Assembly (NCBI GenBank): GCA_025602905.1
Contig: JAHLKI010000001.1
Span: 1 to 64,000 of the forward strand
DNA: 64,000 nt
Direction of reading: 5' to 3'
Origin: Phlyctochytrium arcticum
Taxonomy: Eukaryota; Chytridiomycota; Chytridiomycetes; Chytridiales; Chytridiaceae
Of this stretch, positions 1-64,000 are shown one piece after another. The position numbers and the translations under genes are program-made. The notes under the pieces are model-generated. The model was not told the DNA's origin. It saw only the letters and a list, made by a program, of their open reading frames with translations, and ran no database searches. Position 1 is the first letter of the stretch. Every line of letters starts with the position of its first letter.

Positions 1-99
1 ATGCGTTTGCTCCTCCGCCGCGTATCTTCCAACAGAGCCATAGCGCTAGTTTCCTCCAGTCAGTACTTATGGAGAACAACAAATCATTAGATGAAGAAC

Positions 100-1670
100 T
101 TACAAAGAGCGACAGGTCAGAAAGAGCCTAAGGTCGCGGTCGTGACGCTCGTCTGCATTGTTGAGGGTGGAAACAGCCTCGATGAAACAGGCATTGACTG
201 CCGCTGATCCCTTGCTACAGGCGGCCTCGAATGCTTCCACTTGCGCATGCAACTCATCCATCTTCTTCATCTCCTTGAAGCGACTGCAACCTTGAAGAAC
301 AGTCTTAGTCCAAAAGGCCCGTCTGGTACTCTCCCTCTTTGCGTTCTTGCTTTCAATAAATGGCGGGATATCATCTGTCGAAAAGAACAGGATGTTGTTC
401 ACGGCACTATGTGAAACGTATCGATCAGACTAAGTGGTATCCTCTGACAAATGATTTTCGCGATATACTTACAGCATGTGGTGCTTTCGCATCAAGATGT
501 CCTCGCCGTCAATTACTGCTTTGTAAACAGAATGCTGAAACTGGCGGAAAGTTCGGGACATGTTCACACCATCCACTATCATATCCGTCTCCAAATCTCT
601 CATATCACAATCTTTAAATTGCTCAATAATATATTGTCTGGAGGGACAGAGCTCTGCTTCGTCGGTAGGGGTGGGAGCTGTCTTCGCCTTCTTTTCAGGA
701 ACTTCGTAGTCAGCCTCCGCGCTGCGTTTGCCGATTCTACCACGCTCGTAGGTTTCCCCCGCGGCAGTCTCATATCGATCGATACGGTTCTGCTGGGATG
801 TAAAATACCGAATAAAACTCTCCTTTTCCGTGAGCTGGGAAAGTTGTTAAACAGGGAAAGAAACAACAAGAACAAGACTTGTCAGTAACACGTAAATCTT
901 CTTCAACAAACAATGGAACGGGCCGTGCAACAATCAAAACCACACAACCTCAGCTCCATCGTCGGACTGGCCTACACCCTTCGCCCCGCCTCATCGTCGG
1001 ACTCAGCGGATAGAAGATTTGTGTGGTTCAACTGGGCAAGGAAAACACGGTGGTCTCGGCCGAACGTCGTCGGACTGACCTACACCCTCCCTCCCCAGGC
1101 CGGTCGTCGGACGCATCTGGTTCAGAAGTTCCACCGGTCTCCTCCGCGCCAAAGGCACGCGGCGGTGCATCCATCCCCCTCCCCTCTCTCTGTACATACC
1201 AACGCTTTTTTCAACTTTTTTATTTGATTCCGGCGGGTTTTATCAGCGTCCTCAGTAAATTCTGCCCACAAGTAATCCAATGCAAGAACCATGTTCGTGA
1301 AGTGTTTTGACGCGTCCGCAGCAAACACATCGTCCACGTCCAACAAGGGATCTTCACGTATCGCGTTGAACAAGACAACAGATATGTCGCCGTTGCCAGG
1401 TTTTAGTTTATCACTCTGTAATAGCTCCTCGATGGTGTCTTCAGACGGGAAATCCTACATAAGAATCGGCGATGCGTGAGTGCGTGGGGGTAAACACGAC
1501 GCAGCACGAGCTCATTACCGAGGGCCACCGTAAAGGCGTGCTGGTGCTGTTCGCATTTCGTTGCATGACGGGCAGTGGGATGACGGATGATGATGTTATA
1601 TGTGCCCGTGTGCCAGTGAATGTGTAGGGAAAGTCTTTCCCCAGCAGCCGCGCTCGCTCTCGACAACTGC
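100..1670 (-). CDS. unrecognised spliced gene, 5' end unresolved
   Basis: I do not recognise the family. Three exons join cleanly on the minus strand at 1454-1200, 834-473 and 406-100, with GTATGT/GTAAG donors, AG acceptors and phases that match, giving 308 codons to the stop. A further upstream exon at about 1665-1517 probably precedes them; it reads a His-rich stretch (HIHWHTGTYN) and joins before DFPSEDTIEELL. The protein is hydrophilic and helical, with a Lys-rich segment (RRNQIKKLKK) and a later charged linker (PEKKAKTAP). No start codon or promoter could be fixed: 1671-2033 shows nothing else I can support. The 365-nt intron (1199-835) is much longer than the others here and contains imperfect repeats of a GTCGGACTGGCCTACACCCT-like unit. 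The exon phases argue for a real gene; its function is unknown. Confidence 0.5.
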
Positions 1671-2033
1671 GCCACTTGGATCTAATGGTAATTCGCACTG
1701 GATATTCAAAATTTAGTGTGAGGTGTCTCTGCTTATATGAGCAGGACGAGGAACCGTGGTAACTGTATTGATATCCCTGTCAGTCCTAGGGCGGGAGCGA
1801 TCCACCCAAAACCTTTCTTATAGAGTACGATGTTGCTATGACTACGAATGTGGGTCATGCCTATGGCTTAGAGTACGCCGTAGTTCACAACACTCCCCCT
1901 GATCGCGAGCAGCCAAGTGCAGATGTGTGTAGATGTGTGCCTTGTGGAGGATGTAGGGAGCGCGTAGGAACCTCATTAAAACCGTCCGTCGTAAAACTCT
2001 TTGAGATAAAAACCGACGGGGGAAAAAGAGTGC

Positions 2034-2244
2034 TCAATCGATTGGCGTAAGAGAGGAGAGTCGAGCCATGCCCAGTCGTGGAACAAGTTTCCAGTGCATT
2101 GTGCTGTTCAGGGTCTTGGTCATGATGTCGGCAACATTGTTGGTAGAGGAAACGTATTGTAGGTCGATCTCCTTACGATCAATCATATCCTTGGCGTGAA
2201 AGTACTTTGGGTCAACATGTTTGGTGCGTTCGGTACGGATGTAA
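2034..2244 (-). mobile_element. Ty1/copia polyprotein remnant (RNase H tail)
   Basis: Read on the minus strand this matches the last part of a copia RNase H domain. It has the TERTKHVDPKYF motif, then VSSTNNVADIMTKTL, where active elements have TKHID-x-YHF and ADIFTKPL, then a stop. The upstream 1200 or so residues of Gag-Pol are missing. The upstream side ends abruptly at the left inverted repeat of the small element that starts at 2245, so that element probably inserted into, or recombined with, this relic. Confidence 0.8.
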
Positions 2245-2261
2245 CTGTCACAGTGCGCAGG

Positions 2262-2635
2262 GCGAAGCCCTGCATTCTTTGATAGAGGCCCAGAAGAAAG
2301 CAACCCAGAAGCGAGCAGAGAATCTGAGGAAGATGGCCGAACAGCGAAACGTCCAGGAGGAAAAGCTGAAGCTTGAAGAAGCAAAAGCTTTACTAAAACG
2401 GTCTCGGGAAGAAAAACGAAAACTTAGGGAAGAGAAACAGCTTGCATCACTAGCCAAGAAGCCAAAGCCAAAGGAAAAACCAAAACCGAAGGCAAAGCCA
2501 AGAGCAAAAACGTTCGAAGCTGAAAAGGTTCAGCCTCTGTACGAAAGTGATGCAAGTACTGACGGAGGTTTTGAGTCAGACAATGCCGAGCCCAAAACGT
2601 ACACGGTTCAATTTAAAGACATATACGGGTATTAA
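2262..2635 (+). CDS. small Lys/Glu-rich coiled-coil protein inside the TIR element
   Basis: An open frame of about 124 codons runs to the stop at 2633-2635. The first in-frame ATG is at 2333 (MAEQRNVQEE); upstream codons are open and equally charged, so a spliced 5' exon is possible. The first half is a heptad-like KR/E-rich helix, followed by a (KPKPKEKPKPKAK)-type basic tract and an acidic end. It could be the DNA- or RNA-binding tail of a longer mobile-element protein. I cannot place it in a family. Confidence 0.4.
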
Positions 2636-2929
2636 CGTTCCCGATACTGATCTTTTTTTTTCTAAGGATAAGCATTAAACTCTTTGAGAATGGGCGAAAT
2701 CGAGATCCCTCGTAATTGGTTGGTGAATACCAGAACGTTTGCTCAACCATATTCGAACCCACGCGGAGAGGGCATTCTTCACTGATTCGAGGGCGGATTC
2801 TTGCAGGAATGTTCCCACGGTAGATATCGGGCTAGAAATGTACCAAGAACCTGGGCGCACGGCATTCTTCACTAATGATACCCTCCCATTCTTGCCAGGA
2901 ATGTAAGTCCCTAATAGGTCAGGAATGCC

Positions 2930-2978
2930 CTGTCACAGTGCGCAGTATTCTTGACAAGAATACTGCGCACTGTGACAG
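2930..2978. repeat. perfect 49-bp palindrome
   Basis: Two 24-bp arms (2930-2953 and 2955-2978) are exact reverse complements around a single A at 2954. Each arm consists of the 16-bp terminal repeat of the element plus TATTCTTG. It can extrude as a near loop-free hairpin and may mark a head-to-head junction of two element ends. Confidence 0.95.
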
Positions 2979-3018
2979 TGCCAGACTCCCTCAGACTCCC
3001 CTCTGGAGTGGTTGTGGG

Positions 3019-3330
3019 CATTTTCACAAACATCACAGACTAACATAAGCTGCTGAACGTCGTCCCAGTCCGTCGGCTATGGAGCAATGTTGTGCTGCCA
3101 CGAGCGTAGGGCCCTCTGTATCAGTGCCAGAGTTTGGTAGTATCGAGGGATCGCGGAATCTCATGGATATACTTGAGGCAAACCCAAAACTTGGCAGTCA
3201 CATCAATTGCTTTGTTTTCAGCCTGTCGAGGTTACTCCTGCATGGTCAGGAAAGATGTGCATCATTCACTTCTTTATTGCAGTATTGCCCACACATGTAT
3301 GTCCGCTAGCATTTGCTCAGTTTGTGAGGT
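3019..3330 (+). pseudogene. F-box/LRR gene relic
   Basis: The DNA matches the F-box half of the genes at 8830 and 10370 (TTTTC-CAAACATCACAGACT, TGTGCTGCCAC-GCGTA-GG, CTTGAGGC-AACCCAAAACTTGG, and the GTATGTccGCTAG donor region at about 3296). Reading frames are broken in several places and the LRR half is missing. It ends near the family's conserved intron donor. It is a decayed member of the local F-box family, not a gene. Confidence 0.75.
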
Positions 3331-3621
3331 AAAATACAATCTGGAATGTTTTTGCCAATTTGCCTTGAAGAATTTCAACGCAACAACAAGGGTTGGGACC
3401 TTGGCCCAGGTAAAGGGAGTCCCGAAAGTTTCAGAGGAGCTGCAGCAACTCTGGCAGCAGCAATTCTTTCAAATCCTGTTGCGATCAGTTCTTTCAACAA
3501 TGTGACTACTTGGCAAAAACAATGAGACGGGATTCGTGACGTAGAGTAGCCAATGATCCAAGTACCCACAATGGGCGGTGTTCAATTCCTGGGCGAGACT
3601 CAGCGCCGGGATAATAATTCG

Positions 3622-4313
3622 CTACAGGTTGATGGACCCGGGGTGCCGAAAGAACCAGTAGTTGGTGAGTAACACCCAGGCGGTCATACCCGGGGACGAT
3701 GCCAGCACGCTTTCGAGGAAATTGGCTTTGCCGGTTATATGGTAAATGTGGACGGGGACTTCTTCGTGATGGCGTTTATGGATTGCTCGATACAATGACG
3801 GGACTGTTACTCCGTGAAGAAGCCGGTGAGCAAAGTAGTGGAATGTATCAAAGCATAAATAGATGGCGGTGGTCGATAAGATGATGTCCACGGGATGAAA
3901 ACTCCAATCGAGTCCCTCGGTCGCCACGCGAGACAGGATATGCTTGACCAAAAGAAAGACGGGCAGAAGCGACGTGACGAATAAATCCCAAAAGTTTTCT
4001 GATGTGTACCGGTGCATGTCACCACGACGTTTCAGGACTTGACGGTTAAAGTAGAGAGAATTCGTCCATTGCTCAAATAGATATTGAGGGTGATGAGGAA
4101 GGCGCTGAATAGGCCAGACCCCACGGCTGTTAGCCCAATCGTTGGCAATGCATCCATCATACTCGAGTATAGAATCACCCACATTCCCACAAAAGACGAA
4201 CTTATTACAATCGGGAAGAGCAGGCGGGCAGCTGGGCGTACCGTATGGCATTGCTGAGGGTCACTCTTTCGTAAGTTTGTAAGCAGGTTCGTAAGTTCCG
4301 TTGAATCACCCAT
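3622..4313 (-). pseudogene. sterol desaturase / fatty acid hydroxylase fragment, frame-broken and truncated
   Basis: Two overlapping minus-strand frames together read like the first two thirds of a fatty-acid-hydroxylase-superfamily membrane enzyme. Hydrophobic helices (LLFPIVISSSFVGMWVIL; GLTAVGSGLFSAFLITLNIYL) lie in the frame that starts at 4313. The next frame holds YLFEQWTNSLYFNRQ, another helix, then two di-iron histidine clusters, HYFAHRLLH and HKRHHE. The frame must change near 4070-4080, with no plausible splice there. The reading stops at 3622 shortly after WVLLTNYWFF, before the C-terminal histidine cluster that the family needs. It sits between F-box relic sequence (3.0-3.3 kb) and F-box 3' flank-like sequence (about 4.5 kb). 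Confidence 0.75.
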
Positions 4314-4937
4314 TGACGGACGGGGGCTGGGTTGCTCATACAGGGTAGGCTACACAAAGGCATTTCGCACCTCATCAGAAATGTGGAATCTCTAGGACAT
4401 ACATGGTAAATTTGGGTTGAACCATCTGCTGTCGGAGGTGATGATTGAATGTCTCCAAGATCCTAATGCTCCTCTTACCTATCGGTAAAGCGTCACGTAG
4501 TTTCCGCTGTTTATAAGCAAAAAGAATAAACTCATGTTTGTTCCTTTGCCCTTCAACTGCATGTATGTTGTCACCCTTCTTTTGTCACGGCAATGTACCT
4601 TCAATTAATTTATTTGGCGAGAAGCATCAGTCTGAATCCCACCGAATGCGCTACGGAAGAAAGGTATGCTCTGTATACTGGGAAAAGAAAACAATAAGAA
4701 ATTAATAACACAGCTACAGTAATTGGCTGATTACAACATAGCGCATCAGGGACTATACTCCCTTATGAGGTATGATTCGGATCATGGTCGAACCCACCAC
4801 ACTTTTGGACCTAGTCATCGGATAGATCTATCCAAAGAAGCTTTCAGCATCATGTCGTCGTATCGAGCATCCGCTTCAACAGAGTCTATGTAAACCTAAG
4901 AGTGTACTCTACTAGCCTATAAACAGTGGAAACTACG
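4314..4937. other. non-coding, contains F-box-family 3' flank
   Basis: No gene seen. The stretch around 4496-4580 (ACGTAGTTTC-GCTGTTTATA then CCTTCAACTGCATG) is similar to the 3' flanks of the F-box genes at about 9900 and 11555, so the local duplication reaches here. Confidence 0.5.
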
Positions 4938-5228
4938 TTACAGTGTAGGAATCAGATAAGAGACCCAGCAAGATACTGGAGACACAAAGATATCACCTTG
5001 GCCATCAGATGGCTCATTGTAAAAATACGATGCATATCCCAGAGCTTCCAGATTTCCGATAAGATGCGGCGGGCATTTTTTGAGTAGCATGACCAACTCC
5101 ACCCTTCTAACCCGGTCACTTCGAGATTCTGCAAATCTGCGAAAGCCCAAATGAACGTGAAATATGTCAGGTCGGGATGGACTGCCAATTACTAACTTCT
5201 TGAGTGCCGCTGAAGAAGCGACCCTCAT
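4938..5228 (-). other. possible 3' coding remnant linked to the F-box family
   Basis: The minus strand is open and protein-like (ALKKLVIG..., LLKKCPPHLIGNLEALGYASYF). The last part is similar in DNA and protein to the stretch downstream of the F-box gene at 10370 (SLGNVGYASYF, about 11460-11500). The intact paralogues stop before this segment, so it is either an ancestral last exon lost from use or conserved 3' sequence. Confidence 0.35.
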
Positions 5229-5429
5229 CCTGACGCGACATACTTGCCTGTGGAGGCACGAGTGGATGCCGGTAAGTAGCGCGTCAATTCAATGTCTCGC
5301 ATTTTATCCACATCATTTCCGCCGCCTAGCAGCATAAATATAAAGACCATCAACCCCGGTCAGAATATACCGAGTCTTCAGTACGGCATCAAGGAGATCC
5401 GAAAAGTACAGTAGCGAGCGTCAGTTTCG

Positions 5430-6212
5430 TCATTCGAGGTTTATATAAAGATTCTCCGGTTTTTTAGAATTTATCCGCGAGGGGGACAAGTCGCACTTGG
5501 CCACACTCAACCATGATAGGTTTGTGGCATGCTCACAAATGTAGTCCACAGTGCTTCCCCGTACACGTGTGCAGCCTTCTAGCCACAGCCTGTTGAGTTT
5601 TGGACACCCATCTACTATTTTCCGAATTGTTGTATCGGCCACATTTAAATGGGAGATGTCCAGCTCAGTCAATTGTGCGCAATTCGTTGCAATAGCTAGC
5701 AATCCCTTTCTTGTGACGTTTCTGCAATATGGGATGCTCAGATCTTCCAGGGATTTGCTGTTTTCTGCCAAAGCGACAATCAATGCATTGTCCAATAAAC
5801 GACAGCGAGCCTCGTGAAATACAACACTATTGGTAGATGATGAGTCAAAAAAAAGCTGCAACAGTTTCGGGCTGACATACATGTTTGGGCAATACTGTAA
5901 TAAAGAAGTAAGCTGAATAACATCTCTCCTGGCCAGGGAGGACGATTCCGATAGGCAATCCTCCCAGCAACCGACGAGACGGCCAAGTTGAGGACTGGCC
6001 TCCAGGATGTCCATCCATGTTCGAAATTTTTGGATATCATGAAACCTTGGCTGCTGATAGATAGAGCCGTACGCTCGCGGGAGCACAATAGTTCGCCATA
6101 GCCGACAGACGAGGACAAACTTCAGCAACGCTCGTCGGTCCCTGATTTTGTCGAAAATGCAGACAATGACTTCTGGGGGGAGTCTGGGGAGTCTGACGCC
6201 AGCGCTTGCCAT
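5430..6212 (-). CDS. F-box / AMN1-like LRR protein
   Basis: Predicted substrate receptor of an SCF ubiquitin ligase. The F-box would bind Skp1 and the leucine-rich repeats would bind the target. Exons 6212-5881 and 5826-5430 give 242 residues. The F-box core is LPRLPPEVIVCIFDKI...LVCRLWRTIVLPRAYGSIY (residues about 8-50). The second exon has AMN1-type repeats such as LEDLSIPYCRNVTRKGLLAIATNC and LTELDISHLNVADTTIRKIVDGCPKL. The 54-nt intron (GTATGT...CCAATAG) is a multiple of three and free of stops, so an unspliced reading also stays open; the position is shared by all four family members. I chose the ATG at 6212 because the family starts MASAGxR or MTIAGAR; an in-frame ATG at 6293 also exists. 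A conserved 30-bp element lies 82 bp upstream of the start. Confidence 0.85.
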   Translation of the reverse strand: MASAGVRLPRLPPEVIVCIFDKIRDRRALLKFVLVCRLWRTIVLPRAYGSIYQQPRFHDIQKFRTWMDILEASPQLGRLVGCWEDCLSESSSLARRDVIQLTSLLQYCPNMYVSPKLLQLFFDSSSTNSVVFHEARCRLLDNALIVALAENSKSLEDLSIPYCRNVTRKGLLAIATNCAQLTELDISHLNVADTTIRKIVDGCPKLNRLWLEGCTRVRGSTVDYICEHATNLSWLSVAKCDLSPSRINSKKPENLYINLE

Positions 6213-6293
6213 TTTTTCTGTGTTTAGGAACAAAGTTGTCTCGCTGGGCTGTGGTCTGAGTTTGCAGTGATTGAAGGCTGCAGGTACAGTCAC

Positions 6294-6323
6294 ATCGCCA
6301 CGCTTACGTGAAAATAACTCCGC
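6294..6323 (-). promoter_or_regulatory. 30-bp element shared upstream of three F-box genes
   Basis: On the minus strand this reads GCGGAGTT then 6 variable bases then ACGTAAGCGTGGCGAT. It matches 8748-8777 and 10239-10268 at nearly every base, while the sequence between the element and each start codon has diverged. The core contains ACGTAAG, which could be a bZIP-like site or a 5'-UTR splice donor (AC|GTAAGC). Confidence 0.6.
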
Positions 6324-6555
6324 AGCACCAAAACAGACCTACGGTATCCAGATTAAAGTTCAAAGGTGTTCCATCCAAGCAACTTGGCAAGTACAACAAA
6401 TCCCACGAAAATGATGCCACGGGAGAAATTCTAGTATATGAACCGAGTGAAAATAGACAAAGAACAATAAGAAACCAAGTACACAGCTAGTTGGCTGAGC
6501 CTAACATAATGCATCCGGGATAGCTCAGAAGCCAAATACAAACATTCAATTGTCA

Positions 6556-7431
6556 TCAGTCGTCCTCACTAATGCCACTACTCTCCTCGTCTGAACTGTG
6601 ATTTCGATCATTGTCGAACCAACCAAATTCTTGGACCTCCTCATCAGATGAGTGTTTTAGCCCTGCAACAAGCTCTAGGCATGTCGGCCGACGATTGTGA
6701 AGAGTCTCGGCTTCATCAGAATTTATGAGGCAACCCGATAGATTGAGGAACTTTAGATTTTTGCCATGCTTGACAATATATAGCGCACCCTCAGAGGTGA
6801 TTGGTGTCCCCATCAGTACGAGGTCCTCCAGAACTGTACAGCTGTCCACTAGTTTTCTTACGGATGCATCTGTGATTCTGTGCGCGGAGGAGATGTTGAG
6901 CGAAAGAAGTTTGGGACAATTAGCTGCGATAGCCATTACGCCCTTGTCGGTCAAAGCGTAAGCTGGCAAAATGGAGATGACCTCCAGCTGGGTGCAGCTT
7001 TGAACGAGTGCCTTTATGTGAGAATCGCATACTATCTGGTTTTGACGTAAACCGGAGAATGAGACAAATTTCTTACTAAAAGCAACCGTAAGCCTAATGT
7101 CAAGCGCATAAGTGAATCAAGCACCATGCATTACATACAGATTGGGGCATAGCTTCCACAGAGACACTACACTGGATGGCAATGGATCTTGAAGCGTCAT
7201 TGGCAAAATCAAGCTTTGGACTTGGTTGCCCAGATGGGGTTCCGTAGTCAGCTGCCCTAGACACATATCGAAGTTTGCTTGGTCGCGAAGCTTGACATTC
7301 CGGAATAACCGTGGTCGTATAATGTGTTTCCAAGACCGACAAATGTAAGAGCAGTTTACAAGCGTACGTGGATGACTGATGTTTTGAAGTATCAGAAAAC
7401 AGATTTCTGCTGGGAGCCTAGCGTTTCGCAT
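6556..7431 (-). CDS. divergent F-box / AMN1-like LRR protein with acidic tail
   Basis: Exons 7431-7139 and 7093-6556 give 276 residues. The F-box is MRNARLPAEICFLILQNI...YICRSWKHIIRPRLFRNV, followed by CPNL at the exon end. The second exon carries LRR units (VCDSHIKALVQSCTQLEVISI, DKGVMAIAANCPKLLSLNIS, DASVRKLVDSCTVLEDLVL, KHGKNLKFLNLSGC), then an acidic Ser-rich tail (HSSDEESSGISEDD) absent from the other copies. The intron sits at the same CPN-I/L codon as in the paralogues, so they share ancestry, but the sequence is the most diverged of the group and the 30-bp upstream element is missing. Probably an SCF substrate adaptor; the target is unknown. Confidence 0.85.
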
Positions 7432-7554
7432 TTTTGTCTTCCTCGTGTCGTACAGTTCTGATCATTACATTTGCCAATTTGGCATCCAAGGTTGCTATTT
7501 AAAATATGAAGGGATAATTAAAGTTAAGTTAGTTTTTGGCTTGGTAACATGTTT

Positions 7555-7606
7555 TTCACAGTGACAAGTACAAGGTACATTTCACAGTGACAAGTACAAG
7601 GTACAT
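7555..7606 (+). repeat. 26-bp tandem repeat, two perfect copies
   Basis: The unit begins TTCACAGTGACAAGTACAAG and continues GTACAT. The copies at 7555-7580 and 7581-7606 are identical and lie 48 bp before the ATG at 7655. Confidence 0.95.
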
Positions 7607-7654
7607 TAAAGATGGGTATAGCACCTTCCTCTCAAACTCACCAGCTGTACACAT

Positions 7655-8329
7655 ATGATGCTAGTCGTCTTGAGCAAGATCGCTTTACGCTCTGGAGCGT
7701 CGGGGAGTACCCCCTACGTTGTCCTGCTCATGAGGCGCCTGACTGACGCCTCAAAGACCGGCCCGCTCGGGGACTTTTTCCAGCGACAGAACAACAACTT
7801 CGACGGCAAGTCGAAATTCATGTTTGTCCTCGAACCCCTCCCCACCACGACGTCGCTCCAGGATTGGGCGCACTTCACAGTTGCGGCGAACGGTTGTCAA
7901 CTCTCCTGCCCATTGACAGACCTTTCTAACAACTGCCCATACGGTCTGGTGCGGACCACCAACTCTCCGTCCACCATAGTGCTGAAGTCCCCCGTCTCTG
8001 TGCCTTCCCCCATCGCCTACGACGACGTCCACCCCACCGACAACACTGGCAATTGGTCGGGGCTGCTCCGGAAACTGGTGTGGCCGAAAGTTGTCGACTG
8101 CTTCGGCACACCGGTGCCCCCCTCCTCCTTTTCCCGCGCGATGCAGCCGGGGGCCCCTTTGGCCATTACGGCTTCCGTCAAGTCGTTCTTCATCATTGAC
8201 AACACCAGGGGTAACTCTATTACCCGCACTTGGCAAATGGAGTCGGTTAGATTGCTGATGCCGATTGGCGAGTTTGTTGACCAGAGTGTTGTGACCTCTG
8301 ACGAGTCCGATTGGTTATTGAACATGTAG
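7655..8329 (+). CDS. unrecognised 224-residue protein, GC-rich frame
   Basis: A single ATG-started frame with no introns. The protein starts MMLVVLSKIAL, is otherwise soluble-looking with many T/S/P and aromatic residues (WAHFTVAANGCQLSCPLTD; NNCPYGLVRTTNSP; TRTWQMESVRLLMPIGEF) and could be all-beta. No family recognised. Codons are much more C/G-ending than in the flanking F-box genes. An antisense frame (8236-7751) is also open but low-complexity. The coding region lies almost entirely between two exact 18-bp direct repeats, which suggests a foreign or translocated segment. Confidence 0.45.
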   Translation: MMLVVLSKIALRSGASGSTPYVVLLMRRLTDASKTGPLGDFFQRQNNNFDGKSKFMFVLEPLPTTTSLQDWAHFTVAANGCQLSCPLTDLSNNCPYGLVRTTNSPSTIVLKSPVSVPSPIAYDDVHPTDNTGNWSGLLRKLVWPKVVDCFGTPVPPSSFSRAMQPGAPLAITASVKSFFIIDNTRGNSITRTWQMESVRLLMPIGEFVDQSVVTSDESDWLLNM

Positions 8330-8522
8330 TTGATTTTCTTTTGTTTCTTTGTACATGTCGTGTTCACTGTTTTTTATATGTTGGCATTTCTAAGTTTCTT
8401 CTTCTCAAATAATTATTGTCATTCCCTGTATGAGTCCCTCTTGCCGGGAACCTTAAAACCCTCAGCACTGTTGCTTGCGTCCGCCCAGCGCACGCCCAGG
8501 AGAATCGTCTTGAGCAAGATCG
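7665..8522. repeat. 18-bp direct repeats bounding a compositionally distinct segment
   Basis: TCGTCTTGAGCAAGATCG occurs exactly at 7665-7682 and 8505-8522, 840 bp apart. It contains the inverted pair TCTTG-ag-CAAGA. The first copy lies inside codons 4-10 of the 224-residue frame. An 18-bp match between otherwise unlike flanks is unlikely by chance. It could be a long target-site duplication, a recombination site, or a dispersed repeat. Confidence 0.6.
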
Positions 8523-8747
8523 TTTGATGGGCGCACGGGTTCTCGTACATTCGATGTGTCATGACTTAATCAAATTGACCGTTGACAATTTGCTAATAAG
8601 AAATGTGCGCTCGCCATTATCTAGTGCTCAGAAACTTTCAAATGGGAATTTATGTGGAGACCTTATTTTGGATTTATGCAATGTATGTTTGCCAAGCTGG
8701 TCCTTCAGTCCAGAGCAGCATCTCCCTCCGCCGACCAAGGGTAGTTT

Positions 8748-8777
8748 GCGGAGTTTTGCTCACGTAAGCGTGGCGAT
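8748..8777 (+). promoter_or_regulatory. 30-bp element shared upstream of three F-box genes
   Basis: GCGGAGTT then 6 variable bases then ACGTAAGCGTGGCGAT, 53 bp before the ATG at 8830. Same element as at 6294-6323 and 10239-10268. Confidence 0.6.
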
Positions 8778-8829
8778 GGCAGCCTTGGAAAAGCCAGAGA
8801 GCGCAGCGACAGACACCTTCTGTTCTAAA

Positions 8830-9619
8830 ATGGCAAGCGCTGGTGCCAGATTCCCCCCGGAAGTGCTCCCCGGAAGTGCTGGTCGGCATTTTCTCAAACA
8901 TCACAGACTTGGATATATTGCTGGAACTTGCCTCTGTCTGTCGGTTGTGGAGAACCACTGTGCTGCCACAGGCGTACGGCCCTTTGTGTGAGCACCCAGA
9001 GTTTCGCGATCACCGGGAATTTCGGACGTTTTTGGGTATTCTTGAGACCTATCCAAAACTAGGCCGTTACATCAGTTGCTTTGATTTCCTTGTGGAGAGG
9101 AAAAATGTGGACCGGTTTGCTTCGTTACTCAAGTATTGCCCAAAAATGTATGTAAGCTTGCCTGTTCCGGAAGGTGGCGCCACCGTTTTGTACTCATCAT
9201 CTACCAATAGCGTTGAATTTTCGGGAGATTGCGATTCTTCGTTGAACGATGCATTCATTGTAGCTCTGGCACAGAACTGCAAAGTCTTGGGCAGATTGTG
9301 TATTCCAAAATGCCGCGCAGTAACAAACATCGCCATTCTAGCAGTGGCCGAGAATTGCCCACAACTGTCCGAGCTGGATGTGACAGATTCAAATGTTGAC
9401 GATACAACAGTTCGGAAATTAGTAGATAAGTGTCCGGACCTCTTTTCGCTAAAGCTGTACGGCTGCACGGGTATCTGGGAAGCGACTGTGCTCTACATTT
9501 TTGAGCATGCCAAAAACCTGCAGTTTTTGGATGTAGGCGATTGCAACTTGTCCCACTGGTATATAAAGTTGCACAAACCAGAACATCTTGATGTAAATCT
9601 CGACCTCGATTACTGGTAA
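8830..9619 (+). pseudogene. F-box / LRR gene broken by a 13-bp tandem duplication
   Basis: The ATG at 8830 starts MASAGARFPPEVL as in its paralogues. CCCCGGAAGTGCT is then repeated (8855-8867 and 8868-8880), which shifts the frame, and translation ends at 8991. Everything after the insertion is conserved in the other frame: F-box (EVLVGIFSNITDLDILLELASVCRLWRTTVLPQAYG), the family intron (9148-9210), and LRRs (FIVALAQNCKVLGRLCIPKC, CPQLSELDVTDSNVDDTTVRKLVDKCPDLFSL) to the stop at 9617-9619. Exon 1 is exactly 13 nt longer than in the 10370 copy. No ATG opens the downstream frame before the F-box. The break looks recent, because the rest has no other lesion. Confidence 0.75.
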
Positions 9620-10009
9620 ACGATCCGATTTCTGGACAAGACGATGACGAAACTTACAGTCGCTACTGTACTGTTCCGGATCTCCTTGGTACCTTACTGA
9701 AGATTCGGTATATTCTGGGCCGGCTTAATAGTCATTTGCAAGTATCCGGCGGACAAGATGTGAATTGCGGAGCCAGGTTTACTTACCGGCAATTACTCGG
9801 CGTTACATTCGGTAGCACTCAATACCTACTGCTTCCAACGGCAAGTAAACAGGGCTACTTAAGACATGCCTTTCAATATCTTACCCGATCGACACACCGT
9901 AACGTAGTGTCCTTGTTCATATGCTAGTAAGATAGACTCTTCCCCTTCAACTGTATATAGGGTCAGAGAACTATAAACTGGATGTAATAGAGTGTGTATT
10001 CATTAGTAA

Positions 10010-10165
10010 TATAACAGCACCCGTAAAAGTAAGATTGGGTGAGTCGGAGATTAGCATTGACGGTGACGGAGTTGGAGGAATATTGGTTTCTGGTGTGGTG
10101 ATGACTTAAAGGTGTCTCGCAATCTTCAAGGACCGTTTAATGACCTTAATGACCACTCGCACATT
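10010..10165 (-). pseudogene. 3' fragment of the 150-residue gene (duplicate)
   Basis: The minus strand reads LEVVNVRVVIKVIKRSLKIARHL and then stops. It is aligned with LETVNVRAVIERTLKNAGHIQV of the intact gene at 11949-12401, and the downstream DNA is also related (CGTAAAAG-AAG-TTGGG; GTGACGG-GACGGAGTTGGA-GAAT). It marks the edge of duplication unit 1. Confidence 0.7.
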
Positions 10166-10238
10166 GACAACTTCTAATTGTCCTTGTCTTTCAGTCCAGA
10201 GCAGCACCTTCCCCGGCAGAAGGAATATATTCCCAGGA

Positions 10239-10268
10239 GCGGAGTTATGTTTACGTAAGCGTGGCGAT
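10239..10268 (+). promoter_or_regulatory. 30-bp element shared upstream of three F-box genes
   Basis: GCGGAGTT then 6 variable bases then ACGTAAGCGTGGCGAT. This copy contains the palindrome TTACGTAA. It lies 102 bp before the ATG at 10370. Confidence 0.6.
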
Positions 10269-10369
10269 ATTCGCACCAGCACTGGTCCAGCAGCCTTCAA
10301 CCTTGCAAAATCGGAGTGCGCACGAGGGCGCCCGCAGCTTGTATACCCTTCTTTCCTCAACACAACGAA

Positions 10370-11148
10370 ATGACAATCGCTGGTGCCAGACTTCCCCCAG
10401 AAGTGCTAGTCGGCATTATCACGAACGTTACAGACTTGGCAACATTGCTGAACCTTGCTTCCGTTTGTCGGTGGTGGAGAACCACTGTGCTGCCACAGGC
10501 ATACCGCCCTTCGTTTGAGCACCCAAAGTTTCACGATGACGAGGATTTTCGGACGTTCTTGGACATTCTTGAGGCCTATCCAAAACTTGGCTGTCACATC
10601 AGTTGCTTTGACTTACCTATGGACAGGAAAAATGTGGACCGGTTTGCTTCATTACTCAAGTATTGTCCAAACATGTATGTAAGCTAGCAGTTGCTCGAAC
10701 CGCTTCTATGGGCTCATCATCTACCGATAGCCTTGAGTTTTCGATAGATCGAGATAGCTATGATTTTTCGGAAGATGGCGATTTTTCGTTGAACGACGAA
10801 TTCATCGTAGCTCTGGCAGACAACTGCAAATCCCTGGAGAGATTGTGTATTCCAGGGTGCGATGCAGTGGCTATTCTAGCGGTGGCCGCTAACTGCCCAT
10901 TGTCCGACCTGGACGTCTCGTTTTCAAACGCGGACGATAAATTTGTTCGGGCATTGTTGGACGTATGTCCATGTATCGGGCGGTTGACGCTAAGCGGCTG
11001 CACGGGTATCTCGGAAGAGGCGGTGTTCTACATTTTTGATAATGCCGAATGCCTACATTTTTTGAATGTAGGCGGTTGCAAAGTGTCCGACATTGTAGAT
11101 TTGCAAGCACCAGAGCACATTGAAGTAGAACTCACCATCGATTGGTAA
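10370..11148 (+). CDS. F-box / AMN1-like LRR protein
   Basis: Exons 10370-10674 and 10731-11148 give 240 residues. MTIAGARLPPEVLVGIITNVTD...LASVCRWWRTTVLPQAYRP is the F-box. Exon 1 ends in CPNI, and the 56-nt intron runs from GTATGTAAGC to ACCGATAG. Exon 2 has LRR units (FIVALADNCKSLERLCIPGC, LAVAANCPLSDLDVSFSNADDKFVRALLDVCP, LTLSGCTGISEEAVFYIFDNAECLHFLNVGGC) and ends ELTIDW. Read without splicing, the gene seems to have a stop and a frameshift; the conserved intron removes both. Predicted SCF substrate adaptor, sister to the broken copy at 8830. Confidence 0.85.
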
Positions 11149-11948
11149 TAGATCCGATTTCCTGACAAGACAATGACGAAACTTAAGGTCGTTACTTTAC
11201 GTTTACTTGTATATCACAGAAGATTCGGTAAATTCTGCGCCGGTTTGATAGTCCTTTGCAAGTACACGGCGGCGGGCAAGAACTGGATGAAATTTGCGAG
11301 ACATCTGAAGCGACGCACTACTCATCGTCAACTACCCGGCGTTATTTCCTGATCTTGAGAGCGTGTACCTCTACGTCTTCCAGCCGCAAACACTTGCAGC
11401 ATCTAAAGCGTGACTACGTGAAAAGGGTTGCGTTGTTCCCTCAGCGTAATTTAAGGCCTGTCGCATCTCTTGGTAATGTGGGATATGCTTCGTACTTTCC
11501 CGTTGGATCAAAATGTTCAGGGTCATATTGAGTTTCTCATCTGTTAGACACACCATAACGTAGTTTCTGCTGTTTATAGGCTGGTAAAATAGAGTCTTAT
11601 AGGTTGCTTTCCCCTTCAAGTGCATGTTATTTTGTATATTAGACTTCTCAGCCGTAATTCGTATCTTAAGGACAGCAGTTTCCTAGACTGATATTGATGA
11701 ATAACAGCATTGCTTGAATGTATTAGAGGGGGATCCACTTCCATCCTCTGCTAAACTAACCCAGTATGCACTCTGCCTCCGGCTGCCGCATCGACCGATA
11801 TACTCTCGCAACCGTATACGGTCAGAGAACTAAAAATTGTCACAGAGTGGGTATTGGTATTTAAAAGATAACATATGGTGCGTAAAAGCAAGGTTGGGAG
11901 AGATATAAAGTTCTACTGTAGGGTAATTTCAAAGACTTGTTGAGAAAT

Positions 11949-12401
11949 TTAAGCAGTGACGGAGACGGAGTTGGATGAATAGACGGGGAGGGTTTCGGGC
12001 GTAGATACTTGGACATTCTTGTTGACTTGGATGTGCCCTGCATTCTTCAAGGTCCGCTCAATCACCGCTCGCACATTGACAGTTTCCAATGTTTCAGGTA
12101 AGTTGAATGTAAAGGGGACGTTCCATTCTTTGGGGGCCATCATCTTGTCGCCGCGCACACTGACCCACAACACAATGTCTCGGACGCTGCCGTTGGGCGA
12201 CACGGCCTGGACGATGAGTCGGTCTGCCATCAGGTAGGAGTCGAGAATAATGTGGACTGTGCCTGTAATGCGGGTTTGGCCGTCGTGAGTTTCTGCAGTG
12301 ATGTTGATAATGTCGTAAGCCTTGACAATCCGGTCCATTGTCTTGGCGACCTTTTCCTTTCTCCGGAAACCGTTGCCGCCTAGTAGGATACCGAGATCCA
12401 T
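11949..12401 (-). CDS. unrecognised 150-residue protein
   Basis: A single-exon frame from an ATG at 12401 (MDLGILLGGNGFRRKEKVAKTMDRIVKAYD) to the stop at 11949. After a basic N-terminal segment the rest alternates hydrophobic and polar residues (INITAETHDGQTRITGTVHIILD; DRLIVQAVSPNGSVRDIVLWVSVRG; WNVPFTFNLPETLETVNVRAVIERTLK), which suggests a beta-sandwich, perhaps arrestin- or C2-like. I cannot assign a family. Its tail was copied to 10010-10165 together with an F-box gene, so it was already next to that family before the duplication. Confidence 0.6.
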   Translation of the reverse strand: MDLGILLGGNGFRRKEKVAKTMDRIVKAYDIINITAETHDGQTRITGTVHIILDSYLMADRLIVQAVSPNGSVRDIVLWVSVRGDKMMAPKEWNVPFTFNLPETLETVNVRAVIERTLKNAGHIQVNKNVQVSTPETLPVYSSNSVSVTA

Positions 12402-13909
12402 CTTGTTTTTTTGGGGTAAAAATGGAGGCGTCTTCGCCGTCTTGGTGATGAGTTTTTAACAAGGGGAACCCTTCTCCTCAAGGTCTCTTTGTATACTTTG
12501 TCATATTCGCCGCAAACGCCAGGCCGCCCTTTGGCACCGTCACAGTACAACCGTCTTGTACGGCCAGCTCCTAGTAATTATGGGCGCTGGGCAGTGCTTG
12601 TGATCAGATCAGTTCGCCTCAACTTCGCCAAGGCTTTGATCTACGCTAGAAGCCCTGTTATATCCGACGACGACCAAGGCAGGTTCTTACCACCGTAAAA
12701 AAAATGGATTCTCGTCGAAGAATTTCTGTAGGTTGATTTAAATCGAGAGAATGAGAGATCCAGGGTAGCTCTGCGATCTTGTCGTACGAAAGCCGGAACA
12801 GCCCAGGGAACAGCTGAACGGCACACTTTTTTGAAACGTAACACAACCTACTAGATCTGAGCCGCCAACCATCAGTACAGATCCAAGATCTGGTAAGTAG
12901 ATCCGGAAGTAAGAGTTTCAGTTATATGATCCACCAGATCCACCGCAATAGCCAGTAGGCCTGCATCAGAAACGTAAGTTCACAACTGGTGATATTTACC
13001 ATACAGCATACTAGTTTCGATACACTTCAGTCCAGTCCCAGGTAGGATCAGGACCGGTTATTAGAAGTTTTGACTGTTATCATACATAAATCGAACATCT
13101 TGACAAATAAAGAGGGAAAGCTGATCCATGCATGATGCATCAAAATAATTAGAATGTACCAAATTTTTGACTTTTCAGGTTTCAGAGCGTCGTGCAAGGT
13201 AAGAGAGCTGGGGTCCATTCATTGACCTTGGACGCAACATCGCTCGTCTCTCGAAGGGCACACCACAGGCGTCGGCGGGGGCCCGCAGCTATGATGCCAA
13301 TATATGAAATTTATGAGAGTGTCAGAGATCCTCAACGGGAAGGTGAAAGTTACGTCCACCAAAGTTAAGACTATTCAAACTTTTTGCTAATGGGCTTTGA
13401 CTGGGCAAGCCCCAATAGCTGCAAACTGGGAAAATCCTATTTCTCAAAGCGTTAAAAAACAAGTCAAAGGCACATTCTGTTCAAATCCTCCAGAGATTTC
13501 CAAATAGCGTTTCATGCATTTGATAGTTGTCACTAACGCGAAACGAGCGAAACGCGGAGGGCCCGATTGTCCGTTTCAAAGACTCTCTCAGAGCAACTAC
13601 CACAGCGACAGTCACGAAAATGCCGCCGATCATGTATGTAGTGTGCTAGGCAACATTGCATGGTCGGGGGACCAGCACTTTTCCCGTGCTTGCACTTACT
13701 TTGTTCAAAACTTTCCCCGAGCATGTACTGCGAGGATGACCGGGTTGGGGACCTTCCCCGTTCATCAACATAAATCAGGTCTTATTTAGCAACGTATCTC
13801 CCACTTGGGGGCTTTCTTCAAAATACCTGTTCCAAAAGCTGGATTCATCATCTTCTGTAGCGGATAGACCAGTGTTGAACGCAACTCACATGCATTTGTC
13901 GTGGTGACC
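12402..13909. other. intergenic, no supported gene
   Basis: Short overlapping frames on both strands lack family similarity and clear splice sites. It separates the F-box cluster from the gene-dense half. Around 13660-13770 a motif of the type TTTTCCCGTGC/TTTCCCCGAGC/CTTCCCCGTTC recurs three times about 35 bp apart. Confidence 0.4.
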
Positions 13910-15603
13910 ATGAGAGCTTGGGTCAAAACGACTGTCCTCGTTCTCATTGTTGCAATTCTCAACAACAAAACTAGAGTTTTTGCGCAAGGTATGTAGTGTA
14001 TTGCAATCAGAGGACTCAAAAGACTTGTAAACTGAAAATGGTTCAAAAGAATCATCGAATAACTCAACATCGGGTCAAGTCTTCTGTCCTCCGCCTCTGG
14101 TCCCCACCCCCGCCAACTTCAGTAGTCTACATCTCTCAGCCTGCGATTTCAATCTCCAATGCTGCCTCCCTTGCCCCGCCAGCAATTTCCTCTATCCCCC
14201 TAATCAAGCATCCCACACCCTCCTCGCATCCTCCGTCATACGACTCATCTCGGGGCTCTGCTCGTTGGCCATCTGCCTCTCTTACTTGGTCCTCCCCGGC
14301 AAACGCTCTCACCCCAAAGTCTTTTTCTTGTACATTACAGGAATCTTGGCTCTATGGTACTTTACGAGCATGTCCTTTTTTCTTAGTGGGCAGGGGAAGG
14401 CGGCGTTTTGTGCGGGTGATGGGGTTAGTCAGGCTACTTCGGCGACGAGCGCGACGTGTGGAGCCCAGGGTGCAGTTCTACTTTGGTTGACGATAGCTCT
14501 TGCGTGTTGGACTTTGATTTTTACTCTCAATCTTCATCTGGTAAAATATTCAGATCTTGAGGATGTTCCCCAATAGTTAACACCATACTGTTTTGCAGGA
14601 AATCGTCTGGGCCAATAGTATTCTCGGCAATTACCACTGGGCCCTTCACCTCCTCTGCTGGATTCCTCCGACCATTGTATCAAGCCTCGCCCTCGCCTAC
14701 GGAAAGATTGACTACACATCCGGCACGACCTGTTGGGTGAGCTGGACAGCCCATACCTACATCCTCGAACCGCTCATTGCCATCACTGCCGTCATCTTGT
14801 TCTTACACGCCTTGACGACGCTGTGGATGGTTGCCACATTTTTCGCACGTCGTATTTTGAAGAAAGAGTATACGCAGCACCATGAACGAATGACACAGCG
14901 ACAGTCTGCTGCATCAGCAATGCCGACCAGAACAGTTACATTTATGGAGCGAGACCACCAGCGTGCCTCAACAGAGAACATGCTGGCTGATCTAGGCTAT
15001 CTCAGTCCACCCCCTACCCCCGCCATCAAAACCCTCGGCTCAGGCATGCACGTCAAACTCTTTCTCTTTGGGGTGGCCGCCACCCTTCTCAACGCCGGGA
15101 ACATTGCTCTCTACCTCGGAGATCGCGCAGTCGTTACCGCCGCATTCAAACTTGGGCCAACTCTGTCGGGCGGGACGACCAACCCCATCAACAGCCTTTT
15201 GACATGCATGTACGAACTGGGCCTATCCAACTCGTTCCTTTCTGCAGAAAGCGTCTACGGGCAATGCAAGACGCGGTTAACGGCCTCCAAGCAACTAGAG
15301 TACCCGAGTGTATGGCAAGAAACCGCCGAAGAGATTATAGCCTCTATCTCAGGGTTCATGCTCCTCGTCCTATTAGTCGGAACATGTTGGGGCGACTGGC
15401 GCCGCCAATTTAACGGCCAGGAGCGGCTTCAGCACTACCGCTCCTCCTCCTCCGCTGTATTCCCACCGGGGGACCATCACACATTCATCCCATTATCTCC
15501 CACATTCCCCATACCAGTACATATGGCTCACTCCCACGCCAGGCAGCAGCATATAGAGAACCGCAGCGGGTCCCGACTACCTCTACGATCGCCTCATACA
15601 TAA
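13910..15603 (+). CDS. Frizzled/Smoothened-like seven-transmembrane receptor
   Basis: Exons 13910-13988, 14080-14540 and 14599-15603 give 514 residues with canonical junctions. A signal peptide (residues 1-25, VLVLIVAILNN...VFAQ) is followed by a short Cys-rich ectodomain with seven Cys and a PC motif (VFCPPPL, SACDFNLQCCLPCPAS). Seven hydrophobic segments follow: ASSVIRLISGLCSLAICLSYLVL (TM1), VFFLYITGILALWYFTSMSFFL (TM2), VLLWLTIALACWTLIFTLNL (TM3), ALHLLCWIPPTIVSSLALAY (TM4), LEPLIAITAVILFLHALTTLWMV (TM5), VKLFLFGVAATLLNAGNIALYL (TM6) and IIASISGFMLLVLLVGTCW (TM7). Cys pairs lie before TM3 and in loop 2 (TTCWVSW). The third cytoplasmic loop is long and basic. The cysteine-rich start and overall layout resemble the Frizzled/Smoothened-like receptors known from several fungi and amoebae; another GPCR class is possible. 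A plasma-membrane sensor, ligand unknown. Confidence 0.72.
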
Positions 15604-15887
15604 TGCGTCGTGCCAATACGGTCAAAGAGCAAGAGGTGTACAACAACTTCAGTCCATGGTAAAAACATACATATTCTAGATTCCTGTACACATCAAATAG
15701 ACATACGGCTCCAATTCCCCGTAGACAGCAGTAGATACATACACTTAGATTTTGTTTTCAATATACAGAAAAATCATAAATATCAGATCCAGGTACAGAC
15801 AGAATAGGTCACAAAAAAACGTTTCAGAGAAAAGGAACAGTACAAAAAAAAAATATCCCAAAAAAAAAGAAGAGAAAGAGAAAAAGA

Positions 15888-18800
15888 TCAATACATTCCC
15901 ATCATATTCATACCCAAATATCCGGGGCCCGTTGGTGGTTGCAAACTCTGAGGTTGGCTCGTAGCATTATTGTTGTTCGGTGAAATGCCCGACGCACTCG
16001 ACACAGACGATGACGGTGGTGGTGGGGGTGACGGTGCAGCAAACTGGTACATCCACGGTTGCGGTGGTGGTGGGGCATACATGGCTTGATGATGAGTATA
16101 GTACGGGTGAATATGCCCCATCGTGTACGGATTCGGTGGTGGGGTGAAATGGGGGTAGGTCGGTGGTTGTTGTTGGGGAAAAGAGGAGACGGCCCATGAA
16201 TGGCGACGGTAGTCTTGGGTGGTGGAACTGACAATGGAAGTAGACGATGCGACTCGGCGGGGTTGTTGGAGTTGCGGGGGTGGGGTGAGTGAAATGAGCG
16301 GTTGTTGTTGTTGTTGATTCGTCACAGATGTATTCGGTTCAAAATACTCACTCCGAGAAAAATCCACCCCGCGTTCGGCCAAAATCTGCAAACTGGTACG
16401 TCGCATCCGTTTGGCGTGGCGGTCCCGAATGACTTGAAGTGGTAAATCTTCTTCCACGACTTTCCGTTGCTGGGGGGGTGCACTTTCCGTGCCGGGTTTC
16501 ATGGCAGATGGGAGTCCAGCCATCGAGAGGCGTTTGGATTCATTAGTAGAGGGGATAGTGGGTGTGATGGGAGCAGTGGTGAGTGTGACGGACGAAGATG
16601 TGCTGCTGCTACTGGTTGACCCGGTTCCCGATGAAGAGGGGGAGGTGGGTCCGGTTGACGACCGAGGGATGGTAATGGGCGGGTCAGTCGAGAACCGGGC
16701 CGTTCGCGTCAAAGTCAGGTTTCGGGCTGAATTCGTGCCGCTGCTACCCCCCTCTCGGGCGGTGGCAAAACTTCCCGTACTGGTCGACCCCGAATCAAAG
16801 GACGCGCTGGGAACATGGCGCCGAGTCAGAGACGGTCGCGATAAAGATGCCTGGGATCGGTCGGTAGTATCATTCTGGTGGTCGTAGAACCCGTCCATCT
16901 TTACAATAGGAGCCATGTTCGCAGTCTCATCATCCTCCGTCACATCCGCCAACACTCCCCCAACTTCATTATGGGACGGAGGCTCCATGGCAGCTGTAGG
17001 CCGAGTAGGCACAAACCCTCCCGAATTGGATCGACTTCCCATACTCGGTCTACTTTCCCGTTTTTTACCGGACCGGGTAGGCGAGAGCTTCCCGTCATTT
17101 CCAGTTCCACTAGAATTCTGACTGGCGGCAGCACGTAAATTGGGCAGAGAAAAGAAGCGCGTCATGCGGCGGACTAGACCCTTTTTGGGTTTCTCGGTCG
17201 GATTGTTGGTCCTAAAACTTGAAATGTCAAAGGAGGAGAGTGATCCTTGTGATCCAGTCACAGAGGCATTCGAGTCGGGAGGGGCGTCACGGTCATGATG
17301 GTTGTTACTGTTATTTCCTCCGGACACGAGTCGACGCATCACATCCACGCTCTTGCGCATCATGTACGTCTTGGCGGGTTTGGCAGCAGCAGTAGCAGGA
17401 ATAGGGTCAGAGATCCGGTCCCGATGAGACTCAGGAACCGGTGCAGTCAACATATCATGAAACGAGACAACCTTTTCACTCTCATCCTCGTCTTGATCCA
17501 CCAAAAACCCGTTATTGGGTCCCGAGCGGGATAAATCCATACTCTGGAAATTCCTCGCTCCAAACGCTTCAGCTTTCAAGTTGAGTTTCGAGTCCCGGCG
17601 GATATTTAGACTGACTCTTCGCAAATCCGGTTCGTTCGTGCCGCTGGTTGAGGTCACAAAGAGCGAATGGCGAGCCCGGCGATTAAAGATGCGTTGAACG
17701 GGGCGAAGCGCGGATTTTGCGATGGAGTCTGGAGAAGAGGAGGCGGTTTTTTGGGTTGGCGACGGTGGGGTGGATGACGCGGGAGTCGGGGGAGTCAACA
17801 TAAACTTTTCAGTGTTGGCTTCCAGTTTGGTCAGAGTCTGACTGATGAGTGCAGCGGCCGATTCATTTTCTTCTTCGGTGCGTTCGTCAATCAAAGACTG
17901 ATCTTGCTGCTGCAACGATTCTCGCGGGAACTTTTGATACCATGATGATTGAGAGCCTTCAGCGTCGGCCACAGTAGACCGTTGAGTGGCAACGGGAGTT
18001 GATTGAATATGTTCGATTTCATCGCCCAAGTCACTGTCCAGGGATCCGATTGTCGTAGCATCATCGTAGGCATGTGTCGCCGACCGTCCCCCGCGCGGAG
18101 GAACGCCCGAGTGACGCTGGTAGCCATCCTCGTCATCATCGACATTGTCTTCCCGGTCCCAACTGACTCCGCGCGCGGGTCCCAGATCAGCCTGTTGGTG
18201 CAAGTCGCGGTAGGCTTCCGCAGCGGCCGCGAGTAATCGACTCGTATCCATACTGGCTCGCTGGTTCTGTCGCTGTCGGGTGTGGTTGGCATCCACGACG
18301 GTCCCCGTGCTACTTTCCAAACTCAACGAGTCATCGTTTGTTTCCCCAGCGACGTTGTCGCCCTCGGCCACGGACGAGTTAAAGGATGACGCAACACCAG
18401 CGACTCCCTGGACGCTCTTGCCTGAACCTGAGCCATCACGGTCAGATGATGGAGACGGCGACGGCGTTCCCAACTCGCGGCGAATTTTGGCCACCAACAA
18501 TGCGCGAACGGCCTCGGATCGGGCCCGTTCGGCATTCATGGTATCCTGGAGGGCAGATTTTAGGGTTTTTTCGGCAGCGATCCGGCGCGTGCGCTCTTCC
18601 TCTAATTGCTGTGTCTTTTCGGCCAAGCGGTCCTTGAGTCGGTCCATTTGAGTTTTCATGCGGGCCATACGGGAGGTTTCGGCTTCCAAGCGCAAGTTTT
18701 TGGTGCGGTAGGCAGTAGCGAGAATGCGGCCGCGAACGTATAGAATAGAGAATAAAAGTTCAGAGAGGCGACGCGAGTTGCGACATGCTGCCGAGGCCAG

Positions 18801-19394
18801 AGAGTGGGATAGAGCAACCGGATCATCATCATTGTTGACAGATGGCGTGTCGGTTGCATCATTGATGCTTGCTCCAGCCGTAGGAAAGCCAAAGCAGTGG
18901 AGGACAGCCATGACTTCTTTCCATTCGACGCTGTCGACGCCCCACACATGCCGGACCTCTTCGAGGGCCTCACCGGTCGCCTTGATGGCATCCGATTTGT
19001 CTCGGGCACCGGAGCGGATTGTGACATCAAACAGCGATTTGACTACGACCGACTCGAGTTCAGCTGGGGTTTGTTCGTAGGTAAGATGAAGGTAGAGTCG
19101 GGGAGTCGCAGCCGCTTCTGGTGTGGGAGTGATAGATCCATCAGCAGCGGTAGCAGGGGACTTGGCAGGGGAGGCAGCGGGGGTGGGATGTATGGGGGGA
19201 GGAGTTTGGGGTGGGGTGATGTTGGAAGTCACAGTAAGGTTGTGACTCTGTTGAGTGGAAGAGACAAGGGATTTCACTGCTTTGCCCTGGACATTGGGGA
19301 TAGTGCTGGTGGAAATGACAGTTTCTGGCGTTGCAACGGGTACAAATTCCTGTTGGGCAGCACCACCCTCCCTGCCTTCGTCGTCGTCGCCCAT
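15888..19394 (-). CDS. large disordered protein with central coiled coil
   Basis: One uninterrupted frame of about 1168 residues from the ATG at 19394 (MGDDDEGREGG) to the stop at 15888; no intron is needed. Residues about 95-170 (RLYLHLTYEQTPAELESVVVKSLFDVTIRSG...VWGVDSVEWKEVMAVLHCFGFP) and about 190-240 look folded. A strong coiled coil follows (RMKTQMDRLKDRLAEKTQQLEEERTRRIAAEK). The remaining two thirds are Ser/Pro/Gly-rich with basic RRHSLF/RRMTRFFSLP/RKSVDVMRRLV clusters that look like kinase sites, and the tail is Gln/Pro/Tyr-rich. I do not recognise the family; the build suggests a signalling or cytoskeletal scaffold. Several long antisense frames are shadows of its GC-rich codons. Confidence 0.8.
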   Translation of the reverse strand: MGDDDEGREGGAAQQEFVPVATPETVISTSTIPNVQGKAVKSLVSSTQQSHNLTVTSNITPPQTPPPIHPTPAASPAKSPATAADGSITPTPEAAATPRLYLHLTYEQTPAELESVVVKSLFDVTIRSGARDKSDAIKATGEALEEVRHVWGVDSVEWKEVMAVLHCFGFPTAGASINDATDTPSVNNDDDPVALSHSLASAACRNSRRLSELLFSILYVRGRILATAYRTKNLRLEAETSRMARMKTQMDRLKDRLAEKTQQLEEERTRRIAAEKTLKSALQDTMNAERARSEAVRALLVAKIRRELGTPSPSPSSDRDGSGSGKSVQGVAGVASSFNSSVAEGDNVAGETNDDSLSLESSTGTVVDANHTRQRQNQRASMDTSRLLAAAAEAYRDLHQQADLGPARGVSWDREDNVDDDEDGYQRHSGVPPRGGRSATHAYDDATTIGSLDSDLGDEIEHIQSTPVATQRSTVADAEGSQSSWYQKFPRESLQQQDQSLIDERTEEENESAAALISQTLTKLEANTEKFMLTPPTPASSTPPSPTQKTASSSPDSIAKSALRPVQRIFNRRARHSLFVTSTSGTNEPDLRRVSLNIRRDSKLNLKAEAFGARNFQSMDLSRSGPNNGFLVDQDEDESEKVVSFHDMLTAPVPESHRDRISDPIPATAAAKPAKTYMMRKSVDVMRRLVSGGNNSNNHHDRDAPPDSNASVTGSQGSLSSFDISSFRTNNPTEKPKKGLVRRMTRFFSLPNLRAAASQNSSGTGNDGKLSPTRSGKKRESRPSMGSRSNSGGFVPTRPTAAMEPPSHNEVGGVLADVTEDDETANMAPIVKMDGFYDHQNDTTDRSQASLSRPSLTRRHVPSASFDSGSTSTGSFATAREGGSSGTNSARNLTLTRTARFSTDPPITIPRSSTGPTSPSSSGTGSTSSSSTSSSVTLTTAPITPTIPSTNESKRLSMAGLPSAMKPGTESAPPQQRKVVEEDLPLQVIRDRHAKRMRRTSLQILAERGVDFSRSEYFEPNTSVTNQQQQQPLISLTPPPQLQQPRRVASSTSIVSSTTQDYRRHSWAVSSFPQQQPPTYPHFTPPPNPYTMGHIHPYYTHHQAMYAPPPPQPWMYQFAAPSPPPPPSSSVSSASGISPNNNNATSQPQSLQPPTGPGYLGMNMMGMY

Positions 19395-20201
19395 GCCCCT
19401 CAATGAATAACCCCCCTACTCGTTCCTTGTAGAATCCGGTTTTCCAGTTCGTCCGTCTGAGCCGTCCAACCCAAACTTTTTGACAATTCGTTTGCCGAAA
19501 TTTTAGACTTGAACCAATGCAAAAGATGAATCTGAGAAAAAAGAACAAGTCAATATTGGTGCTTTTGCTTGCGAGGCCCTGGGTCCCCTTCATGAACCAT
19601 CAACATACCTGTCAATTGCCTAACTATTCTTAGGTCGCTTCGATTCAATAAAAAGCCGTCCACGAACGAAAAGCGACTGGGAGCTGCTGGTTTAAGTATA
19701 TGTCTTGGGGAACCTCCTCTTCCCAGTCTATGAAATGTCGGGGTTGCTGGGTCCTAATTGTCCTAAGTGTAATGCTCCTCGCAGCAGTTTTTGTCCAAAG
19801 ACCAAAATTCTCGATCCAAGCCGCCAGAGCCAAGCCGCCGCCTCGTTTCAGGCCTCGTTTCGTCAAAGTCGTTTTTCCTATAGAGATCCTTCCAACCGCA
19901 AACCCAGAGCAAGAAACCTGAAGAAACCCTTGGGACGAAAGCCTCGCTTCTTCTTTTTTCCAGTTGGAACAATAAACCACTTTTCGTGCTCCATCGGCCC
20001 CCAGCTCCAGATGCACAGCCACGGTCGGGCATGGCATTTCTGGGCTGATTCTCTGATTTCTGGGCATAAAAGCGGTGGAAAGTAAAGTAAAAGGTAAAAG
20101 GGAGAGATGGACGATATTAAATAGCATATACAGGAAAGAAAGAAAGAATAGGGAAAACGCTGTACACAAAAAAGTCTCAAAGAGAGCAGGGACGAACGCA
20201 T
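19395..20201. other. intergenic, upstream of the 1168-residue gene
   Basis: No supported gene. It holds the 5' flank of the gene ending at 19394 and, from about 20201 downwards, the 3' flank of the phosphoglycerate dehydrogenase gene. Frames on both strands look like composition shadows. Confidence 0.4.
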
Positions 20202-21610
20202 CTAATACAATAACCGCGTGTGGACATTCTGCTCGAGCGCATCGATCCGGTCGTAAATGCTCTGATAGTCCTGCTCATTCTCGACGAGGAGATCCGCCAT
20301 AAAGTAAGCAATCGCCCCCCGCGAATCGCAAATCTGCTTTTCAATGTTGAACTCGGAAAGAACCTTGTTGAGTTGCTATTTGTCAAAAGAGTTAGTATCG
20401 GGTAGGGGATGCGAGAAAGATGGAAAGACAACAAACCTTCAAAACACCAGGAACGTTCTGGTGGACATTGAGAATGCGGACCGTCTTGGAATCCGCAGAG
20501 GGTGCTCGGAGATCGCACTCGGGAAAGTTGACGGCTCCCAGTGTCGTGCCGGCATTGACGTAGCGGACAAGAGCCGCACCCACCTCAACACCGATGGAGC
20601 TCTGGGCTTCCTCGGTAGATCCACCAATGTGTGGAGACAAGATGGTGTTGGGGCAGCCAATCAGCTCGCTCTGAAAGTTGGGTCCGTTGGCAAATGGCTC
20701 GACCGGGTACACATCAACCGCCGCTCCACCCAAGTGACCTGAACGCAGCGCAGCTGCCAGTGCTGGAATATCGACGACGGTTCCTCGCGAGGCTTGCAAC
20801 ACGTACGCGCCCTTCTTCATCAATCCCAGCTCACGCGCTCCAATCATGTTTTTGGTCTCGTCCGTCTCGGGAACGTGTAATGAAACATAGTCGGCCTGGG
20901 CAAGCAACTCGTCCAATGAGGCAACGGGGCGCGCAGTACCGAGCGGCATGATTTGCAAAACATCGTAAAAGATGACAGACATGCCCATGGAATCGGCAAT
21001 CACGGACAATTGGGCACCAATGTGACCGTATCCAACAATACCCAGCGTCTTGCCACGAATCTCGTTACAGTTTTTGCTCGTCTTGTTCCAAACTCCGCGG
21101 TGCAGCTCATTGTTGCGGTCGCCCAATTGCCGTGACAGCGCAATAATTTCAGAAATCATGAGTTCGGCTACTGATCGGGAGTTGGAAAATGGCGAGTTGA
21201 AGACGGCAATGCCATTGTCGGCGGCAAACTCCAAATCCACTTGGTTGGTACCGATACAGAAACAGCCAATCGCGAGCAGCTTTTTGGCTTCACCCAGAAT
21301 GTCCGCCGTGAGCTGCGTCTTTGAGCGCAGACCAATAACGTGCACATCCTTGATCTTTTCACGCAGGACGGCGGGGTCCAGGGCCTTGGCGTGCGTCTCG
21401 ACCTGGTACCCGGCCTTTTCCAAAATTGAAATCCCCGTCTTGTTTACACCTTTGATGAGATCGTGATTAGATACACACTGTAGCTCCCCTTTACGATACA
21501 AAAAACATACCTTCAAGCAACAGAACCTTGATTTCGCCATTGTCGAGCGGTTTAAGCAATTTGGGAGCAACCGGTCGGCGCTGCGTTGAGTGTTGAGGAG
21601 CCAAAGTCAT
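20202..21610 (-). CDS. SER3: D-3-phosphoglycerate dehydrogenase (Ser3/SerA type)
   Basis: First step of the phosphorylated serine pathway: NAD-dependent oxidation of 3-phosphoglycerate to 3-phosphohydroxypyruvate, in the cytosol. Exons 21610-21511, 21449-20437 and 20375-20202 give 428 residues, close to fungal Ser3. The N-terminus reads KPLDNGEIKVLLLEGVN. The substrate-binding half follows (IGLRSKTQLT, GCFCIGTNQVDL). The Rossmann NAD site is LGIVGYGHIGAQLSVIA, and catalytic residues lie in LQASRGTVVD (Arg) and LSPHIGGSTEEAQ (His). A C-terminal ACT domain (TVRILNVHQNVPGVLKQLNKVLSEFNIEKQI...YFMADL) suggests serine feedback control. Both introns are 61 nt. The second falls inside the ACT domain. 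Confidence 0.96.
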
Positions 21611-22283
21611 TCTGAGTGTCTTTGTTATTTACGGGGTTGTTGGCTAGGTTGCCGAGGTAAGTTTACTTTTGCGAAAGGGAGGAAATGCCTATCCCTCAGG
21701 TTCTTTTATAATAATGCCGATGTTTGAAAATCCCCCAAAAGTTTGCGGAAAATCAAATCTCATCAGATTTCCGCCGAGATTTGATCCATCAAACGCGTAA
21801 CATGGCTGTGCCGCTGCCATGGCTCGGGAATTGACTCATCATCAGTCTCAGCCACACTGCGCAGTCTGCGCAGCCGTGGAACTTACTAATTGATTTTGAG
21901 ATTTTTAACACACATTTCTGGTTACACACCACTTGCCATTCGATACTACTCGAGTAGTATGGGAAGAGACTGTCACTTTTTTTTTCATATGTAGTCTCTC
22001 CTAGAAAGTTAAAGTTCTGCAGCATCAATCTACTCTCGTGGTCTTTCCCTCCTTTTCAAATTAATTTTTTGCTGATTTTTTGAGCCGGCTTCCCGTCTTT
22101 CCAGTGAGACCCCTGCCAGATATTTCCTGTGATTCGACAGTGATTCGATGAATAAATACTGCTGGGGAGATACAGGGTTCACTAGTCGTGTTGATAAAAA
22201 ATTAAATTAAATCCATAGGGTACAAGAGTGCTGGGCCCATCCCAAAAATTTGAATGCCAAAAAAAACGCTGCGCAGTACACAT
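21611..22283. other. intergenic between SER3 start and receptor-PDE stop
   Basis: Holds the promoter side of SER3 and the 3' flank of the receptor-phosphodiesterase. AT-rich, with no gene. Repeats of ACTGCGCAG/CTGCGCAG occur at 21856-21870 and 22269. Confidence 0.4.
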
Positions 22284-25200
22284 TCACACCCGATCGTCGG
22301 CTGCCAGACCCGCCAATGTATCAATCTCTTCATTGCCGGTATTCATAATAACACCCCCTAAATCCCGAATGTCCTGGCCCATCTCGCGATGCCGCAGCAG
22401 TGACCCAACGGGCGTAATGGATGTGTTGGTCGTCGACCCCCCTCCGCTGGTTTGTGATGAATTCAGGCCGGGCCGACGCGGGTTACTCAGTGCCGACGCC
22501 GAGAGCTGTTGCTGCGAGGGATGCGATTGCTGGTGATGAAGTAGGTATGGTGTTGTGAGCGGTGATCCGGGCGCGGTAGCGGTTGTGGTGGTGGTGGTTG
22601 GTATTATTGAAGAGGTCGGCCCGGTAGGAGCAGAGGGAACCGGAGGAAACGGCGAAGAAGACAAAAGATCCTGCGACTGGGATGTGACAGACTCGTGACC
22701 GGACCGGATGGACCCACTCCCAGCCAGTCGCGAGCCGCCGAGTGCCCCGCTACTACTATTGACGCTGGGTAGACCCGCCGCAAAACCAGCCGCCCGCGTC
22801 GTGCTGGCCATTCCCGGTGTTCGTGAGGCAACCGACGTAGTGGATTGCCCCGAGCTCAAACTTCCTTGCTGGTTTTGCGCATGAATGGTTTGGGACAGCG
22901 TCAGCCCGACCCAATTCTGCCGGTTTTTGCCAATTTCGCGGACAATCTTGCCGACCTTTTCTGTTGTCTGGAATGTGGCCCATGCATCATAGAGCGGCGC
23001 AACCAAAATGTCGATAAATCCAATCTAAAACCATACCCAACCTTTTTAGTTTTGCATCCAGCATTGGGAGTCGGTCGCAGCTCTTACCTGACATTTGGGC
23101 ACATTCGTGTTACCGCGATCCATAAATTGGGAAATGGCCAGTCCCAACTCACGCTCCCGATCCCCTTGCATATAAAACTCCTCCATAACCGCTTCAGTCC
23201 ATTTACTCGACAATGCAAATGTTTTAGTAGGATTGCACAGATCAGAACACTTTAAGGCTATTTCCGCCACTATCATTCGCGTTTCCACCGTGTCAAACTT
23301 TAAAGTGGAGGCCGTGAGTTTTGCCTTAAATTTGTTAATGTATTCAAAGTGCTGCGCAAATGACTTATTAGAATCCCATGTTCTACGCCAAATAAAGCAT
23401 AAGCGGGGTATGTACCTTGCCCATATCGGTTGCAAGAATGAGGCGAATGACGATCCGACGCAATTCGTCAAACTCTTCATTTGTTAGGTCCGCGAAAATG
23501 TTGAATGGGGAACTGAGCGTCATGCTAAACATGTGTGCACAATGGTGAAGTTCCAGAACTGATGCGTCACTAAGGAGTCTCTTTGTTAAAATCAAGTTTC
23601 GCGATTCCAAATCCATTTGGATCCTCACCAATACAGAATGGCCCATGGATGATGACTTTTGACCAAAAAGTTGTTATTATAACCTGGATGATCAATGTCA
23701 TGCCCGACGGCGCTCATCACCAGGGCTAGAACTTCCAAAGGTGTGTAATGTGCGCCAATCGGGTCTTCAATGAGCAGGAAGTTAAGTGCGTGGAGGACAT
23801 CGGCGGCGTGCGTTGCATTGTGGTATGGGTGAGGATGGTATTCTCCTTCCATCAGCTGTGAACCAACCAAAATCCGTTAGATCATTCGTCTTGGGGCGTA
23901 CAATAATCGCAAACCTACCAGTATCCACCGTTTGAACTTGTCCAGGTCCAAATGCAGAGAGTTCAAAGCCTGATTTGACTGAAATAGGTACACTCCCGAA
24001 TAGTACAATGGATGCCCATCGGTCATTTCGTTGAATTGAAACATGTCAAAATTCCACGAGTGGTACCATATAGACAAATAATCCATTATTTTGACCTGAT
24101 CGGTACTACTCAGTTCACGCGTAAGTGGGGTATGGTATTGTGGGTCATCCAGCTGGCGTGACACTCCTCCCACCATCCCAGAGCGGGTGGATTCAAAACT
24201 ATCCGCTAGGTGCCGAGGCACTGTCCTGGGTGTTGTCCCGCTCGTCATTCCTCCAAAAGACCCGCGACGCTGCCGCAAACCTTGTGCACCACCCACCATA
24301 GATGTAGCTCCTTGCGGCTCATATCCCATTACTATACCCCCCGATCCAACCGCAATGCCGCTCATAGAATCAGGCATCATGCTCGTCCGGGACTTTTCTA
24401 CCGCCGACTGTCGCTTCCCATCCAATAATCCTCTCGAGACGCGGCGAATATCCGGATTGGTCGAATCCGAACTCTGCCTCGAGACAGGAATGGGTGCTCC
24501 TCCACTGGCCGCAACACTTGATGATTGACCCCCCGTCGCCAGCATCCCGAGGACCCATGCCCGAGTTTCTGCGTCGACTTTCACGCCTTCTGGTCCTTGC
24601 AATTCCAGCATGGGATTAAAAGCATTGGTACCACCACTGTTGAGCACCTCCATCAGAAAATCAATGTCATCGAGTGTAATCTTTCGTTTCTTTGCTGGAT
24701 CGCGGGCATCTCGTAGGAGTTCCATTGCTTTCTGCGCTGTACCAGATAAATCGAATTTAGGTATCTGCTCCATAAGAAGAATATCAGCCGGTTATTTGCA
24801 ATCGCTAGCTCTTCGACAAGAAAAAAAAACCTACATGGCCTAACGGCTTGGTGTCGAGATCTAGTTCTGTGCGACGTCTATGTTTCGCAGCTAACCAAAG
24901 GTAAAGGAGACCTCCACTTCCCAGGAATATCAGGACAACAGCAATGAGTGGGGCGAGGATGACGAGTTTCCAGTTAAACGGTTCTAATAAAAGAAGAAGC
25001 TCATTTCAATTCGAATCTTGTAATTACTTTAGCTATGCGATACGTACCTGGTGCAAACTGCGCAATCGTTTGAGATGGGATGACCTCGGACCCGTCGCTA
25101 AAAATTATAGGTGACACGATTTCGAGGTCGGTGGTAGACTTGGAGTAGCCGAAGTAATTTAGTTTGCCGTTGGCAAGGTAATAGTACTTATACGGCCTTC

Positions 25201-27133
25201 AAAAAGAAAGTTTGACCCGGGATTTTCAATGAGCCGAAACGAAACAAACTCACGCTATAACGGTGTTGCCGTTGGTAAAATCCATGTAACCCAAAACAGT
25301 TTGGTATTTGGGACAGCTGAAGTTGGTAGAAACGTTGAGTTTAGGGATGATGGGCCCACTCCAGCCAGAGGCAATCTGGCTAATATTGTTTGTATTGTTC
25401 GCGTGCGAAATAGCGTCGTAGCCACGGATGAGAAGATCAAGGCATGCATGGTATGGTCTGGAATTCCTGCCATTTCAACAAACTGATGTTCGGCGAAGGA
25501 TATTTAGACTCAACACTTACAGAAACTCGTCTGGTGGATCCAAGTAAACGCCGGTTAGCGTGGGATACCTGGAGATTCGACAAGCGATTCTTAATAATGC
25601 TACATAATGCAAGATCAGATATATTTACCTGGACTGAAAGTCTGTTGTATTCCAGCGTTCTGTCATCCATGTGTATGCGTCTCCCGTTCCTCCTTGTGGG
25701 AAGATGACTAGTGCCCAAGAGAGCATACTTATGGTTGCGGGTTCGTAAAGTTTTAGCCAGCGGTACGCCTCCCCCGTAATAATCCAAACGTAAGGTGGTG
25801 AGGTCATACCAAGCGGTCTGTTAAGATTAATACAAGTGTGGTGTTTCCCATGCATTCAGGTGCAAACTTACTGCGCAGTTCTTATTGCTAGTCCCAATGA
25901 GCGGCCATCCATTTCGCAAACGAAAATTGCGGATCGGGACAGGGCAATACGATTCATTTGCGGCATGTAATCCACTGATGTTCCACCACCATAGGCAGGT
26001 ACGAAATTTTCATAGTATATTTTGGTCTTGTCCGCATTGGGAAGTGCCGAAAGTTTGGCATCTGTTTCTGGATTGGAACAGAGTCGTTATGACTTTTTGG
26101 TGGACTGGGTAGTATCATTGATACATACGTGAATCCAACGCAAAGGTGTTCAGCAGGGTGAATGAGAACCACCCCAACCGCTCCATTAGCTTGACTTTGG
26201 CCGTAATACGTTGGAAGTGGTCAGGCACCACGCGAATAAATGACGGGAAGCCGTCAGAAGGATAGTTACTGGAGAATGCTGGAGTAACAATATGTTTTAG
26301 AACCTCAAATGGTATTTCCCACTCTAGTCTCTGTTGCCGGCCCTACCGTTGCCTTCACAGTACGGTAGATTGAAAATACCAGCTTCATACGCGGCGTCTT
26401 GTGAGTACATTGAAGCGACACCTTGTTTAGACATGTGAGCATCCCATCAAAAGCTAGGAAAGACATCGTGACGCAACGTACCGACGAATCCCACAGCGTG
26501 GTGTTTAGCGAGTTCACTAATAGCTTGTACCGCCAGCGGTCGAATATCCAAGCTTTTGGCCGCCACCATACTAATATTGGCCCCAGGCAGCATGCCAGCA
26601 TACTGCAAATAATCAATAACCATGGCAAACCACTCGCGGAGTGGCTCGGTTGTGTTGTCGATCTGGGGAACGACATATCCTATTTGAATTTGAGGGGCGT
26701 TGGAAGAGAGCGTCTGTCTAGGCAGTATGCGTTCAATGGGTGGTATAAGGCGCAAAGCTGTATGGAGTCGATCGACATTCAATTCAGATCCCCCGCTCCG
26801 TGGCATGCGTGGTGATGATGCATCTAGTGCTCGCCGTTTGATCTCTCGTTCCTTGGGATTCGAGGAGGTGGAACCGTGATCCGAATCATCCTCTTCGTCA
26901 TCCATGTTTTCCTCTATTATTGGCCGATGCCGTCCATCTATCTGTAGTCCTGATGTCGTAACTTCTTCACAATCCGCATCTCTGCAGCTCCTCTGCCCAG
27001 CAGCGGGAACAGCCCCAGCCGCAACAGCTACCCCTACTTTCGAAGATCCAACATGACCCATAACGGAAGGCAGAACCCAGCAGCACGTTCCCAGACAGAT
27101 GCCAATAATGGACCGCAATCGCGTTCGACGCAT
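22284..27133 (-). CDS. single-pass receptor phosphodiesterase (ANF-receptor ectodomain + class I PDE)
   Basis: Fourteen exons: 27133-26482, 26421-26347, 26278-26129, 26067-25872, 25817-25629, 25568-25521, 25466-25254, 25196-25048, 24983-24835, about 24767-23919, 23855-23629, 23569-23416, 23351-23088 and 23024-22284. They sum to 4056 nt, about 1351 residues. A signal peptide (MRRTRLRSIIGICLG...) and acidic linker precede a type-1 periplasmic-binding ligand domain (residues about 145-520): IQIGYVVPQID, ELAKHHAVGFVGVASMYSQDAAYEAGIFNLPYC, FSSNYPSDGFPSFIRVVPDHFQ, MERLGWFSFTLLNTF. One helix (about 564-587, LVILAPLIAVVLIFLGSGGLLYL) ends in AAKHRRR. The cytoplasmic catalytic domain (about 780-1140) has YHNATHAADV, GHDIDHPGYNN, LELHHC, LILATDMGKHFE, ALKCSDLCNP and CQIGFIDI. 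Metal ligands are H906, H942, D943 and D1054; the general acid is H902 and the nucleotide glutamine Q1105. A Ser/Thr-rich tail follows. Predicted to hydrolyse cAMP and/or cGMP under control of an external ligand. Exon phases close at every junction; the exon 9/10 acceptor (CAG or GAG at about 24767) is the least certain. Confidence 0.88.
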
Positions 27134-28633
27134 TTCGGCGTGGCGAATACCCCACGAAGGGGGACTAGCTCACACGATATACGTACGGAGCAAATCCCGA
27201 ATATCGGTCAGATAGGCTTGAATGTAGATCGGTCAACGAATGCTCGAATCTTGACTTGTGCGCTCAACTTTGTTCGGAAGATCCGGCTACGCTCTGCTAT
27301 AATGCAATAAATCGAATGTGTATTGCAATTGGCCTGCCCGGTGATGCTACAATAGATCAGTTCGTATACTGATGATGAAGTGGTAGTGGAATAGATCAAC
27401 TGGTCTGAAAAAATGCGCTGATCTTCGTCCGGGATGCAAACATCCGCTGGTTGAGTACTGTTCCAAGGAAGTGAGACGTGCTCGCACTGTTGGGACTGGA
27501 GATGATTCGGCAAATAAAGGCTGGTCCGTCGCAATTGGTGCCACGGAAAATACAATTAGATCTTATAGTACAAGATGCCGATAGCCCAAAGGTCTTGACC
27601 ACAGGTATTTGGGATTCGCTACTTTTGGCAAAAATGTCTTGGATGCGAACGGTATATTCAGAGTGGCTGCACGGAAGTATGTCCGTGGATAAGTTCCGTG
27701 TAAAAGAACACTTTACTGCTCAACCCCTGCCAGCTTTTTTACATTACCATAATCTGGAAAAGATCCTGAGGGTCAGCCCCCAAAATCTACCTATGCTGGC
27801 CAATTGGAATGTTGGACCCTCACCCTAGGCGAGAAACCTCGGATGAAGGATCAAGGGAATGTGAAATTAAACTTGGCTCTCCTACCTCCAACATCTCGAC
27901 AAGTTTGGTACATCTTGGGGGATGAAGACGGAAACCTGGGCGGGCTTTGTTTACCTTTTGAATCATAGATACCTTCCGAGCTCACTGTGCATCGGATCTA
28001 AATTCTTAATTAGCCTTCACAATGACACTACAGGGCTTTCCACAACCAGCCCAGAGGCCAGCACACATAGAGCACTATTTTTCTTTATTATACAAGAAGC
28101 TCCTGTTATTTTTGGTCGAAAATTCTCCGACAACTCCGCTAATGCGAGAACTGCCTGATTTCCCGCCAAGGCGATGATTTCCGAAATCTTATTTTTTTTC
28201 ATACATTGCAGCAAGTACTGGCATTTGGAGCCTCACAATATGTAAAAACGTTTGCCAGTGATACCATACCTCCGGCAGTTTTACGTTTGTCGGAAAAAAT
28301 GTCTTTCTGAAGGGGAGTGTAATAGGTTGTGTAACGTATGAAAAGTAGGAACTGCTGTACGATAGCAGCGTAGCTGGCTAGGTAGAAATGCCTTTTTGAT
28401 TTTTCTACATGTATACACAACCACATACCACCAAGGAAAAATGTTGATCCGCAGTAAGGAAAAACTTAATTTAAGGGTATCCCTTTGAGAAAATGCCCGA
28501 GATCTTTCTTTGCCGAGTAGCTCGTGACCTGAATTATCTTTCATTCGGTTTTTATAACGCTGCCGACAACCTCGAATTGTAAACAGTACAATTGAGACAC
28601 ATTTCTACAATAAAATTCTAGAAGAGATTCGAT
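27134..28633. other. intergenic between divergent genes
   Basis: Lies between the starts of the receptor-phosphodiesterase (minus) and the flagellar PG-repeat gene (plus), so it must hold both promoters. A 117-codon plus frame (27478-27828) shows no family resemblance and is not called. No repeat stands out. Confidence 0.4.
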
Positions 28634-30929
28634 ATGGCGGCTGCGAGCTCGCGAGGTCGGTCTGGACACTCCCGGACAAGCACAAAGCCAGTCACGGCGG
28701 ATCCAGGGCTTCCACCGCGGGGGGCTCCACAAAGTAGCAGTGCTGGGATTCGATCGGCCGATTTGTTTGATGAGGGCCTTCCCAGAGCTCGTACGCAGGG
28801 AGGAAAATCATCCCGCGAGGGCAATACCGCCAAAGATGAGCATCAGGAGGGCGGCAAAAAGCATCGTCAGACAGATGTTATCACCGCTGGGTCCCGCGGT
28901 GGAGGTCAAGAAGAGGTCAAAACTGTCAAGCGAAAGGCGCAGCCCGATACTGGCATACGCCATCGTACAGCAATGGGAGAATATATTCCTCCCTCTGGGA
29001 AAAATCCTTTAAGCAGCCTTGGTACGTAAACAGTAGATACCAGATCCGATGATTTCCAGTCTTCTAACATGTAATTTACAGCTATCCCAACGCCCTCTCC
29101 GCAAACCTATAGCCCGCATCTCCTTCCTTCCGGGCGTTGTATCTCCATTCTCGGCAAACACCCCGATAGCCAGTCTCAGGTTACCGGCCCTGGGCCACAA
29201 AAGTACAACACGGATCCCATCAAAGTCGTATTTGAAGAGGCTCCAAAATGGAGTATGCAAGGAAAAGAACGCAAGCAGGTTAAAGTCGTTGATGACGCAT
29301 GCCCTGGCCCGGGAAAATACGATGTCAAGACATCAGTGGGAAAGGGTTCACCCTCTTTTTCCATGTCGGGTTGGCAACCCGTTTTTGGTGAGAACATTTT
29401 CACCTGCGCTTTTGGGCCCCGAGCTGAATTACTGACTGCGCATTGCAACGATGTTCAGAACCAATTATCCCATCTCCTCAAACCTACTATCCGACGGCTG
29501 CAATTGGCCGCACCGGCGCACCGCAGTACTCGTTCGGAATCAAGCCGCTGGATGGACGTAAGTAGTAGTCTCTATCTACCTCTATTCACTCGTCAATCCT
29601 CAATAATCTGGCTAGATGAGATCTCTCCTGGTCCACAGGACTATACCATTCCACGCGTTCCCCCGCATGCGCGTTCCAGCCCGCACTGCACGTTTAGACC
29701 ACCCAGCAAGGAGTTGCCTGTGCGCGAAGATGAACGTAGGAAGAAATTGAGTGACATGACCATCGCACACTGCTTATCTCTCTTGTTAGCTTCTCCTGCT
29801 CCCAATGCGTACTACCCACGTGCAAGTTGGAACCAGAAAAGCGCAACACTTAAAGGATGTTACAAGGAGAGTAAAGGTATACGCTTTTTCGAGGCTGATA
29901 TTCTGTTGTAAACTGACCACTAGCAATTTCACTTCGCAGTGACTATGAAGACGCCTGGTCCTGCAAACTACCTTATGCCAAACGACCTCTTCACTGGGCC
30001 TCAATTTTCCATTAGTGCCAAGAATGCTGGTCAGTTGCCAGGAAGGGCCTGCTAGACACTGACACTCACGCAAAATATCTTCTAGGCGATCTTTCAGTAG
30101 CCAACAAACCAGGCCCTGCAGACTACAAGCCTTCGTTTGACCTAACTCGTGATCAAGGACCAGCGGTTACTCTCAAGGGTCGCCACGAGAGCAGAGGTAT
30201 TATTTTACGAATTGACTGTATCGCGCCAGGACACAGGTCTAATCGACCCTAGATGGTTTGTCCGCAAAGAGTATTCCTGGACCGGGGGCATATACACCAC
30301 GCGACCGACAGCTTCGTGGTAACGACGGGCCAAAAGTCACCATCAAGGGTCGCAGAAAAGAGTTGGCAGGTGAGTATCACATGTTCACGCTTGCTGCGAA
30401 GGAGATAACGAATGCCTTACATGGTAAGAATGTACACCTGGTCCAGCTGATTACCAGACCACACCGGTCGTAACACCAGCACAACTGGCTCGATATGATG
30501 CCAAAGAGAAAGACAAGCTACGAGTGATTGTGGGTACGTACACCAGCAAAAGAAGGTACAAGTCCCAAAAGGGGTACAACCTAACTAACTAACCTCCCTG
30601 CCAGAAAAACCCAAGCCCAATCCGACCCCTGGACCAGGTAGCTATACATTAACACCGCTGGACAAGACCAAGGCAGCCGGCCCAAAGTACTCCCTCAGGA
30701 AACGACTCGATCATTTGCTCAAATGTAGGATCCTTGTATTGCCCATCACGACCCATGCTCTGACATTTGTGACATTATAGACTCGACAACAATGAAATCC
30801 CCTGGCCCTAATGCCTACCAAGCGGTGGACGTGCTTACGCCAAGGGCAACAACATTCAAAAGCCGGATGTCCCCTTATGTGACAGTCTTCCCGAGCACGC
30901 GAATAGACACTCTGCAAGTCAAAGTGTGA
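28634..30929 (+). CDS. sperm-tail PG-rich repeat (ODF3/SHIPPO-like) flagellar protein
   Basis: A multi-exon gene. The first exon, 28634-29021 (MAAASSRGRSGHSRTSTKP), joins 29082-29387; further short exons run to the stop at 30927-30929. About eleven PG-rich repeats are readable: TPSPQTYSP, GPGPQKYNT, CPGPGKYDV, IPSPQTYYP, SPGPQDYTI, SPAPNAYYP, TPGPANYLM, KPGPADYKP, IPGPGAYTP, TPGPGSYTL and SPGPNAYQA. Most are followed about 20 residues later by a FTIKG/VTLKGR-type strand, as in the STPGR family. In animals and algae such proteins are microtubule-associated parts of the axoneme or outer dense fibres, so here it probably belongs to the zoospore flagellum. Between PG repeats the exon boundaries are approximate. 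Confidence 0.85.
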
Positions 30930-31306
30930 GACCAAGTCAATTATCAAACATGGCGCACGCGCCAGAACATGTACATATATTGAATAAATACAGTTATGGC
31001 TTCGGACCTTCAGCGTCTTTAACTGCCTGGTTGGCGAGTATCGTCAACTTTGGAGCAACTCAACAAAGTTTGGTATAAGATAGCTCGAGTGCAGGCCCGA
31101 TTTGTGATGTTTGTTGCAGTATCAAGCTCAATCTATTCCAACTGATTCCTTGAGCTTTGGGAAGTATCGGACGCGCCTGCACTCGAACATAAAAGCTTGT
31201 TAACAAGGCAAAAAACGACCCATATAAGATGTCCCCCCTCCGTTGAAACAGGAGCGCGGAAACTTGGTTGCAATGTAGTTAGCGGCCATTAGATTTGGAC
31301 GGTCCT

Positions 31307-32809
31307 TTAGGATTTCTTTCCAAACGAGAATTTCAGCCCTGAAGTGGGCTTATTGACTCCCATCCCGAATTTGAGTTTTGTTCCCGTCTTTGAGGCGTTC
31401 GAACTCGTCGGCTGCCGTTCAGACGCGGGACTTTCGTTGTCTTCTGCGGACATCGAACTTTTTGCGGCTTGATCAACAACTGGTACAAAGGCAGACCGCA
31501 CATCCACGTCTTCTTCAGCTTTGTGAACCGGTACAGGATCTATTGTGCTCCATTTGTTCGCTGGCTTGACCTCAGCGAGAATGTTATTGGCTTTGAACTC
31601 GTCCGTAGGCGCAGGATCTGGCAATGTTTCCTTGAGAAGTTCTTTACCAATACCAGAATTTATACCGGTATGTGATGAGGAAGTGGCCGCCAATGCGTTT
31701 TCTGGTTCTGTAACAGTATCCGAAGTGGTAGGTCGATCAACGGACGGCTCAGCATCCTTGCCTCTATTTTGAGAAACCACTGCATCTTGCAGTCTCTTCA
31801 GTTCCCTTTCCTCTCGTGCCCGCTCCTTGTCCTCGCGCTTCCGCTTAGCAGATCCGGTTCCGGGCAAGGTTCCCTTTTTAGACATGTCCCTCATTTCCTT
31901 GAATCGCTGGACAAATGGTTATTCGAGGCCCGCTTTAGAACTGAGACACGCATGGTCAAATTCCATACAAACCTTCCGATGGTGATGGTCATACGATGAC
32001 AGATGTGTGTCGTATTCTGCGACCTTCTTATATTGCTTGTCGCAAATGGCGCAGTAGAAGGCGGATGTCACACTCTTGATTTCTTCCTTTATTGCTTCTG
32101 ATCGTTGTGCTTGTGACTGTTGGTCACAAATCGTATGACAACAACAGATGGAGGAAATCAGAACAGATGGGCAAAAGAAGAAAAGAAATAAAAGACGTAA
32201 AGTGACTCTGGTCCTCAAGATGGCATGGCAAAGAAGAGGATCTTTTGCTCTTCTGTGCTGCAGCACTAGTGCAAAATCCTTGGCGTACCTCTCGAGTAGC
32301 TCTCTCCTCGGCCGTTTCTTCGGCGATTCGTTCGCTTTCCAAGGCTTTACGCCGAGCTGTGCTCTCCTTGTCGTATTTTTTCATTTCTTCGCTTTTCCCC
32401 ACCCCCAGGTTGTCACTTTTATGGACTATTCGAACGGGATCCACTCTTCCTATCACACCATTCAGCACGGAACAATGCAATTACAGGCATGCCTCTATGA
32501 CTGCTTACCCTCGCTGTTCTTTCCCAATCCTTGACCCTGTGTCCATCCCATTTTGGCCATTAGCTTGAATCCCATATTGCTCTGAGACAAGTGAGTATCC
32601 ATGCTCGCAACCGGTACTTCTGGGGTTTCCTCGCCATAACCCGTCATATCTGAAAAGTTGGGCATTCGGAAGGAAGATTCATCCAAATCATCGTCGCTGT
32701 TTTCTCTCGCTGCCGCCCTTCCGGAACGACCTTTTTTCCTACTTTCGGCAAACTGAATTTGCTGAGCTCGCCAGTTCATTCCTCCACGCTGCGGGTCTCT
32801 GGCGTCCAT
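31307..32809 (-). CDS. G-patch and C2H2 zinc-finger protein (GPATCH8-like)
   Basis: Exons 32809-32509, 32449-32289, 32116-31973 and 31906-31307 give 401 residues. The N-terminus is charged, then comes a G-patch (MGFKLMAKMGWTQGQGLGKNSEGRVDPV, residues about 77-106), which in other proteins activates DEAH helicases in RNA processing. A Lys/Glu-rich helix (RRKALESERIAEETAEERATRE) leads to a U1-like C2H2 finger (FYCAICDKQYKKVAEYDTHLSSYDHHHRKRFKEM). The rest is a disordered acidic tail ending GLKFSFGKKS. The pairing of G-patch and single finger in this order is that of GPATCH8/ZNF804-type proteins. Probably nuclear, in splicing or transcription. The third intron has a GTTTGT donor. Confidence 0.85.
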
Positions 32810-33400
32810 GAGCTTTGATTCTTTGCGTTAATCCTTTGTGGCGATCTTCGTTCGGCGTTTCGCCCATTTCGGCCACATGGTCCCGTGACTTTCACGGATG
32901 CGCGTGAGTCACGCGAAGAGTTGTCTCGGAGTTTGCCGTTTTGAAAGCTGGGAGGGCCAGTTTTCCTAGTGCCCATTAGCAAGAATTACCTGCATTAGAA
33001 CTGACAGCTGTCCCTTTATTCATCGCCAGGACGGCCCAGGGATACATTCAGTAGAGACCGTCCGTGGATCTGGTGCGAGAGGTCTTTTAAATCTCGTTGA
33101 GCGGGTTGTCAGAGACCGTCAACTCTTGGTTGGGAGATGGCAAGCTACTGTTACCACAAGACACATCATATAAGGAAACCAAAATAGATTTCCTCCTCGT
33201 AGCCATTGAGGTCTAGCCCGCTTTATGTAAGGGATGCATGTCTGCTCTTTGGTAGGAAAAGATGCTAACGCGTCAAAACTAGAGCTCTATACTGTCACCC
33301 ATCAGAATGAAGGTGTGCCAGGCTGAATCTGGGGCCCTTCTTCCTTTGAAAGCGCTCAATCCACGAGAAAGGTAAGGTTCAAAGGATTAGAAGACGCGGC

Positions 33401-36400
33401 ATGCAAGTCGTATGGCAAATTGATCCCGCCAACTGCGACAAGCAACATCGAGACCTTTCGCTGATGTCTTTGAACTGTAGCTTGGAAACGTTGCGCCAGG
33501 AGATATTTGCCGTCACATCTATACCGCCAGTAGCTCAAATTTTGTTGACTGCAACCGGTACCCAAGTGAAACAGGATACCCTCGACGAACTGCTCTCCGG
33601 AAAGGGCCCCAGTAATGTACTAAATGTCACATAGTTAAGAAAGGTCACTTCCTCAAACGTATTCCTTTAGGATGATGTCCTTATATATGTATTTAACCGT
33701 CAACTACTGGACTCACGCACTGCCGCCGGCGGATTGATGCCCGTCCTTCCAGATTTAGAACCCCCTGTCCCACACAACGGTACTCAATCGACATTGTTTG
33801 TTTGGGCGGCGGCGGAGACTAATTTTATGCCCAGTCATAGAAGATGCTGTCATTCCAGACAATGTCGATGCTGTGAACGCGACCTCTTTGCTCGAGGATG
33901 CCTTTCGATCTCATTGTCGGTTTGGTCAAGCAACGCTTGCCACCGCTAAATACCATTATGGAATCTGTGAAAGATTGTTGAGCGAGCAGACTGTACAAAC
34001 CGATGCGTTTGTCATTGCTCTTACCAATTTGCAAGGCCACAGCCGATCTATCTGCGAGGCATTTGATGTATTTTACCAACACGCGCAGCGGGAGATTGCC
34101 AAGCACACTACCCGGATACAAAGCTTTCCCATTGATATGCAAGCACTGAGTCATCTTCCTGTCCACCCTGCTATTGCAGACGGAGACAAGTACCTGGCAG
34201 ACTATGTGCCGCGCGACAAGCTTGTAGCGTGGGCAGAAAACTGCCGTACTGCACATTCACAACTGGTGCGAAAAGTAGCAGCCTTGGCTGATACAGCAAA
34301 AGCAATCAGAACGGGAACAGATTCAGAAACTTCACAACCGCTGGACGTGGATCTGCGTCAAATGCGGTCGTATTTAGCTGAGGAATTTGACGCACTACAA
34401 AGGATAGAGGCAAAGCAGCAGCGCCTTGAACGAGACTTGACCAAAGTTGAAGAAATCCTGAATGACATACGGTCAAATCCAGGCAATGCTCATGAGAAAC
34501 TCACTTCTTTGAAGCATCTTCGACATATCCATCACCAAGACTATCTCCCGCAAATGATGGATTTGGACGAGTCTATTCGGAAAATTGCCGGTGTATTTAT
34601 TGATTCCAAGGCCCATCTCACACAACAGCTAATCAGTCGCTTACAACTAATATCCCACTTACAATCCCAAATTGCTACCGTTATGCCCACTCTCAACAAC
34701 CTCGCTTCAGTTCTCAACGCCCATATTCAAGCATTTGCTCAACTATTACATGTCCATCGGATGCCCGCTGCATGGGGTGCAGCTTTGGTAGAAATTGTTC
34801 GGCGCCGCGAGTTTGTAACTATTTTCTTGGGAAAGGCCAAGGAAATGGCGGAAGTACTAGCCCGCTTCCGGATGCAGGAAGAGCGACGACGAGAGACGTT
34901 TCGCACGGAAATAGGCCGATATCTGCCCGCAAAGTTGATTAACGGCATGGAAGACAAGCCTCCATACTGCGAAGTCTCATTTTCAAACACGACAGATCAT
35001 CTTCCGGAACTCAGTCGCGAAGACATCGCGGCTTTCGAGCGCCTGGTTTCCACCCTGCTCACCAACATTGTCGAAAATGAAGCTCCGGGAACGTCGGCCA
35101 GTCACATTCACTCCAATCACACCATATCGAAATTGATTGCGACCATGGTCAAAATGTCGAGTCAATTGGACGCAACTTCCAGCGAATTTGACCGCATTCT
35201 GAGCAAGTCGGGATTCTCGGATCGAATGTTGCGGTTGGAGGAAGAGAATTTGCGCTTGAGAGGACAGCTGCATGGCGGCGGTGCCGTTCCCATCACTTCC
35301 CGCGCGCCATCTTCCGGGCCATCAGACGCCGCGCAGGCAAATTCGTCAGCGCAGGTGGATGCCATGGTCCTGAAAGGAAAATTGGCGGAGTGTGAGGCAA
35401 GATGCGCAGTTTTGGGAAGCCGAAATGGAGATTTAGAAGCCACAAGATCCAAGCTTTCGGAAACTGAACGTGAACTGGAAGCAGAGCGGAATCGGAATCA
35501 CAAACTCGAAGAACGATTGCGGGAGATGATGGCCCAGCAACGTGACCATGCCGCCGCACGGCATGACGTTGACCGAGACAAAGAGGCCAGTGCCCAAGAA
35601 GCCACAGTCCTGAAAACCGAACTGGACAAGTTGAAACATTTTTTAACGGAGGTTGAAGAGGGAGTGCAAGCATGCTCTTCAGCGTTACACCGGCAAAGGA
35701 GTCAGACGCCTTCACCTGAACCTTCGGAACGTATAGCCAGGGCACCCAATGTCACAACCACTCCCGATGAGGTCCGTCGATCCTTGCGTGAACTGCAAGA
35801 TGAAATTTTGTGTCAGACTGCCCAATTGGCTGGTGTTCAAAGCCAGTTGCGGGAACATGATGCCGACGTGAACGATATGACATCTGGGGTAAGCTAGCTT
35901 GAAATATCGTGAGATACCCTGTCCTAACTTACTGAATGTTTTAGTCTGTGGAGAGTGACATTGTTGCGCTCGCTACACAGGTCGGCAGTTTGACGGCCGA
36001 CCTACAAGAAGCGCGTAGTCAACTGCGCGAGTTGCGCGAACACCTTACAGCAACAGAAGCCCATGAGGCTGTCATTGAAGCAGATTTAGGTTCCACGCAA
36101 GCCTTACTCAAGCACGCCCAAGAAGATTTGGTCAGTGTGAGGCAGAAACTTGTCGTCTCAGGCACGGAGCTGGGCATCGCCAAGGACGCCCTGACTGCGT
36201 CGCAAGAAAAGGCTGGCCAGCTGCAAGATGAACTTGCTGATCTGAAAAAGCAAGCTGATCATGCCGAGGGCGAGGCGCAAAGTGCCAAAGCTCAGATGGA
36301 GATTTCGGCCGTGCTGTTGGCGGAACGCGATACTAAAATTGACGAACTGCAGCAGCGAATTTCCTCTTCGGACGAGGAAACCCGGCAATTACGGGATAGA

Positions 36401-38107
36401 CTTTCAGAATTGACTAGCGAAAAGGAATCTTTGGAAGAAAATGCCAAACAACTTGGTGCTCGTGTTACTCAGATAGAGGATGAAGAGCGGGGGTTGCAGG
36501 AAAGGTACACGTTGGCAAGCAACGATGTATCTCGTTTGGAGGGTGAAAAGTCGTCTTTGAGGGAGGAACTCGCAGCCTTACAAGTACGTCGTGACGAGCT
36601 TGAAGCGGAATTGACCAGATCGCGGGCCGAAGGCGATCAGGCATTTCAAACCCTCCGGACCGCGCTTGAAAATTCTCAAGCTGCCGAAGAAGCCGCTCGA
36701 GGGGTCTGCCGCACATTAGAAACAAGCGTCTCAGAGAAGCAGCAGCAACTAGATGACGCAGCTGACCAACGTCAAAAAGCGTTGGAGAGCTTGGAACAGA
36801 CGCTACGAGCAGATTTTGCAAAAGAGGTCGAGGCGCTCAAGGATTTTAAACCCGTCTCGGCCGATACCAGCAATATAGACACTTCAACCGACGATATCGG
36901 ATTGCTGGTATTGGAAGAAGAGTGGATGAGAAATCTCTACACGTCCGTACAGGATCTGCTTCATCAAGTTATTGCACATACGAATCTTCTCCTCACTCTC
37001 GCACCCGAATCGAATTTGGACAGTCAGTCAGTCCAGTCTCTCACATATCGCCACGATCAGTACCAAAGTGTATCTACTTCATCACCCGCGAAGCCATCGC
37101 CCGCTGTCCCCATCTCCGACATTCAAAAATGGTTTCCCACTCTCGCCCATACCCAGCTCTTCCCTGATACAATCAAAGAGCCTCCCTTACTATCTGTACA
37201 TACCGACACTATCGTCGCAGCAATTCTCGAAACATGGACAAGCGGCCGCCGACGCGAAGTTGAATTGAAAGGTTGTTTATTTTCCTGAATGGGGGTTTCC
37301 GTGCTGAGTACCATTTCGTTTCCCAAATCTGACCCTCGTCCACTCTTTTCTTTCTTATGATCGTTCCTCCTCAATCCCCCGCTTACCGTCGCTTTCTCCC
37401 ATCTCCGACGATTTCGATACATCACTACAGAACGATACGCCCGACTAAAAGAATCCCACCGCAACAAAATCACTTTCCGCAAGTAGGTGCATTCTCTCCC
37501 CTGGCTCTATATTGGCGTACTAAAAGAAAGTATCTGATTCAACAGTTTCAAAATGAACGACCTAGCACTCTTTCTTCCTACCCGAAACCCCAAAGGTACT
37601 GTGTCAACCTAATAAAACGCAAAAACGTTGAATAACTAACACGGCAAATCATATAGCATGGGCAGCATTTAACGTAAACGCACCGCACTATTTCCTATCT
37701 CCCGAAGTCGGACCGGCCTTTGCAGAACGCATGAAGTAAGCGATTCCACCACTGTTCATCTATTTTACTCCAACTTACAGTCTTGGTTTTTCCATAGAAA
37801 CCGCGACTTTATTCTGGCCTACATTACCGACATTTCCGAACACGTCGTGGAAGCCGGTAAACCCGCCTCCAATCCTTTTGGATTAGCGGGCCGGACAAGG
37901 TTTCGACTATGTGGCGCTAGGGGTTGGGGCAGCGAGGCTGCTTCGTCTTCGTCTTCTTCTATGTCTACTGCTGCAATGAGTCCGGGATCCACGGCCTCGA
38001 GCGTTGGTAGTAGTTCGGCTATAACTGAAACTCCGGATTCAACATCAAAACCTGTCCCGTCCTTCGCTTCAGAGTCGTTGCCAACATCAGATTCGTCAAA
38101 GAAGTAA
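33401..38107 (+). CDS. ATG11: autophagy scaffold ATG11 (FIP200-related)
   Basis: Eight exons (33401-33616, 33671-33779, 33835-35888, 35945-37271, 37431-37482, 37546-37595, 37657-37735, 37798-38107) total 4197 nt, 1398 residues. The ATG at 33401 opens a ubiquitin-like N-terminus (MQVVWQID...LETLRQEIFAVTSIPPVAQILLTATGTQVK...DDVLIYVFNRQLL). The conserved core follows (FPIDMQALSHLPVHPAI...YLADYVPRDKLVAWAENC), then some 600 residues of coiled coil (about 540-1010). Exons 6-8 encode the C-terminal claw (FKMNDLALFLPTR...AWAAFNVNAPHYFLSP...RDFILAYITDISEHVV...FGLAGRTRFRLC), which in relatives binds FIR/AIM11-type motifs of cargo receptors. It scaffolds selective autophagy by linking cargo receptors with the Atg1 kinase. 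The intron after exon 4 has an unusual GTTGTT donor, but phase and conservation support it. Confidence 0.93.
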
Positions 38108-38443
38108 AGGGTAGAGCAATGTGCCTTTTACTTTCCGCAACTTCAAATACCACACATTTACGCTCGCGCTCTTCTTGCACTATTCTGGTCGTCCACCGCT
38201 CCACAATCTGTCACGCACATATGCCATCTGAAACCCCATCTTTTTTCTCACCATGTATCTACTTTTTGTCCCATTTTACCCATGTTATATTTTGATCACA
38301 TTCTGTATATATACTGAGATATTTGACCCGTCCCAAAGTCCCATCACGAAAAGAAAAGACCAAAGGTGGGAAAAATGAGGTCCATCTTAAAACACACTTC
38401 GATATTACAAACAAAAAAACACAAAAAAGAAAAAACGAAAAAA

Positions 38444-39346
38444 CTACTCGCGGTGTTTGCCGCAAACGAAAAAGAGCTTGCGGTACCACTCTTTTTTTTT
38501 TCTGCACCGAAGTGCCGGCAGCTGGTGGTGGGGGGTTGGTGGCCGAAGGGAGGGGGGCAGGCTCGGAGACCGAGGGGTTGGCGGATATCCCCACCCCCCG
38601 GGAGGCCTGAGCTGGTCGGGGCATGATTGGGTATACTGGGCGCGGCATCGGCCTTGACCGCGCCTCCGTTTTGCCTTCCTTCCCGTGGGAAGAGATCAAC
38701 TCCCGAAGCCCGCGGGCGTGCAGACCTGTTGACGACTTCGTCGGGGTCTGCGACCCCGACACGAGCGGGATGAGTGAGTTGTGACCCGCCGCTCTATTCG
38801 CGGCGGTAGCGGGGGGCGGGCCGTTCGCGTTAGCAGCGGTAGATGACCATGCCGGCCATGTGGATGGGTGCTTGGTCCGCGACGGAGAAATCCTACTCCA
38901 GTCACCATGTAGGATGAATTTCGTGGGTAAGATTGAGATTGCTTTTCATTTTCGGGTCCGCCAGCGTTCTTGGATATACTGACACGGCCATGACTGTCTG
39001 CCACACTATCAGGCCGTCAAGTGGTCGCCAACACATCGAACTGATGACAATGTTAATCGTCGCTTGTCCATCTCCGCAATCTATAGGTTTGCTTTAGAAA
39101 TTGGGCTCATCACGTTTGTGAAGCTCCCTCGTCTGCCTTACCTTTGCGCGTCTGCACCACCACAGATGTTGCGGTCACGGTCCAGCCTGCCAGTCCAGTA
39201 TGTTGGGCTCTCCCTTTTCGACTGGTGGCAGTCGAATTGCAGATGATTGTTGAGTGATGTTGAAAGAGCAATCTTGGAAAGCAACGTTCGCGTCTTGGCG
39301 TCTGAACGGCCCGCGAGGGCCCGCGTAACGTAAGCAACTCCGACGT
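38444..39346 (-). pseudogene. copy A: shared 5' module joined to a casein-kinase-I C-terminal module
   Basis: On the minus strand, about 38850-38444 matches the last part of the casein kinase I gene: TGLHARGLRELISSHGKE, ANPSVSEPAP, a Lys run, then WYRKLFFVCGKHRE and stop. The kinase domain is absent. Frame slips occur at the A-run before WYRK. Upstream, 39346-39050 is a near-identical inverted copy of 48220-48540. Between them lies a unit (39050-38850) also found in copy B. It lies directly downstream of the kinase gene once the inserted retroelement is ignored. Confidence 0.65.
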
Positions 39347-39522
39347 TTGTTTGTATCTAGCATGGGCAGCATTTCAACGTCCTTTTTCCAGTAGAACTCA
39401 TGGCTAGTAGAGAAATGTCCAAAACCGTACACATGCGAAAATTGCATCTGTGTATAAACCGCAATACCTGACCCGTCCCAAAGGCTCATGACGAAAAGAA
39501 AATGACCAAAGGTGGGAGAAAT

Positions 39523-39621
39523 TGTGAAGACCCTGATTGACTCTGTTCTGGGGGCGGCTCTAGGGGCGGCTGCCTTTTTCTATGGGAGGCAAAGCCACAG
39601 TGGCGCAGTATATGCTTCACA
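39523..39621 (-). repeat. 3' LTR (99 bp)
   Basis: Differs from the 5' LTR by one substitution and a 12-bp tandem duplication (GGGGCGGCT repeated with a TCTA spacer). Confidence 0.9.
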
Positions 39622-39752
39622 CTCGTGACACTCCCCCTCGCCCTTACTAGGGGCAAAGGTCGGAAAAGTATAAATACAGAGTCAAGGGATGAATAAAAAT
39701 GTGAAGGGATAACTAGAACTAAGAAAATGTTGAAAATAATGGGCTAAGGTAA

Positions 39753-42700
39753 CTAGCTAGGGACTGAGGAGGCAATGGCCTTAACGTCGTCGAGTGAAAG
39801 AATTCTCAAAGTGCGGCAATGAGCGGTGAAGGCAACTTTGGGAAGCGGTTTGGTGAAAATGTCAGCTGGCATATTCTTGGTCGAGAGGTAGGAGAGAGTG
39901 AAGGTCTCGTCTTTCAACTTTTGGCGAATGAAATGGTGCTTGGTGTCTATGTGCTTGGTTTTGCCGGTGGTCTTGTTGGTTTTGGCGAGCGCAATCGCAC
40001 CTTGATTGTTTGAGCAGATGGGGACGGGGGACGTGACGCGGCAGGGTAGGGGTTCCAAAAGGCGGAGGACCCACATTGACTCTTGGGTGGCAGTTGTTAG
40101 GGCGACATATTCTGATTCGACGGTAGACAGCGACACGGTGGGTTGGAGACGGGAGGCCCAAACGACGGGCGCGTACATATTTGTGTTGGTTGATAAAATA
40201 GCCACCGTTGGGAAGGGGATGGAATTCGATGCCTGATTGATAAGAAACTGGTCCGGCATCAGTGGCCTTGAACGTAGACGAAATCCAGCCTTTGACAGTG
40301 GTGACAGACTCAAGGGTACCAGTAATCAGAATATCATCGACAATAATGGCGAGGAGAACGTTCAATTCCTTGTGGTAATAGAGACAGTCGTCGGCTGGGT
40401 TTCGCTCGAAATTCCATTTTTGGGTTGCTGTCTCGTCCCAGGTCTCGTTCCATTCGTAGGCTGATTGTTTAAATCCATAAAGTGTTTTAAGGGCTTGTAG
40501 ACATTTATCTTTCGGAATGTCGATGCCTTTCGGCGGTTTAAGATAGAGTAGTTCCTTCATCCATGAGTTCAAATAAGCATTCGCTATGTCCATCTGGTGG
40601 AGGACTTCCTTCTCGGCGTTGGGCTTACGGGATACGACGAAACTGACAACAATCCGAATAGTGTTGGTTTTTGCAACGGGAGCGTAAGTTTCTTTAAAAT
40701 CGATGCCGGCTTTTTGGGAATATCCACAACCTACGAAACGGGCCTTGTAACGGTCTATTTCGCCATTTGGGAGGTACTTGGTTTTGAAAACCCATTTTGA
40801 GGATACGACGTTCGCGCCTTTGGGGATATTGACAATTGCGAAGGTTTCTTTTTCGGTCAGACTTTTCCATTCTTGTTGCATCGCAGCTTTCCACTCAGCG
40901 CTTCTGGGTCCAGCAATGGCTTGCTCGTAAGTTGCAGGATCGAGGCTACTTGATGTTGCTAAAGCTTGGGCAATCACGGCGCCATGTGAAGGTACAACCG
41001 GGGGATTCTCAATGAACATTGGCTTATGCGGGACGAGGTCAAATTCATCGGAATATGCATCGCGTGCGTAAGTTATTTTGTCGGTTTGGGAGTCCCAGAA
41101 TTTCCAGCCTTTGATGCCGTCAGTGTAGCCGATGAAATGAACTTTGTCGGCTGCGCGGCTTGACTTGCTGACTCGGACCGGGGTAGGAACATAAATATAG
41201 GCGGTGCAACCCCAAACTTTCAAATTTGAGACGTCAGGCTTGTGTCCATAGTAAGCTTCGTAAGGGGTTTTGCCAGTCACTGAGTAGATGGAGCAATTGC
41301 GGACATAACACGCGGTAGCATAGGCTTCGGTCCAGAGACGGGTGGGTAGCGCGGTCGTGTGGAGAATGCTGCGGCCCTTGCGGGCAATCACACGAATAAT
41401 AGCTTCGGCGCTTCCGTTCTGCTGTGGTGTGTATCTTATACTGATCCGGTGTCGAATGCCAAAGTCTCGGTAAAAACTTTGAAAAATGCCAGAAGTCGTG
41501 TACTCGGATCCACCGTCGGTTTGCAGTTGCTTTACTTTGTGACCGGTTTCGTTTTCGACTAGGTTGAGCCATTCAAGGAAGACGTTGTAAATATCACTTT
41601 TGGCCTTGGTAAAGTATATCCAGCTATAACCTGTCGCGAAGTCAATGAAAACAATCAAGTATCGTTCCAAACCAATAGCTTCTTCGTAGGGGCCAGAAAT
41701 GTCGGAGCCGACACATTCGAGGACTTGGAGAGGATCGCCTGAGGACCGCTTGAAGGGAAATCTTTTCATGGCACCGTATATGCATCCTTCGCAAATACGA
41801 TTAGGGTCAGTGATATCCTTCACTGTCGCGTTCTTGAAGACTGATTCGGGTATGCCATCAACTATCTTCGAGGTAACTAGGGTATTCTTCGCTGAAAGGT
41901 GACAGTAGCGTCTATGCCAGAGTTCGCGGGTAAGCTGAGGGGAGGCGACTGCGGTGGGACGTGCGGTATTTGTGACAACAAGACCATGATCGGGGCTTGT
42001 ATTGTGGGTAGCCAAAGGGAATAGGATTTGGTCCAGGTCTGTTGGGCAAGTCAAGGTGTTGAGTTCGTAAAGGTCAGTGGCCGGATTCAACTTAGCACGT
42101 AGAACAATTTGGGCAGCGTTGTCCATTAGGGGATTGGCGTTCAACATCAGGGCTTCTGTGTCGGTGAAGATCCAGATATATCCTTGAGCTGCTGTCTGTT
42201 TGCACGAAAGTAAGTTGAAGTTAAGGTCCGGAACGTGCAGAACATTCTTGAGGAGAATTGGCGTGTGGTCAATTGATTCAAGGTGCAAAGTCCCAGAGCC
42301 TAAAGAGGAGATCCGGTTGCCGGAGGCAACGGTGACTTGGCTTGGAGAAGAAACAAAATTAGTCAGGATTGATTTGAAAGGGGTCATATGTTTCGTTCCA
42401 CCACTGTCAATAGTCCAAATGTTAGGTACGGGGTCGTCGTTGGAGGGCGCTAGACCGAGTGTGACCAGGCCACGAGGATTGTTGCTATCACGAGGTTTCC
42501 CATTTTTCTTTGATTTGTGCTGTGGGGTTTGTCGATTGGCTAGTTTCTCTGGTGTGTTGGTTTCCAACCACGCCTTGTTGTCGGCATATGCTTTCTTACA
42601 AAAACGGAACCAATGATCCGTGGATTTGCAGTAGATACAGTACGTCGGGCCTTTCTCCCTGTTGTTGTTGTGGGAGTGTTGTTGACCGTCTGTGGTTGCT

Positions 42701-43706
42701 AATGCTTGTGGGTTATCGGATCGGCGGGATTGGCCACGATTTTGTTGCTGATTCTGGTTCGGTTTATTTTCAACACGGCGTTTGTTTCGTAGGGACAAAT
42801 TGCCCTCGTGATTCAATACTTTTTCTTGAATTTCGCGAAGGGTCAGACTATCTGGTTTGGAGCCAGTTGCCGTACATGCGATACTGAGGGCGTTGTAGGC
42901 ATCTTCGGGTAAAGCTTGCAGATAGTAATCCCTGGCTTCAGAGTTGGCTATAGCTCCTGAGCCACGTAAGGAAAAAATTGTTTGGCGCTGCTTTTCAAAA
43001 TCTCGTGTCATATCGTTCAACGTCTTGTAGTCTTGGTGGGTGATTTGTTGTAGGCGAGCTTTCAGATGGGCAGCGTCAAAATTATCTCCAAAAGTAGGGA
43101 TGAGAAACAGTTCTTTAAAAGTGGTAAAAGTCCGCATTTGCGTTCGCCAGAGAGGAAAATCTTCTTTGTACGTGCGCCATTCAACTCCAGCAGTGCCGGT
43201 TAATCTTGAGATGACGGTAAAAACTAGCCTTTGTCCTGGCTAGAAGGTTGTCTCTTCGGTGTATGCGTAAGCATAAGTTTCGATGCGGTCAATGAATTCG
43301 AGGAGTTGGGTTCCTAGGTTTGAACTATCGCCAGAGAAGTTTGGGATGTGATTTCGTAGGTCCTTTAGATTCTCAGATTCTCGTACTGGTGGGAGACCAG
43401 CGGTGAGGGGGGTTTTTTGCTCCATGTAGGTAGGCTGTTGATCAATTCTTTCCTGATACGGGAGATACGGGATTTGGTTCTGTGCGGCTTGCTTGTTTTC
43501 GAGGTTGAGGATCGCCGTTTCGAACCGTCTCATTTGTTAAGCTTGTTGTTTGTCTCTTTGTTTGCGATCGTTGGTCTCATTTTCCAAGCGACCAAGTAAG
43601 AGAAGAAGGGTGTCTTGAATACGGGCGACAGTATCGTTTTGCTGTTCTTCTTGTTGTTCATCCGTATCTTCGTGTTCTTCTTCATTGTTCATGTTCATTT
43701 TCATCT
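39753..43706 (-). pseudogene. copia Gag-Pol, inactivated
   Basis: The Gag start is at about 43706 (MKMNMNNEEEHEDTDEQQ). In order: Gag, zinc knuckle (CIYCKSTDHWFRFC), aspartic protease (WTIDSGGTKHMT), integrase (LWHRRYCHLS...CEGCIYGA zinc site; catalytic D-D-E in GSDISGP, LQTDGGSEY and NGSAEAI), reverse transcriptase (MDIANAYLNSWM; YYHKELNVLLAIIVDDILITG) and RNase H end (TVSLSTVESEYVALTTATQE...TKHIDTKHHFIRQ...MPADIFTKPLP). Lesions: in-frame TAA at 43537-43539, in-frame TAG at 43240-43242, and loss of about 100 residues plus a frame change near 40170-40190, between the RT connection and RNase H. It cannot make a full polyprotein. Confidence 0.9.
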
Positions 43707-44039
43707 GTTTCATGTAAATCGAGATCTTGACGATCGTGGGAACTTTCGCGATCTTGATGGTCGAAATTGTCGAGATCGGGGTTATCTGCTTGGAACTGGG
43801 GGGCAGACATAGCTGAGGCTCTTGCTCGAGTTTAGCTTCGAGTTGTGATGGACAACGGGATGGTTTCTGCTGGATCGCGAGGGCGAGTTGGTGCAGGAAG
43901 GTCGATGGGTATTGGACGAGACCCGGCTCCGGTAAGAGGTGGGGTATGGACCACTCTTCCCGTCATCCGTAGCGTGAGGAATAGAACGCACTTAGAATAG
44001 TAGTGCTAAAAAAAATTTCTAAACGTAGGGGACATAACC

Positions 44040-44126
44040 TGTGAAGACCTTGATTGACTCTGTTCTGGGGGCGGCTGCCTTTTTCTATGGGAGGCAAAGC
44101 CACAGTGGCGCAGTATATGCTTCACA
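44040..44126 (-). repeat. 5' LTR (87 bp)
   Basis: TG...CA-bounded. Unusually short for copia. Nearly identical to the 3' LTR, which indicates a fairly recent insertion. Confidence 0.9.
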
Positions 44127-44200
44127 GAAATGAGGTCCAAATTAAAAACACAAATCAATATTACAAACGAACAAAACAAAAAAAAGAAGAAACAAAAAAA

Positions 44201-46029
44201 TTAATCGCGGTGTTTGCCGCACACAAAAAACAGTTTCCGGTACCACCGGCGTTTTTTCTTTTGAATGGGCCCCCCCGGGGCGGCAGCAGCGGGCATGGGT
44301 GCGGGGATGGCGGCGGCCGGAACCGTCTCCGAGACGGAGGGATTGGCCGAAACACCGACCCCGGGAAGGTCGGAATTCGTTGGCGCATGGCCGGGTATAG
44401 TGGCCGCTGCGGCGGCCTCCCCTCTGCTGGCCTCGGCCTTTGATTCCTTCCCGTGGGAAGAGATTAAGTCTCGAAGCCCGCGGGCATGCAACCCCGTTGT
44501 TGACTTTGTCGGGGTCGCGGACCCCGACACCAACGGAATCAATGAATTGTGCCCCGCCGCCTTGTTGGCGGCGGTGGCGGGTGGCGGGGCGTTCGCATTT
44601 GCTGCGGTAGATGACGAGAAGTAGCTCCCCATTTGTTCTCGCAACTTGGGTGAGCGCCAGAGAACTTCACGTTCGTACTCTTGACGACGACGTTCCTGGT
44701 CATAGCGTTCATCTCGCTCCCGTTCCAGACGCTCCTGACGCTCACGTTGGTCATCCTCCCGACGTTCATCGTCAGTCATGCCGGCACGGCGATCTTCACG
44801 GTCACGTTTTGACTCTCGCTGGTCGTCAAGGACTTCCATCCAGTCAAAGACACCGTCGTCCTCGATTCCAGCCTTGACCATGACTTGATCAATCATTTCG
44901 CAGGCTCCGTCGTAGTTGGGTTCTTCGTCAAAAGCCATTGATCGGGCGTACTCCAGGTAGTAGCAAAATTCGTCAGGGTTGGGTCGGCCAAGGTCATCGA
45001 TGCGAACGGCCTGCTTGACTTCTCCAATTCTCTCGTACTTTTGACGGTTGGAGGTAGCTTTCAGTCCCTGCCAGGGGAGATGTCCGTTGAGAAGGTAAAA
45101 AAAGACGTGACCCAAAGCTTCCATATCGTCACGACGACCTTGCTCTCTTCCCAGATGGGTATGAATCGACATGTATCGAGCTGTACCAGACAGACTCTTT
45201 TTCTCACGGAAAGGGATGTGCACGCCGGTGCGTGGGTCGCGGTACTGCTTGACCATGCCAAAGTCAACGAGGTAAATTTGGGAAGCGGGGGATGGGTTGG
45301 CTTCCGCGTGGTTTTCGACAATGCTGTAAGGGTCCTCGCTCTCTGGATCTGAGGTGACGGTTTCATTGTATCGCGGGATACGACCAATCAAGAAGTTATC
45401 CGGTTTGATATCTCGGTAGACCAAGTTGTGCTCGTGGACGACTTGGACGAGGCGAATCATGCGCTTGGCCAGCATACAAACGGTCTTGACGGAGAATTTA
45501 CGGCCACATAAATCAAAGACGTCTTCGAGACTGGGTCCCAGAAGATCAATGACGAGAACGCTGTGGAGACCTTCTTGACCAAAGTAGTAGCACGCAGGGA
45601 TTCCCGGACACCCAGAGAGTAATTTGTAGGTACGGTATTCATCGCGGAGTTGAGGGGTTTCCGCCTTGCGTGGTTCAAACTTGATGGCAACGGGTGTATT
45701 CGATTTGAGATTAACGCCTGTTATTTTGTAAATTAGGACAAGTACCAGTACGTATTGTGCTATGGATAATTACCTTCGTAAATGATACCAAAACTTCCTT
45801 CGCCAATTTTCTTGCCAACTTTGTAGTGACCTCCGACGATGGTAGGACCTGTTTGGTAGCTCAATTTGCTGGATGCCTGGGAGGAGTGATGATGACTACG
45901 GTGACGGTCTGCACGGTTCAGCGAACTTGAGGCGGTGGCCTGCTGCTGTTGGGCAACGGCGGATGAAGAGGTAGCAGCAGCGTTTGCAACGGTAGGAGAC
46001 GAAGTGCCGGCTTGATTTTGCGAGGGCAT
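44201..46029 (-). CDS. casein kinase I, Yck-like
   Basis: Exons 46029-45774 and 45717-44201 give 590 residues. A Ser/Gln-rich N-terminus leads to the kinase domain: KKIGEGSFGIIYEG (Gly loop), TPVAIKFEPR (Lys), NLVYRDIKPDNFLIGR (catalytic loop), IYLVDFGMVKQYRDP (DFG) and the CK1 signature SGTARYMSIHTHLGREQGRRDD. A long Arg/Glu helix follows, then a disordered tail ending PIQKKKRRWYRKLFFVCGKHRD. Yeast Yck1/2 end in a palmitoylated CC; here a basic-aromatic tail with one Cys may serve as the membrane anchor. Expected roles are plasma-membrane signalling and endocytosis. The ATG at 46029 (MPSQNQAG) is the first real start. The 3' region carries the copia element from 44126 down. Confidence 0.95.
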
Positions 46030-47169
46030 CGTGAGCAAGGTAACTGCATCAATGCCAATGAGGAAAGAATGTATAGGTTAGTGTCAAATTTGTGTGTAGA
46101 AAGACATGACTCTGGTTTAGCGGCTCAACAACAAAGCGTGTACTTTTTGACGGCTGAGCCAAAACATGCCACAGACACAGAGATTCCAGTCTGCGAGTAG
46201 ATCAATCTCCCGCAGGAAAAAAACAACTTACATGGATGTGGTTAAAGGGTGTTTTTGATAAAGGTCGTTGCAAGAATGCAAGTTGTAGATGAGCCGAAGG
46301 AGAAGGGGAGGGAGAGCACACACACCCTGTAGATATATCCCCGGACGAGGGCGTTCGCCACTCGGGCCTTTAGCAGTTGCGAGGGTCGACGGGATCGAGG
46401 GTCGCGGGAGATGGGTGTCTTCTGCGTTCTTTCTGGATGCGCGGGCCAGGCCGTCGTTTTCGTCGAATTTCTCGCTGTGTTTGAAATTTCGGCGAACGAC
46501 CCTCAAACTCAGTCCTTCTAATACAGAGGCACAGCCATGCAAGCCACGGACAAGCCACTACCCGCTCGGCGATCTTCCCTTATGTTTTTTCCCAATGTTG
46601 GTTTTTTACCTATAAAAAGACTTTTAATTACTCTCTATTCTAATCGAGTAATGCTTTGGGGCATGTACTACTCCCTCATGTACTGTTGGACCGATGCATC
46701 AACGCACCAACGCATTAATGGCAGTCTAGAGCACTGGACAGATGCATGAAGAACCTCCATGGATCTGTGCTGGAAAGACTCAATGAGAGTCAGTGCGGGA
46801 AAAAGACCCTCATCATATGAGAGATAAAACCTTCCAATGTTTGTCTACCACGGAAAAAACAATACGAGTCACCAAAGTTTACGGATAATGCGCGATCACT
46901 CATCCAGAGAAGTCTTTTTTAGTGCTATTTTTAACGCTCTCAACAAACCTTGGAAGACACTCGGACCTTCGGTTTTGATTTCATTCCCATTTTGTTTATA
47001 CTTGCAATTGCGAAATGATGCGAGTCTTTAAACCCCCATGGCACTCAAAGGTTGAATGCCACTTTTTGGCATAAAAAAAATGCAGGAGCATCGGTATAAT
47101 TGTACTCTTTCAATTGCTTCATATGAATAGGCCAGTTTGGCAGTTTGGACTAACTGTAATATAACAGAT
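46030..47169. other. upstream region of casein kinase I
   Basis: No supported gene. Presumed promoter/5' UTR of the minus-strand kinase gene; several short frames without resemblance to families. Confidence 0.4.
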
Positions 47170-47955
47170 TGCTGGTTCTTGGCCTTCTTGAGCTGTTCAT
47201 CAAAAAATTTCCCGTCGGAGTCGCTTACGTTACGCGACGCGATCCCCAGATTCAGACTTGGCCCGGACGCGAACCTTTACGTTCAATCCCTCCCCCACAT
47301 TCATCTGGACAATCATCTCCCACAAGACTGCCACCAGTAGAAATGGGGAGAGCCCAGCATACTGGCAGGCTGGACCGCAACCGTAGATATGGGGTGACGA
47401 AGACGCGCAATGGTAAGGCAAATCAGGGAGTAAAAGTTATGAAGCTCATCTCTAAAGCAAACCTACAGACTGAGGAGAGGCACTACGCGGATAAGCCGTA
47501 ACCTTCAAGCAACATTTTCCTCAATGTCGTTCCATTGGCGACGAGTTGACGACCCAATGGCGCGGCAGATGGTCACGGTCGTGTCAGTACATCCAAGACA
47601 ACTAGCAAACAAAGGATCAGGCTGAAAATGAAAACCAATCTCAATCTTACCCTCGAAATTCATCCTACACGGTGACTGGAGTAGGAGTTCTCCGTCGCGG
47701 ACCAAACACCCATTCACGTGGCCATCATGGTCATCTACCGCAGCAAATGCAAACGCTCCGCCCCCTCATATACCCGCCCATGCCCCCACATCGTCCGACC
47801 TCCCGGGGGTGGGGGTTTCGTCGAACCCATCGGTCTCCGAGCCGGCCCCCGTCCCCATGGCCCTCATTCCTGCACCGGCGGCGGCCACCGTGCCGAAGAA
47901 GAAAAAGCGGTGGTTTAGAAAGCTGTTTTTTGTGTGTGGGAAGCACCAGGAATAG
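47170..47955 (+). pseudogene. copy B: casein-kinase-I C-terminal module on a shared 5' unit
   Basis: About 47728-47955 matches the kinase tail (STAANANAPP, then a deletion, IPAHAPTSSDLPGVGVSSNPSVSE, VPKKKKRWFRKLFFVCGKHQE, stop), and the 3' flank also matches (GACCTCATTTTTCCCACCTTTGGTC). No kinase domain is present. About 47210-47500 is a diverged version of the 5' unit seen near-identically in copies A and C. Frames do not join into a clear protein, though the kinase-tail part itself is unbroken. Confidence 0.6.
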
Positions 47956-48214
47956 GATTGGTTTCTTCTTTTTTTTTGTTATTTTTGTTTGTAATAATGA
48001 TGTTTGTTTCGAAATTGGACCTCATTTTTCCCACCTTTGGTCTTTTTCTTTTCGTGATGGGTATTTGGTGGGTCTTTGAGACGGGCCAGGTATTGCGATT
48101 TGTACGGGATGTGCCGGTGTGGTGGAGTAGACGGCCATCTCTCTTCCCATTACTTCTTTCACGAATCCGACGATGGCTGGCTACAGTCCACGCGTTACGG
48201 ATGCTATATACAAA

Positions 48215-48536
48215 CAAACGTGGCCAGAGTCGGAGTTGCTTACGTTACGCGGGCCCTCGCGGGCCGTTCAGACGCCAAGACGCGAAAATTGCTTTTCAAG
48301 ATTGCTCTTTCAACATCACTCAACAATCATCTGCAACTCGACTGCCACCAGTCGAAAAGGGAGAGCCCAACATACTGGACTGACAGGCTGGACCGTGACC
48401 GTAACATCTGTGGTGGTGCAGACGCGCAAAGGTAAGGCAGACGAGGGAGCTTGACAAACGTGATGAGCCCAATTTCTAAAGCAAACCTATAGATTGCGGA
48501 GATGGACAAGCGACGATTAACGTTGTCACCAGTTCG
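48215..48536 (+). repeat. shared 5' unit of copy C
   Basis: From GTCGGAGTTGCTTACGTTACGCG to CAGTTCGATGT this is about 95% identical to the reverse complement of 39346-39030, and more distantly related to 47210-47500. Homology stops abruptly at the start codon of the next gene. Confidence 0.8.
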
Positions 48537-49181
48537 ATGTCTTGCTCGAAACTTGCCATCCTGAAACAGACCGCGATGGCATTTCATGCCATTGTCACTC
48601 TGGGCCTTTACAAATCCACTGGCAAGAATTTGACTGCCTACGCAAAAGATGTGTTCAACATCAACAAATCCCAAGTTTATCGGTTGGTAGACTGTGCCAA
48701 AGTCTTACATGTGAGTACCTAGCTGCGCAAGAGTGAGGAGAGTGTGATTATAGAAAAGATATACTAACTGAGAGTGTGTTGATAGTTGCTGAGGAACTTT
48801 GGGCAGCAGCCGTGCAAGGAACGAGTGTGCGTGAGGATTTTGCAACTGGCCAGAAACCCCGCCGATGTCCGAACGCTGTGGGCAGCGATCCTGGATCACG
48901 TCAACCAGGACCATGACGCCGCCAGCGTTCGCATCGCCGAGGGCATATGGGTCATATTGCTTGACGGGGGCGAAGTGACCGGAAATCCGGATACGGGCAA
49001 CGAAGCCCTGACTCATCCGGATGTTGGCGATCTCCAGGGTTTGGAGGCGATGATTCATGCGGGGTTGGCTGGCCAGCAGCTGGCACCACCCGCACCACCC
49101 CAGTGCCAAAGAAAAAGAAGAAGTGGTACAAAAAGTTTTTTTCGTTTGTGGAAGGAGGTCGGAGTAGCGTTTTTCTTTTGA
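48537..49181 (+). CDS. small helical protein, KorB/ParB-accessory-like region, basic C-terminus
   Basis: Exons 48537-48710 and 48786-49181 give 189 residues with a GTGAGT donor and TAG acceptor, phase 0. KSTGKNLTAYAKDVFNINKSQVYRLVDCAKVLHLLRNFG resembles, by eye only, the helical segment of phage and plasmid proteins that reads like CEERFGLSRSQAYRLIDAA. The rest has an Asp/Glu-rich middle (LWAAILDHVNQDHDAAS) and a basic end (CQRKRRSGTKSFFRLWKE). In the +2 frame the same 3' DNA reads VPKKKKKWYKKFF, like the kinase tail, so the 3' end probably derives from a kinase-tail module read in a shifted frame. The family is not certain. Confidence 0.45.
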
Positions 49182-49199
49182 ATTTGTTTTTTCTGTTTG

Positions 49200-51701
49200 A
49201 AAAAAGTCTTTGTTTGCGCGACCCATTTGCATGGTGGAAGGGAATTGTTAAATGCACGGCTTTTTTTTAAATTCTGTATGCTCAATCAAAATTTGTTCAT
49301 CATCCATCAGTCTCTTCCATCCCTGATCCATTATTTGTTCTTTCAAAAGTCAGAAAATCTGCAAATTTGCCCATTCTCAAGTGTCCGTTCACGCTCAAGT
49401 TCCCTGCGCCTCCATCGCATGTGCAACGGAATGCAGCATGCTCCAATGCTCCAGCCCCTTATTACCGTCTTGGACAAACTCCGACAAATGGCAAAAAGTC
49501 CCACGGAAGCTTTTGCCTCAGACCCAGCGAAATGTTCAGAACAAACATTGTCATCAGGGTCGAATGCGTTTGGCGAACCATTTGGCGGTCACTTCATATC
49601 CAAGTATGCAGCGAAAAACGACACGCCTTTGAAAAGAAAAAGTGATATACGAGTGGCAAGAAAGCAGCGAATACGGGCCTAGGCGTGGACACCCAAAGAC
49701 CAACACATTCCGGGCCTCGTACTTACGCGGACAAATATACCCATTGCGCGAATGGTTCCCATGAGCTGCATTTATGTCAGCGTGGCTAACGCGTACCTAC
49801 TGGAGCATAAAGAAGATACAACCGACGGATTCATGAAGAATATATTGACCACCATTCTGCCTGATCGTCGCCTCAGTGCTCGCGAAGAAAAAGGAGCTCT
49901 CGCAGGTCCAACCGTACGTCGAGACTACAGGTTACGCAATGACCAGAACAGTGTGAGACTTTTGCTCGATATCCCGCTATCGTGCGATGTTTTGCTTCCG
50001 TATACATTGTCAAGGCACGCAAACAGAACAGGAGAGCGACCCAAAATGAAAACAAGGCCTGCGTCCCGCTTCCACCTTTGAGCAATCCACAGGGAACAAA
50101 TGAGCAGACGGAGCGAAAAAAAGGCCACTTGCTCATAACATCAACCAAAGGGCAATGACATGAAGTTTCGCCTCTCTGTAATGATCCTTATGATTGAGAA
50201 AAAAGAACAAACAATTTACTTCAATTTTGGTCTTTTTTTTGAACATCGAGATTTTGTCCTGAATTTCCACATAAAAAATACCTCAGCGCCCAGTTCTAAC
50301 CCAACTATTATCCCACGTCCAAACTACACACAAGCGATAACATACACTATTCTTCTAAATCATCCGGTATCTCCACCCAAAGGTTATATACTCAATAGGC
50401 TATATAACATACCCGTTCCAGACATATGTTCATTCTCGCTTTATGCAATTATATCGTTTCCGTTGACATTTTGATCGCTGCTAATGACCTGTGTCCTCAA
50501 AGCTTGATGGGTGTTTCGGCTGTGACGAAGAGCACGCGACTCTTGATGGATTTGATGAATTCCTACATGCTGAAATTGCAATAAGAGATGTATTTAGCAT
50601 GAGAAGCAAAACTGGCTGCGCTCAATGTCACTCATATCTGAACACAGGACTCAATAAGCATAGGCTTAGATAGGTTTTAGGTTGTCCTTAATATGATTAG
50701 GATAAAGAAACAGTTATCCCAGGAGCTTATAACTTTTAATCATTTGTTTCAAAGTGAACTTGGCATAAATCAGTGGATTAAAAGCTTTAGGTTGTACCTA
50801 TTATGATTAGGATCAGAAAGAGTTATGCCAGATCCTTTAACTTTACTCATCTGTTTCAGTGAACGGCATTAAATCACTGGATTTTCTTTTTTCCGTTTTA
50901 CATATCACAAAAGCCCCTTGGTAAAGGAAAGAGAATGCATCCTATGTTTTTAGTTATGGGCCCATTCCATTTGCTCATTTTCTTTGTATATCAATATCGA
51001 ATCACAATTGTCGTCTTATTCACCATCTACCGGTTTATCCATTCCATAACTTGATGCTTGGTTATATAGATCGTGTTTTATGAAAAACAGATTGATGAAG
51101 GTTGTGCAAGAATAGAATTTGTGCCAAAACTCACTTCTCGTGGATTTTATACACCTCGTGAAAGTAGGCGTGCTTAGATTGTAGCTGTTCTTGAAACATG
51201 TTTGTGCAAGCCAAAGGCTGGTTATCAACTGAGCCATTTTGCAGATTATGATTTCTTATGGGTATGGGCATGGATATATGCATTTTGAATGGGTCTTGCT
51301 CGGTTGATGAAACAAATGAATCTAGATCTCGCGTCGGAGGCACTATATCTGTTTCAAAGGCTATATAGATACATTTCAACCGAGCAGGGTATTGCCGCAA
51401 GCCAGAGCAAAGAAGGTTGGGGACTATGTCTAGAACTATTTTGTATTTATTTCAATAATTAAAGTTACTGGACAGAGCACATTTCACAACATGATTGGAC
51501 TGAGCAAAAGGGGTTTGGGAGGCGAGATGTGTGGAAAGAGGACCCCATCCGGAAAGTTTTAATGTTGTGTACACCTTGTGATATATGAGCTGTGGGGCGA
51601 ATGGCGGAGTAGGATATAAAGATGGAGGGATGGGAGTTGGTTTCCCTTGCTTGTCGATTTTTGATTTTTGAGCTATCATCATCAGAATCAAGGTTTCGGA
51701 G
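49200..51701. other. gene-poor stretch
   Basis: Nothing I can support as a gene. Frames at 49197-49682 and 49752-50081 look weakly protein-like (LITVLDKLRQMAKSPTEAFASDPAKC) but have no clear splice or family evidence. An approximately 100-bp tandem repeat lies at 50675-50884. Confidence 0.4.
50675..50884. repeat. two tandem copies of a ~105-bp unit
   Basis: Copies at about 50675-50783 and 50785-50884 share TTTAGGTTGT, TATGATTAGGAT, GTTAT-CCAG, ATC-TTTGTTTCA, GTGAAC and ATCA-TGGATT in the same order with scattered substitutions and small indels. AT-rich, non-coding. Confidence 0.8.
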
Positions 51702-52670
51702 ATGACTAGTAGTAGTAATTCGTACCCCCCGCACCAGCGATATCCAACGCATTATCAATTCCCGAATTCAGTTACTAGTACGGGTGATCCGTTTATGGGC
51801 GACCCCATTGACCGTCATGCAGTCTACTACCACCATCATCAACGGCATTATTCCGAATCATCTGTCCATTCTACTTCATCAGCACCATCTCTAGGCCGTC
51901 AACATCAACGACGATGCCGCCGCCGACGATCCGACTCGCCGTCATCCTCACGACCAACATCCCCTTCCCAATCAATAAAGTCATTCGTCTCATGGTCTCA
52001 CCCGCGGAAATCCAGTCTGGATATATCGTCGTTGAAGAGTTTGGCGGCATCCGTGTTTTCTGGAAATAGTACCCTGGGACCCACAACTCAACCGACGGTA
52101 CAAACTCATCCTGAGCTGCCCACGTATTTCAGCATGCCCCGTCCTGAAAAGCAACAGCAACAGCCGAAGGGAGGGGGGTTGAGGTTATTGATGCCGTTGC
52201 GGTCGGTGCCCATGATTTCCAAACCAGATTGTCTACCCCAGCAGCAGCCACTGGAACGATTCGATTCGTTCAGGTCGGTCAAGTCAGTGCAGGTGGGATC
52301 ATTGGGTGGGTATGAGGGGTTTGTCCCTGGGCAGCTGGCTGTCATGAACCATGCTGATGATGAGGGAGTGAGGCCGCCGCCGATGAGACTACTACCACCC
52401 ATCCGAACGACGCCGCTACATGTCGAAACCCGGTCCTTTCCTATGGATCATGACAAGAAGGTAGAAGCCATGCCTGATTTTCCGTTTGGGATGCCCTCGC
52501 GGCGAGGACCAGTTTCTGCGGGTGTTTTAGGTGGTACTACTGCTTTGTCTCCCGTGCCGACCGCCCGCAAGTCTTCGCTTCAGTACTCTCCTCTAACACC
52601 GCGTCCTTGCACTTTTCCCACTATTACTCCTAGTATACCTAATGCCCAACAACCCCCAGCCAGCCTGTAA
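51702..52670 (+). CDS. disordered protein, paralogue of the gene at 56875
   Basis: A single-exon 322-residue frame. The start MTSSSNSYPPHQRYPTHYQ, basic Ser-rich stretches and Pro-rich end suggest no globular fold. Short blocks are shared in order with the 682-residue protein at 56875: GDPFMGDP, SSLKSLAASVFS, HPELPTYF, ERFDSFRSVKSVQVG...GQLAVMNHADDEG and RKSSLQYS. Such conserved islands in disordered sequence usually are docking or phosphorylation motifs. No family recognised. A copy of its 3' end lies at 55236-55360. Confidence 0.65.
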   Translation: MTSSSNSYPPHQRYPTHYQFPNSVTSTGDPFMGDPIDRHAVYYHHHQRHYSESSVHSTSSAPSLGRQHQRRCRRRRSDSPSSSRPTSPSQSIKSFVSWSHPRKSSLDISSLKSLAASVFSGNSTLGPTTQPTVQTHPELPTYFSMPRPEKQQQQPKGGGLRLLMPLRSVPMISKPDCLPQQQPLERFDSFRSVKSVQVGSLGGYEGFVPGQLAVMNHADDEGVRPPPMRLLPPIRTTPLHVETRSFPMDHDKKVEAMPDFPFGMPSRRGPVSAGVLGGTTALSPVPTARKSSLQYSPLTPRPCTFPTITPSIPNAQQPPASL

Positions 52671-53446
52671 AAAGTTAATTTTACTCTGTACTTGTATATA
52701 ATATACACATCTCTAATCATGACAGTCCCAATATTCAAATTTGGGCCTGATCCAGGCTCACCCGATGTGGGAATGACGCGTACCCATATTGCAACAATTT
52801 CAGAAGATACTCTGCCATTTGTTGCCATTCTGGAATTGTCTTAAAAACAGTCTGGAATGCCTTTTGGAAAAAAAGTTTTGGAAAAAAAGGCTCACCGTTT
52901 GCGTAGTAACCGAAAGAGAGTCCACTCCATATGCGACTGAAGGGACAGAGTAGCCCTTGATAAGAAGCTCCGGGGTAACCAGATCGAGATCATTCAGGCC
53001 ACGGACGCATTACGACAAGAACAGAGACGGACATTCGCTTCCTCTGTAAAGTGGGGTACAAAGCGCCTCTGTCATGACTATTGTGATAATGCAGCAGAAC
53101 CGGGACTGACATGTCATTCGGGTAGCGCAGTCTTAGCGCAGCAGTACCTGTAATGTAGCCTAGCTTGGATAAAGTGGCGGCCGGTGGCACAGCAGCCGCC
53201 TTTGCTCCGACTCTCCAAATCTCAGCCTAAGATTGCTATTGTTTGTTGACCTGCATATCCGTTCTGGCATATAGAAAGGACTGTCAAAGTACATCTTACT
53301 TGTTGTGTGTGCTCTCTAATATTCCTTGCCTATATCCACAACTACGCTTCTCCCTGTACTCTTCCGCATCAGAGTCTTGTAGCCTAAAATCGGAAAGCGT
53401 CTCGAAGCGTCTCAACGCAATTAGGGCAACCTTGCAGAACAGTAGC
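52671..53446. other. intergenic
   Basis: 3' flank of the 51702 gene and 5' flank of the zinc-finger gene; no gene seen. Confidence 0.4.
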
Positions 53447-54757
53447 ATGGCCGAAAATATGATCGCTAACGACTATGAATATTTGGAAGAAGTCAACCAG
53501 AATCTTGTTTGCCCCATCTGTTTCTGCGCCTTTGTCCGACCAGGTATGTCCCGCTTCAAAAATGGCTGTTCCCTCCGTCTGACAGCTGATACTCTCGTTG
53601 ATCAACTAGTATCGTCGCCGTGTGGCCATACGTTCTGCCAAAGCTGCATATCATCTGCCCTCTCATCGAGCCCTACATCCACATGTCCCATAGACCGGTC
53701 GCCATTGGCCATTTCTCAGTTGTCACGCGTAGTCAAGCTGGTGCAGAACCTGCTTGACGAACTGAGTGTCTATTGCAACTATCGCAAGGGGGGCTGTACA
53801 TGGACGGGGGAGCGACAAGGCCTTCAGACGCATTTGGACGTGCATTGTGCCTACGTTGAGAGTGAATGCAGTAATGAAGGATGTACTCAGAACGTGCTCC
53901 GTAAAGACGCTGAGCATCATGCGCAAGTGTGCGAGTGGAGACCAGAGTGGAGTGCCCAGACATGTCCTGAATGCCATGCAGCCGTCCAGCGCAGGGATGC
54001 AGAGGTAATGTGTGCGGAATTATGTTAACCACGATTGTTGAAACGCTGGGCTTACAAAATCTTTGATGTTCCCCAGAAGCATAGTAAGGAATGCCCAGCG
54101 GGAATCACTGCTTGTCCTCATTGCCATGCCGAGCTTGCTCGTGCAGAATTGATTATTCATAGTACGGATGAATGTCCCGAACACATTATGGCGTGCCGTC
54201 AAAACTACCGTGGATGTCCCTAGGGTCCTCGAAAACAAGAGTCAGAGCACCTAACCACCTGCGCATTCGAGGCGCTCAAATCTGTTTTCGTCTTGTATGA
54301 CAAGCGCTATGATGAATCTCGGCTTGAAAATCTTCAATTGCAAACACAGCTCAGGGAACTTCAGCAACAAGTCGCCGAATTTCACAACAACCGCGCGGTC
54401 ACCAGCACGCTTTCGCCAGCGTCTACCCTCGCCGCAACTCCATCTTCAACCGCGGTCCCAGCAGCCTCTACTGGAAGGTTTTCCTTTGGCGCCGCCCCAA
54501 CAAGCATTGCATCCAATGCCCCGGCCCTATTCACATTTGGCGCCCCCGCTTCTGAGCCTACTTTTACTCCTTCATTTAGCGCATCAACCGTTCTTGGAAT
54601 ATCCCAGCCTGCATTCGGAGCTTCTGCTCCTGCAGCCGCCGCTCCACCAGCCTTTAGTTTTGGAGGATCGACGACGACAACACCAAGTCCGGCACAGCGA
54701 CGGATCAAGCCTTTCAAACCTTTGAGGCGTATGACGAGCCGTCACAACTTCAAGTAG
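53447..54757 (+). pseudogene. RING / TRAF-type zinc-finger protein with an in-frame stop
   Basis: Exons 53447-53543, 53610-54004 and 54077-54757 make a 390-codon frame with one internal TAG (54221-54223). The RING is [27 protein letters not shown]...TCPIDRSPL. TRAF-type fingers follow: YCNYRKGGCTWTGERQGLQTHLDVH, CSNEGCTQNVLRKDAEHHAQVC, CPECHAAVQRRDAEKHSKEC, CPHCHAELARAELIIHSTDECPEH and CRQNYRGCP. The TAG comes exactly where such fingers usually have a Trp (GCxW-xGPR), followed by GPRKQESEHLTTCAFEALKSVFVLYDKRY, a coiled coil, and an FG-rich Ala/Pro/Ser tail (FSFGAAP, FTFGAPAS). Coding quality continues after the stop. Either a very recent nonsense mutation (TGG to TAG), stop readthrough, or a sequence error. 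Likely an E3 ubiquitin ligase. Confidence 0.8.
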
Positions 54758-54760
54758 TTG

Positions 54761-56874
54761 TGTGTGTGCAGATAGAGAAATGTTTTGGCGTTGGGAAAGT
54801 CGTCTGTGGCTATTTTCCATCATGATGATATACCCGGCATCGGAATGTGTGGTATACTGACAATGTATCGGATGAAATTCATGGAAGAACAAAAAGAGAG
54901 ATCCTTCACGGAGAACGTTGCTCTATATTGACGATTCTGGCGATTTATTTTAGCTTAGTGTTGAATCGCGACATGGAGACACTTTATCCAACTGGAAGAC
55001 ATTTTGGATTATCCACCCATCGTAAGCCCTTCAATCTGTGTCGAGTCCAATCACGGCCAAAATGAAGACAAACAGGATCGCTTTCAAAACGGCTGCTCGC
55101 GAGAGCGAAAATGTTACTCACAAAATTCACAGAAGAACCCTTTATAGCTTCTGCTATATCCGCGTAGTAGATGCTGCAAATAAGCGAGAGATATGTACCG
55201 GTATTGTGACAAGAGGGCACCACGTCCTTGCCCTTTTCCCACTACTACCAGTACTACTACAATACCTAATGCCCAACAACCCCCAGCCAGCAGCCTGTAA
55301 AAAGTTGGTCTTACTCTTCTACATCTATATTATATATACGCACGTATAATCATGACAGTCCCGACATATACTTTTTTGTACTTGGCAGGCGTGAAGAGAA
55401 GGCCTCAGAGGACGCAAGTAGTATTATGTCAGCACCGGAGCAGACCGGGAGCAAGTGTGGGATTTTCCCACGGGAGGAGGCCCGGGATTCCCTTCCTTCT
55501 CCCAGCGGCTGCCTTCTTTTTTTTCCCTTTAGCGTCCTTTGCCCAGTTTCGTCGTCCTTCTTTCCATCCATCCATCCATCCGTTGAAAACGCTCACGATC
55601 AAAACCAGGAACGAGAAGTAAGGTCAAGACCAACGAGACAGTGATTGCCACCGAAACAGTAGTATTGAAATATGACTTTTCGTTTTTCAGGGTGGACGCT
55701 TCCTGCCAGAGTGGAGAAAAGTCAATCCGACCGGCAAGCATCAACCCTCCTCAATATCCTCGAATGTCTGCTAAATTCACTTTGGATCTACACATAGGAA
55801 GATTCCCGTTGAATACAAACCACCGCCGGATCCGGAAAGACCATCACCACCTGGTCCTGGATCTACAAGGATTGACCGGCAAGTGTTTATGCTCATATAT
55901 CCCATACAGAATCCCTCACTAAATTCAACTCTTAGATCCATCATAGCAGGAAAGAGTCCCCAACCGTATAAATAAAAGTTGTCGATCTTTTCTCTCTGAG
56001 GTCTCGGATCCCCTCGGATCCCAGCGGATCCCACCCAGCGGATCTTCTCGGAAAACGAAGCCAGCCCGAAGAAGTGGAATCGAGTGGAACCAATTGGAAC
56101 CAGTTGAAACCAGTACACCTCGCGCCGCGGTGTTGGATTTCATGACGTTGGGCAGCCGTGGATGTCCGCGGTTCATTTTGAGAAACGTTTCGGTCCAGGG
56201 ATTTTTTGGGATCCGCGTAACATCATCGCGCAACGAACAAGAATCATCATTACGAGTACCGTGGACGCGGTCCGACTCCGAATCGACGACGACGCGCGGG
56301 CTTCTTCTTTTTCTCGAGTCGAGACGACCGCTGGCAAAGCCCGCCCGGCATTTTCCATTTGGCACGCTGCTGATTTTTTAGGAAAGAGATACGCCGCGAG
56401 ATACGACGGATGACGCTGCAACAAACCCATGGCTCTGGCGTTCACAAACGTATAACACACGACGAGTACCACCTGGCCGGCCCAGCCTAGCAGCAGCAGC
56501 AGCAAACAGCGTCATATACAAATCCATCAACACTAGATCTCGGTAGCGGTAGTAGGACCCCCAACCCAGCAGCAAGCAAGCAAGCAACCGCAAGCAGAAC
56601 ACACAGCCTTTACAAGAAATTTTGAGGCACTGGTTCATATTCACCTGCAGGAAACAAATTAATAGCTTTGTGCTCTGTGCTTGAGGGACATTCAGGACAA
56701 CGGGTGCAACGTTATCATACTTTCTGCCCTTGCATCGATAAATAGTCAGGTAAAGGATGGAGGTCGCAGTCAAGCAACTATATAATCAGATCCTGACACT
56801 CTTCCTCCGTATAGGCTCATCACCAAAAGATCCATCTCATATAAGAACACGCGTTAATCAAGGCAAGGAAAAGG
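54761..56874. other. intergenic, with a relic at 55236-55360
   Basis: No supported gene. Apart from the copied 3' end of the 51702 gene, there is a CATC microsatellite at 55565-55580 and a GGATCCC(A/C)-type repeat cluster at 56007-56045. Confidence 0.4.
55236..55360 (+). pseudogene. duplicated 3' end of the 51702 gene
   Basis: TACCTAATGCCCAACAACCC and CCAGCCAGCAGCCTGTAAAA, followed by related 3' flank to AATCATGACAGTCCC, match 52637-52727 closely. It comprises only the last codons, stop and 3' flank. A remnant of a duplicated gene between the two surviving paralogues. Confidence 0.8.
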
Positions 56875-58923
56875 ATGCCCGGAAGTGTGCGAGCGCTGGA
56901 CGCTGCATTGACGGCAACACGGCCGGCAGTCATGTCAGCCTCGGAATCAAAACGGCAACAGAAACGACGCCAGCGCTTTTCGTTGGATGATCACTCCCAG
57001 GACCATTTGAGTCAGACGACGACACTCGACGACGGCAGCGAAGACAGCGACGACGACAACGACAATGAAAAGAAAGAAGGAGTCCACTATCAAGCAACGG
57101 GGAATCCATTCATGGGTGATCCCCTCTTTCATCCTCCTCCACCACCCCCACCCCGCAAGGACCGCCACCATCGTCAACGCCAAACCTCTTCCCCGTGCAT
57201 CTCGGTTCAACAGGTTCATGCTGCTTCAAGTGAAAAGTGGCTATCACCTGGGCTATCTTCAGGATGCCAGCAGCGCAGCCGCTCCGTCTCGCCTTCTCCA
57301 TTTCATAAAAGTCTTCCCTCACCACCCCTCACCAAGAGCCCATCGTCACTCAAATCCTCCTTTTCCTCAAATTCACTTCGATCCCTCGCATCCGCTTCCT
57401 CATCCTCATCCACAGCAGCAGCAGCAGCGGCCAAGAGCCAACAACATCTGACGGTTCCTACTACATCCTCTCGTAAAAAATCCACATCAGACTCCCATTC
57501 CCTGAAAAGCATCACATCCGTCTTTTCTTCGACATCAGAAACAACGACTACGATCCTAAAGTTTCCCCCGCACCCCGAGTTGCCCAAATGTCTGACTACA
57601 TTGGCCCCGCCTCCACCCCCCGCATCCTCCCCGCAGAAACGCTTATCCCGCCTCTTGACCAAAACGGTGACCAAAACGGTCCGCCGCTCTTTACTCCCGC
57701 CGTCCCCGACAGTACAACAACCTACTGTGTACCATCAGTATCTCCCACCACCGGCTCCCGTTCTCCGGGCCGAGTCAAGCGAATCAGTCAACTCGGTCAT
57801 GACGGTTCAATGGGTCGCTGTCGATTACAAGGGTGCCACTTCTGGAACTCAACAATCGACGATGTCCGGGTTAACCGTCATGAACGGTCACAGCGACAAT
57901 GAAGACTCGGATCGGAGTAGTGATGTCCAGGATACGGAGGAGCCACGGTTCATTGATGAAGCATTGCAGCAAACCCTCGACTCGTATTTTGCATCGTCCA
58001 CTCCTGATTTAACCTTTTGCGATCCGCCACCGGATGTCTTTGTCGTTGGGCCCAGCACGCCCATGTACCCCGTCACTCAATCAGTGGAAGGCCGTGGTCC
58101 TGCTGCGGATGTCCCTCTTGGAACACCATCGCCACCGGCAGATTCAGTCACCAAAGATTCGGCATGTACACTGGACGAGTTTCCCTTTCCGTGCAAAAGT
58201 GAAGAAGAGGAGTCTCAGAGTGAGGAGTCCATGCCAGATTCACCCAGCAGCAGCAGTACCAGCCCAGCAACAACAGTCATCTCCTTCCCACTCCCATCAG
58301 TCCCCAAACGCCCCAACACAACATCATGTACTCCCATCCCCCTCCCTCGCTCCTCTTCCCTCCACTACTCCCGCACCCTCCCAACAAGACTCAAAGCCCC
58401 CAGTCGTCCCAAACCCGTCCCCCTCCCCCGTCAATCCTCGTTGAAAAAGTCGGAAATCTTGCCTCGGGTACCGGACCAGACTCCCGCCCCATCCGCCCCG
58501 CTTCGTCCCTATGGTGGTCAAGGGGGTAGTAAACCTCTCCTAAGAATCAATACCCGCACCGAACTCATTTCCAGTGGAACCATGAGTCTAGGTCGCCGGG
58601 TCGGCAGCCCCGAACCTCTCGATACCCCTCCTCCACTTCCACCCTCCAAAGACAGTGCAACCTCCCCCCGCTCCTTAAAACCCCACTCATGGTTCAAACG
58701 CCGAACATCCTTTCCCCCCATCTTCAAACGCCGGTCAACGACTCTACCACCACCCCCAACCCCACCCGCCAAAGATATGCCATTACCCATCCAACAACAA
58801 CAATCGTCGTACTTTAGCGTCAAGGCGGTTCATGGGTATGATCCGATTGCCCATGCGGCCACGTTGACGCATCGTCGAAACTCGTTTATTTCGGATCGGA
58901 TATTGACCTCTTCGTGTACTTAG
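56875..58923 (+). CDS. large disordered Ser/Pro-rich protein, paralogue of the gene at 51702
   Basis: A single-exon frame of up to 682 residues (a second in-frame ATG, MSASESKRQQKRRQRFSLDD, lies 57 nt on). Low-complexity Ser, Pro and Ala tracts are interrupted by blocks shared with the 322-residue protein: GNPFMGDPLF, HSLKSITSVFSS, HPELPKCLT, ESVNSVMTVQ...SGLTVMNGHSDNED and RSSSLHYS. Basic RLLTKTVTKTVRRSLLP and WFKRRTSFPPIFKRRS motifs lie nearby. Function unknown; similar proteins in fungi are often cell-cortex or signalling scaffolds, but that is only a guess. Confidence 0.65.
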   Translation: MPGSVRALDAALTATRPAVMSASESKRQQKRRQRFSLDDHSQDHLSQTTTLDDGSEDSDDDNDNEKKEGVHYQATGNPFMGDPLFHPPPPPPPRKDRHHRQRQTSSPCISVQQVHAASSEKWLSPGLSSGCQQRSRSVSPSPFHKSLPSPPLTKSPSSLKSSFSSNSLRSLASASSSSSTAAAAAAKSQQHLTVPTTSSRKKSTSDSHSLKSITSVFSSTSETTTTILKFPPHPELPKCLTTLAPPPPPASSPQKRLSRLLTKTVTKTVRRSLLPPSPTVQQPTVYHQYLPPPAPVLRAESSESVNSVMTVQWVAVDYKGATSGTQQSTMSGLTVMNGHSDNEDSDRSSDVQDTEEPRFIDEALQQTLDSYFASSTPDLTFCDPPPDVFVVGPSTPMYPVTQSVEGRGPAADVPLGTPSPPADSVTKDSACTLDEFPFPCKSEEEESQSEESMPDSPSSSSTSPATTVISFPLPSVPKRPNTTSCTPIPLPRSSSLHYSRTLPTRLKAPSRPKPVPLPRQSSLKKSEILPRVPDQTPAPSAPLRPYGGQGGSKPLLRINTRTELISSGTMSLGRRVGSPEPLDTPPPLPPSKDSATSPRSLKPHSWFKRRTSFPPIFKRRSTTLPPPPTPPAKDMPLPIQQQQSSYFSVKAVHGYDPIAHAATLTHRRNSFISDRILTSSCT

Positions 58924-60101
58924 CGCTTTGTTTTCGGGGACTTGTAAACTTTTTTTTTAACTTCGTACATATTCTCTTTTCACTTTACTTTTACATATTT
59001 GCGGACTCTTCTTTTCTTGTATTTTGGTCGGATTTATAATTACATATATATGATATTACTCGACATCTGTTGGATTTTGCGTAGCATTGCCTCGTGTGAT
59101 GTTTTTGACGTGTGCAGACGACGGGCCGGTGGCCGTGGTCGTGGTGGTCGCCGAAGGTGGTGGTGGTGGTGGTGGTGGTGTGTACTCGAGTATGTGGTAC
59201 TCGAGTACTGGTGGTTGTTGTGTGTATTGGACGTGGGAAAATGGCGGGGTCAGAACGGAGCCAGCGAGCAAGCATGTGACAAACAATGTCCAGCGGTGCA
59301 AAAAAAAAGTCCGGCCAAAAAAATGGAGAAGGGGTGGATTGACTGTCTGCATGCTTGCAACAACGCTAAGCCCAACTGATTAATTACCTACTATACCCGA
59401 GTACATTAAATCCAAGCACGCCCTGCGTTGACGCGAAATGGGATATGTATATAGTGCCCCCCTCAAGAGACAAGCATGTGTGCCAGATGCTTTCTCCCAC
59501 TAGCAGTGTTTTCTCCCAATGAACGACGCTACACCATCCGCTCTTGGAGTGTGTACCAGTAGGGCGAAAGGAAGGCCATGCGGGATAGCGTCAATTTCAT
59601 CGCTGGACGGGCCGGATGATGGAGTCACGTCTGAATACTCGGCCTCCACTTGCTTGTACTGCCGATTCAACCCAGATTCAACGTCAATCAAGTCATATAT
59701 CCCTCGTGCGTTTAGATGTGCTCGTAACAACATTGACGAAAGAGGCACAAAGGCAGAGACTCTTGAACACTAAACAGATTCTCGCGAACAAACTTACCCG
59801 GACGCTCTGGGAGACCTCATTATGAGATGCATTGCACGTCGCAGGGATCTATGTGTACCATGTAAAAGTGGATGCTATATTTGGATCAGAACTGAATGGT
59901 GAACACGCAAACGGCAGTTTCTCATTTCTGGTGACAGTAGTTTTGGGGGAAAATAATAGGTATAAAAGTATAAGAGCAGTGGAAGATTAAATGCAGAAAA
60001 AGAACATAGACTAGAAAGAGAATGACAACAACAACAATAGACAGAATTGAATGAGGTGGACAGCCTCTTAAAACGAAAAAAGTAGTACAGACACCGTAAG
60101 T
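58924..60101. other. intergenic with simple repeats
   Basis: (GGT)n at 59156-59180, then GTACTCGAGTA twice as an inverted pair (59182-59207). The dispersed repeat described at 59495-59700 is inside. No gene seen. Confidence 0.5.
59495..59700 (-). repeat. dispersed protein-like repeat, related to 63045-63245
   Basis: The minus strand reads VTPSSGPSSDEIDAIPHG...HTPRADGV. DNA and reading match the plus strand at 63045-63245 (CCGGCCCGTCCAGCGATGAA, CACACACTCCAAGAG, GGTGTAGCGTCGT-CATTGGG, TGAGAAAGCATCT). Probably fragments of the same mobile-element protein; class not determined. Confidence 0.6.
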
Positions 60102-61751
60102 CTAATCTTCTTGCAAAAGGGGTACTAATTGCGCGCGAACAGTGTCCATTTCGTCGACGGTTTCCAGACCGCTTCCTTCCCTTGCAACCACCTCATCGAG
60201 GAGTTGTTGCTTCAACAGACATGCGAAAACTGTGGCCATTAGCTCACAGACCTTTGTGAGCTGGTAGCGGTTGGACCACGACATGGGAATAACTGCGCTT
60301 CGTAGTTGGATATGTTTCCATCGGAACACATCGCCGTCTTTCATGAGCGAGGTAGTGGTCAGTGTCAACCGATCGACAATGTAATGGATGCCGATGACCG
60401 CCCGGCGCATGGCCGTCCCAATGGATGCCTCCTTATGCTGCAGCAATTCATTTTTCAATGAATGAACACACATCTGCATGATCTTCTTGGTGTCGCCCAG
60501 GGAATGAGGAACGTCCTCCTGCCTTCCGGCACTGGACTCCATCAGAAGGCTTTCCATGTTGTTGGGCGTGGCCCCGATCCCGTCTGCTTTTTTTGCCCGT
60601 CGGAGGTCGGAGATATTGTCGTTGGCCTCAATCATGTTTGCCACGGTGGTGGTGACTGTTGCCTCGCACCAGAAGAATCGAACCATATTGGTAGTATGGC
60701 TCAAGGCTTCAAAACATGGGATGACTCTCCGAACCCATTCTGTCCGCTCTGTGGTGACGAAAAACGTGTTGGCTGTCCATTTGGTAGTCAATTTGAGATG
60801 CGCGTCTCAGTGCATATCGGAAGCACTCCCAGAGGGTGACTTCCATGTCACTGGATCAATCTTGCAGTTCCGTGTTCCAAAGGTATCGGGGCCACTGTGC
60901 TTGGGGCTGCTCAAGTGCCTTGCTTAACTCTGTAAAGACATTGGGGAATTGGGGTGCCGAGAGTTTTCAAAACGCGCTGATCGTTCCGATTCTTTTCAAA
61001 TTCGGTCCGAACTGAAGATGGCAACCGCGCCTTGTCTCTGTCGGTCATGGCATACAGCAAAGTGTCCGACAAGCCCTTCCTGTCTTTGTCCTGCAACTTG
61101 AGTTTGTGGGTGGTCGCAACATTCATGTCGGCTGTAGGGATCTCAAACTCTCTGTTTCGAACTAATGGCGGTTCAGCGACAGTCGGACTGCTATCTGTTC
61201 TTCAAGTTTCAATACGACCGGCGAGTATCAATCAGCCATTCAATAAGTCACCTGTTTCCGCTGCTGACGGGACGGATTTTTTCCGCTTCAGATGGTTATC
61301 CTTGAGAAAGTTTCCCAGCCGTTTTTGGCCAAATTGCATGATTAAGCCGGCGGCGGAGGATGTTTGTTTGGCCACGTCGAGTGCATCTCGTTTCTAATGA
61401 AACAGAAAAATCGTCAAACGCACTGCAAAGAGGTCATGCACAAATTTCCTGCCCGAGTACCTCGGCAACCCGCAAGTCCACTTCATCGAAAATAAGTAGA
61501 ATCGGCGGATGATTAAAGACACTGTCGGCGCCTTTCAAAAGCTTTTCCGCTTTCGACTTCAAGTTCTTGTTGAACGCTTTCCAATCAGTGCTGATGGTGG
61601 TAAGGCAACTCTTCCAGGCAGCAATCAGTTCCGGGTTGTCATCGGAACAAAACTGTCCTTGAGATGCTAGGGTCCTTAACGCAGACTCCAGACTCCAGTC
61701 CTTATAACCGAGCTTCAACAGAATATCCAGGAATAGTTGCTGGAAATCCAT
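60102..61751 (-). CDS. unrecognised multi-exon gene with Walker-B-like motif, possibly decaying
   Basis: The first exon, 61751-61461 (MDFQQLFLDILLKLGYKDWSLESALRTLA...PPILLIFDEVDLRVAE), joins in phase with 61393-61252 (KRDALDVAKQTSSAAGLIMQFGQ). ILLIFDEVD is hydrophobic-hydrophobic-FDE, as in the Walker B strand of P-loop NTPases; a similar LLxFDEA strand occurs in Crinkler/RHS-type fungal effectors, but no Walker A is visible. Segments at 61188-60911 (KLKLQDKDRKGLSDTLLYAMTDRDKARLP) and 60890-60850 (FTELSKALEQPQAQWPRYLW), and the C-terminal 230 residues (60791-60102), are also protein-like, but I could not find junctions that keep the frame. That could mean unseen introns or frameshifts. Confidence 0.45.
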
Positions 61752-63044
61752 GTTGATTTTTTAGATCTCTTCATGAGAGCCAGCGAGACCCGACGAGAAC
61801 GCGTACTGGCTGCGCCGCAATAGCTCTGTAGCGAAAGACAACGCGGTTTTCGCGACCAAACTCAGATTGATTCAATCTTGGAAACTTTTCCACCGGCCCA
61901 CACCTAGCAAATCGTTCGTCTCGGCACACTGCGGAAACTGACAGGAGCTCCACGATCCAGGTACAGTACCTCGACCTTTTTTCATTTCGTGGTTGATAGC
62001 CTACCGGCCCGCACGTATGAGCTGGAAGCCTGGCTTGAAAGTAGCGACAGAGCGCATTGTGAGGGCTAGACAAGGTGTCGATGGGAAGGGCTGCGGGCAA
62101 CCGTGGCGACACCTTTGTCTCCTCGCAATCGTTCTTCCTGCTTGCCTTGCCAAGTGTGACCAGAGGCCGTGCGGGGGATGCTTTGGATGGCGACTCCGCA
62201 ATTTTTAACCACGGTCTTTGCGTTCCTCCCAACGTACATACTCCATGGCGAACTACCGGTGATCCATCCAGTCTATCACCAGATTTGGTTTCCCTACCGG
62301 CCTGCATGTATGAGCTGGGAATCCTGCTGGTAAACCATGACAGACAGTCTTGAGGGTCGGGTGAAGTGCTAACTAGAAGGACTGCGGGCAACCGTGGTGG
62401 CACTTTGTCTCTTCACGACTGTTTATCTGGGGAGCTTGTAGGACGACCAGAGGCCATGCAGGGGATGTTTGGATGGCGACTCTGCAATTTTTAACCATGG
62501 CCTTATGCGTCCTTCTACGTGCATGCACCATGGCGAACTACCAGTGATCCATCCAGTGAACCAAACTGGTCGCCGCGAAACTAGATGTTACTGCTTGCCA
62601 CACTTACTAATAGCCCTTTATTTCTATTTCCATTCCCTTTTTTTGTATTTCCATTTCGCGGCAGCCAAATCTCTCAGTCAAGTCGATCCTGGGCGCGTGA
62701 TACAATGTGAGTATGGATAGATCTATCAGCTTGAAATGGGCTGCCAGACTAATGCTTCTGAACCAAGATCTGGACTGTCCTTGACCTAAACTCGAATGCC
62801 ACCTGTATATTGAGCTTTTCTCCTGTAAAAACATCAGAATGAGATCGAAAAGGGAACTTTTGATTTGCAACGCAATCTTTAGTGCTCAAGTCTCTACCTG
62901 TGTCCCTCATTTGCCAATGTTGTAAACCGGCACTTCTAAACGAAGTTAAAGAACGGGGCATACCACCTCCAGGGACCTGAGGGACGTCTACTGGATTTAC
63001 AGCTAGTTCAGTGATATACCCGCCGGCAGTTCGAGCAAGTTGAA
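61752..63044. other. repeat-rich non-coding stretch
   Basis: Dominated by two copies of a ~270-bp unit (62001-62557). Long open minus-strand frames here (62403-61771) run through the repeats and are not called as genes. Confidence 0.4.
62001..62557. repeat. direct repeat, two ~265-bp copies
   Basis: Copies at 62001-62272 and 62293-62557 share CTACCGGCC-GCA-GTATGAGCTGG, GGACTGCGGGCAACCGTGG-like, ACCAGAGGCC-TGC, GGATGGCGACTC-GCAATTTTTAACCA and CATGGCGAACTACC-GTGATCCATCCAGT in order, with substitutions and indels. Confidence 0.85.
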
Positions 63045-63245
63045 AGCCGAGTTGTTACTCCAATATTCAATGGAGCCGGCCCGTCCAGCGATGAAGTTGA
63101 CGGCATACCGCGCACACACACTCCAAGAGATGACCAAAGTCCATTCATGGAAGTGTTTGATGGGGGGACGATCCCTCACCTGGAGAAAGTGGTGTAGCGT
63201 CGTGCATTGGGGAGAAAATCGCTAGTCTGAGAAAGCATCTATAAA
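63045..63245 (+). repeat. dispersed protein-like repeat, related to 59495-59700
   Basis: Reads VVTPIFNGAGPSSDEVDGIPRTHTPRDDQSPFMEVFDGG and then stops. Related to the minus-strand copy at 59495-59700. A fragment of a longer element; 63246-63859 shows nothing else I can support. Confidence 0.55.
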
Positions 63246-63859
63246 TATTGGGTATGGGACACATTTGATTTTTTGAGGGCGCTATCCATAAACAGCGTTT
63301 CACAATCATCTATAGCTGGGTTGAATCCAATCTTTGGCTTACGGGCTCGGGTGAACACACAGCACAAGGGAGAACATTGTTTAAAACCCACAAATGGATA
63401 CCCTGTCATCTCTCGTGAAAGTAGGGCGTGCTTGGACAGAATGTAGTGGGTAGTAAGTAATAAAACAGTTAATCCATTACCACCTCCCATTCCAAACACG
63501 AAACGATCGGGATGTGTGAGAGCAATATGAGCGGCCACAAGTCATATGTGTGCCATACTTAGGGATGCATTTTTGGACTAGCGTTATTATTTCTCACGGG
63601 CTAAGCGATTTCCTGGAAATGTGAAAAAGGAAATCTGCAATGATTGAAGACACAAAATGCCAAGCCATCTCAAACATGATAATCAAGCTAACTTTTTGAT
63701 GACCGTAAGTATAACCTAAAACTTTATACAAGACTACGCTTATTTTAGTCCGATGGGAAGACATCGCCAAGGGTAAAAATAGCTCCGAAGCGCAGTAATC
63801 GACCAACCGTTTTCCTCCCATCTTTTATCCAGCTCGTTACCTTTATTGTCAGTTTCATC

Positions 63860-64000
63860 ATGTCCCACCAGCCCATCAACCCAACCAAGACTCTCGTACT
63901 ATCCGTCACAGCAGAATCTTTCAAGCTCGATGCCCTCCTCTTTTGTGAGTCTTCCGTGAATGTTGAAATAGGCACCGCCAAGCGAACGGGTAGTACCACC
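63860..64000 (+). CDS. possible gene start, cut by the window edge
   Basis: From the ATG at 63860 the plus strand is open for 47 codons to the end of the window (MSHQPINPTKTLVLSVTAES...). The alternation LVLSVTAESFKLDALLF suggests a beta-rich protein. The evidence is only the ATG, the open frame and protein-like composition. Confidence 0.3.
   Translation, partial: MSHQPINPTKTLVLSVTAESFKLDALLFCESSVNVEIGTAKRTGSTT

What the first reader, a model, noticed from the sequence alone, without database searches (positions are those of the whole stretch)
22284..27133. Ligand-gated transmembrane phosphodiesterase: ANF-receptor ectodomain fused to a class I PDE
Fourteen hand-spliced exons keep one frame over 4056 nt and join a signal peptide, a type-1 periplasmic-binding/ANF-receptor domain, a single helix and a full class I PDE domain with all four metal ligands (H906, H942, D943, D1054), the general acid (H902) and the invariant glutamine (Q1105). 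Natriuretic-peptide-type receptors carry this ectodomain on guanylyl cyclases, which make the messenger. Here it sits on the enzyme that destroys it. A ligand could lower (or, if inhibitory, raise) cAMP or cGMP directly at the membrane with no G protein. I know of no described receptor with this layout.
Basis: partly seen in the sequence, partly recalled or inferred. Interest (0 to 1): 0.9.

Follow-up and report, generated by a model that had tools for sequence, protein, structure and literature searches.

The report
Fungal receptor that destroys cyclic AMP
A swimming-spore fungus carries a single membrane protein with a GABA-receptor-like sensor outside the cell and what looks like a cyclic-AMP-destroying enzyme inside, and relatives have the same fused protein, so an outside chemical may control an internal messenger without any G protein.

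The parts
22284..27133 (-). Whole gene, 14 exons (27133-26482, 26421-26347, 26278-26129, 26067-25872, 25817-25629, 25568-25521, 25466 (or rather 25457)-25254, 25196-25048, 24983-24835, 24764-23919, 23855-23629, 23569-23416, 23351-23088, 23024-22284)
   Evidence: splice model; frame control; identity with public model P0001 from aa 327 on, bar three residues at intron 6
27056..27133 (-). Putative signal peptide, aa 1-26
   Evidence: hydrophobic segment 6-24; similar leaders in P0002/P0003; inferred, no signal-peptide program was run
25052..26692 (-). Venus-flytrap (type-1 periplasmic-binding) ectodomain, about aa 148-556, exons 1-8
24904..24969 (-). Single transmembrane helix, about aa 563-584, exon 9
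   Evidence: hydropathy (peak 2.52 at 564-582); more positive inner flank in 21 of the 22 rows (of 25) whose helix columns are filled; helix 480-517 in the orthologue model
24516..24764 (-). Conserved juxtamembrane linker, about aa 608-690
   Evidence: alignment; linker HMM also hits kinase/AAA/GAF-PDE proteins P0024, P0025, P0027 and the genome's own C34 gene
22887..24014 (-). Class I PDE catalytic domain, about aa 858-1150, interrupted by four introns
23820..23822 (-).
   Evidence: 23 of 25 rows covered, all H; role from established PDE knowledge
23088..23090 (-).
   Evidence: Q in 25 of 25 rows; role from established PDE knowledge
24765..24834 (-). Intron 9, between helix exon and catalytic exons; holds an in-frame ATG (MEQ then IPKF) just before exon 10, a conceivable internal start
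   Evidence: ORF 23877-24791; retention would stop the frame

Best explanation
It is a one-gene receptor phosphodiesterase of flagellated fungi. Shown by sequence and model: a secreted-type VFT domain of the GABA-B/glutamate-receptor kind, one membrane helix, a conserved linker of about 80 residues, and an intact class I PDE domain of the PDE7/4/8 type. Inferred: the protein works as a dimer; a small molecule binding in the cleft outside changes the relation of the two VFT domains; helix and linker pass that to the paired catalytic domains, changing the rate at which cAMP is hydrolysed just under the membrane. Activation by ligand (cAMP falls) is the simplest guess, but the sign is open. The faster-evolving ectodomain against a slow catalytic domain fits a receptor whose ligand has shifted between lineages.
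Against: No ligand, expression or activity data. The ANF_receptor match of the window's protein is modest (39.8 bits), and in the exon-by-exon genome search the window's gene was not among the 11 ANF rows. Six family rows have no ANF_receptor in their precomputed Pfam list: P0004, P0013 and P0026 keep 264, 140 and 83 residues of ectodomain, P0015 and P0016 almost none, P0019 none recognisable; truncated models and real losses cannot be told apart. In the orthologue model 125 residues (601-725) between linker and catalytic domain are below pLDDT 50, and much of the linker is only 44-73, which does not speak for stiff mechanical coupling.
Confidence: 0.72

Rival explanations
1. Membrane-anchored but unregulated PDE: the VFT domain only targets, dimerises or pairs the enzyme with a class C GPCR or cyclase, and hydrolysis is constitutive.
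For: Ectodomain diverges fast; in the 14-row ectodomain alignment only W224 and G258 are invariant, so no shared ligand site is visible; GABA-B2, among the nearest folds, does not itself bind GABA (established knowledge); seven VFT-class C receptor places in the same genome could supply partners.
Against: The two-lobed fold and the linker are kept across Chytridiomycota and a blastoclad, more than a mere anchor needs; the linker also occurs in another sensor-PDE family.
Confidence: 0.2
2. Two products from one locus (can coexist with the best explanation): besides the receptor, an internal start in intron 9 gives a soluble linker-PDE, and intron 9 retention gives an ectodomain with the helix only.
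For: In-frame ATG just upstream of exon 10; retained intron 9 stops the frame; some relatives' models have short or absent ectodomains.
Against: Public model and 17 relatives are fusions; intron 9 is an ordinary 70-nt GT-AG intron.
Confidence: 0.1
3. Two adjacent genes wrongly joined.
Against: 17 of 33 proteins are fusions in other species, the public model joins the parts, and the Spizellomyces protein aligns colinearly over 26704-25061 and 24764-22737 while the reversed window gives no hit.
Confidence: 0.02
4. Natriuretic-receptor-like sensor that binds a peptide and acts on cGMP.
Against: GABA-B rows rank about 4 Z units higher; catalytic domain is PDE7/4/8-like and shares the N-P pair with PDE7A.
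Confidence: 0.08

Closest known systems
Class C (GABA-B/glutamate family) GPCRs of early fungi (PMC3251606, passages)
   Same: VFT ectodomain of the same kind; reported in chytrids; all 7 other ANF places of this genome lie beside 7tm_3
   Different: Seven helices and a G protein are replaced by one helix and an enzyme
GPCR-PDE 'bigrams' of oomycetes (PMC6033456, passages)
   Same: Receptor and PDE in one protein
   Different: Receptor part is a GPCR; another lineage; no VFT-single-helix layout in the passages seen
Rhodopsin phosphodiesterase of choanoflagellates (PMC7644710, abstract and passages)
   Same: Membrane sensor, 76-residue linker, PDE; dimer; linker proposed to pass the signal
   Different: Light sensor with eight helices; PDE domain compared there with PDE9 and active on cAMP and cGMP; here PDE7/4/8-like behind a VFT ligand domain
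Natriuretic-peptide receptor guanylyl cyclases (established knowledge)
   Same: VFT ectodomain plus one helix plus cyclic-nucleotide enzyme
   Different: Makes rather than destroys the messenger; has a kinase-homology domain; ectodomain fold less similar than GABA-B
Receptor adenylate cyclases of trypanosomatids (PMC6027212, passages)
   Same: VFT ectodomain, one helix, cAMP enzyme
   Different: Two VFT domains and a cyclase: the mirror image of this protein

Membership tests
Class I cyclic nucleotide phosphodiesterase | PDEase_I domain over the curated cut-off | tested here: met
   273 bits against 24.8
Class I cyclic nucleotide phosphodiesterase | Metal ligands, general acid and invariant glutamine | tested here: met
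   H901, H905, H941, D942, D1053, Q1104 present and identical in every covered row
Class I cyclic nucleotide phosphodiesterase | Hydrolyses cAMP or cGMP | not testable with these tools
   needs an assay
VFT / ANF_receptor ectodomain | Sequence over curated cut-off | tested here: met
   39.8 bits against 25.4
VFT / ANF_receptor ectodomain | Two-lobed type-1 periplasmic-binding fold | tested here: met
Class C GPCR | Seven-helix 7tm_3 domain | tested here: not met
   no 7tm_3; one helix besides the leader; no 7tm_3 row lies in the window
Natriuretic-peptide receptor | Kinase-homology and guanylyl cyclase domains | tested here: not met
   only ANF_receptor and PDEase_I pass their cut-offs
Natriuretic-peptide receptor | Ectodomain nearest NPR | tested here: inconclusive
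GPCR-PDE bigram | GPCR part joined to PDE | tested here: not met
   single helix
Rhodopsin phosphodiesterase | Microbial rhodopsin domain | tested here: not met
   no such domain

The most novel reading that the evidence does not exclude
Flagellated fungi have an undescribed class of ligand-gated transmembrane phosphodiesterases that couple an amino-acid- or GABA-like extracellular signal straight to cAMP destruction, bypassing G proteins; the linker plus PDE is a plug-in output cassette that the same fungi also place behind intracellular kinase-GAF sensors. The fusion predates the split of Chytridiomycota and Blastocladiomycota.
Probability: 0.5. Interest if true: 0.82.

Novelty: new variant of a known kind. 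Interest (0 to 1): 0.7.

Why it matters
VFT receptor enzymes known to me make a messenger (natriuretic guanylyl cyclases, trypanosomatid adenylate cyclases), and the receptor-PDE fusions I found in print use multi-helix sensors. A VFT on a PDE is the missing converse: an outside ligand acting directly on messenger removal. It offers a testable receptor for chemical sensing in zoosporic fungi, a possible chemically gated PDE tool, and a case in which a class C type ectodomain sits on an enzyme instead of seven helices. Databases already hold the proteins but name many of them PDE4D, 7A or 8B, so the receptor half is hidden.

Tried and rejected
Two separate genes: rejected because 17 of 33 relatives and the public model are fusions. 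Natriuretic kinship: not supported beyond shared fold; no NPR among the 60 profile rows shown of 363 and of 154, the rest not seen. Seven-helix GPCR-PDE: rejected, one helix. ANF cyclases in the same genome: none of the 19 Guanylate_cyc rows lies within 90 kb of an ANF row. Second fusion in this genome: none of the six other PDE loci gave an ectodomain-profile hit at E<=1 within the 10 kb fetched; they were searched frame by frame, so a weak one could be missed. Fusion outside fungi: the alignment search returned 5 proteins, two of them fusions that were in the query alignment (P0010, P0014), one unnamed VFT protein without PDE and two plant glutamate receptors; nine of the eleven query rows were not returned, so its reach is poor and absence elsewhere is not shown. 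The ectodomain-only search returned just this gene's public model. Linker against solved structures: designed Pizza proteins and chance matches only. Foldseek and VIA on the full-length model listed only PDEs, so the ectodomain was modelled alone. Tree: 'receptor' and 'truncated' rows intermix (6 changes, as low in 138 of 500 shuffles), several forks are open, and Sorochytrium P0023 sits on a long branch. Literature: ten searches, listings only, gave no paper on ANF/VFT plus class I PDE; one search found no paper at all; subscription papers and preprints are not held. PMC9616733 on the fungal light-sensing system has no mention of phosphodiesterase or cAMP in its text.

Full report
OBSERVATION. 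I rebuilt the gene on the minus strand from 27133 to 22284. Thirteen introns of 54-70 nt, all GT-AG, leave 14 exons, 4053 nt and 1350 residues in one frame. The other five frames of the spliced sequence hold 42-73 stops, and each of the 13 introns would break the frame if retained. Pfam finds ANF_receptor at 173-385 (39.8 bits, cut-off 25.4) and PDEase_I at 900-1123 (273 bits, cut-off 24.8), nothing else over its cut-off.

ORGANISM AND PUBLIC MODEL. The only ectodomain hit in the protein collection is DFS34DRAFT_366 of Phlyctochytrium arcticum, P0001, on a contig of 2,971,897 bases, the length of contig C1 that holds the window. P. arcticum is a chytrid. P0001 (1021 aa) is identical to my residues 327-1350 except for three residues dropped at intron 6; the other rows of the alignment side with the public acceptor there. 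P0001 starts inside exon 4, so it lost the leader and the first half of the ectodomain, and its Pfam list shows only the PDE. It nevertheless joins ectodomain, helix and PDE in one model made by others.

THE FAMILY. With residues 560-1130 as query, 33 proteins came back at E<=1e-10, of which 17 have both PF01094 and PF00233 precomputed: Spizellomyces (2), Geranomyces (3), Borealophlyctis, Rhizophlyctis, Nowakowskiella (2), Chytridiales sp. JEL 0842, Dinochytrium, Blyttiomyces (2), Phlyctochytrium bullatum and P. planicorne, Zopfochytrium, and Sorochytrium milnesiophthora, a blastoclad. Only 7991 candidates were scored, so counts are lower bounds. On an alignment of 25 rows (my model, P0001-P0023, P0026; P0001 is the same gene) H901, H905, H941 and D942 are identical in the 23 rows covered, D1053 in the 24 covered, and N1056 and Q1104 in 25 of 25. 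Identity to the window's protein is 19-37% in the ectodomain for the rows with more than 300 aligned residues (P0019, without a recognisable ectodomain, left out) and 47-84% in the PDE (P0001 left out of both). A maximum-likelihood tree of 30 catalytic domains groups the 24 family rows (97/98), with the GAF-type P0027 joining next (91/83); P0001, P0024, P0025 and P0033 were dropped before it was built, and the root is a midpoint. Rows whose public models lack the ectodomain are scattered in that group, so truncated models and true losses cannot be separated.

LINKER AS A MODULE. An HMM of residues 608-690, built from 22 family rows, matches 28 of the 36 proteins held at E<=1. Beyond its own rows and other family members, it finds three proteins of a different build, kinase/AAA/GAF-PDE P0024 (3.6e-17), GAF-PDE P0027 (3.6e-15) and kinase/AAA/GAF-PDE P0025 (2.4e-12), and weakly P0028 (1.5e-4), which has six hydrophobic segments before a PDE. 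In the 13 stretches of this genome fetched, it finds one other gene, at contig C34 (2.3e-13), and weakly the PDE locus at C10 (0.017). The C34 frame runs from a GAF-like stretch into linker and PDE (GAF named by likeness to P0024/P0025, no Pfam run was made on it). The linker had no match worth trusting in solved structures. A linker kept behind two kinds of sensor is what a signal-passing element would look like.

SUBSTRATE. The catalytic domain is nearest PDE7A (7.3e-68), then PDE4 and PDE8, families known to be cAMP-specific (established knowledge). The aligned N-P pair is shared with PDE7A and its N is invariant here. From memory, the N alone also occurs in cGMP-specific PDE9, so it is the whole-domain kinship that argues for cAMP. 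Blastocladiella has been reported to have cGMP phosphodiesterase activity, and a cited title speaks of independent cAMP and cGMP phosphodiesterases (PMC4046227, passages), so a cGMP role is not excluded.

COMPARISON AND NOVELTY. Receptor-PDE fusions are known: GPCR-PDE bigrams in oomycetes (PMC6033456, passages) and rhodopsin-PDE in choanoflagellates (PMC7644710, abstract and passages), whose 76-residue linker is proposed to dimerise and transmit the signal. VFT-single-helix enzymes are known as cyclases: natriuretic receptors and trypanosomatid adenylate cyclases (PMC6027212, passages). Fungal class C receptors with ANF_receptor domains were described in 2012 (PMC3251606, passages; the word phosphodiesterase does not occur in its text). 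Ten searches (listings seen) gave no description of a VFT or ANF domain on a class I PDE. The layout is therefore a new variant of a known kind, visible in automatic domain tables but, as far as these searches reach, undescribed.

VERDICT. Ligand gating is likely but unproven.

Noticed in passing
L025 (G000:C34:36400-46300), about 3023-6393 +: A second gene of this genome carries the same linker before a PDE, following a GAF-like region; relatives P0024/P0025 add kinase and AAA domains. The catalytic frame is split among exons and was not modelled.
   Followed up: partly
P0028 (Geranomyces michiganensis): A PDE with six hydrophobic segments upstream, no Pfam domain there and a weak linker match: possibly another membrane sensor-PDE.
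   Followed up: partly
window 39865-43239 -: Copia-type retrotransposon polyprotein: RVT_2, retroviral SH3-like and Pol_BBD domains above cut-off, rve and gag_pre-integrase matches below theirs.
   Followed up: no
window 33759-35894 +: Frame with an ATG17-like autophagy domain.
   Followed up: no
window 20395-21606 -: D-2-hydroxyacid dehydrogenase frame just beyond the 3' end of the receptor PDE.
   Followed up: no
G000:C1:1518771-1519487 + and G000:C13:347494-348210 -: Two cyclase loci whose paired rows have equal or near-equal scores (101.8/101.8, 59.2/59.4, 28.2/28.2 bits): a recent duplicate or an assembly duplicate.
   Followed up: no
G000:C12:403199-411624 +: Three class C seven-helix matches in tandem within 8.5 kb.
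   Followed up: no
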